From NCBI GenBank assembly GCA_017517305.1, contig JAFWZV010000024.1, positions 1 through 48,106 on the forward strand: a stretch of DNA of 48,106 nt. The letters run 5' to 3'. Both the position numbers and the translations under genes were made by a program. The notes below the pieces were generated by a model. It ran no database searches and was not told the origin of the DNA. It was given only the letters and a program-made list of their open reading frames with translations. This DNA comes from Lachnospiraceae bacterium. Lineage in GTDB: Bacteria; Bacillota; Clostridia; Lachnospirales; Lachnospiraceae. Shown here in pieces: positions 1 to 48,106 of this stretch; the first letter of the stretch is position 1, and every line of letters starts with the position of its first letter.

Positions 1-1
1 T

Positions 2-280
2 CAGATGATGGCTCAGTTAAGAGAAAAGCAGAAGCAGAAGAACGAAAAATCTCAGTGGGATGAGGAAGAGGAAGCCGAGTTTAGAGAGAAGATGGATGCA
101 CTTAACCAGGACGTTGAGGATGCTACTCAGAATATGAGTGCAGGCTCTGCTGCATTTTCAGAAGCTCAGAAGGCTAATATAGTGCCTATAGAGACTAGCA
201 ATGCCGATATAGCAGCTATTGACAGCGTCAGTAGCTTAGGCGGTGGCGTGGTAGGCGCTAGGGTAGATTTTACGATATAA
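2..280 (+). CDS. C-terminal fragment of an unrecognised charged protein
   Basis: This reading frame is open from the window edge to a TAA at 278-280, so it is probably the end of a gene that begins outside; an internal ATG at 5 has no visible ribosome site. The first half is very rich in Glu, Lys and Gln (REKQKQKNEK, DEEEEAEFREK) and looks helical or coiled-coil. The tail is small and glycine-rich (SSLGGGVVGARVDFTI). No signal peptide, membrane segment or catalytic motif is seen in the visible 91 residues. I do not recognise the family. The next gene has its own promoter, so the two need not be co-transcribed. Confidence 0.55.
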   Translation, partial: QMMAQLREKQKQKNEKSQWDEEEEAEFREKMDALNQDVEDATQNMSAGSAAFSEAQKANIVPIETSNADIAAIDSVSSLGGGVVGARVDFTI

Positions 281-299
281 ATGGTAACTGGAAATGTAG

Positions 300-327
300 T
301 TGTAATATTTTTTTAAAATGCTACAAT
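300..327 (+). promoter_or_regulatory. Promoter for the DUF6440 gene
   Basis: TTGTAA (300-305), 16-nt spacer and TACAAT (322-327) precede the ATG at 358. A strong AAGGGGG ribosome site lies at about 344-350. It is a plausible vegetative sigma promoter, read by eye only. Confidence 0.45.
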
Positions 328-357
328 ATAGTAAATAAATTATTAAGGGGGAACTAA

Positions 358-540
358 ATGAAAAAGGAAGAAAGATTTGTAGAAACATATTCACAGGGGA
401 CTGTTAGTGCAATTAAGATTTTTGTGGATAAAGAAACTGGAGTAAATTACGTATTTCATCACCAGGGCAACGCAGGAGGAATGACAGTTTTATTAGATAA
501 AGATGGTAAACCTGTTGTAACAAAAGTAGAAGATAACTAG
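358..540 (+). CDS. DUF6440 family small protein
   Basis: A 60-residue protein matching my memory of the DUF6440 family of Clostridia: an N-terminal basic patch (MKKEERF), the central KIFVDKETGVNYVFH stretch, and the family-like GGMTVLLDKDGKP tail. The predicted fold is all-beta and soluble; no signal peptide or membrane segment is seen. The molecular function is unknown. The start is fixed by AAGGGGGAACTAA directly before the ATG. It has its own promoter and is closed by a strong terminator 11 nt downstream, so it is monocistronic. Members are sometimes mislabelled as xylosidases in databases; nothing here supports an enzymatic role. Confidence 0.8.
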   Translation: MKKEERFVETYSQGTVSAIKIFVDKETGVNYVFHHQGNAGGMTVLLDKDGKPVVTKVEDN

Positions 541-551
541 GTTTTTAAAGT

Positions 552-580
552 AAAGGCGAGAAACTCGCCTTTATTTTTTT
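552..580 (+). terminator. Rho-independent terminator after DUF6440 gene
   Basis: Stem AAAGGCGAG (552-560) / CTCGCCTTT (564-572) with an AAA loop, followed by a run of T to 580. Confidence 0.9.
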
Positions 581-594
581 GCGTAAATTTTGCA

Positions 595-630
595 AAAGGA
601 TACACAAAGGATACATCCACCCATTATATT
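595..630 (+). promoter_or_regulatory. Tandem direct repeat and promoter before ABC operon
   Basis: AAAGGATACA occurs at 595-604 and again at 606-615, an 11-bp period that puts both copies on the same helix face. A TATATT-like -10 lies at 625-630, and the second repeat covers the -35 position. This is the usual layout of an OmpR-type activator site; the regulator at 3766 in the same gene set is the obvious candidate ligand (inference). Confidence 0.45.
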
Positions 631-659
631 AATCACAGTACAATGGAAGGAGTGAGAAA

Positions 660-1427
660 GTGGATCAACTAAAAGACCAAGGAAAAGAGCAATCTGCTCA
701 GGGAAAAAAGGTATTAGTAGAAGTGGAAGACCTTTACAAAATCTATAAGGTTGGGGATGAACGAGTAAGAGCCTTAGATGGAGTAAGCTTTGACATTTAC
801 GAAGGGGAATTCATAGCTATAGTTGGTACATCCGGTTCCGGAAAATCCACATTGCTTAATATGCTGGCAGGACTTGAGCCGCCTACCAAGGGCATGATAA
901 AGCTTGGAAGTAAGCGAATGGATAGGATGAAGGAAAAACAGCTGGTAAGAATGAGAAGAAAGCATATGGGCTTTATCTTCCAGTCCTACAATCTTATAGG
1001 GACCATGGATGCAAAGGAAAATGTGGCTATGCCACTAATGTTTAGAGGCGTAGGCGCTAAGGAAAGAGACAAACGTGCCAAGGAAATTCTAAAGCTGATG
1101 GGACTTGGAAAGCATATGAAGCACCTACCAAGTCAGATGTCAGGAGGACAGCAGCAAAGAGTGGGTATTGCAAGAGCACTTGTAACAAATCCTAAGATAA
1201 TATTTGCAGATGAACCTACGGGAAATCTTGACTCAGGTACAACTAAGGAAATACTGACAATTCTTAGGGACACAGTTAATAAGAAGAATAATACCTTGGT
1301 AATGGTAACCCATGATAGGAACCTAGCACAGGTGGCTGACAGGGTTATTCATATAAAAGATGGAAAGATTAGAAAGATAGAAATTAATGCTAACAAGAAG
1401 GAGATAATTGAGGATGAAGACTATTAA
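660..1427 (+). CDS. ABC transporter ATP-binding protein (MacB/LolD type)
   Basis: This is the nucleotide-binding subunit of an export-type ABC system. Visible motifs are Walker A GTSGSGKST (residues 56-64), Q-loop region FIFQSYN, signature SGGQQQR (161-167), Walker B IIFADEP (180-186) and a switch histidine in VTHD. The 255-residue length and the GGQQQR signature place it with MacB/LolD/FtsE-like ATPases that work with FtsX-fold permeases. It starts at a GTG (660) with GGAAGGAG upstream. Its 3' end overlaps the next gene by 14 nt, and the permease at 2333 is its evident partner. The C-terminal tail after residue 235 is lysine/glutamate-rich. The substrate cannot be read; peptide, lipoprotein or antibiotic export are all possible. 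Confidence 0.93.
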   Translation: MDQLKDQGKEQSAQGKKVLVEVEDLYKIYKVGDERVRALDGVSFDIYEGEFIAIVGTSGSGKSTLLNMLAGLEPPTKGMIKLGSKRMDRMKEKQLVRMRRKHMGFIFQSYNLIGTMDAKENVAMPLMFRGVGAKERDKRAKEILKLMGLGKHMKHLPSQMSGGQQQRVGIARALVTNPKIIFADEPTGNLDSGTTKEILTILRDTVNKKNNTLVMVTHDRNLAQVADRVIHIKDGKIRKIEINANKKEIIEDEDY

Positions 1428-2343
1428 GAGAACGAAGAAGATTTTAGCGATAATGATGTGCATGGTGATGTTGTTTGGCTTTTCAGTTATAGCATCAGCG
1501 GAAACTACACCAAGACTTATTATAACAGGATTTACCACAGACAAGGACGAGGTAAAGAGTGGAGATACATTTGAGATGACTGTCTCAATACAGAACGTAT
1601 CTAAGAAGTCAGATATTTCAAATATTAAGCTTACATTTTCAACAGCAAATAACGAGATTGTGCCAGCATCAGGCTCAAGTACAATGTACATAGAAAAGAT
1701 TGCGAAGGAAGAAGTTTATGAGCTTAAGATTACTATGAAGGCTGGCGCAGACCTTTCTTCAAAGTCATATGTGATGGATGTAAAGTTCTCATACGAGGAC
1801 AGATACGGTTCACCTATAGAGGACGCAACTACACTTGTAATTCCTGTAGTTCAGAATCAGAGAGTAAGTGTTGGCGGTTTTGATTTTAGGGCTTCAGGCG
1901 TAATGGTTGGAGAGAGTTCAGATGTATCATTTACAGTTAACAACCAGGGCAGAGGAGAAATCTTCAATGTTAATGCAAAGATTGTAGGTGAAGGAATCGA
2001 GGCAACTGACGTATTTGTAGGAAATGTAGCATCAGGTAGTACAGGATACGCAGATATTACAGTAACAGGTGTAGATGAAACAGTGGCAACAGGTACTATT
2101 CAGGCAGTTGTAACCTTTGAGGATAGTATGGGTAATGAGAGCCAGGTTACACAGGATATTACATTTGATGTTTTGGCTTATCAGGAGCCTGTAGTAGATA
2201 TGACAGATATTGATGAGATACAGGTAGAGAATGGACCTATATCACCGGTTGTAATTGTGGCAGCAGTAGTAGCTGTAATTGTGTTGTTAGTAGTAATTAA
2301 GAAGAGAAAGCAGAAGAAGGAAGAGGAGCAGGATGAAATTTAG
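1414..2343 (+). CDS. Secreted membrane-anchored CARDB/Ig-like protein of ABC operon
   Basis: The start is set at ATG 1414, 10 nt after AAGGAG; a TTG at 1408 is possible but sits too close. The product has 309 residues. It shows a signal peptide (KRTKK then a hydrophobic run ending ASA, about residue 29), two beta-rich Ig/CARDB-like modules (GFTTDKDEVKSGDTFEMTVSIQN and VMVGESSDVSFTVNNQGRG regions), and a C-terminal membrane helix (VVIVAAVVAVIVLLVVI) followed by a basic/acidic cytoplasmic tail. CARDB domains are extracellular adhesion-type folds. Lying between the ATPase and permease genes and overlapping both, it probably acts outside the membrane as an accessory or adaptor for the transporter (inference); Gram-negative MacB uses MacA there, which this protein does not resemble. 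Confidence 0.8.
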   Translation: MKTIKRTKKILAIMMCMVMLFGFSVIASAETTPRLIITGFTTDKDEVKSGDTFEMTVSIQNVSKKSDISNIKLTFSTANNEIVPASGSSTMYIEKIAKEEVYELKITMKAGADLSSKSYVMDVKFSYEDRYGSPIEDATTLVIPVVQNQRVSVGGFDFRASGVMVGESSDVSFTVNNQGRGEIFNVNAKIVGEGIEATDVFVGNVASGSTGYADITVTGVDETVATGTIQAVVTFEDSMGNESQVTQDITFDVLAYQEPVVDMTDIDEIQVENGPISPVVIVAAVVAVIVLLVVIKKRKQKKEEEQDEI

Positions 2344-3652
2344 TGATATTTTAAAGCTAAGTATAGAAAATCTTCGCCGTAGAAAATGGCGAACTGTTCT
2401 TACAGTTTTAGGTGTTACCATAGGAACCATATCTGTAGTTTTAATGCTTTCACTGGGCTTTGGTTTGAAGGAAACCTTAAATGCGGAGCTTAATGCAGGT
2501 GGTGGCATCAATGATATAACTGTAAGCTACAATGGCTCTGACGAGGATATGTACCTATCAGATAGTAGGGTAGAGGAATTTATGGATCTTGAGCAAATTA
2601 CAAAGGCAAGTCCCAAACTATCTGTAGCCATGAAAGTAACCACAGGAAAATGGGGAACTACTACATGGATAGAGGGTGTTAGTCAGGAGGAATTAGAGGC
2701 CATTCCTTTAGGACAGGGAACCTGTCCAAAGGAAGGAGAAGAATTTCAGATTATCGCAGGAAATATGATTGTGTTAGATTTCTATGATACAAATACTTTT
2801 GAGTATCCTTATTGGGATTACAATGAGATACCTCCTGTAGATATGATGAATGATAAGATATATTGCAGCATGATGAATGTTGAAAGCTATGATGGAGTAA
2901 ACCCAGACTCACTGTATTCTAAGAGAAAACAGTTAAAAATTGCAGGTGTAGTTGAGGGCGGTCCTGAAACCTACAATGCATATTGCTACTCGGCATATGT
3001 GGAGATAGAAACCTTAAAGAGCTATTTAGAGAAGGAATATAGAGGAAAAACAATTCCTGAACAGCCTACTGATAGAAATGGTAATCCATATAAGGAGTGG
3101 ATTTACCCATCTGTAAAGCTTACCGTGTCGGATACTGCACTGGTAGAGGACACAGTAACCTACTTTAGAGAGATGGGTTATCAGGTTTCCAGTCAGCAGG
3201 AGTGGATTGAGGAAAACAATAAGGTTTTTGATATTGTCCAGCTTGTGCTTGGTGGTATAGGAGCGGTTTCCCTTTTGGTTGCTGCCATAGGTATAACAAA
3301 TACTATCACCATGTCCACCTACGAGCGTCGTAAGGAAATCGGTGTTATGAAGGTTTTGGGCTGCGACATAGAGAATATCGGTGCTATGTTTGTATCTGAG
3401 GCAGGCTATATCGGTTTCTTAGGTGGAGCTGTGGGGGTTGTTTTAAGCTACCTATTATCAAAGGTTGTAAATATTGTAGGTGCCTCATTTATGACAGAGG
3501 CCATAGGAGTGGCAGGAAATCTTTCGATGATACCACTTTGGTTACCTTTTGTGGCAGTAGGCTTTACCATACTTGTAGGCGTAGTGGCAGGCTACTTCCC
3601 GGCTAGAAAGGCTACAAGAATTAGTGCTTTGGCGGCTATTAGAAATGACTAG
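2333..3652 (+). CDS. ABC transporter permease, MacB/FtsX family
   Basis: A 439-residue membrane subunit with the four-helix MacB layout: one N-terminal helix after a basic start (residues about 20-40, LTVLGVTIGTISVVLMLSLGFG), a large extracellular MacB_PCD-like domain (about 45-295), then three C-terminal helices in the FtsX domain (IGAVSLLVAAIGITNTITMSTYERRKEIGVMKVLG is typical of the family, followed by helices near 355-380 and 400-425). The end PARKATRISALAAIRND is also typical. It overlaps the upstream accessory gene by 11 nt and works with the ATPase at 660. Such systems act by mechanotransmission to extrude or release substrates outside the membrane. The substrate is unknown. Confidence 0.92.
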   Translation: MKFSDILKLSIENLRRRKWRTVLTVLGVTIGTISVVLMLSLGFGLKETLNAELNAGGGINDITVSYNGSDEDMYLSDSRVEEFMDLEQITKASPKLSVAMKVTTGKWGTTTWIEGVSQEELEAIPLGQGTCPKEGEEFQIIAGNMIVLDFYDTNTFEYPYWDYNEIPPVDMMNDKIYCSMMNVESYDGVNPDSLYSKRKQLKIAGVVEGGPETYNAYCYSAYVEIETLKSYLEKEYRGKTIPEQPTDRNGNPYKEWIYPSVKLTVSDTALVEDTVTYFREMGYQVSSQQEWIEENNKVFDIVQLVLGGIGAVSLLVAAIGITNTITMSTYERRKEIGVMKVLGCDIENIGAMFVSEAGYIGFLGGAVGVVLSYLLSKVVNIVGASFMTEAIGVAGNLSMIPLWLPFVAVGFTILVGVVAGYFPARKATRISALAAIRND

Positions 3653-3765
3653 AGAATTATTTGCTTGAAGAAAAATCTTTCATAGTTTAGACTATATGTG
3701 ATAAGTTTCGAGAATTTAAAGAGTTCTCAACTTTAACATATAGGATAACGGGGGAGATACGAATC

Positions 3766-4443
3766 ATGGCATATAATTTACTTCTTGTGGAGGACGACAA
3801 GTCCATAAGAGAGATAATCACAGACTTTTTTCAGGGGAAAAGTGAAGGAGAGATAAATATAAAAACCGCCAGCGACGGGAATGAAGGCTTGGATTATATC
3901 TACGAAGAGGAATTTGACCTTATTATGCTGGATATAATGATGCCTGGTGCTGACGGTTTTTCTTTGTGTCGTGAGGCTCGTAAGAAGAGTATAGTGCCTA
4001 TTATATTTATTACAGCCAGAGGTAGAGAGGAGGACATTCTCTACGGCTATGATTTGGGCTGTGATGATTACATAGTAAAGCCATTTTCACTGGCGGAGCT
4101 TTATGCAAAGGTTAATGCGTTACTTAAGCGTTCTAAGGGATTGGTGGCAGGAAATGATATAGTATGTGGGGACATAACTATAAATCCTGCCAGATTTACA
4201 GTGACGTCAGCAGGACAAAATATTGAGCTTCCTCCTAAACAATATGCACTGCTAAAATACCTTATTGACCATAAGGATATGGTGGTAGAAAGAGAAGCCC
4301 TCTTAACTAGAATTTGGGGATATGACTACGAGGGTAATGATAGAGTGGTGGATAATCATATCAAGAAATTAAGAAGTGCCTTGGGAGAACCGGGGAAGCA
4401 GATAAAGACAGTAATCACTAAGGGTTATAAAATTGTGGGGTGA
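3766..4443 (+). CDS. OmpR-family response regulator
   Basis: A two-component regulator of 225 residues. The receiver domain (1-120) has the acidic pair E9/D10-D11, the phosphoacceptor D56 in LIMLDIMMP, a TAR switch threonine and the conserved Lys in IVKPFS. A winged-helix DNA-binding domain (about 128-225, ending VITKGYKIVG) follows. GGGGGA lies upstream of the ATG. The stop overlaps the GTG start of the kinase gene (GTGA), so the two are translationally coupled partners. The gene lies 113 nt after the transporter genes on the same strand, and the 11-bp tandem repeat at 595-615 is a candidate target, which would make this a self-tuned exporter unit (inference). Confidence 0.94.
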   Translation: MAYNLLLVEDDKSIREIITDFFQGKSEGEINIKTASDGNEGLDYIYEEEFDLIMLDIMMPGADGFSLCREARKKSIVPIIFITARGREEDILYGYDLGCDDYIVKPFSLAELYAKVNALLKRSKGLVAGNDIVCGDITINPARFTVTSAGQNIELPPKQYALLKYLIDHKDMVVEREALLTRIWGYDYEGNDRVVDNHIKKLRSALGEPGKQIKTVITKGYKIVG

Positions 4444-6086
4444 TTGATATTAAATCCAAATTGAAAAAACAAAAAAGGAAAACCTTTAAGGGTATATTAA
4501 TAAAAAAGCTAATTAGTACATTTTTGGTTACCACATTGGTTGTTTATGTAATTACGATTGCATTATTTCAGGTGGCATTATATTCCTTTGACAGCAACTT
4601 TTATATGGAGGAGACTTACTCTCAGGATGCGGTAAGTTCACTCTATGATACTATGCTTAAACAGGGCTTTGCCATGGATAATCCTAAGGATATGGAAGAA
4701 TATTATACCAGATTAAAGATGAGATTTTATTCTAATGATTATATGGCTACTGCCCTTTTGGATGGTGACACATTAGAGCCCATTTGGGATGGCGGAGAAA
4801 CTGGAATTGCAGTTATAAAAGGTAAAGATAATCTGGATGAAAAGTATTTGTACTATGAGATGGAAGGGGATGTGCCGGATAAGTACAGAGAGCTTTATAT
4901 GTATGTTCAAAATGAAAATATATTTGCTGAAATGGGTAAGGAACCTGTGTCTGATATAGTTGATATGTATATTAAGGACAGAACCTTTGTCATGGGAAAA
5001 GTAAAGCTGACAGAGTATAAAAAGGGTAAGAAGGTGGTTACAGAATATGATTTTACACCTGAGGATACCACAGGATATACCCACATCCAAAATGATGAGA
5101 ATGTAGATATAATGGTTTCTATGGTTTCGGGAAATCCCAAGGATTCCTACCTGTATAAAACTATGCAGGAATATATACAGAGCTTAAAAGATGGAAAATA
5201 TCAGTTTACTACCTACAAAGGCCTATGGGATATGGAGACACAGTCTAGCTCCATGGTATTCTTACCAGATGGTAGTAGAATAGTGATATGTAAGATGTTT
5301 TCCATAAACCTATTGGAGTTAGTCTGGAAACAAATTATTATTGCATATATAATAATATACATAGTTGTGCTGGCATTTGCAGCTCTTTTCGCTCGTACAA
5401 AGTACCTTAAGCTTAAGTCAGCTTATGACATGGAAGACTATCGAATAACCATGACCAATACTATGGCTCATGACCTAAAGAGTCCACTGATGTCCATATC
5501 AGGCTACGCAGAAAACCTTAAGGAAAACATTAACACAGACAAGAAGGAGTATTACGCCGACTCTATATTGGAAAATGTCACCTATATGAACGACATAATC
5601 GCAAATGTATTAGAGCTTTCTAAGGTGGAGACTGGAGCCTTAAAGCTTAATAAGGTTGACTTAAATGTGGAAGAGTTAGTTTCTGAGCTATCTGACCACT
5701 ATAGGGATGCCTTAAAGGAGAAGTCTCTGGAGCTTAATGTAGAAGGAACACTAAAAATAAAAGCAGACAAGGTCCTTATGCAACAGGCCATGGATAATAT
5801 AATTGGCAATGCAATTAAGTATAGCAAGGAAAATACTACCATAGAAGTAAACCTTGAGAAAAACAAGGGTAAAGGCTTAATATCCGTATCAAATGTTAGT
5901 TCCCAGGATATTGGTAAGGATGCTGAAAATCTGTGGAAGCCATTTGTAAAGGGGGACAATTCAAGAAGCAATAAGCAGGGAACAGGAGTGGGCCTTGCAA
6001 TAGTTAAGAATATACTTGAGCTTCATGGCTATAGATTAAAGCTTAGCTGCGAAGATGGAATTTTCAAGGTAGAGATAAAGATATAA
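4440..6086 (+). CDS. Membrane sensor histidine kinase
   Basis: A 548-residue kinase. It has a basic N-terminus, membrane helix 1 (about 22-48), a large extracellular sensor region of about 250 residues (50-297) without a recognised domain, and membrane helix 2 (298-318). There is no clear HAMP domain. A HisKA domain with phosphoacceptor H344 in AHDLKSP follows, then a HATPase with N-box NIIGNAIKYS (N457) and G-box GTGVGLAI. The start is GTG 4440, overlapping the regulator stop. The large outer domain suggests direct ligand sensing rather than transporter-mediated sensing (inference). A long hairpin element follows the stop by 2 nt and could end the transcript. Confidence 0.93.
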   Translation: MIDIKSKLKKQKRKTFKGILIKKLISTFLVTTLVVYVITIALFQVALYSFDSNFYMEETYSQDAVSSLYDTMLKQGFAMDNPKDMEEYYTRLKMRFYSNDYMATALLDGDTLEPIWDGGETGIAVIKGKDNLDEKYLYYEMEGDVPDKYRELYMYVQNENIFAEMGKEPVSDIVDMYIKDRTFVMGKVKLTEYKKGKKVVTEYDFTPEDTTGYTHIQNDENVDIMVSMVSGNPKDSYLYKTMQEYIQSLKDGKYQFTTYKGLWDMETQSSSMVFLPDGSRIVICKMFSINLLELVWKQIIIAYIIIYIVVLAFAALFARTKYLKLKSAYDMEDYRITMTNTMAHDLKSPLMSISGYAENLKENINTDKKEYYADSILENVTYMNDIIANVLELSKVETGALKLNKVDLNVEELVSELSDHYRDALKEKSLELNVEGTLKIKADKVLMQQAMDNIIGNAIKYSKENTTIEVNLEKNKGKGLISVSNVSSQDIGKDAENLWKPFVKGDNSRSNKQGTGVGLAIVKNILELHGYRLKLSCEDGIFKVEIKI

Positions 6087-6087
6087 G

Positions 6088-6215
6088 AGGACAAGGGAAT
6101 CAATGAACTTTCTTGGCCGGCCTGCCTAGGGTCGGTCCACGCTGACACTAAAACGGTCAGCTTAGTCCCGACCACTGTCGCGGCCGGAATGAAGTTGGTT
6201 GGATTCCCTTGTCCT
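6088..6215 (+). repeat. Long GC-rich nested inverted repeat (possible terminator)
   Basis: The perfect outer arms AGGACAAGGGAATC (6088-6101) and GATTCCCTTGTCCT (6202-6215) enclose further pairable segments in order: CCGGCC (6117-6122) with GGCCGG (6182-6187), GGTCGG (6130-6135) with CCGACC (6168-6173), and GCTGAC (6141-6146) with GTCAGC (6156-6161). It is far richer in G+C than its surroundings. GTATTTTT follows the right arm, so it may terminate the kinase operon. It is much longer than a normal terminator. Confidence 0.7.
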
Positions 6216-6390
6216 GTATTTTTATACATCTTTGCGTAACAACACGACCAGGAAAATGAATTTCACAGCCTATATTGAGAAAATTCTCCATAAAATAGAC
6301 AATTTCAAACGTATTTGATAATATAACAATATGTGGCTTAAAACTGTGATTCGGGGTGCAACCCCTGGTTATATTCGGAGGTAAAAACAG
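6216..6390 (+). promoter_or_regulatory. Upstream region of DHH gene with small leader hairpin
   Basis: This AT-rich stretch contains GATAATATAAC-like -10 sequence around 6317-6327 and, just before the gene, a tight GC hairpin GGGGT-GCA-ACCCC (6353-6365). The ribosome site CGGAGGT follows at 6376-6382. I recognise no known riboswitch. The hairpin ends about 10 nt before the ribosome site and could affect translation (inference). Confidence 0.3.
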
Positions 6391-7908
6391 GTGAGATTAA
6401 AGGATTTAGAGGGATTTAATCCCATAACTATACAGTGTCATAATAATCCGGATGCTGATGCTTTAGGCTCAGGCTACGGATTATATTGTTATTTTAAGGA
6501 TTTGGGTAAGGATGTTAGATTGGTATACAGTGGTCCAAATCAGATAACTAAGTCCAATCTAAGACTTATGATAGAAAAACTAAATATTCCCATAGAATAT
6601 ATCGACCCTTCCAATGAGGATAATCTAAAGGTTAGTGGACTTCTTATAACTACAGATTGTCAGTACGGAGCTGGAAATGTCACTAAGCTGGAAGCGGATT
6701 ATGTGTCCACTATAGATCATCACCAGATAGAGGTTGAGGGTGGTGAGCTTACATACATTTATCCTGGCTTAGGTAGCTGCTCAACCCTGGTGTGGAAGCT
6801 TCTTCGTGAGGAGGGCTACAAGATTACTGATGACAATGGTCTTGGAACAGCTCTTTACTATGGGTTATTTACAGATACTAACCAGTTTGCAGAGCTTCAC
6901 AATCCTTTGGATAAGGATTTAAGAGACAGTGTAGAATTTGACAATGGGTTTATCACTTTGTTTAAAAACTCTAATATTACTTTGGATGAATTGGAAATTG
7001 CAGGTGTTGCAATGCTTCGCTACAGTTTAAATGAGGATCATGAGTTTGCGGTTATAAAATCTCAGCCTTGCGACCCTAATATATTAGGACTTATCAGCGA
7101 TTTTCTTCTTCAGGTAGACAAGATAAAGTGCTGCGTTGTGTTCAATGAAACAGGTGATGGTTATAAGCTTTCTGTGAGAAGCTGCATAAAGGAAGTAAAT
7201 GCTGGAGAGCTGGCAGCCTACCTTACAGAAGGAATTGGCTCTGGTGGTGGGCATTTTGAAAAGGCAGGTGGCTTTATAAGCAGGAAGCTGTTTACGAGAA
7301 AATATGACTGTATACATGCAGAGGCATATTTTAATAACAGAATGAACGAGTATTTCCATGAGTTTGATCTCATATATGCTAAGGACTATGAGGCTGACAT
7401 TAGTACTATGAAAATGTACGAGAAGAATAAGCTTCCTATTGGATATGTTAATGCCTGGGAGATACTTCCTATAGGAACCCCTATTATGGTTAGAACTTTA
7501 GAGGGAGATATGGATCTTGTGGTTGAGAAGGACCTTGTAATAATGATAGGAATAAAGGGGGAGGTATACCCTAACAGATTAGAGAAGTTTAACAGGTCAT
7601 ACACACTTAGTGATGCAGAGTATTCTTACAGTACTATGACTGAAACAGAGTATGTGCCAAATATTAGAGTAAAGAGCACTGGGGTGATATTAAAGCTTAT
7701 AGATTACGCTAAGGTTTGTATTCCTAGTGGCAGTGTGAAAATATTTGCAAAGCCTATAGATAAGGGTGTTAAGGTGTTTACAGCCTGGGACAAGGAGAAA
7801 TACATGCTCGGTAAGCCAGGGGATTACCTAGCAGTTAGAACTGACGATTATCATGATGTGTATGTTGTTGAGAAGGAGATATTTGGAAAGACTTACACAG
7901 AGGTGTAG
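6391..7908 (+). CDS. DHH/DHHA1 phosphoesterase with C-terminal extension
   Basis: A 505-residue protein starting at GTG 6391 after GGAGGT. The first 300 residues carry every metal-binding motif of DHH phosphoesterases of the NrnA (nanoRNase/pAp phosphatase) type: CHNNPDADALGSG (16-28), D89 in TTDCQ, DHH at 109-111, D162 in FTDTNQF, and the DHHA1 loop GSGGGHFEKAGG (283-294). Such enzymes hydrolyse short oligonucleotides, pAp or cyclic-dinucleotide products. Residues about 310-505 form an extra domain that I do not recognise; classical NrnA is about 310-340 residues. It lies 37 nt upstream of a TIR protein with no terminator between, so they are probably co-transcribed. The link suggests a role in nucleotide-signal turnover (inference), but a housekeeping role is equally open. 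Confidence 0.85.
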   Translation: MRLKDLEGFNPITIQCHNNPDADALGSGYGLYCYFKDLGKDVRLVYSGPNQITKSNLRLMIEKLNIPIEYIDPSNEDNLKVSGLLITTDCQYGAGNVTKLEADYVSTIDHHQIEVEGGELTYIYPGLGSCSTLVWKLLREEGYKITDDNGLGTALYYGLFTDTNQFAELHNPLDKDLRDSVEFDNGFITLFKNSNITLDELEIAGVAMLRYSLNEDHEFAVIKSQPCDPNILGLISDFLLQVDKIKCCVVFNETGDGYKLSVRSCIKEVNAGELAAYLTEGIGSGGGHFEKAGGFISRKLFTRKYDCIHAEAYFNNRMNEYFHEFDLIYAKDYEADISTMKMYEKNKLPIGYVNAWEILPIGTPIMVRTLEGDMDLVVEKDLVIMIGIKGEVYPNRLEKFNRSYTLSDAEYSYSTMTETEYVPNIRVKSTGVILKLIDYAKVCIPSGSVKIFAKPIDKGVKVFTAWDKEKYMLGKPGDYLAVRTDDYHDVYVVEKEIFGKTYTEV

Positions 7909-7945
7909 AGGATTTACATACTTACTAATATGAAAGGAAATAGCT

Positions 7946-10474
7946 ATGGGAAATGGATATAAATATGACGCATTTATAAGCTACAGGCATGCGGAGTTAG
8001 ATAAATTTGTGGCTGAGACTTTACATAGAAAATTAGAGTCCTACAAGATATCAAAGAAGGTGTTGAGTAACGGTAGAACAAGTCGTAGCAAGATAGAAAG
8101 GGTTTTTAGAGATAAGGATGAGCTACCTATCACTAATAATTTGGAGGACCCAATTATTAAGGCTTTAAGCGAGTCGGAATATCTTATAGTAATCTGCACA
8201 CCAAGACTAAAGGAGTCCATATGGTGTAAGAAGGAGATAGAGACATTTATCCAGATGCATGGCAGAGATAAGATATTTGCAGTGCTTGCTGAAGGCGAAC
8301 CTCATGAATCCTTTCCGGAGGAGATACTTTACAGAGAAGAAAAGGTGATTCAGCCTGATGGAACAGAGGGTACAAGATTAGTGCCGGCAGAGCCTTTGGC
8401 AGCAGATGTAAGAGGTAAGACTAAGAAGGAAATTCTTAAAGCTATGGATGTGGAGCTTCTTAGGCTTCTTGCTCCTATGCTTGGTGTGGATTTTGATGAC
8501 CTAAGGCAAAGACATAGAGAGAGAAAGTTTAGAAGGATAATTACCGCTACTGTGGCGGCAGCAGTGCTTTGCTTAGGTATAGGTGTGGCAAGCTCCATAG
8601 CTGCATACCACATTAATAAGCAGAAGGAACAGATAGAGGCACAGTCTGCTGAGATTCAGGCTCAGGCTGCAGAAATTGAAGCACAGTCTGAAACTCTTGC
8701 TACTCAGAATGAACAGCTGCTTAACAATCAGGCGGAGAATCTTGCTGAGGAGTCTTTAAGATATCTCGAGGCGGGTGATAGGGAGAATGCTATAGCGCTA
8801 TCCTTGGCAGCACTTACAGAATATGAAGGAATACCTATGCCGTACACTCCTGAAGCTCAATATGCATTGACAGAGAGTATACATTTGTATGATGCAGGTG
8901 CTAGGATTAAGCCTAGGTATCAGATAGTAATGCCGGCGCAGATAGAGGAATATATGCTTTCTCCAGATAAAGAACTAGTATTATGTAGAGATGTTATAGG
9001 TAATGTTGGAATATGGGATCTTGAAACAGGTCATCTAATTATGTCCCTTTCTCATGAAAAAGATAATTTGTCTCTAAACCCCAATTCAGTAGCCTTTGAT
9101 AGTGACCATTGTATAACCTATATTACGGAAGATAATGAATTGGTTAAGTATAGCTTCTGGGCTGAGGAAGAGATGTGTCGCATACAGCTTCAGTCTGGCG
9201 GAACTGTGATTCCACAAAAAGAAGGAATATATACTGTGGTATGTGATTATTCTAATATATGTATGGCGAAAATGGCTGGAGATGAAGCTGAAGGGTTGGG
9301 AAACCTACAACCAAGTGAAGGCTATACCTTTACCAGTGATGTTTATATAACAAAAGTAGATGATTGGTCAAAGCTTTGTTATGTGGAGAGAAAGCAGGAG
9401 GATATAGAGAACATATTAGCTGAAGATAAGGATACGACAGATTATTGTAGGCTTCATATCTATGATTTGTTTTACGGAAAGGAAGAGGCAGTAATTTCTG
9501 TAAATTTCGATGGAGTAAATACTATAGCATTTGATGAGAACTATATGTACTATGCAGCTTCAAACTATGAGATAAATAGTGAGGATAGATTGGTTAAGTA
9601 TGATATGGTTAATAAAGAAGTGGTATGGGACGTTCCTGTAGATACCTTCGTGACAGAGATATGCTTGACCGAGGAGGATGGGGATGCATTGCTTGCAGTA
9701 GGCTCCCTTGAAGCATTTTTGATTGACAAAAATACAGGAGAGCAGCGCAGTCGTATTGATTTTGCCAACACAGCCATAAGTACTAGCGCCATTAATGAGG
9801 ATATTTTTGAGATACTTACTCAGAAGTCAGAATATGGACAATATCGTGTGGATAGTGATATGTATGTGGTGTATGATGATTATTTTGAGGTGAATTATGA
9901 CACAATAGTTGGATGTGACAAAACTAATTTAGGATATATTGTTCAGGGATTAAATGATAACAAGCTCACATATTACGAAGTAAGTATGGGTGAGGATATT
10001 ACACTTTATGAAAGAGAATTTAACTCTGAGGGAATAGGCAGTGTAGCTGATTATGATGATGACACAGCCCAAACCTTAAATCCTGGAAAAGCAAATCTGG
10101 TTGATACTGTACTTTATAGTGATGATAAGAAGATTGTGTTTATCTCTTACACAGATAAGACTGTGGAGATATACAACCGAATTGATAAAACTCTCCTTGC
10201 CACACTATATGATGTGGATTATGAGTTGGATGTATATTATGGTAAGGATGACAAAGGAAATACTTATGTGGGCAGTTATATTTATGGATACATATTAGAT
10301 GAGGAATATAATGTTATAGCCAGACCGGAGAAACTAAGAGGAGTGGATTTTGATGCAGACCTTCTCATAGTTGAGATAGGGGATCAGTATGGATGTATTC
10401 CAATTTATTCTTTGGATCAGGTGATTTCCGAGGGAAAGGTTGTATTGAAGAAATTGGAGAAGTGGGAGTATTAG
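7946..10474 (+). CDS. TIR domain protein with TM helix, coiled coil and WD-like propeller
   Basis: An 842-residue protein. An N-terminal TIR domain (1-115) shows box 1 YDAFISYRH, FRDKDEL, and SIWCKKEIE, where E97 aligns with the catalytic Glu of NAD-cleaving TIR domains (as in SARM1). There follow a linker, a membrane helix (about 198-221), a Gln/Glu/Ala-rich coiled coil (222-270, repeating AEIxAQ), a helical segment like those preceding WD repeats (LRYLEAGDRENAIALSLAAL), and a long beta-rich C-terminus (about 325-842) with a WD-type blade (GIWDLETGHL). The topology is probably cytoplasmic TIR and extracellular propeller. Ribosome site GAAAGGA precedes the ATG. Family members are often called TIR-WD40 proteins; whether this one cleaves NAD is unknown. 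Confidence 0.88.
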   Translation: MGNGYKYDAFISYRHAELDKFVAETLHRKLESYKISKKVLSNGRTSRSKIERVFRDKDELPITNNLEDPIIKALSESEYLIVICTPRLKESIWCKKEIETFIQMHGRDKIFAVLAEGEPHESFPEEILYREEKVIQPDGTEGTRLVPAEPLAADVRGKTKKEILKAMDVELLRLLAPMLGVDFDDLRQRHRERKFRRIITATVAAAVLCLGIGVASSIAAYHINKQKEQIEAQSAEIQAQAAEIEAQSETLATQNEQLLNNQAENLAEESLRYLEAGDRENAIALSLAALTEYEGIPMPYTPEAQYALTESIHLYDAGARIKPRYQIVMPAQIEEYMLSPDKELVLCRDVIGNVGIWDLETGHLIMSLSHEKDNLSLNPNSVAFDSDHCITYITEDNELVKYSFWAEEEMCRIQLQSGGTVIPQKEGIYTVVCDYSNICMAKMAGDEAEGLGNLQPSEGYTFTSDVYITKVDDWSKLCYVERKQEDIENILAEDKDTTDYCRLHIYDLFYGKEEAVISVNFDGVNTIAFDENYMYYAASNYEINSEDRLVKYDMVNKEVVWDVPVDTFVTEICLTEEDGDALLAVGSLEAFLIDKNTGEQRSRIDFANTAISTSAINEDIFEILTQKSEYGQYRVDSDMYVVYDDYFEVNYDTIVGCDKTNLGYIVQGLNDNKLTYYEVSMGEDITLYEREFNSEGIGSVADYDDDTAQTLNPGKANLVDTVLYSDDKKIVFISYTDKTVEIYNRIDKTLLATLYDVDYELDVYYGKDDKGNTYVGSYIYGYILDEEYNVIARPEKLRGVDFDADLLIVEIGDQYGCIPIYSLDQVISEGKVVLKKLEKWEY

Positions 10475-10476
10475 GA

Positions 10477-10626
10477 TTACGGACTAACGAGCCTACATCT
10501 AACTCATGCTGCGCATGAGTTAGCTCGCTTTGTCGCGATATACATAAAACAAGAGGAGCACTTACTTTCAAGTAAACTTGAGTAAGTGCTCCTCTTGTTT
10601 TATGTGCATGGCTCGTTAGTCCGTAA
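10477..10626. repeat. Multi-arm inverted repeat between convergent genes
   Basis: The perfect 17-bp outer arms TTACGGACTAACGAGCC (10477-10493) and its complement (10610-10626) enclose two further hairpins. One is AACTCATGC-TGC-GCATGAGTT (10501-10521, extendable 2 bp). The other is a 25-bp perfect stem, 10542-10566 with 10581-10605, with an inner TCAAGT/ACTTGA pairing. The right arm covers the last codons and stop of the minus-strand gene. It probably acts as a two-way terminator, but the cruciform or three-way-junction form is unusual. Confidence 0.8.
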
Positions 10627-11806
10627 AGTTGTCGAAATATCCCTGTATAAGAATGATAGGTGTACCCTTGTCTCCTGAACCGCTTGTAAGGTCACAGAGT
10701 GAACCGATAAGGTCTGTAAGCTGTCTTGGAGTAGTTCCCTGAGAAGCCATATTTCCAACTAAGTTAGAATCCTTCTCCTTGATACTCTTAGAGATAGCTT
10801 CCTTAAGCTCTGCTCCGCTAAGGTTTGCGAAATCATTGTCAGCTAAGTACTTAAGCTTAAGCTCGTTAGGAGTTCCGATAAGACCACTTGTAAATGCTGG
10901 AGATACAACTGGGTCTGCAAGCTCCCAAATCTTACCCTGAGGATCCTTGAATGCGCCATCGCCGTAAACCATAACCTCTACGTGCTTACCTGTCTTATCA
11001 AGGATGTCAGCCTGAATTCCTTCAACTAAATCCTGACACTCTCTAGGGAAGAGCTTAATCTGATCCTCTGTTGACTTGTTAGAACCAAGTAAGCCGTACT
11101 TAGTGTTGTAGCCACTTCCATTAACTGAAGCAGTTAAGATGTCGTCAAGACCACATACAACCTTAGCTCCGCCTTCTCTAAGAAGTCTCTTAGTTCTTAC
11201 TCTTGTATGAATATCACAGTTAATAATGCAATCTGCATAATCAAGGATAGCCTTAGCATTGTTAGCAAATATAACCTCTACCTCAGCACCAGCCTCTGTA
11301 ATAATATCTGAATAGTACTGAACATAATCAACACCTGTAAACTCATGCTTATTCTCGCCGAATAATTCACGATATCTCTCAAGTGTTAAAACATCTGTGT
11401 AAGGATTAATTCCTGCCTCGTCTAACTGGTCGTAAGTAAGGAGTGCGTTACCTACCTCATCACTTGGGTAGCTTAACATAAGAACAACCTTCTTAGCGCC
11501 CATTGCAATACCCTTTAAGCATATTGCAAAACGGTTACGGGAAAGGATAGGGAAGATAACACCGATAGTCTCTCCTCCTAGCTTAGCCTTTACATCAGCT
11601 GCAATGTCGTTAACTGAAGCGTAGTTGCCCTGAGATCTAGCAACGATAGACTCTGTAACTGCGATTACGTCTCTGTCCCTAAGTGAGAAGCCTTCGCTTT
11701 CAGCTGCCTCTAATACACTTGTTACAGTGATTTCTCTTAAGTCATCGCCCTGTCTAATAATAGGACCACGAATACCTCTTGATACAGTACCAACTTTTCT
11801 TTCCAT
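10616..11806 (-). CDS. CofE-like (F420-0:gamma-glutamyl ligase family) protein
   Basis: A 396-residue soluble protein. Its N-terminus (GIRGPIIRQGDDL, then RDRDVIAVTESIVARSQGN) matches the start of CofE ligases, where GDDL and the VxxExIV-like stretch bind GTP and metal. Later segments (GLLGSNKS, VMVYGDGAFKDP, SPAFTSGL) are typical of the long Firmicute branch. CofE adds glutamate to coenzyme F420-0, but Lachnospiraceae-type bacteria are not known to make F420, so the true substrate of this branch is unknown; amide ligation to another carboxylate is the reasonable guess. The start is ATG 11806 after AAGGTG. The final codons lie inside the long inverted repeat shared with the convergent TIR gene. 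It has its own promoter with a palindrome just downstream. Confidence 0.8.
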   Translation of the reverse strand: MERKVGTVSRGIRGPIIRQGDDLREITVTSVLEAAESEGFSLRDRDVIAVTESIVARSQGNYASVNDIAADVKAKLGGETIGVIFPILSRNRFAICLKGIAMGAKKVVLMLSYPSDEVGNALLTYDQLDEAGINPYTDVLTLERYRELFGENKHEFTGVDYVQYYSDIITEAGAEVEVIFANNAKAILDYADCIINCDIHTRVRTKRLLREGGAKVVCGLDDILTASVNGSGYNTKYGLLGSNKSTEDQIKLFPRECQDLVEGIQADILDKTGKHVEVMVYGDGAFKDPQGKIWELADPVVSPAFTSGLIGTPNELKLKYLADNDFANLSGAELKEAISKSIKEKDSNLVGNMASQGTTPRQLTDLIGSLCDLTSGSGDKGTPIILIQGYFDNFTD

Positions 11807-11846
11807 GGTATATACACCTTCACCTTCTATTTAGAATACGTGTAGG

Positions 11847-11866
11847 TAGCACTCGTTTAAGTGCTA
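11847..11866 (-). promoter_or_regulatory. Palindromic candidate operator or leader hairpin
   Basis: TAGCACT-CGTTTA-AGTGCTA (11847-11866) lies about 20 nt downstream of the minus-strand -10 and 40 nt before the CofE-like start. It shares the TAGCACTC half-site with the HrcA/CIRCE element but with a 6-nt instead of about 9-nt spacer. It could be a repressor site or an RNA hairpin. Confidence 0.45.
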
Positions 11867-11885
11867 TCGCAAAAAACACATTCAT

Positions 11886-11914
11886 ATTATACATATATGA
11901 CAAGTCTCTTGCAA
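11886..11914 (-). promoter_or_regulatory. Promoter of the CofE-like gene
   Basis: On the minus strand, TTGCAA (11914-11909), a 17-nt spacer and a perfect TATAAT (11891-11886). Confidence 0.65.
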
Positions 11915-11980
11915 GAAAAAAATGTGTCGAAATGAGTAAAAGTTAATTTACTACAGTAAAGTGATAGTGTAATAACGCGA

Positions 11981-12622
11981 TTAGAAGCTGTTTAACATCT
12001 CCTTCATGAAGAAAATGTTAACTCCTAAGCCGAAGATTATGAGAATCATAGCAATTACTGCAATGGTATTTTTCTCTGACTTCAGTCCCCTGTAGGCCAT
12101 AATAAATGCAGGTATAAGTATGATGATACCAAAGCTTATCTGAAGGAAATAAACCAGACAAATATTGATTACTGCGATAATTAAGGCAACTGTGGCTGAC
12201 TTACTGTTTTGGTAGTTTGCCTGTTTTTCCATTTCCTCATATATGTTTGATTGAAGTGCACCACTACTTTCAAGCTGGTCACCGCCTACTGATGGCTTGT
12301 ACCCAGCCTGAATCTGATTTATTAATCCCTGAACCAAGGAGTTCGCCATAATATAATCTTTGGAACCAGGGGCCAAGCTTTCTAAGGACTGTGGTTTTTT
12401 AGGTGTGTTGTAGTATGCGTTGATATGTATCTCTGTTTCTTTAATATAATATTCTATGCAAAATGATTTGGTAACCAGAGGATTGCCCTTTCTCCAATAC
12501 TTGTTTTCACCTTTTTCGATATAGATAAATCCGTTGTTTGTTAACCAATTTGTAATAGCTAAATTAACTCCATTGGCATTTCCGTTGTACTTTAACCTGA
12601 AATATGATTTTACGTGTTTCAT
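11981..12622 (-). CDS. Unrecognised small membrane protein (two to three TM helices)
   Basis: A 213-residue protein of unknown function. The N-terminal 90 residues are soluble and basic with aromatic beta-like strands (FRLKYNGNANG, WLTNNGFIYIEKGENKYWRKGN). A Ser/Gln-rich linker follows. The last 70 residues hold hydrophobic helices (SATVALIIAVINICLVYF, IIILIPAFIMAY, IAVIAMILIIFGLGVNIFF), resembling DUF4190-like membrane tails. The start is ATG 12622 with TAGGAGGTC upstream. It is divergent from the first receptor kinase of the quorum-sensing cluster and separated by about 200 nt, so a shared regulatory region is possible. No clear terminator was seen after it. Confidence 0.75.
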   Translation of the reverse strand: MKHVKSYFRLKYNGNANGVNLAITNWLTNNGFIYIEKGENKYWRKGNPLVTKSFCIEYYIKETEIHINAYYNTPKKPQSLESLAPGSKDYIMANSLVQGLINQIQAGYKPSVGGDQLESSGALQSNIYEEMEKQANYQNSKSATVALIIAVINICLVYFLQISFGIIILIPAFIMAYRGLKSEKNTIAVIAMILIIFGLGVNIFFMKEMLNSF

Positions 12623-12754
12623 AATGACCTCCTAAGTGAATGTGTTTTATTGTTTTATCAACCTAGTGAGTTTACTACATATAAAAAATGAATAAAATAT
12701 CTTCCAAACCAACTGCGCTTTTTTACAAACGAAAATCTTGGTTATGATTTACTT

Positions 12755-12783
12755 TTTACATATTATAGGTAATGATATATAAT
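12755..12783 (+). promoter_or_regulatory. Promoter of the first GHKL kinase operon
   Basis: TTTACA (12755-12760), 17-nt spacer, TATAAT (12778-12783), 40 nt before the kinase start. I could not find a convincing pair of LytTR/AgrA direct repeats upstream. Confidence 0.6.
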
Positions 12784-12823
12784 TTATATGTTCAAAAGAT
12801 AAAGAATTCTTAAGGAATTAAAG

Positions 12824-14140
12824 ATGGGAGTAGGAAAGATGCATATTTTGATGAAAGCTGGTATGATTGCCACTGAATGTCTGAGTGTGATTGTTAATAT
12901 TTATACGGTACATAGAAAAACAATTAGTAAGGAAAAAAGCAACTTGTGGTTGCTTGTTACATATGTTACATATTACCTCATTATTTCTTATACGGGATTT
13001 CAAAATGTGGTTTTTGATTTGGTAATTCTTGTGATTATCTTGATTTGGTCATCGTTTGTTTTTAAATGCAGAAAAATAGAATTGATATTTAAAGATACGG
13101 TAGGATTAATATTAACGGGAGTACAGCAGGTATTTTTTGCGTTTATTACCGTAAGAATTATTTCGAAAGAGTGGATAAATGAACACTTAAGTTTGATTTA
13201 TTTTATGATGTCCATTTTTTCCTTTTTATTGGCATTGTTATTATATTGGTTGGTTATTGGTAGAAAAAGTAAAAAAGTTAAAGAGCAAAATGTTGGATCC
13301 AGACTATTCATTATACATGTGATATTAGCAACTGTAGCAATATTGACATTATTTTTGCTGAAGCAACGGTTTATTGAATTAGGAGGAATATATACAGATG
13401 CTTTTTTAATTTGTGGTTTCTTCTTGATTGTTGCCATATGCTTTGTTGTTATTAATATGAATACGGCAAAGAAACTGACCCAGAAGCAGCTAGAGCTGGA
13501 GATAAATAATAAATATATGAAAACCTATGAGGACCTAATACATGAGATTAGGCGTAAGCAGCATGATTACAAGAATCAGCTGTCGGCTTTATACAGTATG
13601 CATCTTGTTGCAAAGGATGATGAGCAGCTTGCTAAGCTTCACAAGGAGTATGGAGAAGAATTAGAGGAGAGAGATTTCTTTGATAGTATATTATATCAAT
13701 GTGACAACCCTGTGCTCTGTGGCTATGTATATAGTAAGTGTATGAAGGCCTACAGAGAGGGAGTAAATATTGCGCCTGCTTTAAGCTGGAGTGAAGGTGA
13801 CTTAACAATTCCACTACACAAGGTTATAGAGATGCTTGGAATACTCCTTGATAACGCTGTAGAATATCTTAAGGAAGCAGATTTTACTGATAAACAGGTT
13901 AAGCTTAATGTAAGCAAGGAACAAAGCAAGCTTACAGTGGAGGTTTGCAATACTTCCCTTTATCAAAGCTTCCAGGATATAGATAGTATGTTTAAGCTGG
14001 GATATAGCACTAAGGGAGAGGGAAGAGGTATAGGACTTGCCTCATTGAAGACTATAGTAAAGGAATATAATGGTAAGCTTTCGGTGGAGAATGAAGAGCT
14101 AGAGGATATAAATTGGCTAAATATTAAGGTGGAAATATAG
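12824..14140 (+). CDS. GHKL-type peptide receptor histidine kinase 1 (AgrC-like)
   Basis: A 438-residue AgrC/ComD-type receptor. Residues 1-210 hold about six hydrophobic helices with short loops (for example VVFDLVILVIILIWSSFVF, YFMMSIFSFLLALLLYWLVI, FLICGFFLIVAICFVVI). A coiled-coil linker follows, then the non-classical phosphoacceptor box RRKQHDYKNQ (H247), the ATP-binding N-box MLGILLDNAVEYL (N344) and the G-box KGEGRGIGLASL. The start could be ATG 12824 (AAGGA, 8 nt) or ATG 12839 (GGAGTAGGA just ahead); I kept the longer. It leads an operon with a LytTR regulator and a second kinase. Its cytoplasmic half is strongly similar to kinase 2 while the membrane half is diverged, as expected of receptors that share an output but sense different peptides. 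Confidence 0.9.
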   Translation: MGVGKMHILMKAGMIATECLSVIVNIYTVHRKTISKEKSNLWLLVTYVTYYLIISYTGFQNVVFDLVILVIILIWSSFVFKCRKIELIFKDTVGLILTGVQQVFFAFITVRIISKEWINEHLSLIYFMMSIFSFLLALLLYWLVIGRKSKKVKEQNVGSRLFIIHVILATVAILTLFLLKQRFIELGGIYTDAFLICGFFLIVAICFVVINMNTAKKLTQKQLELEINNKYMKTYEDLIHEIRRKQHDYKNQLSALYSMHLVAKDDEQLAKLHKEYGEELEERDFFDSILYQCDNPVLCGYVYSKCMKAYREGVNIAPALSWSEGDLTIPLHKVIEMLGILLDNAVEYLKEADFTDKQVKLNVSKEQSKLTVEVCNTSLYQSFQDIDSMFKLGYSTKGEGRGIGLASLKTIVKEYNGKLSVENEELEDINWLNIKVEI

Positions 14141-14153
14141 GTAGGGTGACTTT

Positions 14154-14867
14154 ATGAAGAAAATACTAATTTTAGAGGACAATATATCCCATATGAAGGG
14201 GATGGTTAAGATGATGGAGAGTATTCCTGAGGTTGAAATCTACGAGGCAACAAATATTAAGGATGCTCATGAACTGTTATTGTATAATGATTTTAATTTG
14301 TTTTTGATTGACATTATATTAGATTCTCAGAAGACAGGAGATGTGTCAGGTATAGAGTTTGTTAAGATGCTTAGGGAAAGTAAGAGATATCAGTTTATTC
14401 CTATTATATTTATTACTGCCCTTAAAGATCCCTACTTAAGCACATTTAGGGAGTTTCACTGCTACGCATACATAGAAAAGCCTGTAAAGGAGGAAGAGCT
14501 TTTAAAGACTGTGAAAGAAGCTTTGGAATATCCAGAGCCAAATGCTGCGCCGGAGACGGTTTTCTTCAGAAAGGATGGAGTGCTTTTCTCTGTAAAGGCA
14601 AAGGATATAACTCATATAACCGTGGGAAGAAGAGGTGTTAATGTATATACTACAAAGGATTGTATGAAGCTTTCCTACAAGCCTATATCAGAAATTTTAA
14701 AGGAGCTTAAATCAGACACATTTATCCAGTGTAGTAGAAGCACCATTGTAAATAGAGCCTACATAGAGAATGTGGACTTGTCAAATAGGTATCTTAAGCT
14801 GAAGAATAATGATGAAATAGTAGAGATTGGCTCTGTTATGAAGAAATACTTTAGACAGGGGTTGTAG
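14154..14867 (+). CDS. LytTR-family response regulator 1 (AgrA-like)
   Basis: A 237-residue regulator. The receiver domain (1-125) has the acidic pocket E8/D9, phosphoacceptor D53 in LFLIDIIL, and K in YIEKPVK. A LytTR DNA-binding domain (about 137-235) shows the typical FFRKDGVLFSVKAKDITHI opening, the CSRSTIVNRAYIENV core, and the KLKNNDEIVEIGS end. LytTR proteins such as AgrA, ComE and PlnC bind paired direct repeats and drive peptide-induced genes. It begins 13 nt after kinase 1 and ends 4 nt before kinase 2, so all three form one operon; either kinase could be its phosphodonor. The minus-strand agrBD promoter is a logical target (inference). Confidence 0.92.
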   Translation: MKKILILEDNISHMKGMVKMMESIPEVEIYEATNIKDAHELLLYNDFNLFLIDIILDSQKTGDVSGIEFVKMLRESKRYQFIPIIFITALKDPYLSTFREFHCYAYIEKPVKEEELLKTVKEALEYPEPNAAPETVFFRKDGVLFSVKAKDITHITVGRRGVNVYTTKDCMKLSYKPISEILKELKSDTFIQCSRSTIVNRAYIENVDLSNRYLKLKNNDEIVEIGSVMKKYFRQGL

Positions 14868-14871
14868 GGTT

Positions 14872-16164
14872 ATGATGTGGAAACATATATTTATTATTTG
14901 CCTTGAGTGTATAAGCACTTTTTTTAATATACATTTGGTGTACAAAGAGAAAATTAAGAAGGATAAGTGGCTCATTATATTTGCCGGAGTTTATGTATCA
15001 TATTTTGGTTTTCTGAGCTATTTGAGCCTTCCTGGATACATTGATATAATATCCCCTATTGCTATGGTTCTATGGGCAAAGAAGGTTTTTGGACGAAAAT
15101 GGTCTGAAACATTTATAAGAACAATTGTGTTTATGGTGTTTACTGCACTGGAACAGTCTCTTGTTATGGTGTTATTCATAATGGTGTTGAAGAGTAGAGG
15201 AATGGAAGGATTTACGGTTGGGGCATATATTGCCATGATACTTGTGGTACTGTTTGTATCCATACTTTTGTATTATTTGATTATGTATAAAAACATCACA
15301 ATGGTAATGAAAATAATAGTTAAGCATAGAATCAATTTGATTTATGTTGTTGCTTTGGCTTTGGTTGTGTGTTTGATTGCATTTATGAAGAGTTCATACA
15401 CTAGTCAGATGGATATATACGCTGAGGTATATATTATATGTGCTTTGGTTTTGTTTGTGGCGATAATCATAGTGTTAGGAGATATGAAAACCAAGAAAAA
15501 GCTATATCAAAAGCAGCTGGAATTAGAGCTTAATAATAAGTATATGAAAACCTATGAGGACTTAATCCTTGAAATTAGGCAAAAGCAGCATGATTACAAT
15601 AATCAGCTGTCGGCTCTTTATAGTATGCATCATGTGGCGGAGGATAAGGAACAGCTTGTTAAGATGCAAAGGGAGTATGTGGATGAGCTGGTAGATAAGG
15701 ATACTATGGATAAGATACTGTTTCAATGCGATAATCCAGTGATATGCGGATATATTTATAGCAAATGTAGAAAGGCTTATAGAGAGGGAATAGATATAGA
15801 AACTTCTTTGGAGCGTGATGGCGATTTCTCTGTCCCCTTACATAAGATTATAGAAATATTGGGAATATTACTAGATAATGCAGTGGAATACTTACAGGAA
15901 TCTGATTTTACTGACAGACGGATTAAACTTAGAATTGAGAAGAGATTAGAAAAAAATGTTATAGAAGTTGAGAACATTTCTGAATATTACAGCTTTGATC
16001 AGCTAAACAATATGTTTGAACCAGGTAATAGTACCAAGGGAGAAGGTCGCGGATTAGGTTTGTCTTCTTTGAAAACTATTGTTAAGGAGTATAAAGGAGA
16101 TGTGTTGGTTGAGGATATAGAAGCTGAAGGTAATAATTGGGTAAAAATAGTAGTTGTTATATAG
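14872..16164 (+). CDS. GHKL-type peptide receptor histidine kinase 2 (AgrC-like)
   Basis: A 430-residue receptor kinase with six or more membrane helices over residues 1-205, then linker, phosphoacceptor box RQKQHDYNNQ (H240), N-box ILGILLDNAVEYL and G-box KGEGRGLGLSSL. The stretch from the linker through the H-box (KQLELELNNKYMKTYED, QLSALYSMH) is nearly identical to kinase 1, pointing to a duplication, while the membrane sensor half differs. It overlaps nothing but starts only 4 nt after the regulator stop, so it is translated from the same transcript. It is the last gene of this operon: a terminator follows at 16184. The ligand is presumably a processed peptide. Confidence 0.9.
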   Translation: MMWKHIFIICLECISTFFNIHLVYKEKIKKDKWLIIFAGVYVSYFGFLSYLSLPGYIDIISPIAMVLWAKKVFGRKWSETFIRTIVFMVFTALEQSLVMVLFIMVLKSRGMEGFTVGAYIAMILVVLFVSILLYYLIMYKNITMVMKIIVKHRINLIYVVALALVVCLIAFMKSSYTSQMDIYAEVYIICALVLFVAIIIVLGDMKTKKKLYQKQLELELNNKYMKTYEDLILEIRQKQHDYNNQLSALYSMHHVAEDKEQLVKMQREYVDELVDKDTMDKILFQCDNPVICGYIYSKCRKAYREGIDIETSLERDGDFSVPLHKIIEILGILLDNAVEYLQESDFTDRRIKLRIEKRLEKNVIEVENISEYYSFDQLNNMFEPGNSTKGEGRGLGLSSLKTIVKEYKGDVLVEDIEAEGNNWVKIVVVI

Positions 16165-16183
16165 TTTATGAATAAGTGTTGTG

Positions 16184-16213
16184 GCATCCTTCATATTGAG
16201 GGATGCTTTTTTT
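16184..16213 (+). terminator. Terminator after kinase 2
   Basis: GCATCC (16184-16189) and GGATGC (16201-16206) form the stem, followed by a T-run to 16213. Confidence 0.8.
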
Positions 16214-16219
16214 ATAAAA

Positions 16220-16250
16220 AAGTACATTTTTTATGTACCATAAGTACATT
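16220..16250 (+). promoter_or_regulatory. Candidate operator: three AGTACAT half-sites
   Basis: AAGTACATT occurs at 16220-16228 and at 16242-16250. ATGTAC (16333-equivalent position 16233-16238) pairs with the first copy as GTACAT-TTTTT-ATGTAC. The array sits 20-50 nt upstream of a TTGACG at 16269-16274. It is a good candidate autoregulatory site of the XRE protein encoded next (inference). Confidence 0.5.
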
Positions 16251-16315
16251 AGAGGTTGATTTATATTTTTGACGTTTTCAGTATAATCATAATATATGGT
16301 TTATTGGGTGATTTT

Positions 16316-16708
16316 ATGTCAAAAAAGATAATATTAAAAGAGAATATGGAATCAGGCAGTAGGCTAAAGAGGATACGAGAGAATAGAAGGCTTACGCAGG
16401 AAGCCTTTGCTGATGAATTGGGGATATCAGTATCCGCCTACAAGAAGCTTGAAAGTGGAGAAAATGGCATATCCACCAAAAGATTGAGACAGCTAAAGAC
16501 TATGGATATTTCCTCTGATTTTATTTTGTATGGAGATAGAGGACATATAGAAAAACTAAAATTTGATGTGGATAACGGTTCTGAGATAGACAAGATAGGA
16601 ATTATGCTACAGTTTATTTTGGAGTTGATTAGAGATAGCGAAAAAGGTGGAAATGTAGAAAAAGAACAAATTATGGAGTTGGTTTCTAATATTTTCGATG
16701 AAGGATAG
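16316..16708 (+). CDS. XRE-family helix-turn-helix regulator
   Basis: The start is placed at ATG 16316, giving 130 residues. A frame upstream runs back to a TTG at 16256, but that would translate across the promoter-like TTGACG and has an unlikely hydrophobic start. Residues about 15-62 form an XRE/Cro-CI helix-turn-helix (RLKRIRENRRLTQEAFADELGIS, then SAYKKLESGENGIS). The C-terminal half is acidic and helical with no known ligand domain. It heads a second signalling operon: its stop is 3 nt before the LytTR regulator 2 gene. Regulators like this often control pheromone loci in Bacillota. The repeats at 16220-16250 suggest that it binds its own promoter. Confidence 0.85.
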   Translation: MSKKIILKENMESGSRLKRIRENRRLTQEAFADELGISVSAYKKLESGENGISTKRLRQLKTMDISSDFILYGDRGHIEKLKFDVDNGSEIDKIGIMLQFILELIRDSEKGGNVEKEQIMELVSNIFDEG

Positions 16709-16711
16709 TAT

Positions 16712-17431
16712 ATGAAGCGGATTTTGATTGTGGAAGACAATAAAACTCATATGGATGCATTGGGACAAATTGTTGGAGAAATACCTGATGTTACGATTGA
16801 TAAAGCATACAGTGCCCAGGAGGCATATGGTATGTTTTTTTCTCGTTCGTATAACTTGTTTTTAGTAGATATTATTCTTAACACAGATAAAAAGTTAGAC
16901 GTATCAGGGATGGAGCTTGTTCGTAAATTAAGGGAGCTAAAGCAATATCAATTCACTCCTATTATTTTTGTAACCACTCTAGAGGATCCAAAGCTTTGTG
17001 CATTTAAGGAATTGCATTGCTATGATTATATTGAAAAGCCCTTTTCAAAGGAACAGGTGAAAAATGTGGTGATGGAAGCATTGACATTTCCTGAGTCAAG
17101 GGAACCCAAAGAATTTGCTTACTTTAGAAAGGACGGAATACTGTATTCTGTAAAAATATCTAATATAAAGTATATTTTGGTAGATAGAAAGGGCGTAAAT
17201 ATCCATACCAAGGTGGATTGTCTAAGAATAGGATATCTATCTATGTCGGATATACTAATTGAACTGGATTCAGAAGATTTTATAAAATGTAGTCGTAATG
17301 CATTAGTAAACAAAAAATATATAGAGTATGTGGATTATACCAATGGATATCTGAAACTGCATGGTGATAATAATAGAATTGAAATAGGTTCTGTATTCAA
17401 GAAGAATTTACGTGAGAGAGGTCTGGTATGA
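16712..17431 (+). CDS. LytTR-family response regulator 2 (AgrA-like)
   Basis: A 239-residue regulator parallel to regulator 1: receiver with E8/D9, phosphoacceptor D53 in LFLVDIIL, a FVTTLEDPKL switch segment and YIEKPFS lysine, followed by a LytTR DNA-binding domain (about 137-237; YFRKDGILYSVKISNIKYI, KCSRNALVNKKYIEYV, RIEIGSVFKK). GAAGGA upstream sets the start. Its TGA overlaps the ATG of kinase 3 (ATGA), so the pair is translationally coupled and very probably cognate. Regulators 1 and 2 share the FRKDG and CSR-VN motifs, so the DNA-contacting part may recognise similar sites and could cross-talk (inference). Confidence 0.92.
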   Translation: MKRILIVEDNKTHMDALGQIVGEIPDVTIDKAYSAQEAYGMFFSRSYNLFLVDIILNTDKKLDVSGMELVRKLRELKQYQFTPIIFVTTLEDPKLCAFKELHCYDYIEKPFSKEQVKNVVMEALTFPESREPKEFAYFRKDGILYSVKISNIKYILVDRKGVNIHTKVDCLRIGYLSMSDILIELDSEDFIKCSRNALVNKKYIEYVDYTNGYLKLHGDNNRIEIGSVFKKNLRERGLV

Positions 17432-18690
17432 TATACGCTTTATTGATTTTGTTAGAATGTCTAACTTTACTACTTTGGATACACATATGGTTTAAGGAAA
17501 AGCTTAAGGAAAGCAATGGGCTAGGGAAATTTGTAGTTATATATGTGACATATTACTACATAGTATCAGCTTTAAAACTGGGATTTGTCATGGATATTTT
17601 AAGCGGGCTTGCTATATTTATCTGGATAATATATGAATTTAAGTTAAGGATTATAGAGTCTCTATTGAGATATATTATGTCTGTAATGTGTGTAAGTGTT
17701 ACTCAGTTAATTGCTTGGGAGATGGTTACTGGAATTTGTGATGTCAACAAATTAAGTGAAGCTACGGTCTATATTATAATTAGTGTTGTTAGCTTGTTAG
17801 GTGCATTGATGATATATGGCTGGTTTACAAATAGAAAGGATGAGCCACTCTTATTTACAGCTTACAGTGCTTTTTTGATTCTTTATATTGGGGGCGTAAT
17901 GCTGTTTATAAAGTATGACTATGAAAGTAATAATCAGGGCTATAGTCATTTGTATATCATATTATTTTTGTTACTAATATTTTTCTATACATTTATCTTA
18001 AAAAATATGAAAATCACATATGCTTTAGAACAGAAGAAATCAGAGCTTAGGGTTCGTGAAAAATATGAAGATGCATATGAACAGTTATTATTGGAATTTA
18101 GGCGAAAACAACATGATTATAGAAATCAAATAACTGCAATATATAGCATTGGATCACTGAATAAAGAAAAGGATGCCACTTTAATGCTACAGCAAGAATA
18201 TGGTGCAGAGCTTTTGGAGGCTGGAGAGTTTGACTCATTATTAACTAGTTGTGATAATTCTGTATTAGCAGGGTATGTTTATACAACGTGCAATCAAGCC
18301 AAAAGACTAGGAGTAAATGTGGAAGTAAAATTGTCTGGAATTCAGAAGGAATATAATATACCTACTCATGAAATTGTAGAAATCCTTGGTATATTGATAA
18401 ATAATGCATTAGAACACATAAAAGAATATGAAGATGAGAGAAAAGCATTAAGACTATATCTATATCAAAAATCGGGTAAGCTAAACATAGAGGTGTGGAA
18501 TAATTCAGAATATATTTCCTATGAAGAATTGCAGAAAATGTTTGAAATAAACTATAGTACTAAGGGAAATGGGCATGGTATAGGATTATACTCATTAAAA
18601 ACTATTGTAAACAAATATCATGGAGAACTTTTGGTTGAAAATGTGAAAGATAATAATAAAAATTGGATAAGATTTTTGGCTAAAATATAG
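17428..18690 (+). CDS. GHKL-type peptide receptor histidine kinase 3 (AgrC-like)
   Basis: A 420-residue receptor kinase, coupled by ATGA overlap to regulator 2. Six membrane helices over residues 1-195, then linker, phosphoacceptor box RRKQHDYRNQ (H229), N-box ILGILINNALEHI and G-box KGNGHGIGLYSL. It is more diverged from kinases 1 and 2 than they are from each other. It lies next to the convergent agrD/agrB genes, separated only by a terminator, which makes it a good candidate receptor for that pheromone (inference; kinases 1 and 2 are alternatives). Confidence 0.9.
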   Translation: MIYALLILLECLTLLLWIHIWFKEKLKESNGLGKFVVIYVTYYYIVSALKLGFVMDILSGLAIFIWIIYEFKLRIIESLLRYIMSVMCVSVTQLIAWEMVTGICDVNKLSEATVYIIISVVSLLGALMIYGWFTNRKDEPLLFTAYSAFLILYIGGVMLFIKYDYESNNQGYSHLYIILFLLLIFFYTFILKNMKITYALEQKKSELRVREKYEDAYEQLLLEFRRKQHDYRNQITAIYSIGSLNKEKDATLMLQQEYGAELLEAGEFDSLLTSCDNSVLAGYVYTTCNQAKRLGVNVEVKLSGIQKEYNIPTHEIVEILGILINNALEHIKEYEDERKALRLYLYQKSGKLNIEVWNNSEYISYEELQKMFEINYSTKGNGHGIGLYSLKTIVNKYHGELLVENVKDNNKNWIRFLAKI

Positions 18691-18698
18691 TGCGAATA

Positions 18699-18728
18699 GG
18701 CCACTACAGTTTAGTAGTGGCCCTTTTG
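18699..18728 (+). terminator. Terminator between kinase 3 and agrD
   Basis: GGCCACTAC (18699-18707) / GTAGTGGCC (18714-18722) with a six-base loop, followed by CTTTTG. It may also serve the facing agrBD transcript, although the T-run on that side is poor. Confidence 0.8.
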
Positions 18729-18742
18729 TATTATGTATGGAT

Positions 18743-18847
18743 TTATTCATCTGTAGATGGGTAATCTGGCTCACCAAAGAAACAGAAGCTATGAAGATCA
18801 CCAAATCTAGTAAATAATCCATTACATATCATACTCCAAAACCACAT
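18743..18847 (-). CDS. agrD: AgrD-like cyclic peptide pheromone precursor
   Basis: A 34-residue gene found by reading past agrB. AGGAGGTGA, which contains the agrB stop, lies 7 nt before its ATG, and only 4 nt separate the two genes. The peptide has an aromatic, amphipathic N-terminal part (MWFWSMICNGLFTRF), a short core and the C-terminal tail GEPDYPSTDE. The EPxxP tail matches the AgrB-recognition motif of AgrD (DEPKVP in Staphylococcus aureus). If AgrB cuts before GEPDYP as in that system, the exported peptide ends ...HSFCFF. The ring residue expected five from the end is Ser20, with Cys22 the alternative. The family call is from motif and context; no homologue search was possible. Confidence 0.8.
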   Translation of the reverse strand: MWFWSMICNGLFTRFGDLHSFCFFGEPDYPSTDE

Positions 18848-18851
18848 AAAC

Positions 18852-19370
18852 TCACCTCCTAATCCTAGCTACCACAAGCTGGGTAGCATGTAATATTAAT
18901 ATCCAAAACCCTATGTTGATATAGGTATTGGGTTTAAAATATGTCTGAAATATTATGAATAACAATATGATAAATGCCACGTGAACTTTAGCGTGATAGA
19001 TTGCTTCTTTGCTAAGAGCTGGCCTTGTTCTGGATAAAATAGGTGTATATATTATGGTAATGATTCCACATAGAATGCAGATTGTAGTGGTTATAAGCTT
19101 AGTGAAAAATAGTTTGCTACCTAAAGCTATACCAGATGATAAAATGACAAAACTGATTATAAGGCATCCAAAATAAGTCTTACAATGTAGTCCGCCACTA
19201 TACATTCTGAATATAGTAAGGAAGAAAATTCCGCAGAAAAATTCTTTGTGAAGTCCTAGAATGTAAAAGATAATAAAGAATATAAGAGCTTTGCTTAAAT
19301 CTGATAAAAACCCCTTTAGGTAGAATATAAGTATAGCCTTCTCGGATTTTGTTAGTTCAGTTTTTGTCAT
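18852..19370 (-). CDS. agrB: AgrB-like membrane peptidase processing the AgrD peptide
   Basis: AgrB is a membrane cysteine endopeptidase that trims AgrD and closes its thiolactone or lactone ring. This 172-residue protein has the family size, several hydrophobic helices, and the active-site block FRMYSGGLHCKTYFGC. H62 and C69 are spaced seven residues apart, exactly as the catalytic His77 and Cys84 of S. aureus AgrB. The start chosen is ATG 19370 after AGGTGA; a GTG at 19379 in frame overlaps that ribosome site. agrD follows after 4 nt. The genes face the kinase/regulator operons, an inverted layout compared with the agrBDCA order of staphylococci. Confidence 0.93.
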   Translation of the reverse strand: MTKTELTKSEKAILIFYLKGFLSDLSKALIFFIIFYILGLHKEFFCGIFFLTIFRMYSGGLHCKTYFGCLIISFVILSSGIALGSKLFFTKLITTTICILCGIITIIYTPILSRTRPALSKEAIYHAKVHVAFIILLFIIFQTYFKPNTYINIGFWILILHATQLVVARIRR

Positions 19371-19392
19371 TAGTATCACCTGTTATAATTTG

Positions 19393-19405
19393 ATGATACT
19401 ATCAT
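19393..19405. promoter_or_regulatory. Palindrome ATGATACTATCAT upstream of agrB
   Basis: A perfect 13-base odd palindrome about 25 nt before the agrB start; on the minus strand a TTATAA-like -10 lies beside it. A candidate regulator site, unproven. Confidence 0.3.
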
Positions 19406-19422
19406 AGGTGGAAAGAGCTTGA

Positions 19423-19545
19423 AGAAATGATCTGGAAGACGAAATAAGTGATATAGGGGATGAATTAAGGGATTCTTACAGAAATACTTGTGTAATGATG
19501 ATTGGTTGCCTTGCACATGCCATTGGTTTGATGAATGATATATAG
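19423..19545 (+). pseudogene. Possible gene remnant upstream of agrB
   Basis: Between agrB and the kinase terminator the plus strand keeps one open frame without a start codon, read as RNDLEDEISDIGDELRD followed by SYRNTCVMMIGCLAHAIG and ending LMNDI at a TAG (19543-19545). The composition looks coding (acidic helix then hydrophobic stretch), but a TGA lies immediately upstream and no ribosome site is seen. It may be the tail of a decayed gene. I do not recognise the family, and chance is not excluded. Confidence 0.3.
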
Positions 19546-19564
19546 CAAATAAAAAAGATATAAT

Positions 19565-19605
19565 AAAAGGTTAAGTGTAAATTAAAAATTACACTTAACC
19601 TTTTT
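19565..19605. terminator. Bidirectional terminator
   Basis: The 16-bp stem AAAAGGTTAAGTGTAA (19565-19580) / TTACACTTAACCTTTT (19589-19604) has T-rich tails on both strands. It ends the minus-strand kinase operon and would stop plus-strand reading. Confidence 0.9.
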
Positions 19606-19619
19606 GGTTTTCAAAAATA

Positions 19620-20777
19620 TTATTTTCCTATGTGGTAAAAGCTTAAGGTGAAACAAGTCCATTTTCCAATCTGACTACTTACGGTAATATCTCCACCCTG
19701 ACCTTCCACGATTCCCTTGGATAGAGAAAGTCCGATGCCGATGCTATTTTCATTCACATCAGATTTTGCTCTGTAGAAGCGCTTAAATATTTTGCTTTGA
19801 GCCTCAGGCTCAATGCCAAGACCGTAGTCCTTAATATGAATCATAGTCATAACAGCTGTAGTTTCAACACTAAGCTCTATAGTGCTGCCATTTGGTGCAT
19901 ACTCAGTTGCGTTTTTTAGTATATTTGTTAGGGCTTCGGCTAACCAATCTCTGTCGTGGTTAAGTATAAGCTTATCATCGCAGCTTATGCTTATGGTTTG
20001 CTGTTTGGCTTCACTTAGCATAGAAACATTTTGAACAGCCAGTTGCAGGGTTGGCAGTAGCTCCTGATTTTTCATAACAAACTCTATAGCACCTGATTCA
20101 AGTCTTGCCAGCTTAAGTAAGGAAAGTATTAACCACTCCATACGGGAAAGCTGTCCTCCCATAAGAGAGAGCATCTCCTGTTTTTTCTTGTCACTGACGT
20201 TAGGGTTACATAGCAAATCCTGATATATGGTAAGGGTTGCCAGAGGAGTTTTAAGCTGATGAGAGATGTCAGCTATAAGATCTTGTAAAAATTCCTTTTC
20301 CTTAAGCTCCTTATCCCTACTTTGCTTTATGGCGGTTACCATCTTAGTATAAGTAAAGTAAAATTGACTGATATCTCCTTCAGTGAAATTGCTAAAATCA
20401 GGGGTACTGTAGTCGCCGTCTAAGACATCTTCTGAGCTTTGACTTATGGTTGTAATGGCAGACATAGGGACATTGTATAACTTAAGTCCAAGTATATAGC
20501 CAGCCACTCCTAATATTGCAAATATTCCGTAGCAGCTCACAAATAAAGATAGCTTGTCTTCGTTGATGTCTTGGCTGTACTCGGCTGGAGAATAGGTAAT
20601 TCTTCCAGTCTCAGCCAAGCTGGTGTAATCCTGGTCAGAGTCTATTATCTCCTTGTGATATATCAAGTCTATTTCATTTATGTAATGAGATATGGAAAAA
20701 TACAAAATCACACCACATAATAAAAAGGCTAGTACATATATTATTGTATAATTGCGAAACTCTTTGTTCTTAAACAT
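19620..20777 (-). CDS. Membrane sensor histidine kinase (HAMP-like, PhoR type)
   Basis: A 385-residue kinase with membrane helices at about 11-30 and 77-97 and only about 45 residues outside between them. A HAMP-like linker (about 98-155) follows, then a HisKA domain with H173 in SHQLKTPLA and a HATPase with N-box LTNILKNATEYA and G-box NSIGIGLSLSKGI. The regulator gene lies 17 nt upstream on the same strand and is its partner. The pair is divergent from an ATPase/permease operon that it probably controls: small-loop kinases next to FtsX-type ABC exporters are common in antimicrobial-peptide response systems, where the transporter helps sensing (family knowledge; substrate here unknown). Confidence 0.93.
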   Translation of the reverse strand: MFKNKEFRNYTIIYVLAFLLCGVILYFSISHYINEIDLIYHKEIIDSDQDYTSLAETGRITYSPAEYSQDINEDKLSLFVSCYGIFAILGVAGYILGLKLYNVPMSAITTISQSSEDVLDGDYSTPDFSNFTEGDISQFYFTYTKMVTAIKQSRDKELKEKEFLQDLIADISHQLKTPLATLTIYQDLLCNPNVSDKKKQEMLSLMGGQLSRMEWLILSLLKLARLESGAIEFVMKNQELLPTLQLAVQNVSMLSEAKQQTISISCDDKLILNHDRDWLAEALTNILKNATEYAPNGSTIELSVETTAVMTMIHIKDYGLGIEPEAQSKIFKRFYRAKSDVNENSIGIGLSLSKGIVEGQGGDITVSSQIGKWTCFTLSFYHIGK

Positions 20778-20794
20778 AATCTTCCAATCCTGGC

Positions 20795-21481
20795 TTAGTC
20801 AGCCTGTTTATCTGATATCATATATCCCACACCTCTTACAGTTTGGATGTATTCCTTGTCACTGCCTAGCTTTTCTCTAAGTCTTTTTACATACACAGAA
20901 AGTGTATTATCATCTACAAAATCACCGTCTATATCCCACAACTGCTCTAGCAAAGTGCTTCTGGTCAGGGTTTTATTTTTGTTTTTTAGCAAGGTGGTGA
21001 AAAGTCTGAATTCACTAGGGGTAAGATTAATATTTACACCATCCTTTGTAACCTTGTGTCCGGTCAAATCAATGCGAAATGAGCCGAAGACCATAACCTC
21101 TCCTGAAGAGCTGTTAACCTGACTTCTTCTAATATTAGCCTTTATTCTTGATATAAGCTCCCTTACTCTAAAAGGCTTAGTGACATAATCATCAGCGCCT
21201 ACCTCAAGTCCCTGGATAACATTTACCTCCTGGTCAAGTGCGGTAAGGAAAATAACAGGTAAGGTAAAGCCTTTCTCTCTAATGCCTTTGCAAAATGTAT
21301 ATCCATCTCCATCAGGAAGATTGGCATCCAAAAGAACAAGAGAAAAGCTGTCGCTGTTAAGCTTGGCATCTGCATCCTTTAGGGTTGTTACATGAGTAAC
21401 CTCAAAACCTTCAGTCTCTATGGCAAAGCTGGTTGCCATAGCAAGAGGCATATCATCTTCTATTAAAAGTAATTTATCCAT
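20795..21481 (-). CDS. OmpR-family response regulator
   Basis: The start is placed at ATG 21481 because AGGAG lies 6 nt ahead; an in-frame ATG nine codons earlier lacks a ribosome site. The 228-residue product has a receiver domain (E8-D10 acidic cluster, phosphoacceptor D52 in LVLLDANLPDGDG, LTA switch, VTKPFR lysine) and a winged-helix domain ending with SVYVKRLREKLG and TVRGVGYMI. It forms an operon with the kinase downstream. The palindrome TCTTACA-AAAA-TGTAAGA in the divergent region (21651-21668) is a likely target, controlling the ABC operon on the other strand (inference). Confidence 0.94.
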   Translation of the reverse strand: MDKLLLIEDDMPLAMATSFAIETEGFEVTHVTTLKDADAKLNSDSFSLVLLDANLPDGDGYTFCKGIREKGFTLPVIFLTALDQEVNVIQGLEVGADDYVTKPFRVRELISRIKANIRRSQVNSSSGEVMVFGSFRIDLTGHKVTKDGVNINLTPSEFRLFTTLLKNKNKTLTRSTLLEQLWDIDGDFVDDNTLSVYVKRLREKLGSDKEYIQTVRGVGYMISDKQAD

Positions 21482-21650
21482 AGTAAGCTCCTGTTTATAA
21501 AGTCCCAATATTTCATGCTTAAATTCAATTTAATCTGGCATTGGAGATTGGGCTATCACGGTTTACGTTGCCACATAATGTTTGTATTGCATAACAAGTA
21601 CATTTTAACAGTTTTGGATAATATTTTAAACAATTAAGTAAAAAATACTT

Positions 21651-21697
21651 TCTTACAAAAATGTAAGATAAATATTCACGGGATTGTAAGATTGACA
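21651..21697 (+). promoter_or_regulatory. Candidate regulator site and -35 box before ABC operon
   Basis: Perfect palindrome TCTTACA-AAAA-TGTAAGA (21651-21668), a third TGTAAGA copy at 21685-21691 (23 bp after the previous one, about two turns), and TTGACA at 21692-21697 immediately after. No good -10 lies at 17 nt (TAAGGT-like only), which fits activator-dependent transcription. The rest of the 340-nt divergent region shows only AT-rich DNA. Confidence 0.5.
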
Positions 21698-21821
21698 TTT
21701 TAAGATAGAGGCATAAGGTCAGATATAGGGATGAACAATCAGACCATATGATAAACGAAAAATTATAACAAAGAAAATGTTTAGAGAACAAAGTCTAATA
21801 TATTGAGAAAGGGAGAAAAAT

Positions 21822-22505
21822 ATGGAAATTATTAAAACAAGCAAGCTTTGTAAATATTATGGAGAGGGAGAAAAGCAGGTTAAGGCAACAGATGAAATTG
21901 ATTTAACTATTAATAAGGGAGAGTTCGTTGCAATCGTGGGAGCATCTGGTTCTGGTAAGTCAACCTTACTTCATCTTCTTGGCTGCTTGGATAAGCCTAC
22001 CAGTGGAGATATATTTATCGATGGAGAAAATATTGCCAAGTATAATGACGAGGCTTTGGCTATGACTAGAAGAAGAAAGATAGGCTTTGTGTTCCAGCAG
22101 TATAATCTGATTCCTGTGCTTACAGTTAGAGAGAATATTGAGATGCCGGTTTTACTTGATGGTAAGAAGCCGGACAAGGAGTACATAGACGACTTAATTG
22201 AGATGTTAGGTCTTACTAAGAGACAAAAGCATCTTCCTAATCAGCTTAGTGGTGGTCAGCAGCAGAGAGTGTCTATTGCAAGAGCTTTGGCAAACAAGCC
22301 TGCCATTATATTTGCAGATGAGCCAACAGGAAACCTTGACAGAAAAAATGGTCTTGAGGTTGTGGAAACTCTTAAGGCTTCTGCAAAGAAGTATCAGCAG
22401 ACCTTAGTACTTATTACTCATGAGATGAGCGTTGCTTCTGCAGCAGACAGAGTAATAGAAATATCTGACGGTAAGATAGTAAGTGACTCGGGTAACGCTG
22501 AGTAA
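21822..22505 (+). CDS. ABC transporter ATP-binding protein (MacB/BceA type)
   Basis: A 227-residue ATPase with Walker A GASGSGKST (40-48), Q-loop FVFQQYN, signature LSGGQQQRV (142-150), Walker B IIFADEPTGNL and switch His in ITHE. It belongs to the same branch as the ATPase at 660. GAAAGGGAGA precedes the ATG. The two-domain permease starts 60 nt downstream and is its partner. Divergent neighbours are a regulator/kinase pair with an operator-like palindrome between, suggesting induction by the transporter's substrate or by cell-envelope stress (inference). Confidence 0.94.
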   Translation: MEIIKTSKLCKYYGEGEKQVKATDEIDLTINKGEFVAIVGASGSGKSTLLHLLGCLDKPTSGDIFIDGENIAKYNDEALAMTRRRKIGFVFQQYNLIPVLTVRENIEMPVLLDGKKPDKEYIDDLIEMLGLTKRQKHLPNQLSGGQQQRVSIARALANKPAIIFADEPTGNLDRKNGLEVVETLKASAKKYQQTLVLITHEMSVASAADRVIEISDGKIVSDSGNAE

Positions 22506-22565
22506 TATGATGCCAGTTATAGGTTTTGATATGAATAAACCGAAAAAGTTGGAAAGGAAGATAAC

Positions 22566-25070
22566 ATGAAGAATTATAAGGAATTAGGAAATAAATACAT
22601 AAAGCACAGAAAAAAGCGTGCAGTGCTGGTTGTGCTTAGTATGGTGCTTGCCACAATGCTACTTTATACTGTGTCCACATTGTTACTAAACTTTTGGAAT
22701 GATACTAAAGAGATTGAGGAGACATACAATAACTACCATGTGGAGTTGTATGAGCTTAATAAGGAGCAAAGAGATAAGGTGAGCAATTATGTCACTGTGC
22801 GTAATGCTGATTTTGCTTATGTGGATACAGAAACTGCCTTTGAAGATTATTATGGAAACTCCGTGAATTTCATATATTACTTTGACAATATGGATCAAAC
22901 TACCTTTAATTTCAAGATTATTGAGGGAACGCTTCCTACTTCACCTGATGAGATACTTGTGAGAAAGGATAACCTTCATAAGTTTAAGGATGATATTAAG
23001 GTGGGGTCAGTTCTTAAGACAGTGGTATATGATGAGGAGGGGAATAGTACACCAGGCAAAAGCTTTACTGTATCAGGTATCATTGATTACGACTGTGTCA
23101 ATGACCTTGAAGTGTATAACAGTATATTTTACTCTCTTGGAACTGATGATATGAACATGTCAGCCTTTATAAGGTTTGACAAAAGAGGAGACTGGAATAA
23201 GCTTGCTTATAATCTTGCTAAGGATGTAGGTGTGGATGTAAGTAAGAATCAGATATACTATATCAATGAGGCTATAGGAACCTATTACTTGAATCCTAAC
23301 TCTCAGGGAACCTCATATGCTGCTATGTTTCTTATGGTTATGCTCTTTGTGGGATATATAGCAATGGTTATGGTAAGAGGACTTTTTACAGCAAACCTTT
23401 TCGATAATGTAAGAGAATTTAGCATACTTAAGGCTATGGGTGCCACTGACAAAAAGATTAAGAATATATTTAAGAGGGAGATTTACACTGAAGGGTTAAT
23501 AGCATTTGTTATAGGTGTAGTGTTAAGTGAGATAGTATTCTTTATTCTTGAACATGTTGTATATGTGTATGGCTTTAACTTTGATTTTAGCCTATCTGGA
23601 TTTATAGTTGGATTTTTATTCTTATATCTTACAATTACTCTGGCCATTATAGAGCCACTTAGTGTGCTTAAGAAGGTTCCTATAGTTGAGGGTATTAAGA
23701 GCAATTATGCTATTAACAATGCAAAGGATAAGAAAAGAGGCGGAAAACTTTTTAGAATCTTTGGAGTAGAGGGTGAGTATGCCTACAAGAATATTAGACG
23801 TAACAGCAAGGGCTTCTGGAATGGTGTGGCAACCTTTGCAGTTAGCGTGCTTCTGATAACAGCACTTATTACTGGTGGGGCAAATATTGCGGAGATGATT
23901 CGCTTTGAAGCAGGTGGAATAGACATAGAACTTGCATATGATTACTGGACTAGTAGTGTACCGGTAGATGATCAACATACCATAGATAAGTGGCAGGATG
24001 TACTTTTAAGTAAGGATTTTATAGAGGCAGCAGACCCTGACTATAGTTATCTTACATTTGGTAAGGATGGTGAAGCAGTAATTCGGTTTACCGAAGAGGC
24101 TAAACTTGGTATGGAGATAGCTGGATGGGGCCCATCAGAGGATGTTATGAGCGTAATTCTTTATACTGATGAACAGTTAGAAAAGCTAGATAAGTATATG
24201 CTGGATGGGATTTCTGCTATGGAATTAAAGCAGGGTGGAGCTATTATATGTAGTGGCTATACATATTATGATGAGAAAACAGAAGATAATATAACTGTGC
24301 CACTTTATGAAGCAAAGGTTGGAGACAAGGTTGATATAATTAATCCTAAATTCGTGGAAGATAAGAGTAGTCAGCTTGAACTAAAGGATGAGGCTACAGC
24401 CCAGCATTATATGCAGGTGGAAATTAAGGGAATGTGCAGTCAACCCCTTAGCTATGGTGGTATAGGAACCTTAATTATGTCCTATGATTATGTGGTAAAA
24501 GAGTTTGGTTTAGATTCAAGTAAGTTTTTCGATGGATTTTCGATTAAGGCTGATGAATCCTTTGAGATAACAGATATGCCAGCGCTTGAGACTGCAATAT
24601 ATGAAGAGACAAAGCAGACGGATTATATGCTTATGAACGAGGCTATGTGGCTTGATGCAGAGATGGGTTCTATGAAGGTTATTGTGGCTTGCATAGCTGG
24701 ATTCCTTCTTCTTATGGGAATTATTAGTGTCCTTAATAATATGATTAACGAACAGCAAGTAAGACGCCAGGAGGTTTCTATCCTAAGAGCGGTAGGTATG
24801 AGCAAGAAGAAGCTTAATAAGATGCTTATCTTAGAAAAGGTTATAATGGGCTTTTTTGCATGGATTATAGGAACTGTGCTTGGTGTATTATTTGTGAGAG
24901 TTTTACTTATAGGAGTTCTCTATATGGCCGAAGCATCTATGGTGTATAGTATAGGTGGATATCTTGTAACAGGCGTTGCCGTAATAGCTATCATGGTGCT
25001 TATGTCTATGATAACAGTGGTATCTATGGGTAAGATGGATATTACTGAGGGAATTAGAAATGCTGAATAA
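22566..25070 (+). CDS. ABC transporter permease with two FtsX domains
   Basis: An 834-residue permease built as two FtsX-type halves. Helix 1 is at about 17-38, followed by an outer domain to about 250 and three helices (about 255-280, 305-335, 345-370) containing FSILKAMGATDKKIKNIF. The second half has a helix at about 418-440, an outer domain to about 695 and three final helices, with QEVSILRAVGMSKKKLNKML repeating the family motif. The end MDITEGIRNAE is typical. This gives about eight helices, unlike BceB, which has ten helices and one outer loop of about 200 residues, so it should not be called BceB. Ribosome site GGAAAGGAAG precedes the ATG. It partners the ATPase upstream; export of a peptide or lipid is likely. 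Confidence 0.9.
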   Translation: MKNYKELGNKYIKHRKKRAVLVVLSMVLATMLLYTVSTLLLNFWNDTKEIEETYNNYHVELYELNKEQRDKVSNYVTVRNADFAYVDTETAFEDYYGNSVNFIYYFDNMDQTTFNFKIIEGTLPTSPDEILVRKDNLHKFKDDIKVGSVLKTVVYDEEGNSTPGKSFTVSGIIDYDCVNDLEVYNSIFYSLGTDDMNMSAFIRFDKRGDWNKLAYNLAKDVGVDVSKNQIYYINEAIGTYYLNPNSQGTSYAAMFLMVMLFVGYIAMVMVRGLFTANLFDNVREFSILKAMGATDKKIKNIFKREIYTEGLIAFVIGVVLSEIVFFILEHVVYVYGFNFDFSLSGFIVGFLFLYLTITLAIIEPLSVLKKVPIVEGIKSNYAINNAKDKKRGGKLFRIFGVEGEYAYKNIRRNSKGFWNGVATFAVSVLLITALITGGANIAEMIRFEAGGIDIELAYDYWTSSVPVDDQHTIDKWQDVLLSKDFIEAADPDYSYLTFGKDGEAVIRFTEEAKLGMEIAGWGPSEDVMSVILYTDEQLEKLDKYMLDGISAMELKQGGAIICSGYTYYDEKTEDNITVPLYEAKVGDKVDIINPKFVEDKSSQLELKDEATAQHYMQVEIKGMCSQPLSYGGIGTLIMSYDYVVKEFGLDSSKFFDGFSIKADESFEITDMPALETAIYEETKQTDYMLMNEAMWLDAEMGSMKVIVACIAGFLLLMGIISVLNNMINEQQVRRQEVSILRAVGMSKKKLNKMLILEKVIMGFFAWIIGTVLGVLFVRVLLIGVLYMAEASMVYSIGGYLVTGVAVIAIMVLMSMITVVSMGKMDITEGIRNAE

Positions 25071-25182
25071 AGTTTAAAAATAAATCTAATTTAATAATAA
25101 ACTTATCCATAAAGTGGTATAAACAATTTTATGTTTTGTGTCGAAATAGATATATGAAATTACACTTTGTAGGAGGACTATT

Positions 25183-25425
25183 ATGTTAGATTTTATCTTC
25201 AGCTTAATCTTCGGTGGTGTTGCAGGTTGGCTTGCAGGCAAGATCATGGGTTCAAACTTTGGTGTTATTGTTAACATCATCTTAGGAATCGTTGGTGGTG
25301 CAGTTGCAGGAGCAATCTTTGGCTTAATCGGTATTCATTTCGCTGGACCAATTGGTGGTATTATCAGCGGTGTTATCGGTGCTTGCGCACTTATCGCAGT
25401 TGGTAGAGCAATTAAGAAGGGCTAA
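25183..25425 (+). CDS. GlsB/YeaQ/YmgE-family membrane protein
   Basis: An 80-residue, glycine-rich protein with three hydrophobic helices (FIFSLIFGGVAGWLAGKIMG, FGVIVNIILGIVGGAVAGAIFGLIG, PIGGIISGVIGACALIAVG). The GGVAGWLAGKIM and NIILGIVGG motifs define the GlsB/YeaQ/YmgE (transglycosylase-associated) family, membrane proteins linked to general stress response with unknown molecular role. TAGGAGGA precedes the ATG. It is followed 17 nt later by a strong terminator, so it is monocistronic. Its codon usage (ATC, GGT, CGC endings) appears more optimised than neighbouring genes, suggesting high expression (impression by eye). Confidence 0.93.
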   Translation: MLDFIFSLIFGGVAGWLAGKIMGSNFGVIVNIILGIVGGAVAGAIFGLIGIHFAGPIGGIISGVIGACALIAVGRAIKKG

Positions 25426-25442
25426 GGAATATACCTTAGATA

Positions 25443-25480
25443 AACAAGCGGAACAGTCGGTGACTGTTCCGCTTGTTATT
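25443..25480 (+). terminator. Terminator after GlsB-like gene
   Basis: The 16-bp stem AACAAGCGGAACAGTC (25443-25458) / GACTGTTCCGCTTGTT (25462-25477) with GGT loop is followed by ATTATAAT rather than a pure T-run. Confidence 0.8.
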
Positions 25481-25623
25481 ATAATAAGAAAAAAGGTATT
25501 GAAAAAATAATAATATTATGGAATTATAAAAACAAATATAACTGTTGTCCGTAAACAATTATATGATAGTGAGTTCTTACAGATGGTATATTCATTTAAG
25601 GAATAATTATTAGGAGATAACAA

Positions 25624-26355
25624 ATGAGTAAGATTCTTATAGTAGAAGATGACAATGATATAAACGGCATGATTAATGTAGCTCTTAGCAAAGAGGGATA
25701 TGAGTGTGTAAGCGCATATTCTGGCACAGAAGGTTTACTAAGACTTGAGCATGAGGATTATGATCTAGTAATCCTTGATCTTATGCTTCCTGGTATAGAG
25801 GGTAATGAGGTTTTAAAAAGAACCAGGGAGAAGAAAAACATTCCATTTATAGTTTTATCTGCAAAGGATGAGTTAGATACCAAGGTTGAACTACTTACAT
25901 TAGGCGCAAATGATTATATGACCAAGCCATTTGAGATTAAGGAGCTACTTGCCAGAGTGCAGGTTCAGCTTAGAATGAGTAGTGTTATGGCAGCGGCCAG
26001 TGTTGACGGTGTGAAAGCAGGTGGCAATGGTGTAGACGGTTCTATTATAGGAACTGCTGTAAAACAAACCCTTGATTACAAAGAACTAAGCTTAGACTTA
26101 AATGGCAAATCCCTAGATGTAAATGGAAATCAAGTATCCTTAACAGCGCAGGAATACAAGATTATGGAACTGTTCCTAAAGAATCCGGGAAAGGTTTTCT
26201 CTAAGAATGAGATATACGAATATGCATGGGATGACTATTATATGGGTGAGGATAAGACCATATATGTACATATAAGTAACATTAGACAGAAGATGAAGAA
26301 GTACACTGAGAATGAGTATATAGAAACAGTTTGGGGATTGGGATTTAAGCTTTAG
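25624..26355 (+). CDS. OmpR-family response regulator
   Basis: A 243-residue regulator. The receiver domain has E8/D9-D10, phosphoacceptor D52 in LVILDLMLPG, the LSA switch and MTKPFE lysine. The linker (about 120-150) is longer than usual and rich in Gly/Val/Ala (VDGVKAGGNGVDGS). The winged-helix domain has NGNQVSLTAQEYKIMELF and the ending YIETVWGLGFKL. The start ATG 25624 follows TAGGAG. Next on the same strand come an ABC ATPase, a permease and a kinase, giving a regulator-ABC-kinase module like those of lantibiotic immunity and bacitracin resistance. Three TCTTTAAA repeats directly after its stop are a likely target. Confidence 0.93.
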   Translation: MSKILIVEDDNDINGMINVALSKEGYECVSAYSGTEGLLRLEHEDYDLVILDLMLPGIEGNEVLKRTREKKNIPFIVLSAKDELDTKVELLTLGANDYMTKPFEIKELLARVQVQLRMSSVMAAASVDGVKAGGNGVDGSIIGTAVKQTLDYKELSLDLNGKSLDVNGNQVSLTAQEYKIMELFLKNPGKVFSKNEIYEYAWDDYYMGEDKTIYVHISNIRQKMKKYTENEYIETVWGLGFKL

Positions 26356-26360
26356 AATAA

Positions 26361-26402
26361 TCTTTAAATATATCTTTAAAGATTCTTTAAACTTTCTTGA
26401 CT
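26361..26402 (+). promoter_or_regulatory. Three tandem TCTTTAAA boxes and -35 before ABC operon
   Basis: TCTTTAAA begins at 26361, 26373 and 26384, a spacing of 12 and 11 bp, and is followed by TTGACT (26397-26402). Same-face repeats of this kind are typical OmpR-family activator sites; the regulator encoded immediately upstream is the obvious candidate. Confidence 0.6.
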
Positions 26403-26428
26403 TTCAATTAAACAATAGGATGTATTAT

Positions 26429-26465
26429 AATATCAGCGAAGGGAAAACCGACGCTGATATTTTTT
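26429..26465 (+). terminator. Terminator-like hairpin in ABC operon leader
   Basis: AATATCAGCG (26429-26438) / CGCTGATATT (26452-26461) with T's to 26465. It overlaps the presumed -10 region (TATTATAAT, 26423-26431), so it may end the regulator transcript while the ABC genes start near it. Confidence 0.55.
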
Positions 26466-26493
26466 GGATTTTTCAAAAGGAGAAATGATAGCT

Positions 26494-27408
26494 ATGGAAT
26501 ATGTAGTTAGTACAAAGGGTCTTACCAAGGTATATGGTAAGCACACAGCAGTAGACAATGTTAGTCTTCATATAAAGCGTGGAGAGATTTATGGCTTTAT
26601 AGGAAGAAATGGTGCAGGTAAAACGACATTTATGAAGATGCTTACAGGACTTGCAGCACCAACAGCAGGAGAGCTTAGTCTCTTTGGTAAGACAGGAGAG
26701 GCTGTAAAAAGCCAGACCGAAAGAGTCGGTAATCTTATTGAGGACCCAGGACTTTATCCACAGTTTTCCGGATACCAGAATCTTAAGTGTAAGTGTCTTG
26801 CCCTTGGTATCCATAAGGAAGGCTACATAGAGGAGCTGCTTGCTATGGTAGGTCTTGAGGCTGCGGCCAAGAAGAAGGTTAAGAAGTACTCTCTTGGTAT
26901 GAAACAGAGACTTGGAATAGCTATGGCGTTGGTTGGGGGACCAGACTTGCTTATCCTGGATGAGCCTATTAACGGACTTGATCCACAGGGTATTGCGGAG
27001 GTTAGAGATATTCTTCTTAAGCTTCGCGACGAGCAGAATATGACCATTATGATATCAAGCCACATCCTTGAGGAGCTTTATAAGATAGCAGATACATTTG
27101 GCATAATTAACAAGGGTAAGCTTATTCAGGAGCTTAGTAAGGAGGAGCTTTCTTCTAAGTGTAGCGACTACATAGAGCTTAAGTGCGATGACACATCAAA
27201 GGCATGTCCGGTACTTGATGGTATGGGAATTAGTGATTATAAGGTAGTGGACAATGACACAATTTACATCTATGAGCAGGTAGATAATTTGGGTGCTATA
27301 AACAAGGCTCTGGCCAATGCGGATGTTATGGTTAATCTTTTGAATGTGGTTCAGGAGAGATTAGAGAATTATTTCTTAGAGTTAGTAGGAGGTGAGGAGA
27401 ATGCTTAA
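26494..27408 (+). CDS. ABC transporter ATP-binding protein (ABC-2, BcrA/LanF type)
   Basis: The start is put at ATG 26494; an in-frame ATG at 26485 sits only two bases from the AAGGAG site, and a TTG at 26464 lies inside the leader hairpin. The 304-residue ATPase has Walker A GRNGAGKTT (37-45), the FSGYQNL Q-loop region, signature YSLGMKQRLGIAMAL and Walker B LLILDEPINGLD, followed by a C-terminal domain of about 90 residues. GMKQR is the signature of the BcrA/LanF/NatA branch, which drives ABC-2 permeases for bacitracin, lantibiotics or sodium. Its 3' end overlaps the permease start by 8 nt. Confidence 0.93.
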   Translation: MEYVVSTKGLTKVYGKHTAVDNVSLHIKRGEIYGFIGRNGAGKTTFMKMLTGLAAPTAGELSLFGKTGEAVKSQTERVGNLIEDPGLYPQFSGYQNLKCKCLALGIHKEGYIEELLAMVGLEAAAKKKVKKYSLGMKQRLGIAMALVGGPDLLILDEPINGLDPQGIAEVRDILLKLRDEQNMTIMISSHILEELYKIADTFGIINKGKLIQELSKEELSSKCSDYIELKCDDTSKACPVLDGMGISDYKVVDNDTIYIYEQVDNLGAINKALANADVMVNLLNVVQERLENYFLELVGGEENA

Positions 27409-28360
27409 TCTTATTAGAATGAATAATTACAGAGTGAGACATATGACTTGTATGTATGTGTTGGTTATAATAATTTGTCTTTTTGCAGTGTTCTCCGTAT
27501 CGACGATTAGTGCAGCTGTAGAAGAAATGGCGTCAGGTGAATATGAAGAGTATGATGGAATGGTTGATGCTATGATAGCGGGATATAATGATGCTGCTAT
27601 TGAGGATGGAAATGAAGAGGGAGTTATAAATATAGGTATTGATGCGGAAGAGAATGGTGATGCTTACAAAGAAGGTTATGAGTTAGGTCAGGAAGTGTCT
27701 ATGAACTTTGGCATAGTATCAAATCAGCCTATACAGCCGGATGGAACCGTATCCTCTTACCTTGCATATTATTATGAAGATATATCAAGTGGATTATTGC
27801 TTATGTTCTTGACAATCGCTGTGGTTCTTTTTTACAACAGAGAGCAAAATAGTGGCTTTATAAAGAATATATCCTCAAAGTTAACATCAAGAACAAGCAT
27901 ATTCTTTTCGAAATTTGTGACCATGGGTATATACATGTTGGTAATTATGTTGATTACAGCCGTGTCAGAGTATTTTGCCCTTTGGATTTACTATGATGGC
28001 AATCTTACCTTTGGTATAAATGTTTTGGATGATTTTGTTCCTAAGTTTTGTGTGCAATTATTGCTCCACATAGCATTTTTAAGTGGCGTTATTATGGTTA
28101 CAACCGTTACAAAAAGTAGCACCATGGGTATTACTATTGGTATCCTAGCTATTACAGGTTTTTCCGATTTTATCGTGTTAATCATAAAAGTATTGTTAGA
28201 CTTTGATATGAGTAAATATCTTATTAGATGTAATATTGCTAGCGTAAATCTAAATTCTGGTAGTGAAGTGGTTAACCACGCACTTTTAGTTGGAATTATT
28301 ACCATCATAGTTTATAATGTAATTGGTTGTACTTGGTTTGCAAAGAGGGATATAGCATAA
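27401..28360 (+). CDS. ABC-2 type transporter permease
   Basis: A 319-residue membrane protein starting at ATG 27401 (TAGGAGG 8 nt before; GTG 27392 is an alternative). Helix 1 (about 16-36) is followed by an acidic outer segment of about 90 residues (EEMASGEYEEYDG, DAEENGDAYKEGYE), then five more helices (YYEDISSGLLLMFLTIAVVLF, KFVTMGIYMLVIMLITAVSEYFALW, LLLHIAFLSGVIMV and so on), the ABC-2 pattern. The GFIKNISSKLTSRTSIFFSKF loop between helices is typical. It partners the ATPase upstream; the kinase follows 28 nt later. The substrate is probably a peptide or antibiotic (inference from module type). Confidence 0.87.
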   Translation: MLNLIRMNNYRVRHMTCMYVLVIIICLFAVFSVSTISAAVEEMASGEYEEYDGMVDAMIAGYNDAAIEDGNEEGVINIGIDAEENGDAYKEGYELGQEVSMNFGIVSNQPIQPDGTVSSYLAYYYEDISSGLLLMFLTIAVVLFYNREQNSGFIKNISSKLTSRTSIFFSKFVTMGIYMLVIMLITAVSEYFALWIYYDGNLTFGINVLDDFVPKFCVQLLLHIAFLSGVIMVTTVTKSSTMGITIGILAITGFSDFIVLIIKVLLDFDMSKYLIRCNIASVNLNSGSEVVNHALLVGIITIIVYNVIGCTWFAKRDIA

Positions 28361-28388
28361 ATAAAAATAATACGGAGTTAATGATTGG

Positions 28389-29291
28389 ATGGAAATAGGA
28401 ATTATAGTAGTGCTTGTCATAGCACTTCTTACTATCACAATCAAATACATATTATACAGGCGACAGATTAAAAGCATCTGTCGCCAAATTCAGTTTGTTA
28501 GCGAAGACATAACTAATCACAGAGTTAGAACCGATCTCACCGAAAAGGAACTGGTGGAGCTTGCCCAGCTACTTAATGAGATGAGTGATAAGCATAACAA
28601 GGAATCGGTAGAGCTTATAAATAAGGACAGACGTCTTAAGGAAACCCTAACATCTGTGTCTCACGATATAAGAACACCCCTAACATCTCTCAAGGGTTAT
28701 TTTGAACTTCTTATGTCAGAGGAGGATACGGATAAAAAGCTTCAGTATGCTGGGGTTATGAACGAACGTATGGACAATCTGTCAGACCTGCTTGATGAAC
28801 TATTTACCTATACTAAGCTTAAGAATCAGGACTATAAGCTTGAACTAGAGGAATGTGATATGACTAAGCTGGTTTTAGATACAATATTTTCCTTTTACGA
28901 GAGCTTTAAGCAGGCCAAGATTGAACCTAAGCTTGATATAGATGAGAAGAAACACATGGTTATGGCCAATGACGTAGCTATGAAGAGAGTTATATCTAAC
29001 ATAGTAAAAAATGCAGTGGTTCACGGTGTTGGACAGCTTGAGATAAACTATGGTGTGGATGGGGATAAACTATCTTTTATCTGTAAAAATAAAGTAGCTC
29101 ATCCGGAGGATATTGATGTAACACAAATATTTGACAGGTTCTATAAGGCAGACAAGGCAAGAAGCGAGAAGTCCACAGGACTAGGTCTTGCCATAGCCAA
29201 GGAATTTACAGAAAAGATGGGTGGAAGTATTAAGGCAGCACTGGAGGGAGATGTTTTTGCAGTGAAGCTTATTCTTGATGCTAAGAGATGA
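28389..29291 (+). CDS. Sensor histidine kinase with a single N-terminal TM helix
   Basis: A 300-residue kinase with one membrane helix at the very N-terminus (about 2-22, IGIIVVLVIALLTITIKYIL) and essentially no outer domain. A HAMP-like coiled linker (TEKELVELAQLLNEMSDKHN), a HisKA domain with H92 in SHDIRTPLT, and a HATPase with N-box ISNIVKNAVVHG and G-box KSTGLGLAIAKEF follow. With no sensor domain of its own, it probably senses through the neighbouring ABC transporter, as small intramembrane kinases do (family knowledge). It is the last gene of the module begun by the regulator at 25624; a terminator follows. Confidence 0.93.
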   Translation: MEIGIIVVLVIALLTITIKYILYRRQIKSICRQIQFVSEDITNHRVRTDLTEKELVELAQLLNEMSDKHNKESVELINKDRRLKETLTSVSHDIRTPLTSLKGYFELLMSEEDTDKKLQYAGVMNERMDNLSDLLDELFTYTKLKNQDYKLELEECDMTKLVLDTIFSFYESFKQAKIEPKLDIDEKKHMVMANDVAMKRVISNIVKNAVVHGVGQLEINYGVDGDKLSFICKNKVAHPEDIDVTQIFDRFYKADKARSEKSTGLGLAIAKEFTEKMGGSIKAALEGDVFAVKLILDAKR

Positions 29292-29334
29292 TGATAATGA
29301 ATAAATATTAGTTTTCATATATTATAAAGAGATT

Positions 29335-29370
29335 AAGAGTAGAAAATTTAATGTTTTCTACTCTTTTTTA
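29335..29370 (+). terminator. Terminator after kinase gene
   Basis: AAGAGTAGAAAA (29335-29346) / TTTTCTACTCTT (29354-29365) with a T-run to 29369. Confidence 0.9.
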
Positions 29371-29435
29371 CATTATTTTCATATTTGTTGGAATATTATC
29401 ATATTTACCAGCATACAATGTATAAATTGGAGAAG

Positions 29436-29464
29436 TATAACTGGACGTTGTACAAGCCGGATAA
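29436..29464 (+). promoter_or_regulatory. Weak SigD/FliA-like promoter candidate
   Basis: TATAA (29436-29440), 15 nt, then GCCGGATAA (29456-29464) resembles the motility sigma consensus TAAA-N15-GCCGATAA with one extra G. It precedes the peptidoglycan-binding protein start by about 60 nt. Confidence 0.3.
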
Positions 29465-29522
29465 GGTCCGAGGCAGGTCGTGTTTTAGTAGCGTAAGGAA
29501 TATGAATGTAAAGGAGGACATT

Positions 29523-30884
29523 ATGATTATTTCAAATGGAATTAACACAAATGTTGACGCTACAGCTAATGCACAGAGGATGGCAACAGGTCGTAAAAAT
29601 GTACAGGTTTTAAATGAGCAGGTGGTAGCAAGCCAAGCTGCCCAAGGCGGAAGTACTGCTGGTAGCGAAACATTGGGTGTAGTGTTAAACTTAAGTGGAG
29701 CACTTTCAACCAGTATGAACAGAGCCGCCACTACATATTCGTCATCTACCACTCTTAAGCTAGGTAGTCAGGGCTCAGCAGTTAGAGTTCTGCAGACAAA
29801 GCTTACTGAACTTGGCTATAGTACCAAGGGAACTGACGGAATATTTGGCAATAACACTAGAAATGCTGTTATTGAATTCCAGAGAGCTTATGGACTTGAT
29901 GCAGATGGTATCGTAGGAAATGCAACAAGGAATCAGATTAATACTTGCTATACAAATCACTTAAACAATGTGCTTTCTGTGGGAAGTAGAGGAAGTAATG
30001 TAAAGAAGCTTCAGGAGAATCTGACAAAGCTTGGCTATAATACCTATGGTGCAGATGGTATATTTGGTAATAACACCAAGAAGGCAGTTTTATCCTTCCA
30101 GAGGGCAAATAATTTGGCTGCGGACGGGATTGTAGGTGCAAACACTCATAAAGCTATTAATGCAGCTCTTGAAAGATTAAAGAATAAGCCTGTTGATAAC
30201 CCTATAGATATAGAAACAGGTGACTTAACTGCTAAACAGGCTAAGATGATTGAGAACCTTAAGAACGATACCTCTCTCGGTTTGACTTCAACAAAGAAGA
30301 CTGCAATGTTGACAGCAGCTGAACGACTTCTAAGCGAAGGCTATGAGGTGGAATTTGTAGCAGGAGTATTAGGTAATATTCAGGCGGAAGGAACGCCAGG
30401 TGTGTTTGAAAGCTCAAATTATTCTTCTAATCCAGGTGCTAAGCCAAGTTATTTAAAATACATGGATAATAATTTTAACTACCGCAGTGAGTTTTCCGGT
30501 AAGACTATCAGTCAGGTAGGTATCGATAAGGCTGTGGCGCTTCAGGAAAAGGCTGCAAATAGTGGCTTCGCAGGCAAGTTTGGTCTGGGAATGATTCAGT
30601 GGACAGGCTCAAGAACTACAGGTTTACTTGAGGCTTACGAGAAGTATTGTTCCTCAAATTATCCAACTGTTGAGGAATGTGCTAAGGCTGAAGCAAACTA
30701 CATAGTGGACGAGCTTCAGGGCTCACACAGCTATGTGTATAGTAACTGGAAGAAGGGAAATATGACTGCTCAAAGTGCAGGTGACATAGTTTGTAGACAG
30801 TATGAGGTTCCTGCAAATATTGACTATCAGGCAAGAACACGTGGTCAAAATGCAAGTGCAATTTATAATGTAATGATGAAGTAA
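29523..30884 (+). CDS. Peptidoglycan-binding protein with phage-tail-lysozyme-like domain
   Basis: The start is put at ATG 29523, preceded by AAAGGAGG; a longer in-frame version from 29385 lacks a ribosome site. The 453 residues contain an Ala/Thr/Gln-rich N-terminus with no signal peptide, two PG_binding_1 repeats (about 79-140 and 151-213, both with the DGIFGNNT and DGIVG motifs), and a C-terminal domain (about 238-453) resembling phage tail lysozyme (LTAAERLLSEGYEVEFVAGVLGNIQAEG, FAGKFGLGMIQWTG, the E of QAEG being the likely catalytic Glu). It would bind and cut cell-wall glycan. Without a signal peptide it may leave by another route, such as a flagellar or holin-type export (inference). 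Confidence 0.85.
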   Translation: MIISNGINTNVDATANAQRMATGRKNVQVLNEQVVASQAAQGGSTAGSETLGVVLNLSGALSTSMNRAATTYSSSTTLKLGSQGSAVRVLQTKLTELGYSTKGTDGIFGNNTRNAVIEFQRAYGLDADGIVGNATRNQINTCYTNHLNNVLSVGSRGSNVKKLQENLTKLGYNTYGADGIFGNNTKKAVLSFQRANNLAADGIVGANTHKAINAALERLKNKPVDNPIDIETGDLTAKQAKMIENLKNDTSLGLTSTKKTAMLTAAERLLSEGYEVEFVAGVLGNIQAEGTPGVFESSNYSSNPGAKPSYLKYMDNNFNYRSEFSGKTISQVGIDKAVALQEKAANSGFAGKFGLGMIQWTGSRTTGLLEAYEKYCSSNYPTVEECAKAEANYIVDELQGSHSYVYSNWKKGNMTAQSAGDIVCRQYEVPANIDYQARTRGQNASAIYNVMMK

Positions 30885-30894
30885 ATATACAGGC

Positions 30895-30943
30895 AATAAA
30901 GAATGTAGCTGTCAACTTTAGCTTGACGGCTACATTCTTTATT
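30895..30943. terminator. Bidirectional terminator between convergent genes
   Basis: A 21-bp stem (30895-30915 with 30923-30943, one G-U pair) lies between the lysozyme-like gene and the convergent DUF3592 gene, with T-rich flanks on both strands. Confidence 0.9.
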
Positions 30944-30948
30944 TGGTT

Positions 30949-31461
30949 TTAATAGACTATATTATACATAATTCCTATAATTATAAACAACATCCCAGCT
31001 GTAATAAGAGTTTTGTGGACGCTTTTTTGTCCATCTGCATATATGAACTCCTTAGGTTTGCGGGGGTTAATTAGTAATTCTACCTGCTCTCCTACATAAA
31101 CATTACGGCTAGATGAAAATGAACTTGTAACTTTAAGATTTTCGTAATTGTAATTAAATTCATATATAGGATAATACTGGATTGAGTAGCTGTCAGATTC
31201 GCTGTCATAGCTTTTGTGTTCTCCAAGATCTATGCAGGTGGCACGTACTTTATATGAACAACGATTTTTTGTGTACATTAGTTTGATGATTCCAGCTACT
31301 ATTAATGCAATTCCTATTACTACAAAAATAACAGTTGTTGGTGGCGCAACGAACATTTTATCATCTGATAAGATTACAGATATTATGCTTAAAAATAAAA
31401 TTATCACTGCTAATATAATAATTATGGTAGCATATAATCTATTTCTAATCTGATTATTCAT
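30949..31461 (-). CDS. DUF3592-like membrane protein
   Basis: A 170-residue protein with two N-terminal helices (about 9-31 IIIILAVIILFLSIISVIL and 38-60 TTVIFVVIGIALIVAGIIKLMY), a beta-rich soluble middle (CSYKVRATCIDLGEHKSYDSES, YYPIYEFNYNYENLKVTSS, NVYVGEQVELLINPRKPKEFIY) and a final helix (ITAGMLFIIIGIMYNIVY). The PIYEFNYN and VGEQVELLINPRKPKE motifs are characteristic of DUF3592 proteins, whose function is unknown. GGGAGGCA lies before the ATG at 31461. It is alone on its strand between a convergent gene and the divergent GntR-regulated operon. Confidence 0.8.
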   Translation of the reverse strand: MNNQIRNRLYATIIIILAVIILFLSIISVILSDDKMFVAPPTTVIFVVIGIALIVAGIIKLMYTKNRCSYKVRATCIDLGEHKSYDSESDSYSIQYYPIYEFNYNYENLKVTSSFSSSRNVYVGEQVELLINPRKPKEFIYADGQKSVHKTLITAGMLFIIIGIMYNIVY

Positions 31462-31553
31462 GTTGAGTGCCTCCCAAGGATAATTGTGTATATATTAGCA
31501 TTTTAAATTTTAATTTGCAAATTATAAAATTTTAAAATGGTTTAAAAATACTC

Positions 31554-31589
31554 TTGACATACAGTGTATATGTGGTGTATATATACACT
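31554..31589 (+). promoter_or_regulatory. Promoter with YtrA-type palindromic operator
   Basis: TTGACA (31554-31559), 18 nt, TATATA (31578-31583). Overlapping the -10 is the palindrome AGTGTATAT-N9-ATATACACT (31563-31589), with a perfect inner GTGTATATATACAC (31575-31588). The GntR/YtrA protein encoded next is expected to bind it and repress the operon. Confidence 0.7.
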
Positions 31590-31628
31590 ATACACACTCG
31601 AGAGTTTAAAATTAAGAAAGGTATACCT

Positions 31629-32009
31629 ATGAACATTATAATTAGCAACACAAGTAGTGTTCCTATCTATGAACAGATTGAGCAGCAGATTAAGGATATG
31701 ATTGTTTCCGGCAAATTGGAGGAGGGAGAGATGCTTCCTTCCATGCGTTTTCTGGCCAAGGAGCTTCGCATTAGCCTTATAACTACAAAGCGTGCCTACG
31801 AGGAGCTAGAACGAGATGGCTTTATAGAAACTCGCGTTGGCATCGGTTGTTTTGTTAAGGCTAAGAATCAGGGACTTATCCGTGAGAAGGTTATGCAGGA
31901 GCTTGAGGACCATTTTGAAAATGCAGTGACCAGAGCAAAGGTTTGCGATATTCCTTTGCAGGAGCTGATTGAAATTCTGACCATCATATATGAGGACCAC
32001 TCTAAGTAG
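31629..32009 (+). CDS. GntR-family regulator, YtrA subfamily
   Basis: The start is put at ATG 31629; an in-frame TTG at 31554 would be inside the -35 box. The 126-residue protein has a GntR winged helix-turn-helix (about 10-78: PIYEQIEQQIKDMIVSGKLEEGE, MLPSMRFLAKELRIS, TTKRAYEELERDGF) and only a short helical tail of about 45 residues, the YtrA architecture. YtrA-type repressors control adjacent ABC genes and are often relieved by cell-wall antibiotics. The ABC ATPase gene follows after 63 nt, and the palindrome at 31563-31589 is its probable operator, so the operon is likely autoregulated. Confidence 0.92.
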   Translation: MNIIISNTSSVPIYEQIEQQIKDMIVSGKLEEGEMLPSMRFLAKELRISLITTKRAYEELERDGFIETRVGIGCFVKAKNQGLIREKVMQELEDHFENAVTRAKVCDIPLQELIEILTIIYEDHSK

Positions 32010-32072
32010 AATTAGTTTACATAAGTGTGAGGACTGGTGGTGATTACAGTCGCATACAGGGAGGGATTAACT

Positions 32073-32960
32073 ATGTCATTAGACTATAGCGTAGAAAATG
32101 CAATAGAAATCAAAAACTTAAACAAAAGCTACAAGGGATTTAGCTTAAAGGATGTAAGCTTTAATGTTCCTAGCGGACAGGTTACAGGCTTTATCGGACA
32201 AAATGGTGCAGGTAAAAGTACTACCATAAAGTCTATTCTAAATATGCTTAAGACCGATGGTGGGGACATAAAGGTCTTTGGAGCAGATAATTTAAAGAAT
32301 GAATTTGATATTAAGGAGAATGTGGGAGTTGTCTTTGATGATATAGGCTTTCACCCAAATCTTAAGGTAAAGCATATTGATAAGATATTAAAGGGAATGT
32401 ATAAGAACTGGGATTCAAAGGTGTTCTTTGAATACTTAGAGAAGCTTGGGCTTCCTACTAAGAAGAAGGTGGGAGACTATTCCCGTGGTATGCAGATGAA
32501 GCTTCAGATTGCCACAGCACTTTCCCACCACGCAAAGCTTCTTATCATGGACGAGCCAACAGGTGGTCTTGACCCTATCGTTCGTAATGAGATTCTGGAT
32601 ATATTTATGGAGTTTATACAGGATAGTGAGCATACAGTATTTCTGTCATCACACATAATAACTGACCTTGAAAGAATCGCAGATAATATCGTATTTATAC
32701 ATAAGGGTAAGATTCTTCTCTCGGAGGATAAGGATACTATTGCAGAGCGTCATGGTATACTTAAATGCTCCAAGGAGCAGTTTGCCACAGTGGATGATGA
32801 GGATGTTATCGGATATAGAAAGTCATCCTTTGGTATAGAAGCTTTGGTAGGGGACCAAGAGAAATGTAAGACCAAGTACAAGGGCATGCTTTGCGAGAAG
32901 ACATCCTTAGAAGAAATAATGTTGTTCTATGTAAATAATACTAACAACGGCGAAAACTAG
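32073..32960 (+). CDS. ABC transporter ATP-binding protein (YtrB/BcrA type)
   Basis: The start is put at ATG 32073 (AGGGAGG 8 nt before) rather than the upstream in-frame GTG at 32037. The 295-residue ATPase has Walker A GQNGAGKST (42-50), signature YSRGMQMKLQIATAL, Walker B LLIMDEPTGGLD and switch His in SSHII, and a C-terminal domain of about 70 residues. It shares the YtrB/BcrA branch with the ATPase at 26494. Downstream, after 12 nt, come two small permeases, giving a GntR-ATPase-permease-permease operon. Such systems act in antibiotic or peptide export; the substrate is not readable here. Confidence 0.93.
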   Translation: MSLDYSVENAIEIKNLNKSYKGFSLKDVSFNVPSGQVTGFIGQNGAGKSTTIKSILNMLKTDGGDIKVFGADNLKNEFDIKENVGVVFDDIGFHPNLKVKHIDKILKGMYKNWDSKVFFEYLEKLGLPTKKKVGDYSRGMQMKLQIATALSHHAKLLIMDEPTGGLDPIVRNEILDIFMEFIQDSEHTVFLSSHIITDLERIADNIVFIHKGKILLSEDKDTIAERHGILKCSKEQFATVDDEDVIGYRKSSFGIEALVGDQEKCKTKYKGMLCEKTSLEEIMLFYVNNTNNGEN

Positions 32961-32972
32961 GAGGTGTAGCTT

Positions 32973-33683
32973 ATGTTAGGATTAATTTATAAGGACCTTG
33001 TCCTTGTTAGGAAAAATATAATTATGGGCTTTTTAACCATAGCAGGTGTGGCACTATTTGCTTTGATATTTATACTTGGTATGAATGTAGGTAACTTTCA
33101 GGAGCTTAAAGAAGAGGAGTTTATATATAATCTGTTTTATAAGGGATGTATCCTCTATGTATGTGGAGCCGGAATAACTGTGTCATTAACTAGTGCTTCA
33201 GCTATAGACCAGGACCACAAGGCTGAGTGGTATAAGGTGCTATATTCTTCACCTATAAATATATGGAAGGAGATATTCTCTAGATACATAGTGGCATTTT
33301 TAGTCAATACAATAATGAGCATCTTCTCATCCATAATATTGCCTATAATTTATATGGCAGGTAATGAGTCTTATGGATTTAAGGAGTTTAAGACAGTTCT
33401 ATATTGCTGGATGGCAGGACTTCTTATAATACTTATCAGACTTCCTATAGATATTATTTTTTCAGCAAAGGTAAGTGTAGTTATATGCTGTTCAATGCTT
33501 GGAGTATTTCTTGTTGCTATTATGGCATGGCTTATGCATGAGGAAAATATTGAGGTGATATTTGAAACTATAAAGGGTTGGTTTGACTTAATTTATAACC
33601 ACGGAGCTCTTGTTGTTATAGGTGTGGTTATAGCATCATTTTCTGCTTCGTATTTTGGTAAGAGAAATAGGAGGTGGGCGTAA
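32973..33683 (+). CDS. ABC-2 type permease subunit A
   Basis: A 236-residue protein with about six hydrophobic helices (LVRKNIIMGFLTIAGVALFALIFI; GCILYVCGAGITVSLTSASA; YIVAFLVNTIMSIFSSIILPIIYM; and three more). The MLGLIYKDLVLVRKN start and the DHKAEWYKVLYSSPI loop are typical of ABC2_membrane_5/YtrC-like permeases. AGGAGGTG precedes the ATG. Its TAA is directly followed by the ATG of the second permease, so the two are made in step and probably form a heterodimeric channel with the ATPase at 32073. Confidence 0.87.
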   Translation: MLGLIYKDLVLVRKNIIMGFLTIAGVALFALIFILGMNVGNFQELKEEEFIYNLFYKGCILYVCGAGITVSLTSASAIDQDHKAEWYKVLYSSPINIWKEIFSRYIVAFLVNTIMSIFSSIILPIIYMAGNESYGFKEFKTVLYCWMAGLLIILIRLPIDIIFSAKVSVVICCSMLGVFLVAIMAWLMHEENIEVIFETIKGWFDLIYNHGALVVIGVVIASFSASYFGKRNRRWA

Positions 33684-34442
33684 ATGAAGGGATTACTTTA
33701 TAAGGATTTAATAAATGGCAAGGCATATATTGGAGTTGTGGTTTTCTATCTGTTCTATGCCTTTATGATGGTAGGTGTGATAGGCTGGGACTTTAATGCA
33801 GCTGAGGGACTCGAGGCAAAGCTTGGGGTTTTGTCAGAATGCTATCTTATGCTTGGTGGATGTGTATTTGCGGCATGCCTTTTGCCTATGGCTATGTCTA
33901 CAGTTTTATGTACTCTGGATAATAAAACTAAGTGGACAAGCTACGCTACAGCACTTCCTGGCGGATACAAGAATGTGGTGGCAGAGAAATACATAATAGT
34001 AGTAATCGGTCATGTGATAGGTGTATTAGCAAGCCTTATTACTATATTTGCAATCAAGCATACCTTTGAGGTTGAGGTAGATGGAGTAATGATAGAGGAT
34101 GTTGGTGCAAATGTATTCGTTATTCTTATGCTAATTATGTTAGGAATTTCTCTTATAGGCAATTCCATTTTGATCCCTTTTGTTGCTAGGAATAAGCCGG
34201 GATTAGTTAATATAGTCTTGACAGTATGTGGGGTAATTGCTATGTACGGATTGTTTGCTTATATAGCATTAGGAGATGTTTCCTTCTTCAAGCAGGAAAA
34301 CCTTGTGCAAAGAATTATTATGTGGATAGCAACCCATAAAAAGCAGGTGTGGGGCACATGCTACGGACTTGTAGGTGTGGGATTTGTTAGTCAGATAGTG
34401 TCTTATGTGGTGAGTGTTAAGAATTATCTTAAGTATGTGTAA
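33684..34442 (+). CDS. ABC-2 type permease subunit B
   Basis: A 252-residue paralogue of subunit A: it starts MKGLLYKDLINGK, like the first permease's MLGLIYKDLVL, has about six helices (VGIGVVVFYLFYAFMMVGVIG region, LGGCVFAACLLPMAMSTVL, KYIIVVIGHVIGVLASLITIF, VFVILMLIMLGISLIG, NIVLTVCGVIAMYGLF, and a last one near the C-terminus), and a TKWTSYATALPGGYKN loop matching DHKAEWYKVLYSSPIN of subunit A. AGGAGGTGGG precedes the ATG. It is the last gene of the operon, closed by a terminator at 34474. Confidence 0.87.
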   Translation: MKGLLYKDLINGKAYIGVVVFYLFYAFMMVGVIGWDFNAAEGLEAKLGVLSECYLMLGGCVFAACLLPMAMSTVLCTLDNKTKWTSYATALPGGYKNVVAEKYIIVVIGHVIGVLASLITIFAIKHTFEVEVDGVMIEDVGANVFVILMLIMLGISLIGNSILIPFVARNKPGLVNIVLTVCGVIAMYGLFAYIALGDVSFFKQENLVQRIIMWIATHKKQVWGTCYGLVGVGFVSQIVSYVVSVKNYLKYV

Positions 34443-34473
34443 GTTTTTTAGAATAAAATAAAGCGTTTTAGGA

Positions 34474-34517
34474 AAAGGCTGAAAGTGGCGAAAATGCTTA
34501 ACTTTCGGCTTTTTTTG
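34474..34517 (+). terminator. Terminator after GntR-ABC operon
   Basis: AAAGGCTGAAAGT (34474-34486) pairs with ACTTTCGGCTTTT (34501-34513) allowing G-U pairs, then T to 34516. Confidence 0.8.
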
Positions 34518-34611
34518 TGCCTATAAACTAAGTGAATTTTTTTGAGAAGAATAAAAATTTTTAAAAAATTTTTCAAAAAATAGGATATTTTTAAAATTAC
34601 ATTCGTGTATA

Positions 34612-34742
34612 TAGTGAAGGCGAGTAAATAGGGGATATATAAGCCGGCAAGAATTCACTAGATTACTTAAGGAGCCATAGCGATAAATTAGCAAGCATGA
34701 CTCAAAACAAAGAAAAAAGCAAAAAAGAAGGAGAATAAGATT
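34612..34742 (+). other. Leader of the lipoprotein gene with candidate structure
   Basis: This roughly 130-nt untranslated stretch contains TAGTGAA (34612-34618) and TTCACTA (34654-34660), which could close a stem around GGCGAGTAAATAGGGG and GCCGGC segments. A TGTATAT -10-like motif (34606-34612) adjoins it. The last 40 nt are A/G-rich with AGAAGGAG as ribosome site. I recognise no riboswitch class. Confidence 0.25.
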
Positions 34743-35282
34743 ATGAAGAAGAGATTTTTTACAGGTTTAGTTTTAGGAGCAATGATGATGGGGGCACTTA
34801 CCGGATGTGGAGATGCTAAGGATGTGAAGCCAGCTGAGAAGAAGTCAGCTAACACAGAGGTAGTTGAGGTAGTAGATGTAGAGGCTGAGGATACTGAGGA
34901 AGTGTCTGCGGATACAGCTACAGACGAAGGAATTTACGATTTGGAAGATGATATAGTATATAATATATGTCAGTCACCAGTGTTTACACAGGATGAGATG
35001 ATGTATGGTGCGGAATATGTAATAGCTGCATTTGGTACACATTTTCCAGAGTGTGAGCTTCTTAGTGTTACATACGATGACAGATTCTCAAGCTCACAGG
35101 ATGAGATTAACAAGCAACAGTATGGTGAGGCCGACTATGTGGTATTCACAACAGATTTTACTGTTCCTGCAGACTATACAGATGGACCTCTTAATGCAGG
35201 TGAGACTTATGAGGAATATCAGTGGATTCTTACTATGAATGATGCAGGACAGTGGGAGTTGGTTTCTTCCGGATGGCAGTAA
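34743..35282 (+). CDS. Small secreted lipoprotein of unknown function
   Basis: A 179-residue lipoprotein. Signal peptide MKKRFFTGLVLGAMMMGALTGC ends in the lipobox ALTGC (Cys22), so it should be lipidated and held on the outer membrane face. Residues 23-65 form an acidic, low-complexity linker (EVVEVVDVEAEDTEEVSADTATDEG). The remaining 115 residues are a compact beta-rich domain with TYDDRFSSSQDE, YVVFTTDFTVP and a Trp-rich end (WILTMNDAGQWELVSSGWQ). I do not recognise the domain. AGAAGGAG precedes the ATG and a strong terminator follows, so it is a single-gene unit. Confidence 0.82.
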   Translation: MKKRFFTGLVLGAMMMGALTGCGDAKDVKPAEKKSANTEVVEVVDVEAEDTEEVSADTATDEGIYDLEDDIVYNICQSPVFTQDEMMYGAEYVIAAFGTHFPECELLSVTYDDRFSSSQDEINKQQYGEADYVVFTTDFTVPADYTDGPLNAGETYEEYQWILTMNDAGQWELVSSGWQ

Positions 35283-35304
35283 AATAAGATGAGTTAATAT
35301 GATG

Positions 35305-35338
35305 AGAGCGCACAGATAAAGCTTGTGCGCTCTTTTTA
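35305..35338 (+). terminator. Terminator after lipoprotein gene
   Basis: AGAGCGCACA (35305-35314) / TGTGCGCTCT (35324-35333), followed by TTTTAA. Confidence 0.9.
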
Positions 35339-35450
35339 ATTTGATTGTTGGCAAAGTAACTATTGGTTACTATTTGTATTGAAAAAACTATACTTTTTTT
35401 GAAGGAAATGATATTTTAATATTAGGTACTTTGAACTTTGGAGGAAGCTT

Positions 35451-37916
35451 ATGATAAGAATGGAAATGGCCTGCTTTATGGTCATAGCCTTTATGGCTGT
35501 GATGTATTTCTCGGCAAGGCGACAAAAGAACAAAATGCACAGAATTTTCTCGGCTATGTTGGTCACTTCTATGATTAATCTGTTGTTTGATGCTGTAACA
35601 ATACATACAGTCAATAACAGAGATACCGTAGCACCTTGGATTAATGACCTTGCACACAAGCTGTTTATAGGAACCATGGTGCTGGTGTTTTATCTGGTGT
35701 ATAGGTACATTATAGCTATAGTTGAAGAAGAAAAAAATGAAGAAATAAAGAGAACTTTCATAGGTGATGTGGTGTTTATAGCAGCATTTGTGGGTGCATT
35801 TGCCTTGCCTCTATACTATAAGGAAACTAAGCTTGGCAGTTATTCTTACGGCCCTGCTGCATATATGACCTACGGTTCTATAGCAATATTTTTGGTTATG
35901 GTTATAGTGACTCTTGCTAAGCATTGGAAATTTATTCATCCTAAGCAGAGACTAGTTATAACCTTGGCATTATCTATAGAGGTAATTGTGTCCTTGTATC
36001 AGGCATTTCACCCTATGGCGCTTCTTAGTGGTATGGGAATAATGCTTATCAATCTATCCTTTTATATGCTGATGGAGAATCCGGACATAAGATTAGTTAA
36101 GCAGATTGAGATTGAAAAGGAGAGAGCAGAGGCGGCTAATAAATCAAAGTCAAACTTCCTTTCTCACATGTCTCATGAAATTAGAACACCTATGAATTCC
36201 GTTATAGGAATGACAGAGGTTTTGCTTAGAACAGATTTAGATGAGGAACAAAAGGGGTATCTAAATCATATAAAGCTGTCAGGTAATGCATTGCTTGCCA
36301 TAATTAATGATATCTTAGACCTGTCTAAAATCGAAGCGGGCAAGATGGAGCTTACAGAAACGGTATATGATGCATATTCTGAGATGGATAATATAAGGGT
36401 TATTATTGAGAATAGAATTGGTGAAAAGCCAATAACTCTAAATTACGATATAGATGACAAATTTCCACCTATATTATATGGAGATGTAATAAGAATTCGC
36501 CAGGTGCTTATAAATCTGCTTAATAATGCTGTAAAGTTTACTGAATCAGGATATATTACCCTAGGGGTAAAGGTATTATCTAAAACCCATGAGAACATTG
36601 ACTTGGAAATATCTGTAACCGATACAGGTGTGGGTATAAGACAGGAGGATTTGGAAAAATTATTTGACGAATTTAAACAGTTAGATTTGAAGAATAATCT
36701 AGGGAAGGAAGGAACGGGACTTGGACTTACCATATCATCTCAGCTTATAGAGCTGATGGGTGGAAAACTTAAGGTGGAAAGTGAATATGGAAAGGGAAGC
36801 CGATTTTATTTTAATATAAGTCAGAGACTTGTGTCGGAGGAAGAGTATGACAGAATTAAATTGGAGGATGCTATACAGGAATTTGCCACTCAAAAGGTCA
36901 GTGTATTGATAGTAGATGACGATGCTATGAACCTTAAGGTTGCAGAGAAGCTGTTAGAACCATATGGTATGAATATAGATTTAGCTAATGGCGGTGAACA
37001 GGCAGTTTCTATGGCAGAAGACAAGAAGTATGACCTGATTTTTATGGACCATATGATGCCAGTGGTGGATGGTTTAGAGGCCACAAGGCGTATTAGAGAA
37101 ATCAAGGACGATTATTACAAAAACTTGCCTATAATTGCACTTACAGCAAATGCCATGGTAGATAATAGGGATAAATTTTTTGCTGCAGGAATAACTGAGA
37201 TACTTACAAAGCCTATAGAGATGGATAAGATGGCTAAGACACTTCTTGAGTATCTTCCAAAGGAAAAGATATATCATAGTAAGCTTGGAATAAATCGGCT
37301 TGGAATAAAGCAGGAAAATGAAGATGATGAAAAGCTTGTTATAGATGGCTTGGATGTGGATTATGGTATCAGATATTCAGGCGGTAAGGAGATGTTTTTA
37401 GAGCTATTGTCGGACTATTATCTGTTGATAGATACTAAGACTAACAAAATAAAAAGATATATAGAAGATAATTTAATTAAGGATTATACTATAGAAGTAC
37501 ATGCACTAAAGAATACATCAAGACTAATTGGTGCTCTAGAGCTTGCTAAGGATTTTGAGTATTTGGAACATCTGGGAAATCAAGAATATGTAGAAGATAT
37601 AAAAGCTGAGACAGGTGCAATACTAGAAAAATATAATCGATATAAGGATATTTTAAAAGAGTATGGGAAGCAGGACAAGAAAGGAAAAAAACAGGTAAGT
37701 AATGAAACTATAATTCATTGCCTCGAAAGTATTTCTAGGGCAGTTGAGGAGTTTGATATGGATACCTGTGATGACCAGATGGAGGTTCTGGAGACATACA
37801 TATTGCCTGATGGTTGTCAGGAAAGTATGGAGAAGCTTAGGGTTTATATGGCTGATGTGGCTATGGAGGAAATACTTTCTACAACCAATGAGATGATAGA
37901 GATAATTAGGCATTAA
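35451..37916 (+). CDS. Hybrid sensor kinase with REC and HPt domains
   Basis: An 821-residue phosphorelay protein. Residues 1-210 contain about six to seven hydrophobic helices, an intramembrane sensor of a kind common in Lachnospiraceae hybrid kinases. HisKA follows with H242 in SHEIRTPMN, then HATPase with N-box LINLLNNAVKFT (about 353-364) and G-box KEGTGLGLTIS. A receiver (about 482-602) has D489/D490/D491, phosphoacceptor D533 in LIFMDHMMPVVDG and LTKP. A C-terminal HPt-like domain has H684 in EVHALKNTSRLIGA. All parts of a His-Asp-His relay are therefore in one chain. GGAGG lies before the ATG. The double-receiver protein 36 nt downstream is the likely final acceptor. Confidence 0.92.
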   Translation: MIRMEMACFMVIAFMAVMYFSARRQKNKMHRIFSAMLVTSMINLLFDAVTIHTVNNRDTVAPWINDLAHKLFIGTMVLVFYLVYRYIIAIVEEEKNEEIKRTFIGDVVFIAAFVGAFALPLYYKETKLGSYSYGPAAYMTYGSIAIFLVMVIVTLAKHWKFIHPKQRLVITLALSIEVIVSLYQAFHPMALLSGMGIMLINLSFYMLMENPDIRLVKQIEIEKERAEAANKSKSNFLSHMSHEIRTPMNSVIGMTEVLLRTDLDEEQKGYLNHIKLSGNALLAIINDILDLSKIEAGKMELTETVYDAYSEMDNIRVIIENRIGEKPITLNYDIDDKFPPILYGDVIRIRQVLINLLNNAVKFTESGYITLGVKVLSKTHENIDLEISVTDTGVGIRQEDLEKLFDEFKQLDLKNNLGKEGTGLGLTISSQLIELMGGKLKVESEYGKGSRFYFNISQRLVSEEEYDRIKLEDAIQEFATQKVSVLIVDDDAMNLKVAEKLLEPYGMNIDLANGGEQAVSMAEDKKYDLIFMDHMMPVVDGLEATRRIREIKDDYYKNLPIIALTANAMVDNRDKFFAAGITEILTKPIEMDKMAKTLLEYLPKEKIYHSKLGINRLGIKQENEDDEKLVIDGLDVDYGIRYSGGKEMFLELLSDYYLLIDTKTNKIKRYIEDNLIKDYTIEVHALKNTSRLIGALELAKDFEYLEHLGNQEYVEDIKAETGAILEKYNRYKDILKEYGKQDKKGKKQVSNETIIHCLESISRAVEEFDMDTCDDQMEVLETYILPDGCQESMEKLRVYMADVAMEEILSTTNEMIEIIRH

Positions 37917-37952
37917 ATATATAGGCCGATTAGATGATTGGGAGGAATGGTT

Positions 37953-38705
37953 ATGAACAATGTATTATTGCTTGCAGAGACAAGGAGCTTTACAGTGACC
38001 TCGCTTATCAAATTAGTTGAGGAGCACAAGTATAAAATGATTATGTCAAGCTATGATATAGATGACATACAGGACAAGGAAAAAGATACAAGGGCCATAA
38101 TAGTTTATGCTGAGGATGCAAATACTGAGGGGTTGGTATATATCAAGGACAAGGTTATAGAGAATAACAAGCCAATAATTGTAATTGGTGATATAAATCA
38201 GATAAATGACGTGGATGATATTATTCCAAGACAGTTCGTTAAGAAAACCTACATAAGACCATTTAACGTAAAAGAAGTGGCAGACGATATAGCAAAATTT
38301 TTGGATAAGGATGAAAGTCATCTTAAGAAAAAGATTTTGGTGGTTGATGATTCTGGAGCTGTATTAAGAAGTATTAAGAATCTTTTAGAGCCTAAGTATC
38401 AAGTGATTTTAGCCAACTCAGGAGCTATGGCTATAAAGTATCTATCTGTAAATACCCCGGATCTAGTTTTGCTAGATTACGAAATGCCTATCGTAGATGG
38501 CAAGCAGGTTCTTGAAATGATACGTTCAGAGTCAGACTTTGCAGGGACTCCAGTTATATTTCTGACTAATAAGAATGATAAGGAAAGTGTAATGAGTGTG
38601 TCATCACTTAAACCAGAGGGATATCTTTTAAAGTCCTTAGAACCAGAGAAAATAGTGGAAGCTATAGATGACTTTTTTGAAAAGAAAAAATGGACAGTTC
38701 AATAA
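37953..38705 (+). CDS. Double receiver-domain protein (one degenerate REC, one intact)
   Basis: The start is put at ATG 37953, 8 nt after GGGAGG; a TTG at 37938 overlaps that site. The 250 residues form two receiver-like halves. The first (1-120) has REC-like strands but lacks the acidic pair and the phospho-Asp (the expected strand reads AIIVYAEDAN). The second (126-250) is intact: D132/D133, phosphoacceptor D175 in LVLLDYEMPIVDG, LTNK switch and LLKSLEP, where the usual K-P pair is changed to K-S. There is no output domain, so it probably passes or buffers phosphate or acts by protein contact. Its gene follows the hybrid kinase on one transcript and ends at a terminator. Confidence 0.87.
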   Translation: MNNVLLLAETRSFTVTSLIKLVEEHKYKMIMSSYDIDDIQDKEKDTRAIIVYAEDANTEGLVYIKDKVIENNKPIIVIGDINQINDVDDIIPRQFVKKTYIRPFNVKEVADDIAKFLDKDESHLKKKILVVDDSGAVLRSIKNLLEPKYQVILANSGAMAIKYLSVNTPDLVLLDYEMPIVDGKQVLEMIRSESDFAGTPVIFLTNKNDKESVMSVSSLKPEGYLLKSLEPEKIVEAIDDFFEKKKWTVQ

Positions 38706-38754
38706 GTGGTATAGGTCACAATATTGAAGCAAATTAAGAACATACAAGAAAAGT

Positions 38755-38782
38755 AAAAGCTAGCGAAAACGCTAGCTTTTTT
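38755..38782 (+). terminator. Terminator after double-REC gene
   Basis: AAAAGCTAGCG (38755-38765), AAAA loop, CGCTAGCTTTT (38770-38780), T-run to 38782. Confidence 0.9.
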
Positions 38783-38877
38783 ACTGCAAATTAATATTGA
38801 TTATGTTGCTTGTATCATTTCAGTGTCATATTTTTCGATTAATTTGCTCTGCTGATATAAGTTTAATGACTAAGCAC

Positions 38878-39492
38878 TTACTCATGATAAAAAATTTTAG
38901 TCTCGTCTAAAACAGAATATTTTCCATTATTATAATCAACTATAATTACATTACAATTCTTTTGTAAACCACCTGACCAAAAGTGCTCTAGAGAATGTCC
39001 CTTAATATAAGTCATAATAGCCTTATTCATAGCACCGTGGGCAACAATCATAACCCTTTCACAGTCTTCTTCTAGAGGTTCGATAATCTCTTGCATAAAA
39101 TCCTTAGCTCTCTCAACCAAGTGTTCCAATGTTTCTCCGCTTTCGGAAGGTCTATACAGCTGAGGCTCAGTGAAGAAATACTTAAAATAGCAGTTTTCAT
39201 CCTCATACAAATCCTCATACCTTTTGCCCTCGGATATACCAAAGTTGAGCTCTCTAATTCTATCATCAGTAATTAATTCTATATCTCTGCCGTTTCGTAT
39301 AAGCTCTGCAGTAGTGTAAGCTCTCTTAAGGGGACTAGAATAAATCACATCAATATGTGTATTCATAAGTGCTTCACCAGTTTCTTTGGCTAGGCGAATT
39401 CCCTCTGGCCCTAATTCAATATCTGTAGAACCTTGAAGTCGTTTTTCCTTATTCCATATTGTTTCTCCATGTCTAACTATATAAAGTTCCAT
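38878..39492 (-). CDS. Histidine phosphatase family protein
   Basis: A 204-residue enzyme of the phosphoglycerate-mutase-like histidine phosphatases. The RHGE motif (H8 is the phosphorylated nucleophile), LQGSTDIELGPEGIRLA, SSPLKRAYTTAELI and the second catalytic histidine in VAHGAMNKAIM are all present. Such enzymes remove phosphate from small metabolites or sugars; the exact substrate cannot be read. It is the second gene of a two-gene operon: the uracil-DNA glycosylase gene ends 15 nt upstream. The start ATG 39492 has GAAAGGA before it. Confidence 0.92.
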   Translation of the reverse strand: MELYIVRHGETIWNKEKRLQGSTDIELGPEGIRLAKETGEALMNTHIDVIYSSPLKRAYTTAELIRNGRDIELITDDRIRELNFGISEGKRYEDLYEDENCYFKYFFTEPQLYRPSESGETLEHLVERAKDFMQEIIEPLEEDCERVMIVAHGAMNKAIMTYIKGHSLEHFWSGGLQKNCNVIIVDYNNGKYSVLDETKIFYHE

Positions 39493-39507
39493 AATATGAA
39501 TTCCTTT

Positions 39508-40182
39508 CTAAATATTTTCAATCTGCCAATCAATAGGAGCCACTCCATTGGCCTTAAGAAATTCATTAGCTTTACTAAAGTGTTTGCATCCGTAGAAGCC
39601 TCTATACACAGAAAGAGGTGATGGATGAGGCGCTTTAAGAATAAGATGCTTAGGATTGTTAAGCATAGCAGCCTTCTTCTGGGCGAAGCCACCCCAAAGC
39701 AGGAATACAATTGGGCGATCCTGTTCATTTACAATTCTTATAGCGGCATCTGTAAACTGCTCCCAACCCTTACCTTGGTGGGAGTTGGCCTGATGGGCGC
39801 GAACGGTAAGCACTGCGTTAAGCATAAGCACACCTTGATTAGCCCATTTAAGTAGATAACCATTGTTTGGAATATAGCATCCTAAATCATCGTTAAGCTC
39901 TTTATAAATGTTAACTAAAGAAGGTGGAGCAGGTACACCTGGTTTTACGGAAAAACATAAACCATGGGCCTGTCCTACATCGTGATAAGGATCCTGTCCG
40001 ATGATGACACATTTTACATCTGTAAGGTTAGTTAGATGGAATGCGTTAAATATATCATCACCAGGAGGGAATACTTCTCCAGAAGCATATTCCTTACCTA
40101 TGAAGTCAAAAAGCTTCTTATAATAGTCTTTTTTATATTCAGGGGCAAGTGCAGCTGCCCAATCATTTGTAATAGGTGGCAT
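39508..40182 (-). CDS. ung: Uracil-DNA glycosylase
   Basis: Family-1 UDG, which removes uracil from DNA to start base-excision repair. The start is placed at ATG 40182 (CAAGGAG before it), giving 224 residues, the usual Ung length; an in-frame ATG 23 codons earlier has no ribosome site. The signature motifs are intact: water-activating loop GQDPYH (62-67, catalytic D64), PPSLVNIYKEL (Pro-rich loop), GVLMLNAVLTVRAHQANSH, and HPSPLS (186-191, catalytic His). It is followed by a histidine phosphatase gene in the same operon and is divergent from the leuA T-box transcript. Confidence 0.97.
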   Translation of the reverse strand: MPPITNDWAAALAPEYKKDYYKKLFDFIGKEYASGEVFPPGDDIFNAFHLTNLTDVKCVIIGQDPYHDVGQAHGLCFSVKPGVPAPPSLVNIYKELNDDLGCYIPNNGYLLKWANQGVLMLNAVLTVRAHQANSHQGKGWEQFTDAAIRIVNEQDRPIVFLLWGGFAQKKAAMLNNPKHLILKAPHPSPLSVYRGFYGCKHFSKANEFLKANGVAPIDWQIENI

Positions 40183-40240
40183 AATTTTTCTCCTTGAAAA
40201 TATAATTAATATATATTTACATACCTTACCACATTTTTCG

Positions 40241-40269
40241 TTGACACTCAATTAAAATTGTGTTAAGGT
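40241..40269 (+). promoter_or_regulatory. Promoter of the leuA leader transcript
   Basis: TTGACA (40241-40246), 17 nt, TAAGGT (40264-40269), directly before the T-box leader. Confidence 0.6.
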
Positions 40270-40282
40270 TACCTTGTAAATG

Positions 40283-40563
40283 CGAAGAAGAGGAATAGTA
40301 AAGGTTTAGAAGGCTACAGAGAGCTGTCGGATGCTGCGAGACAGTGCCCAAAGAATTTTGAACTCACCTTGGAGCAGCCCGTTGAACGGTATATTGTATA
40401 TGATGTATCAGTAGATTGGGACGGAGACTGACCGTTACAGCAGTAGGATATAAGGCTTTTAAAGTCCGTATCTGTGAGTGCATACGAATGTATGAATTAG
40501 AGTGGTACCGCGTAAGAACTTGCGTCTCTAAGCTATTATAGAGGAGCAGGTTTATTTTTTTGT
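40283..40563 (+). promoter_or_regulatory. T-box leader controlling leuA (leucine specifier)
   Basis: A T-box riboswitch that senses uncharged tRNA. It opens with the typical GAAGAGGAATAGTA (from about 40285) and has a long stem I. The conserved T-box sequence AGTGGTACCGCG (40501-40512) pairs with the tRNA acceptor end. A terminator (CTCTA / TAGAG with flanking pairs) is followed by TTTATTTTTTT ending near 40561. In the specifier region GAACTCACC, CTC at 40363-40365 is the likely codon, for leucine, which fits the leuA gene that follows. The specifier position is by eye and would need a covariance model to confirm. Confidence 0.88.
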
Positions 40564-40649
40564 AGGTAGACAAAGATAAAAACCACCTTTATATAAATCA
40601 CAGATATGCAACAGTAGGTTGTAAAAATTTGATTAAGGAGGTAGTGACT

Positions 40650-42320
40650 ATGAAGAATTTTCAGCATTACAAGCGTGGCTATTATATGCCACCAGTACAA
40701 AGTACAAATTGGGTAAACAAGGAATATGTAGACAAGGCGCCAATGTGGTGTAGTGTGGATCTTAGAGATGGTAATCAGGCTTTGATTGTTCCTATGAGTC
40801 TTGATGAGAAGGTTGAGTTCTTCAAGGAGCTTGTTAGAGTAGGATTTAAGGAGATTGAGATTGGATTTCCTGCAGCTTCTGAGACAGAGTATGTATTCTG
40901 CCGTAAGCTTATAGAGGAGAATTTAATTCCTGATGATGTAACAATTCAGGTTCTTACTCAGGCTAGAGAGCATATTATCAAGAAAACCTTTGAGGCTATT
41001 CAGGGAGCTAAGAATGCGGTTGTTCATCTTTATAATTCCACTTCATATGCACAGAGAACACAGGTGTTTAAGAAGTCTAAGGAAGAAATATTAAAGATTG
41101 CTACAGATGGTGCAAAGCTTTTAAATGATATGGCTGCAGAGTACGGTGTTAACTATCAATTTGAGTACTCACCAGAGAGCTTTACAGGTACAGAGATAGA
41201 TTATGCATTAGAGGTTTGTAATGCAGTTATAGATATATGGAAGCCAACTCCAGATAGAAAGGTTATAATCAACCTTCCTGCTACAGTGGAGATGAGTATG
41301 CCACATGTATACGCAAGTCAGATAGAGTATATGAGCAACAATATGCATGATAGAGAGAATATCATCCTTTCATTACACCCACACAACGATAGAGGCTGTG
41401 GTGTGGCTGATGCAGAGATGGGCTTACTTGCAGGTGCAGATAGAATTGAAGGAACTTTATTTGGAAATGGTGAGAGAACAGGTAACGTAGATATTATTAC
41501 TCTTGCTATGAATATGTTTACTCATGGTGTAGACCCAGAGCTTGATTTAACAGATATTCCAAGAATTACTGAAATATATGAGAGACTTACAAGAATGCAC
41601 GTATATGAGCGTTCACCATACACAGGAAAGCTTGTATTTGCAGCGTTTTCAGGTTCACACCAGGATGCTATTGCAAAGGGTATGAAGTGTAGAGAGGCTG
41701 ATCCTGACCAGATGTGGACAGTTCCTTACTTACCACTTAATCCAGAGGATATTGGTAGACAGTATGATGGAGATGTTATTCGTATTAACAGCCAGTCAGG
41801 TAAGGGTGGTATCGCTTATATCTTAGAGCAGAAGTATGGTCTTGATTTACCTGCAAAGATGAGAGAGGATTTGGGCTACACTGTAAAGGGTGTATCAGAT
41901 CATCAGCATAAGGAATTATCAGCAGAGGAGATTTACGATATCTTCCAGAATGAGTATGTGAATAAGAAGAGTCCTATTGAGATGGTTGAGTGTCACTTTA
42001 AGCAGATTGATGGTATTCAGGCAGAGATTAAGATTTTGGTAAATGGAGTAGAAAAGATTTACCATGGACAGGGTAACGGAAGACTTGATGCTGTAAGTAA
42101 CGCTATAATGAAGCATTTTGATATTTCCTTCTCACTTGTTACATATGAGGAGCACGCATTACAGGTTGGATCAAACTCACAGGCATGTGCATATGTGGGA
42201 ATTGATGTGGAAGGTGTGGAAGGCACTACCTGGGGCGCAGGAATTCACAACGATATTATTGATGCATCAGTGTGGGCACTCATAAGTGCATTAAATAGAA
42301 CTGACAAAATTCATAAATAA
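40650..42320 (+). CDS. leuA: 2-isopropylmalate synthase
   Basis: This enzyme condenses acetyl-CoA with 2-oxoisovalerate, the first committed step of leucine synthesis. The start is placed at ATG 40650 (AAGGAGG 8 nt before), giving 556 residues, the long LeuA form. Visible are the metal and substrate loop VDLRDGNQAL (36-45), EIEIGFPAASETE, the HPHNDRGCG metal-binding motif, NGERTGN, GSHQDAI, and a C-terminal regulatory domain (about 430-556; AEIKILVNGVEKIYHGQGNGRLDAVSNAI) that binds leucine for feedback inhibition. It is controlled by the T-box leader upstream and closed by a terminator, so it is a single-gene unit. Confidence 0.97.
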   Translation: MKNFQHYKRGYYMPPVQSTNWVNKEYVDKAPMWCSVDLRDGNQALIVPMSLDEKVEFFKELVRVGFKEIEIGFPAASETEYVFCRKLIEENLIPDDVTIQVLTQAREHIIKKTFEAIQGAKNAVVHLYNSTSYAQRTQVFKKSKEEILKIATDGAKLLNDMAAEYGVNYQFEYSPESFTGTEIDYALEVCNAVIDIWKPTPDRKVIINLPATVEMSMPHVYASQIEYMSNNMHDRENIILSLHPHNDRGCGVADAEMGLLAGADRIEGTLFGNGERTGNVDIITLAMNMFTHGVDPELDLTDIPRITEIYERLTRMHVYERSPYTGKLVFAAFSGSHQDAIAKGMKCREADPDQMWTVPYLPLNPEDIGRQYDGDVIRINSQSGKGGIAYILEQKYGLDLPAKMREDLGYTVKGVSDHQHKELSAEEIYDIFQNEYVNKKSPIEMVECHFKQIDGIQAEIKILVNGVEKIYHGQGNGRLDAVSNAIMKHFDISFSLVTYEEHALQVGSNSQACAYVGIDVEGVEGTTWGAGIHNDIIDASVWALISALNRTDKIHK

Positions 42321-42327
42321 ATTATAC

Positions 42328-42360
42328 AAGGGACGAGGGAGTTAACTGCCTCGTCCCTTT
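42328..42360 (+). terminator. Terminator after leuA
   Basis: AAGGGACGAGG (42328-42338) / CCTCGTCCCTT (42349-42359), followed by TGTGTGC; stable stem with a weak T-tail. Confidence 0.8.
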
Positions 42361-42489
42361 GTGTGCATATTGTGTAGAATAAACAGTTTATTATTTTATG
42401 AAGATTTAATTGTGTTTTTTTGTTGTATTATAAGTTGCCTTGTGATAAAATGTATCTGTATATTTTTGTAACTATTTAGGAGGTTTAGT

Positions 42490-43584
42490 ATGATTTTTGT
42501 CAAATCCGAAGACTTAAAATACGGTATGCGAATTGCGAAGCCAATCTATAATAAGTCTGGCGTTTTGCTTTATGAGCGTAATACAAGACTCACACTTCAG
42601 GGTATTGAAAGTGTGAAGAATTTTGGCCTCCTTGGACTTTATATATTAGAGCCTGCTGAGCCAGTGCCTCCTATGTCTGATGAGGATCTTGATTTCGAGA
42701 GATTCCAGACTATGGCAGTGTTTAGCATAAGAGAGGAGCTTGACAATCTTATAGCTGGTAAGGAGCCAGTTAATCTCAAGAGACTCGCTATGGCTATTAT
42801 TACAAACTATGGCAGACTTGATCATAAGATTTCATTTACACAGAATTTAAGAAGTACTACAGATTACATATATAAGCATGTTATCAATACAGCTATTCTC
42901 TGTGCGCTTATGTCTACACATGTGCACTTCACTCCTACAGAACAGGAGGAGTTAGTTACAGCAGCACTTCTTCATGATATTGGTAAGCTTTTGCTTCCTA
43001 ATAAGGTTCGTGATAAGTATGATGATTATGATACCAATGATTTAATTATAGTTAGAAAATTCCAGAGTGATGGTCTTGGACTTATAAGACCAGAGATGGG
43101 AATTGATAGTGGTATAAGAAGAATTGTTGCCCAGATTCACAAGATGGAATATGGTGATAACAGAGAGGATACTGGTAAAATCCTTAAGGCATCTAAGATT
43201 CTTAAGGTGGCAAACCTTTTCGACTCTATGACTGCTATGAAGCTTAAGGAAGAAGCTATATCAGAGATAGCAGCAGTTAAATACCTCCTTCTTAACAAGG
43301 ATGAATTTGATGAGGAGATAGTTGGTGCATTGGTTAAGAGTATCAAGATACTTACTCCTGGTGTATGTGTTGAACTTACTAATAAGGAGAAGGGCTTGGT
43401 TATCTCAGAGAATCCACAGAATATCTTAAGACCTATTGTACTTACCTTTGCGTCTAATCAGATATATGACCTTAGTAATAATGGTATATATAGAAGACTT
43501 CAAATTATGGATATTATGAAGACTATGGATAATCGTATTAAGGTAGACAAGGAAAGACTTCAAGAGTATATGAATCAGCGCTAG
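42490..43584 (+). CDS. Degenerate HD-GYP-like protein
   Basis: A 364-residue soluble protein. The N-terminal 60 residues (MRIAKPIYNKSGVLLYERNTRLT) match the leader domain often found before HD-GYP modules. The HD part keeps H130 in YKHVINTA and the core HDIGK (162-166), with IP-like LLLP after it. The usual H-P-x-x-G segment is replaced by FQSDGLGLIRPEMG, and the HHE-DGxGYP signature is missing (AQIHKMEYGDN stands there). HD-GYP proteins hydrolyse cyclic di-GMP; this one may have lost or altered activity and serve as a binding or regulatory protein (inference). TAGGAGG precedes the ATG. It is a single-gene unit with a terminator overlapping its stop codon. Confidence 0.82.
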   Translation: MIFVKSEDLKYGMRIAKPIYNKSGVLLYERNTRLTLQGIESVKNFGLLGLYILEPAEPVPPMSDEDLDFERFQTMAVFSIREELDNLIAGKEPVNLKRLAMAIITNYGRLDHKISFTQNLRSTTDYIYKHVINTAILCALMSTHVHFTPTEQEELVTAALLHDIGKLLLPNKVRDKYDDYDTNDLIIVRKFQSDGLGLIRPEMGIDSGIRRIVAQIHKMEYGDNREDTGKILKASKILKVANLFDSMTAMKLKEEAISEIAAVKYLLLNKDEFDEEIVGALVKSIKILTPGVCVELTNKEKGLVISENPQNILRPIVLTFASNQIYDLSNNGIYRRLQIMDIMKTMDNRIKVDKERLQEYMNQR

Positions 43585-43606
43585 TTTAAAGCTAGCGCTT
43601 TTTTAT
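43577..43606 (+). terminator. Terminator overlapping the HD-GYP-like stop codon
   Basis: AGCGCTAG (43577-43584) / CTAGCGCT (43592-43599), then T-run to about 43605. The left arm contains the stop codon. Confidence 0.85.
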
Positions 43607-44184
43607 TTTTCTTCTAAGTAATCTATGGAAAATTTTAGGGCGTTGGATATACAATTTGCAAGCTGCATTACCACATATAACCTAGTGCTTTGTAATAAAG
43701 ATGGACTTTGTCCTGCCATACTTACAATTCCGGTGATGGAAATATCACCTACAGCAGGAAGCTTTTTGTGGACACCTTTACCTGGCGCTATAGGACAGTT
43801 GCTTAAGGTTATTCTTCCTATATGCTTGGAGGAACCCAGGGAAGCGTCTACGGCGATAACAAAGGGATTATCTATTTTTCTATAAATATCATCAATTGTA
43901 GCTCTAAGATTAAGGGCGTGAACAGGGGTTTTTAAATCACCAACAACCTTGTATCTGCTATTGTAATTTTTAAGCTCATTTCCAACTAAAGGTCCCAAAC
44001 AATCACCAGTTGCTCTATCTGTTCCTATACAAAGAATTACAGGGGTATAGTTTTCTATTTCTGCGGCAAGTAGGTGGTTAACGATTTTCTTGCCAAGACT
44101 TACCTGAGATAAATCATCTATTATATCAAAATACTCTGTTTCACATTTCTTTTGAAATGTTCTTTTTGCAAGTACGCTATTCAT
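43603..44184 (-). CDS. yyaC: YyaC-type sporulation protein (spore protease-like fold)
   Basis: A 193-residue protein with the YyaC signature: LCIGTDRATGDCLGPLVG (about 51-68), the VHALNL and VIAVDASLG strands, and PGKGVHKKLPAVGDISITGIV. It has the GPR-related alpha/beta fold; GPR is the germination protease, but YyaC is shorter and its role is not established. In Bacilli yyaC is expressed during sporulation. ATAGGAG stands before the ATG at 44184. Its presence supports an endospore-forming lineage. It is convergent with the HD-GYP-like gene and divergent from the LysM operon. I could not find a clear sporulation sigma promoter. Confidence 0.92.
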   Translation of the reverse strand: MNSVLAKRTFQKKCETEYFDIIDDLSQVSLGKKIVNHLLAAEIENYTPVILCIGTDRATGDCLGPLVGNELKNYNSRYKVVGDLKTPVHALNLRATIDDIYRKIDNPFVIAVDASLGSSKHIGRITLSNCPIAPGKGVHKKLPAVGDISITGIVSMAGQSPSLLQSTRLYVVMQLANCISNALKFSIDYLEEK

Positions 44185-44421
44185 AATTAAACTCCTATTT
44201 TGACTTATACATATAATCTATGCAGTAAGTATTAACAAGTTGTAAGAAAAATAATCTTAAAATTCGAATGCTTGTCAGTCGAAGAAGATATTTTTTGCAG
44301 ATATATTGCGAATGAATCAAGTAATTAGGCGACAGAATTAGACTATAGCCTTTAAATTCAAATGTTATTCTTTCACTAAAGTTTTTAGAACTAGTTAAAT
44401 TTAAGAAAGGTGGAGAAAAAC

Positions 44422-45654
44422 ATGATAGAAGTAATCTATGACAAGAATAAGGAACAGGAAGATGGCACAAAGGAAACTGCGGTAAGCATAGGCTTAAAGC
44501 TACCTAAAAATATAAGACAAATAGGTTCTCCTGCAGGAAATAAGAGAATATACATAGAGGATTATGTGGTTACATACTTGAATTATATTGCTAGACCAGG
44601 GAGCACCTGTGCTAGGGGCGCTATTCTTTTGGGTGAGACAAAGAAGTCTGACATAGGGGATATTATATTTATAAGTGGTGCGGTTGATGCTCAAAATATT
44701 GAGTTTGATATGGATGAAACCGAATTTACAGAGGAAGCGTGGAGCGATATATATGAGCAGGTTAAAGAATTTTTCCCTGAGCTTTCTGTTGTGGGATGGT
44801 TTTTGTCTAGGATGGGCTTTTCAACAGCTATTAATGAGAAAATAGAAAAGGTTCATGTGGACAACTTCCCAGGCAACGATAAGGTTTTGCTTGTGACAGA
44901 TTCTTTGGAGAATGATGATGCATTTTACATGTATCAGAAAGGACAGCTGGTTAGACAAAAGGGGTATTATATTTATTATTCTAGAAATGAAGCTATGCAA
45001 GGATACATTCTTCATCAAAGAGGAGATGTGACAGAGAGTGAAAATAATGAGATTAGACGTAAGGATGAGGAAATAATTAAGGCCTATAGAGAAAAAAATA
45101 GTCGGACAAGCAGTGGTAAGACGGAAGGAGTAAATCTCATATATGTAGCCAGCTCCTTTGTGGTACTTGCAATGCTTGCTATGGGAATAACTGTCATAAG
45201 CAATTATGATAAGGTTAAGGATATGGAGGTTACTATTAATCGATTGGAGCTTACTGCAGATGCAGAGGAAGAGGTGGCTCAGGTTATGAATAATCCTAAG
45301 GAAAATTATCAGGATGTAACTGTTGAAAATTTGGATAACACCTCTGTTACAGAGGGAATTATGGGCAGTGCTACTGATGTGGTGGTTACTTCAGAGATAG
45401 TTACTACAGAAAATATTACAACTGAACAAGTTCTAGAAGGAACTGTGGAGGAGTTGTCTACAGAACAGGCCATTCCTGTAGTGAACCAGCAACTGACACA
45501 GTATACTATTCAAAATGGAGATACACTAGGTACTATAGCATTGGAGTTTTATGGTGATGTTCAGTATGCAGAAAATATCGCACAGGCAAACAACATGTCT
45601 ATCAATGATAAGATATATGAAAACCAAATTATTGTAATTCCAGAGATTGAGTAA
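44422..45654 (+). CDS. JAMM/MPN-like domain, TM helix and C-terminal LysM protein
   Basis: The start is put at ATG 44422 (GGAG 6 nt before; GTG 44410 is in frame). The 410 residues contain an N-terminal domain (about 43-200) with the strand order of JAB1/MPN domains: RGAILLGE, then SVVGWFLSRMGFSTAINEKIEKVH, then KVLLVTDS. The catalytic HxH of GWYHSHPG is replaced by FLSRMG, so zinc binding is lost. There follow a charged helix, one membrane helix (about 239-260, IYVASSFVVLAMLAMGITVI), an acidic Thr-rich linker and a LysM domain (about 361-407, YTIQNGDTLGTIALEFYGD) that would bind peptidoglycan outside. The MPN match is by eye; function unknown. It heads an operon with the next two genes. Confidence 0.75.
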   Translation: MIEVIYDKNKEQEDGTKETAVSIGLKLPKNIRQIGSPAGNKRIYIEDYVVTYLNYIARPGSTCARGAILLGETKKSDIGDIIFISGAVDAQNIEFDMDETEFTEEAWSDIYEQVKEFFPELSVVGWFLSRMGFSTAINEKIEKVHVDNFPGNDKVLLVTDSLENDDAFYMYQKGQLVRQKGYYIYYSRNEAMQGYILHQRGDVTESENNEIRRKDEEIIKAYREKNSRTSSGKTEGVNLIYVASSFVVLAMLAMGITVISNYDKVKDMEVTINRLELTADAEEEVAQVMNNPKENYQDVTVENLDNTSVTEGIMGSATDVVVTSEIVTTENITTEQVLEGTVEELSTEQAIPVVNQQLTQYTIQNGDTLGTIALEFYGDVQYAENIAQANNMSINDKIYENQIIVIPEIE

Positions 45655-45727
45655 ACTATGAATCTACTTGGACAAAAGTATAAACTGTGATATACTAACG
45701 AGGTGAAAAAAATCTACGGAGAAAAAT

Positions 45728-46986
45728 ATGAAGAGAGAAAAGCCAAGAACAAGGACAAAGGACAATGTAATATATATGGAATCCAGTAAGGAAACCAAGG
45801 AGGCTAATGATAGAAGGGAGCAGCTTACTAGAAGCCAAAGAAAGCTAGCTATGTCCTTTTTGCGTTGGTTGCCATAGTTGCTGTACTTGTGATTTCATTT
45901 TTGTTTAATAAGCAGTATAAGGGATACAAAATTGTAGATAGCAATATAACTGATTATGAGAACACAGCGAATTATATTGAGTTTTGTAGTGGTTTGCTTA
46001 AATACACCCCTGATGGAGTATCCTACATAGATGCAAATGGTAATACAGTTTGGTCTGCGGGAGTTGATATGAAACAGCCAGTTGCTGTGGTAAGTGGCAA
46101 ATATGTAGCAATAGCCGACCTTAATGGAAATGCAGTTGGTGTATTCAATAATGAGGGCCCAGTTAGCAATGTTACTATGCCTTATAAAATATGTGATGTG
46201 GATGTGGCTAATCAGGGTGCATTTGCGGTTGTGCTTGAAAGCGAAGAGACAAACTATATCAACCTTTATAATAAGAAGGGTGAAATAGTGTACGAAATTC
46301 AGACAACCATTGATAAAAGTGGATATCCTTTAGATATAAGTATTTCTGATGATGGCAAGAAGCTCTTCACAAGCTATCTTAATATTGAAAATGGTAATGC
46401 TCAAAATAGCTTGGCAGCCTATAATTTTGGAGATGTGGGTCAGAATAGTAATGCGGATCGTATGGTGGGTGGCTATAAGTTTGATGGAGAAGTAATTCCA
46501 AAGGTGGAATTTATTGATAATGATACTGTGGCTGCATTTGGTACGCATACTATTACTGTATATGCCATGAAGGAGAAACCTACTGATAAAGCCAGTATTG
46601 AATTAAAGGAAGATATTCGAAGTGTGTTTTATAATGAAAAATACATAGGAGTAGTTCAAAATTACACTGGTGAAGGTAATCACAAATATGTAGTGAAAGT
46701 TTATAATCTGAACGGAAATCAGGAGTTTTCAAGCTATATTGATTTTGACTACGATAATATATATGCTGCATCCAAGGAGATAATCATAACTGGAGGAACG
46801 AATTGCCTTATCTATAGAACTAATGGAAGTGTAAAGTTTGAAGGACAAATGGCTGGCAATATTATGAGTATGGTTCCAAATAGTAACAGCTTGGAGTATG
46901 TGGTGGTGTATGATGATTTGACAGAAACTATAAAGCTTAAGTTAGGAAAGACTGAAGAAATAGATATATCAGATGAGGAAAAGTAA
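45728..46986 (+). pseudogene. DUF5711-like membrane protein, interrupted by a 1-nt frameshift
   Basis: An ATG at 45728 (CGGAG before it) opens a basic N-terminus (MKREKPRTRTKDNVIYM...) that runs to RKLAMSFLRWLP and a stop at about 45884-45889. The rest of the protein, starting in the membrane helix (FALVAIVAVLVISFLF) and continuing through a beta-propeller-like outer domain, is in another frame up to 46986. Adding one T to the T5 run at 45857-45861 joins them as AMSFFALVAIVAV, giving a normal DUF5711-like protein of about 419 residues (basic tail, one helix, propeller). So it is a true single-base loss, a phase-variable tract, or a sequencing error. Family function is unknown; it lies in the LysM-CvpA operon. 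Confidence 0.75.
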
Positions 46987-46989
46987 AAA

Positions 46990-47769
46990 ATGAATACTTT
47001 AACAATAATAGTAATATTAATATTTGCTATATTTATGGGATTAGGCTTTGCCAGAGGCTTAATCAAATCAGTATTTAAAATAGTGATTACTGGGTTGGCT
47101 CTTTTGCTTGCCTATTTGTTGGCTCCGATTATTAGTAGTGTAATAGTGGAATATACAAATATTGATAATGCTATTCGGAATAAAATATATACAACTATCG
47201 AAGAAAAGGTTGAAGAAAAGATAAAAGAAGAAATGTCAGAAAATCTGGTGGAATTAGATGATGCACTTACAACTCAACTGACAGATCAATATTTAGAGCT
47301 GGAACCAAATAGAAATGGTCAGATAGAGTTTATTCAGAATATGGAGTTGCCAGAGTTTTTGCAAAAGGCACTCATTGACAATAATCATGCAGAGATGAAG
47401 CAGGAGATAGGTGTGTCAAATTTTTATGATTATGTGTCTACATACTTAGCAAGGATGATAGTAAATGCTATTGGTTTCTTCTGTACATTCTTATTTTTAA
47501 GCTTGATATTTAATTTAACCCTATTACTTATGAATATGGTAATGAAATTGCCAGGACTTAATATGGTAAATAGACTTGGAGGAGCTGCTTTTGGGTTTGT
47601 TGAAGCATTGCTAATAGTATGGGTGCTGTTCATTATAATTGATATGGCAGTAGGAACTAAGGTTGGTGGTCAGCTTATGTCTGATATAAATCAGAGTAAG
47701 GTACTTACATTAATTAATGAAAAAAATCTATTGGCCCATTTTATAGAAAATCTTATAAAAGGTATATAG
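46990..47769 (+). CDS. CvpA-family membrane protein
   Basis: A 259-residue protein starting 3 nt after the upstream stop. It has N-terminal helices (TIIVILIFAIFMGLGFARGLIK, VFKIVITGLALLLAYLLAPIISSVIV), a long charged helical segment outside or inside (about 65-145; EEKVEEKIKEEMSENLVELDD) that ordinary CvpA lacks, then two more helices (MIVNAIGFFCTFLFLSLIFNLTLLLMNMV, LGGAAFGFVEALLIVWVLFIIIDMA). GLGFARGLIKS and RLGGAAFGFVEALLIV are CvpA family motifs; CvpA in Escherichia coli is needed for colicin V production and envelope integrity. Here it follows cell-wall-facing proteins in one operon, closed by a terminator. Confidence 0.88.
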   Translation: MNTLTIIVILIFAIFMGLGFARGLIKSVFKIVITGLALLLAYLLAPIISSVIVEYTNIDNAIRNKIYTTIEEKVEEKIKEEMSENLVELDDALTTQLTDQYLELEPNRNGQIEFIQNMELPEFLQKALIDNNHAEMKQEIGVSNFYDYVSTYLARMIVNAIGFFCTFLFLSLIFNLTLLLMNMVMKLPGLNMVNRLGGAAFGFVEALLIVWVLFIIIDMAVGTKVGGQLMSDINQSKVLTLINEKNLLAHFIENLIKGI

Positions 47770-47798
47770 AAAACAGCTTCCATTAGGAAGCTGTTTTC
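47770..47798 (+). terminator. Terminator after CvpA-like gene
   Basis: AAAACAGCTTCC (47770-47781), ATTA loop, GGAAGCTGTTTT (47786-47797), then CT. Confidence 0.9.
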
Positions 47799-47871
47799 TG
47801 TCGTAATATGATGAGCTGTGAAAGAAGAAAACTAGCAGAAATATTTTTTAAAGAAAATTATAAAAAAGTAG

Positions 47872-47900
47872 TTGACATTAAAAAATCGCTATGGTATATT
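47872..47900 (+). promoter_or_regulatory. Strong promoter, probably of an rRNA operon
   Basis: TTGACA (47872-47877), exactly 17 nt, TATATT (47895-47900), preceded by an A/T-rich stretch like an UP element. Confidence 0.65.
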
Positions 47901-48106
47901 CTAATAGCTGTCGCAAAACACAGCAGTTAAGAAAATACCGCAAGGATTTATTTTTTTGACTTAAAAAGAACCTTTGACAAATTAATAACATGATAACCCT
48001 GAAAATTCTTTAAGAGATTTTCAAAAGATTTAGTACAAATCTTACATTCAACAGAATGGAAACACAAACAGTAAAACAGGGACATTATTTAAGCTAGAGT
48101 TTAAAA
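47901..48106 (+). other. Probable rRNA operon leader, continuing past the window
   Basis: No coding frame of note. After the promoter come a GCTGT/ACAGC hairpin (47907-47925) and GAACCTTTGACAAATTAATA (47968-47987), which resembles the boxA antitermination element before 16S rRNA. The sequence then continues AT-rich to the edge. 16S rRNA itself is not reached, so this is inference. Confidence 0.45.

Follow-up and report, generated by a model that had tools for sequence, protein, structure and literature searches.

The window, that is, the whole stretch of 48,106 nucleotides analysed here (Lachnospiraceae bacterium, GCA_017517305.1, contig JAFWZV010000024.1), carries on its minus strand an agrB gene (18852..19370) of 172 codons, counted from its ATG, which encodes a processing membrane peptidase. 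Its product matches Pfam PF04647 with 83.5 bits, above the cut-off of 23, and contains H62 and C69, seven apart and invariant in the AgrBs aligned (7/7), which we take to be the catalytic His and Cys; a search of solved structures returned no AgrB relative at E<=1. On the same strand, beginning 4 nt past the agrB stop, lies an agrD-like gene of 34 codons plus stop (18743..18847), recognised as an open reading frame and through the corresponding frames in relatives, whose product ends in GEPDYPSTDE and would be a pheromone precursor. The sequence AGGAGGTGA (18852..18860, minus strand) both ends agrB, with two Arg codons and the stop, and serves as the ribosome-binding site of agrD. Within the peptide's tail, G-E-P-D-Y-P (18758..18775, minus strand) is presumably the element recognised by AgrB. 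The two genes, the 4-nt gap, the H62/C69 pair and the C-terminal end had been described in a first-pass annotation, and all of them are present in the sequence.

When the pair was compared with family models, as that annotation had advised for the peptide, AgrB was recognised by PF04647 and the peptide by none: no Pfam or NCBIfam model matched its 34 residues at E<=10, and the cut-off of NCBIfam TIGR04223 (AgrD) was not reached (0 families at E<=10). Like its TIGR04223 equivalents, the gene sits beside agrB; unlike theirs, its product gives no match. A second copy of the peptide was not found in its own genome. Two points count against reading it as an Agr-type pheromone: no AgrD model recognises it, and its leader ahead of the predicted ring has only 19 residues. 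The genome holds two further agr sites. First, at L001 (1164-1322 and 1489-2124), a Cys-type AgrD lies upstream of agrB and scores 26.6 bits against TIGR04223, above the cut-off of 19. Second, at L003 (1492-1857), the genome's third agrB stops after about 121 residues, and the next frame is unlike AgrB.

Convergent with agrBD is an agrA-agrC run on the plus strand (16712-18690). It is headed by an XRE-type regulator (16316..16708; Pfam HTH_3) and consists of an AgrA-type response regulator (16712..17431; Pfam Response_reg and LytTR) and an AgrC-type sensor kinase (17428..18690), the likely receptor, with a hydrophobic N-terminal half, a GHKL domain (Pfam HATPase_c_5) and an HDYRNQ box. Between the facing agrD and agrC ends, a hairpin at 18699..18722 (-19.2 kcal/mol, z -5.6) is a probable terminator. 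Upstream of the XRE-type regulator, at 16222-16249, an inverted repeat GTACAT-N5-ATGTAC with a further GTACAT is possibly that regulator's own operator. Ahead of this run on the same strand, Pfam and NCBIfam matches define a second AgrC-AgrA-AgrC module (HK1, RR1 and HK2; 12824..16164) without an agrBD of its own. Its two kinases, at 12824 and 14872, share 45% identity, as against 34-37% with the kinase at 17428.

Conservation and loss of the small frame in the genus

In the genus (37 genomes, counting the own one), AgrB matches occurred in 19 at E<=0.001 and in eight at E<=1e-20, namely the own genome, six relatives with a complete agrB (46-59% identical to the window AgrB) and one whose agrB is truncated at a contig end. 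The first-pass annotation had suggested looking for the small frame in related genomes. Directly 3' of agrB, five of the six complete relatives have a frame of 32-34 codons with S-x-x-x-x-G-E-P-x-x-P near its end; the sixth, L006, lacks the small frame behind agrB. AGGAGGT is kept in all five relatives with agrD, and L006 has AGGATAT instead.

A core of 12 codons, compared among six sequences (15 pairs), gave dN of 0.07-0.30 over all pairs, and dS of 1.4-2.7 in four of them, being saturated and not computable in the other 11. Synonymous codon differences outnumber nonsynonymous ones in 14 of the 15 pairs, the exception being the own genome against L010, with 3 against 5. By dN, dS and codon differences across this core, the agrD frame is under purifying selection. 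Judged from these comparisons, the frame is a real gene and more than chance, and the loci of the relatives bear out the earlier proposal of an Agr-type pair with an EPxxP tail and an easily missed small gene; the peptide would be produced and act as a signal.

Loss does occur in the genus, as L051 (5313-7825), the same genome and place as L006, retains agrB and lacks both agrD and the adjoining agrC/agrA pair. At the site of the missing pair, frames resembling, by eye, another kinase and regulator are present. This precedent is what would favour a decaying or silent pair in the window genome, with the 34-codon frame as a remnant. We consider this very improbable, since the frame, its ribosome-binding site, the hairpin, the kinase and the regulator are all intact in the window, and the selection on the core between species also argues against a remnant.

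An AgrC/AgrA-type pair faces agrB in five of the six relatives with complete agrB, and a counterpart of the XRE-type regulator adjoins the cassette in L049, L050, L052 and L053, not in L048. Leaving aside the genome with the cut agrB, the kinase at 17428 has matches at E<=1e-40 in 6 of the 37 genomes, exactly those in which agrB and agrD were seen. The convergent pair 16712-18690 is likely to be the pheromone receptor system. At the same threshold and with the same query, each of the five other genomes with a match has one kinase.

The residue that closes the ring

To the six genus peptides we added those of a family search, in which a profile of seven genus AgrBs was run against 397 genomes and found 18 at E<=1e-20, own included. 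At 17 of 17 other loci, which come from other genera of the family, an AgrD-like frame lies at, overlapping or behind the agrB end, recognised by motif in six and by eye in 11. Together with L056, these make a set of 24 peptides. In one case (L032 1468-2055, and L074), a single open frame at a contig end encodes AgrB with a Ser-type AgrD as its in-frame tail; about 127 nt of this contig end recur on another contig, and the joining may be a true fusion or an assembly effect.

The window peptide has a single Cys near its tail, Cys22, and a Ser two residues before it. The obvious guess, that Cys22 is the ring residue, is unlikely on the alignments, in which the Ser20 column is conserved instead: all six genus peptides have Ser at position 20, and Cys at position 22 is not kept among them. 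In the set of 24, the position six residues ahead of the tail Glu is occupied by Ser in 22 peptides and by Cys in the other two (L042 and L044). At the position of Cys22, three peptides have Cys and the rest Leu, Trp, Ile or Phe. The four positions that follow the ring residue carry hydrophobic residues or Cys, apart from a single Thr. As for the tail, Glu is found in 24/24, a Pro next to it in 14/24 and the last Pro in 22/24. Three of the Ser peptides are less clear, as a Cys stands close before the Ser, directly so in L036 and L041 and two before in L034; the adjoining Cys of L036 and L041 counts against closure on Ser.

Because a side-chain nucleophile for AgrB predicts precisely such a Ser/Cys-only column, Ser20 would be the conserved ring position, and the signal most likely a lactone and not a thiolactone. 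In the alignments a Ser replaces the Cys at the ring position, a feature of the Ser-lactone pheromones of the Staphylococcus intermedius group and GBAP. Spacing points in the same direction. The S. pseudintermedius lactone precursor contains RIPTSTGFF followed by DEPEIPAELLEEDK, and the window's S-F-C-F-F G-E-P-D-Y-P reproduces its arrangement of Ser, four residues ending in F-F, and x-E-P-x-x-P. From this shared spacing and the Ser/Cys column, we read the product as a predicted five-residue lactone, S20-F21-C22-F23-F24 (18776..18790, minus strand).

Two other chemistries have to be weighed. The first is a thiolactone closed on Cys22, with either the three residues C-F-F in the ring or a wider ring that takes in Gly25 and beyond; Cys is the usual ring residue of Agr peptides, and Cys22 is the sole candidate of its kind near the tail. 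The same residue counts against the lactone, within whose ring it could react or compete. Nevertheless, a thiolactone seems to us improbable, given the three Cys among 24 peptides in this column against the exclusive Ser and Cys of the other. We also know of no precedent for a three-residue ring. The second is that processing of the Ser-type AgrD releases a linear or head-to-tail peptide, or that its ring rearranges afterwards, as thiolactone pentamers of Listeria are reported to do, giving homodetic cyclopeptides (PMC11297923). To this we likewise give little weight, in that the Ser/Cys-only column suggests that the side-chain nucleophile matters, which goes against linear or head-to-tail release. 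The serine-closed lactone S-F-C-F-F remains, on the alignments, the most likely pheromone of the window.

Ser-type precursors beyond the genus

In a tree of 49 AgrBs, the branch that includes the window AgrB has 26 rows and support 97/84; 23 of the rows go with Ser, two with Cys and one lacks agrD. For the tree as a whole, at least seven Ser/Cys changes are required by the well-supported branches, on labels that were assigned by hand and of which four are debatable. To sample with less bias, we ran Pfam AgrB on 60 family genomes and obtained 42 matches in 21 of them; 39 of the matches lie outside the own genome. We read 28 of these 39 as loci, two of which, L100 and L101, coincide with L038 and L045. 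With the ring residue placed six positions ahead of the tail Glu or Gln, it is Cys in nine, Ser in eight and unclear in three (L098, L103 and L108), and eight loci have no assignable neighbour. At L103, L108 and L098 there are AgrD-like peptides with Thr, or adjacent Ser and Cys, around the ring position. As read from these loci, Ser-type precursors are common in the family and extend beyond the window's own branch.

A family-wide search with an AgrD profile gave matches at E<=0.01 in 23 of 397 genomes. Its 17 strong matches (E below 1e-8) lend no independent support, because all 17 are at loci used to build the profile. At class level it matched 3 of 391 genomes at E<=0.001, own included, the other 390 comprising some from the same family. 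The two non-own matches belong to other families and both have Ser; for one of them, L080, a motif search found no adjoining AgrB. TIGR04223 matches only two of the 23 branch peptides at E<=10, weakly (best E 0.0052), and one of the 23 matches a model of no relevance, a zinc finger (E 0.12). The locus is thus an Agr-type system with a short Ser-type AgrD that the models tested miss, and, since the AgrD model tested misses most genes of the branch, signalling in gut Clostridia has probably been undercounted.

Lactone pheromones as such are already known. For comparison we used PMC3673130, PMC4774685, PMC12312760, PMC7478625, PMC7278147, PMC4916163 and PMC2766830; there, Cys of Agr peptides is said to be replaced by Ser 'in some cases', and the lactone cases named in an agr primer are S. 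pseudintermedius and Enterococcus faecalis. The agr system of the S. intermedius group (S. pseudintermedius AIP RIPTSTGFF) resembles the window in its AgrB and small AgrD and in the residue spacing given above, the lactone being described there and predicted here. It differs in an AgrD of 45 residues against 34 and in the order agrBDCA, whereas agrBD of the window is convergent to agrA-agrC. Fsr of E. faecalis (FsrB/FsrD, GBAP) shares a Ser-closed lactone, again predicted here, an AgrB-type enzyme and FsrC/FsrA partners, but its ring has nine residues against the predicted five, and fsrD lies within fsrB in another frame, unlike the separate agrD of the window. Clostridial agr systems are alike in that agrBD and agrCA can form separate operons; unlike the window, they are described, in the text available, with six-residue rings and peptides without exocyclic tails, and a serine ring residue is not mentioned in it. 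Our searches, limited to open-licence literature and for this reason weak evidence, found no report of a Ser-type AgrD in Lachnospiraceae, and the literature searched contained neither a Ser-dominated AgrB branch in this family nor a diverged locus with an extra receptor module.

Control, divergence of the cassette and the proposed circuit

A tandem repeat with a 21-nt period lies upstream of agrB (19502..19528, minus strand), and a copy of it upstream of the second module (12707..12733, plus strand); both, found by pattern search, are putative sites of a LytTR regulator. LytTR regulators are described as binding 9-bp repeats with 12-bp spacers, and the period of 21 nt fits this spacing. The pattern, AACSAR-N15-AACSAR, was picked by eye from these upstream regions; it occurs twice in the 48-kb window against 0.06 expected, and 1 of 100 shuffles reaches two. 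Genome-wide it is not enriched, with eight occurrences against 16 for the reversed control, and the other six copies lie inside frames of 231 to 800 codons (five) or overlap a 92-codon frame (one). A slightly looser pattern is found upstream of agrB in L048, L050 and L052, and also inside the window gene at 46797; in three of six relatives, L049, L051 and L053, the region upstream of agrB gave no match to it. Given a pattern chosen by eye and no genome-wide enrichment, the repeat is only suggestive as a regulator site, and the case for it rests on position, because both window copies precede agr genes.

The cassette occupies the same site in four of the six relatives (L048, L049, L050 and L051). 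In these four, the two-component genes at 19620-21508 encode proteins 71-95% identical to those of the window, and the ABC-transporter gene at 21822 is 97-99.6% identical. On the other flank, the gene at 10616 is present in L048 (99.2%) and L050 (99.5%); L049 has no match to it within 3.4 kb past the cassette, and L051 ends before it. L053 has none of these flanking genes within 6 kb, and on the transporter side the coverage of L052 extends over 1.7 kb only. A sequence of roughly 35-57 nt from window 10477-10548 recurs several times in the related locus L048 (7609-7769), downstream of the 10616 gene. Within the cassette itself, identities in the four fall to 47-59% for AgrB, 35-44% for the kinase and 48-57% for the regulator, the latter two being absent in L051. 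With so diverged a cassette beside far better conserved flanks, the site resembles a pherotype locus whose alleles differ strongly, the arrangement for which staphylococcal agr is known.

We propose the following circuit. The 34-codon agrD would yield a short precursor, whose G-E-P-x-x-P tail would be recognised by AgrB, a membrane cysteine peptidase; the enzyme would cleave after Phe24 and join the carbonyl of this residue to the side chain of Ser20, releasing a hydrophobic five-residue lactone, perhaps with a few leader residues ahead of the ring. Once exported, the peptide would be sensed by the convergent kinase, which would phosphorylate the AgrA-type regulator, and this in turn would bind the tandem repeat upstream of agrB, leading to more signal in a positive feedback, and also the copy upstream of the second module. 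As a whole, from agrD precursor and Ser20 lactone to convergent AgrC/AgrA and positive feedback, and thus as quorum sensing, we consider this reading probable with good confidence. The second module, in turn, is a candidate listener for foreign signals.

A wider reading, which we offer tentatively and hold to be rather doubtful, is that Ser-lactones are the ordinary chemistry of this AgrB branch across many genera of Lachnospiraceae, one residue having switched repeatedly between Ser and Cys, that the locus is a fast-diversifying pherotype locus in the genus, and that this genome has gained a further receptor module without a peptide, 12824-16164, which hears other strains. A mostly-Ser AgrB branch of gut bacteria with natural Cys versions would offer a direct way to ask what sets the acceptance of Ser or Cys, and a Ser-dominated branch would also allow asking whether lactone signals act differently in the gut. 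In addition, a diverged cassette beside near-identical genes would provide a handle on the evolution of pherotypes in commensals.
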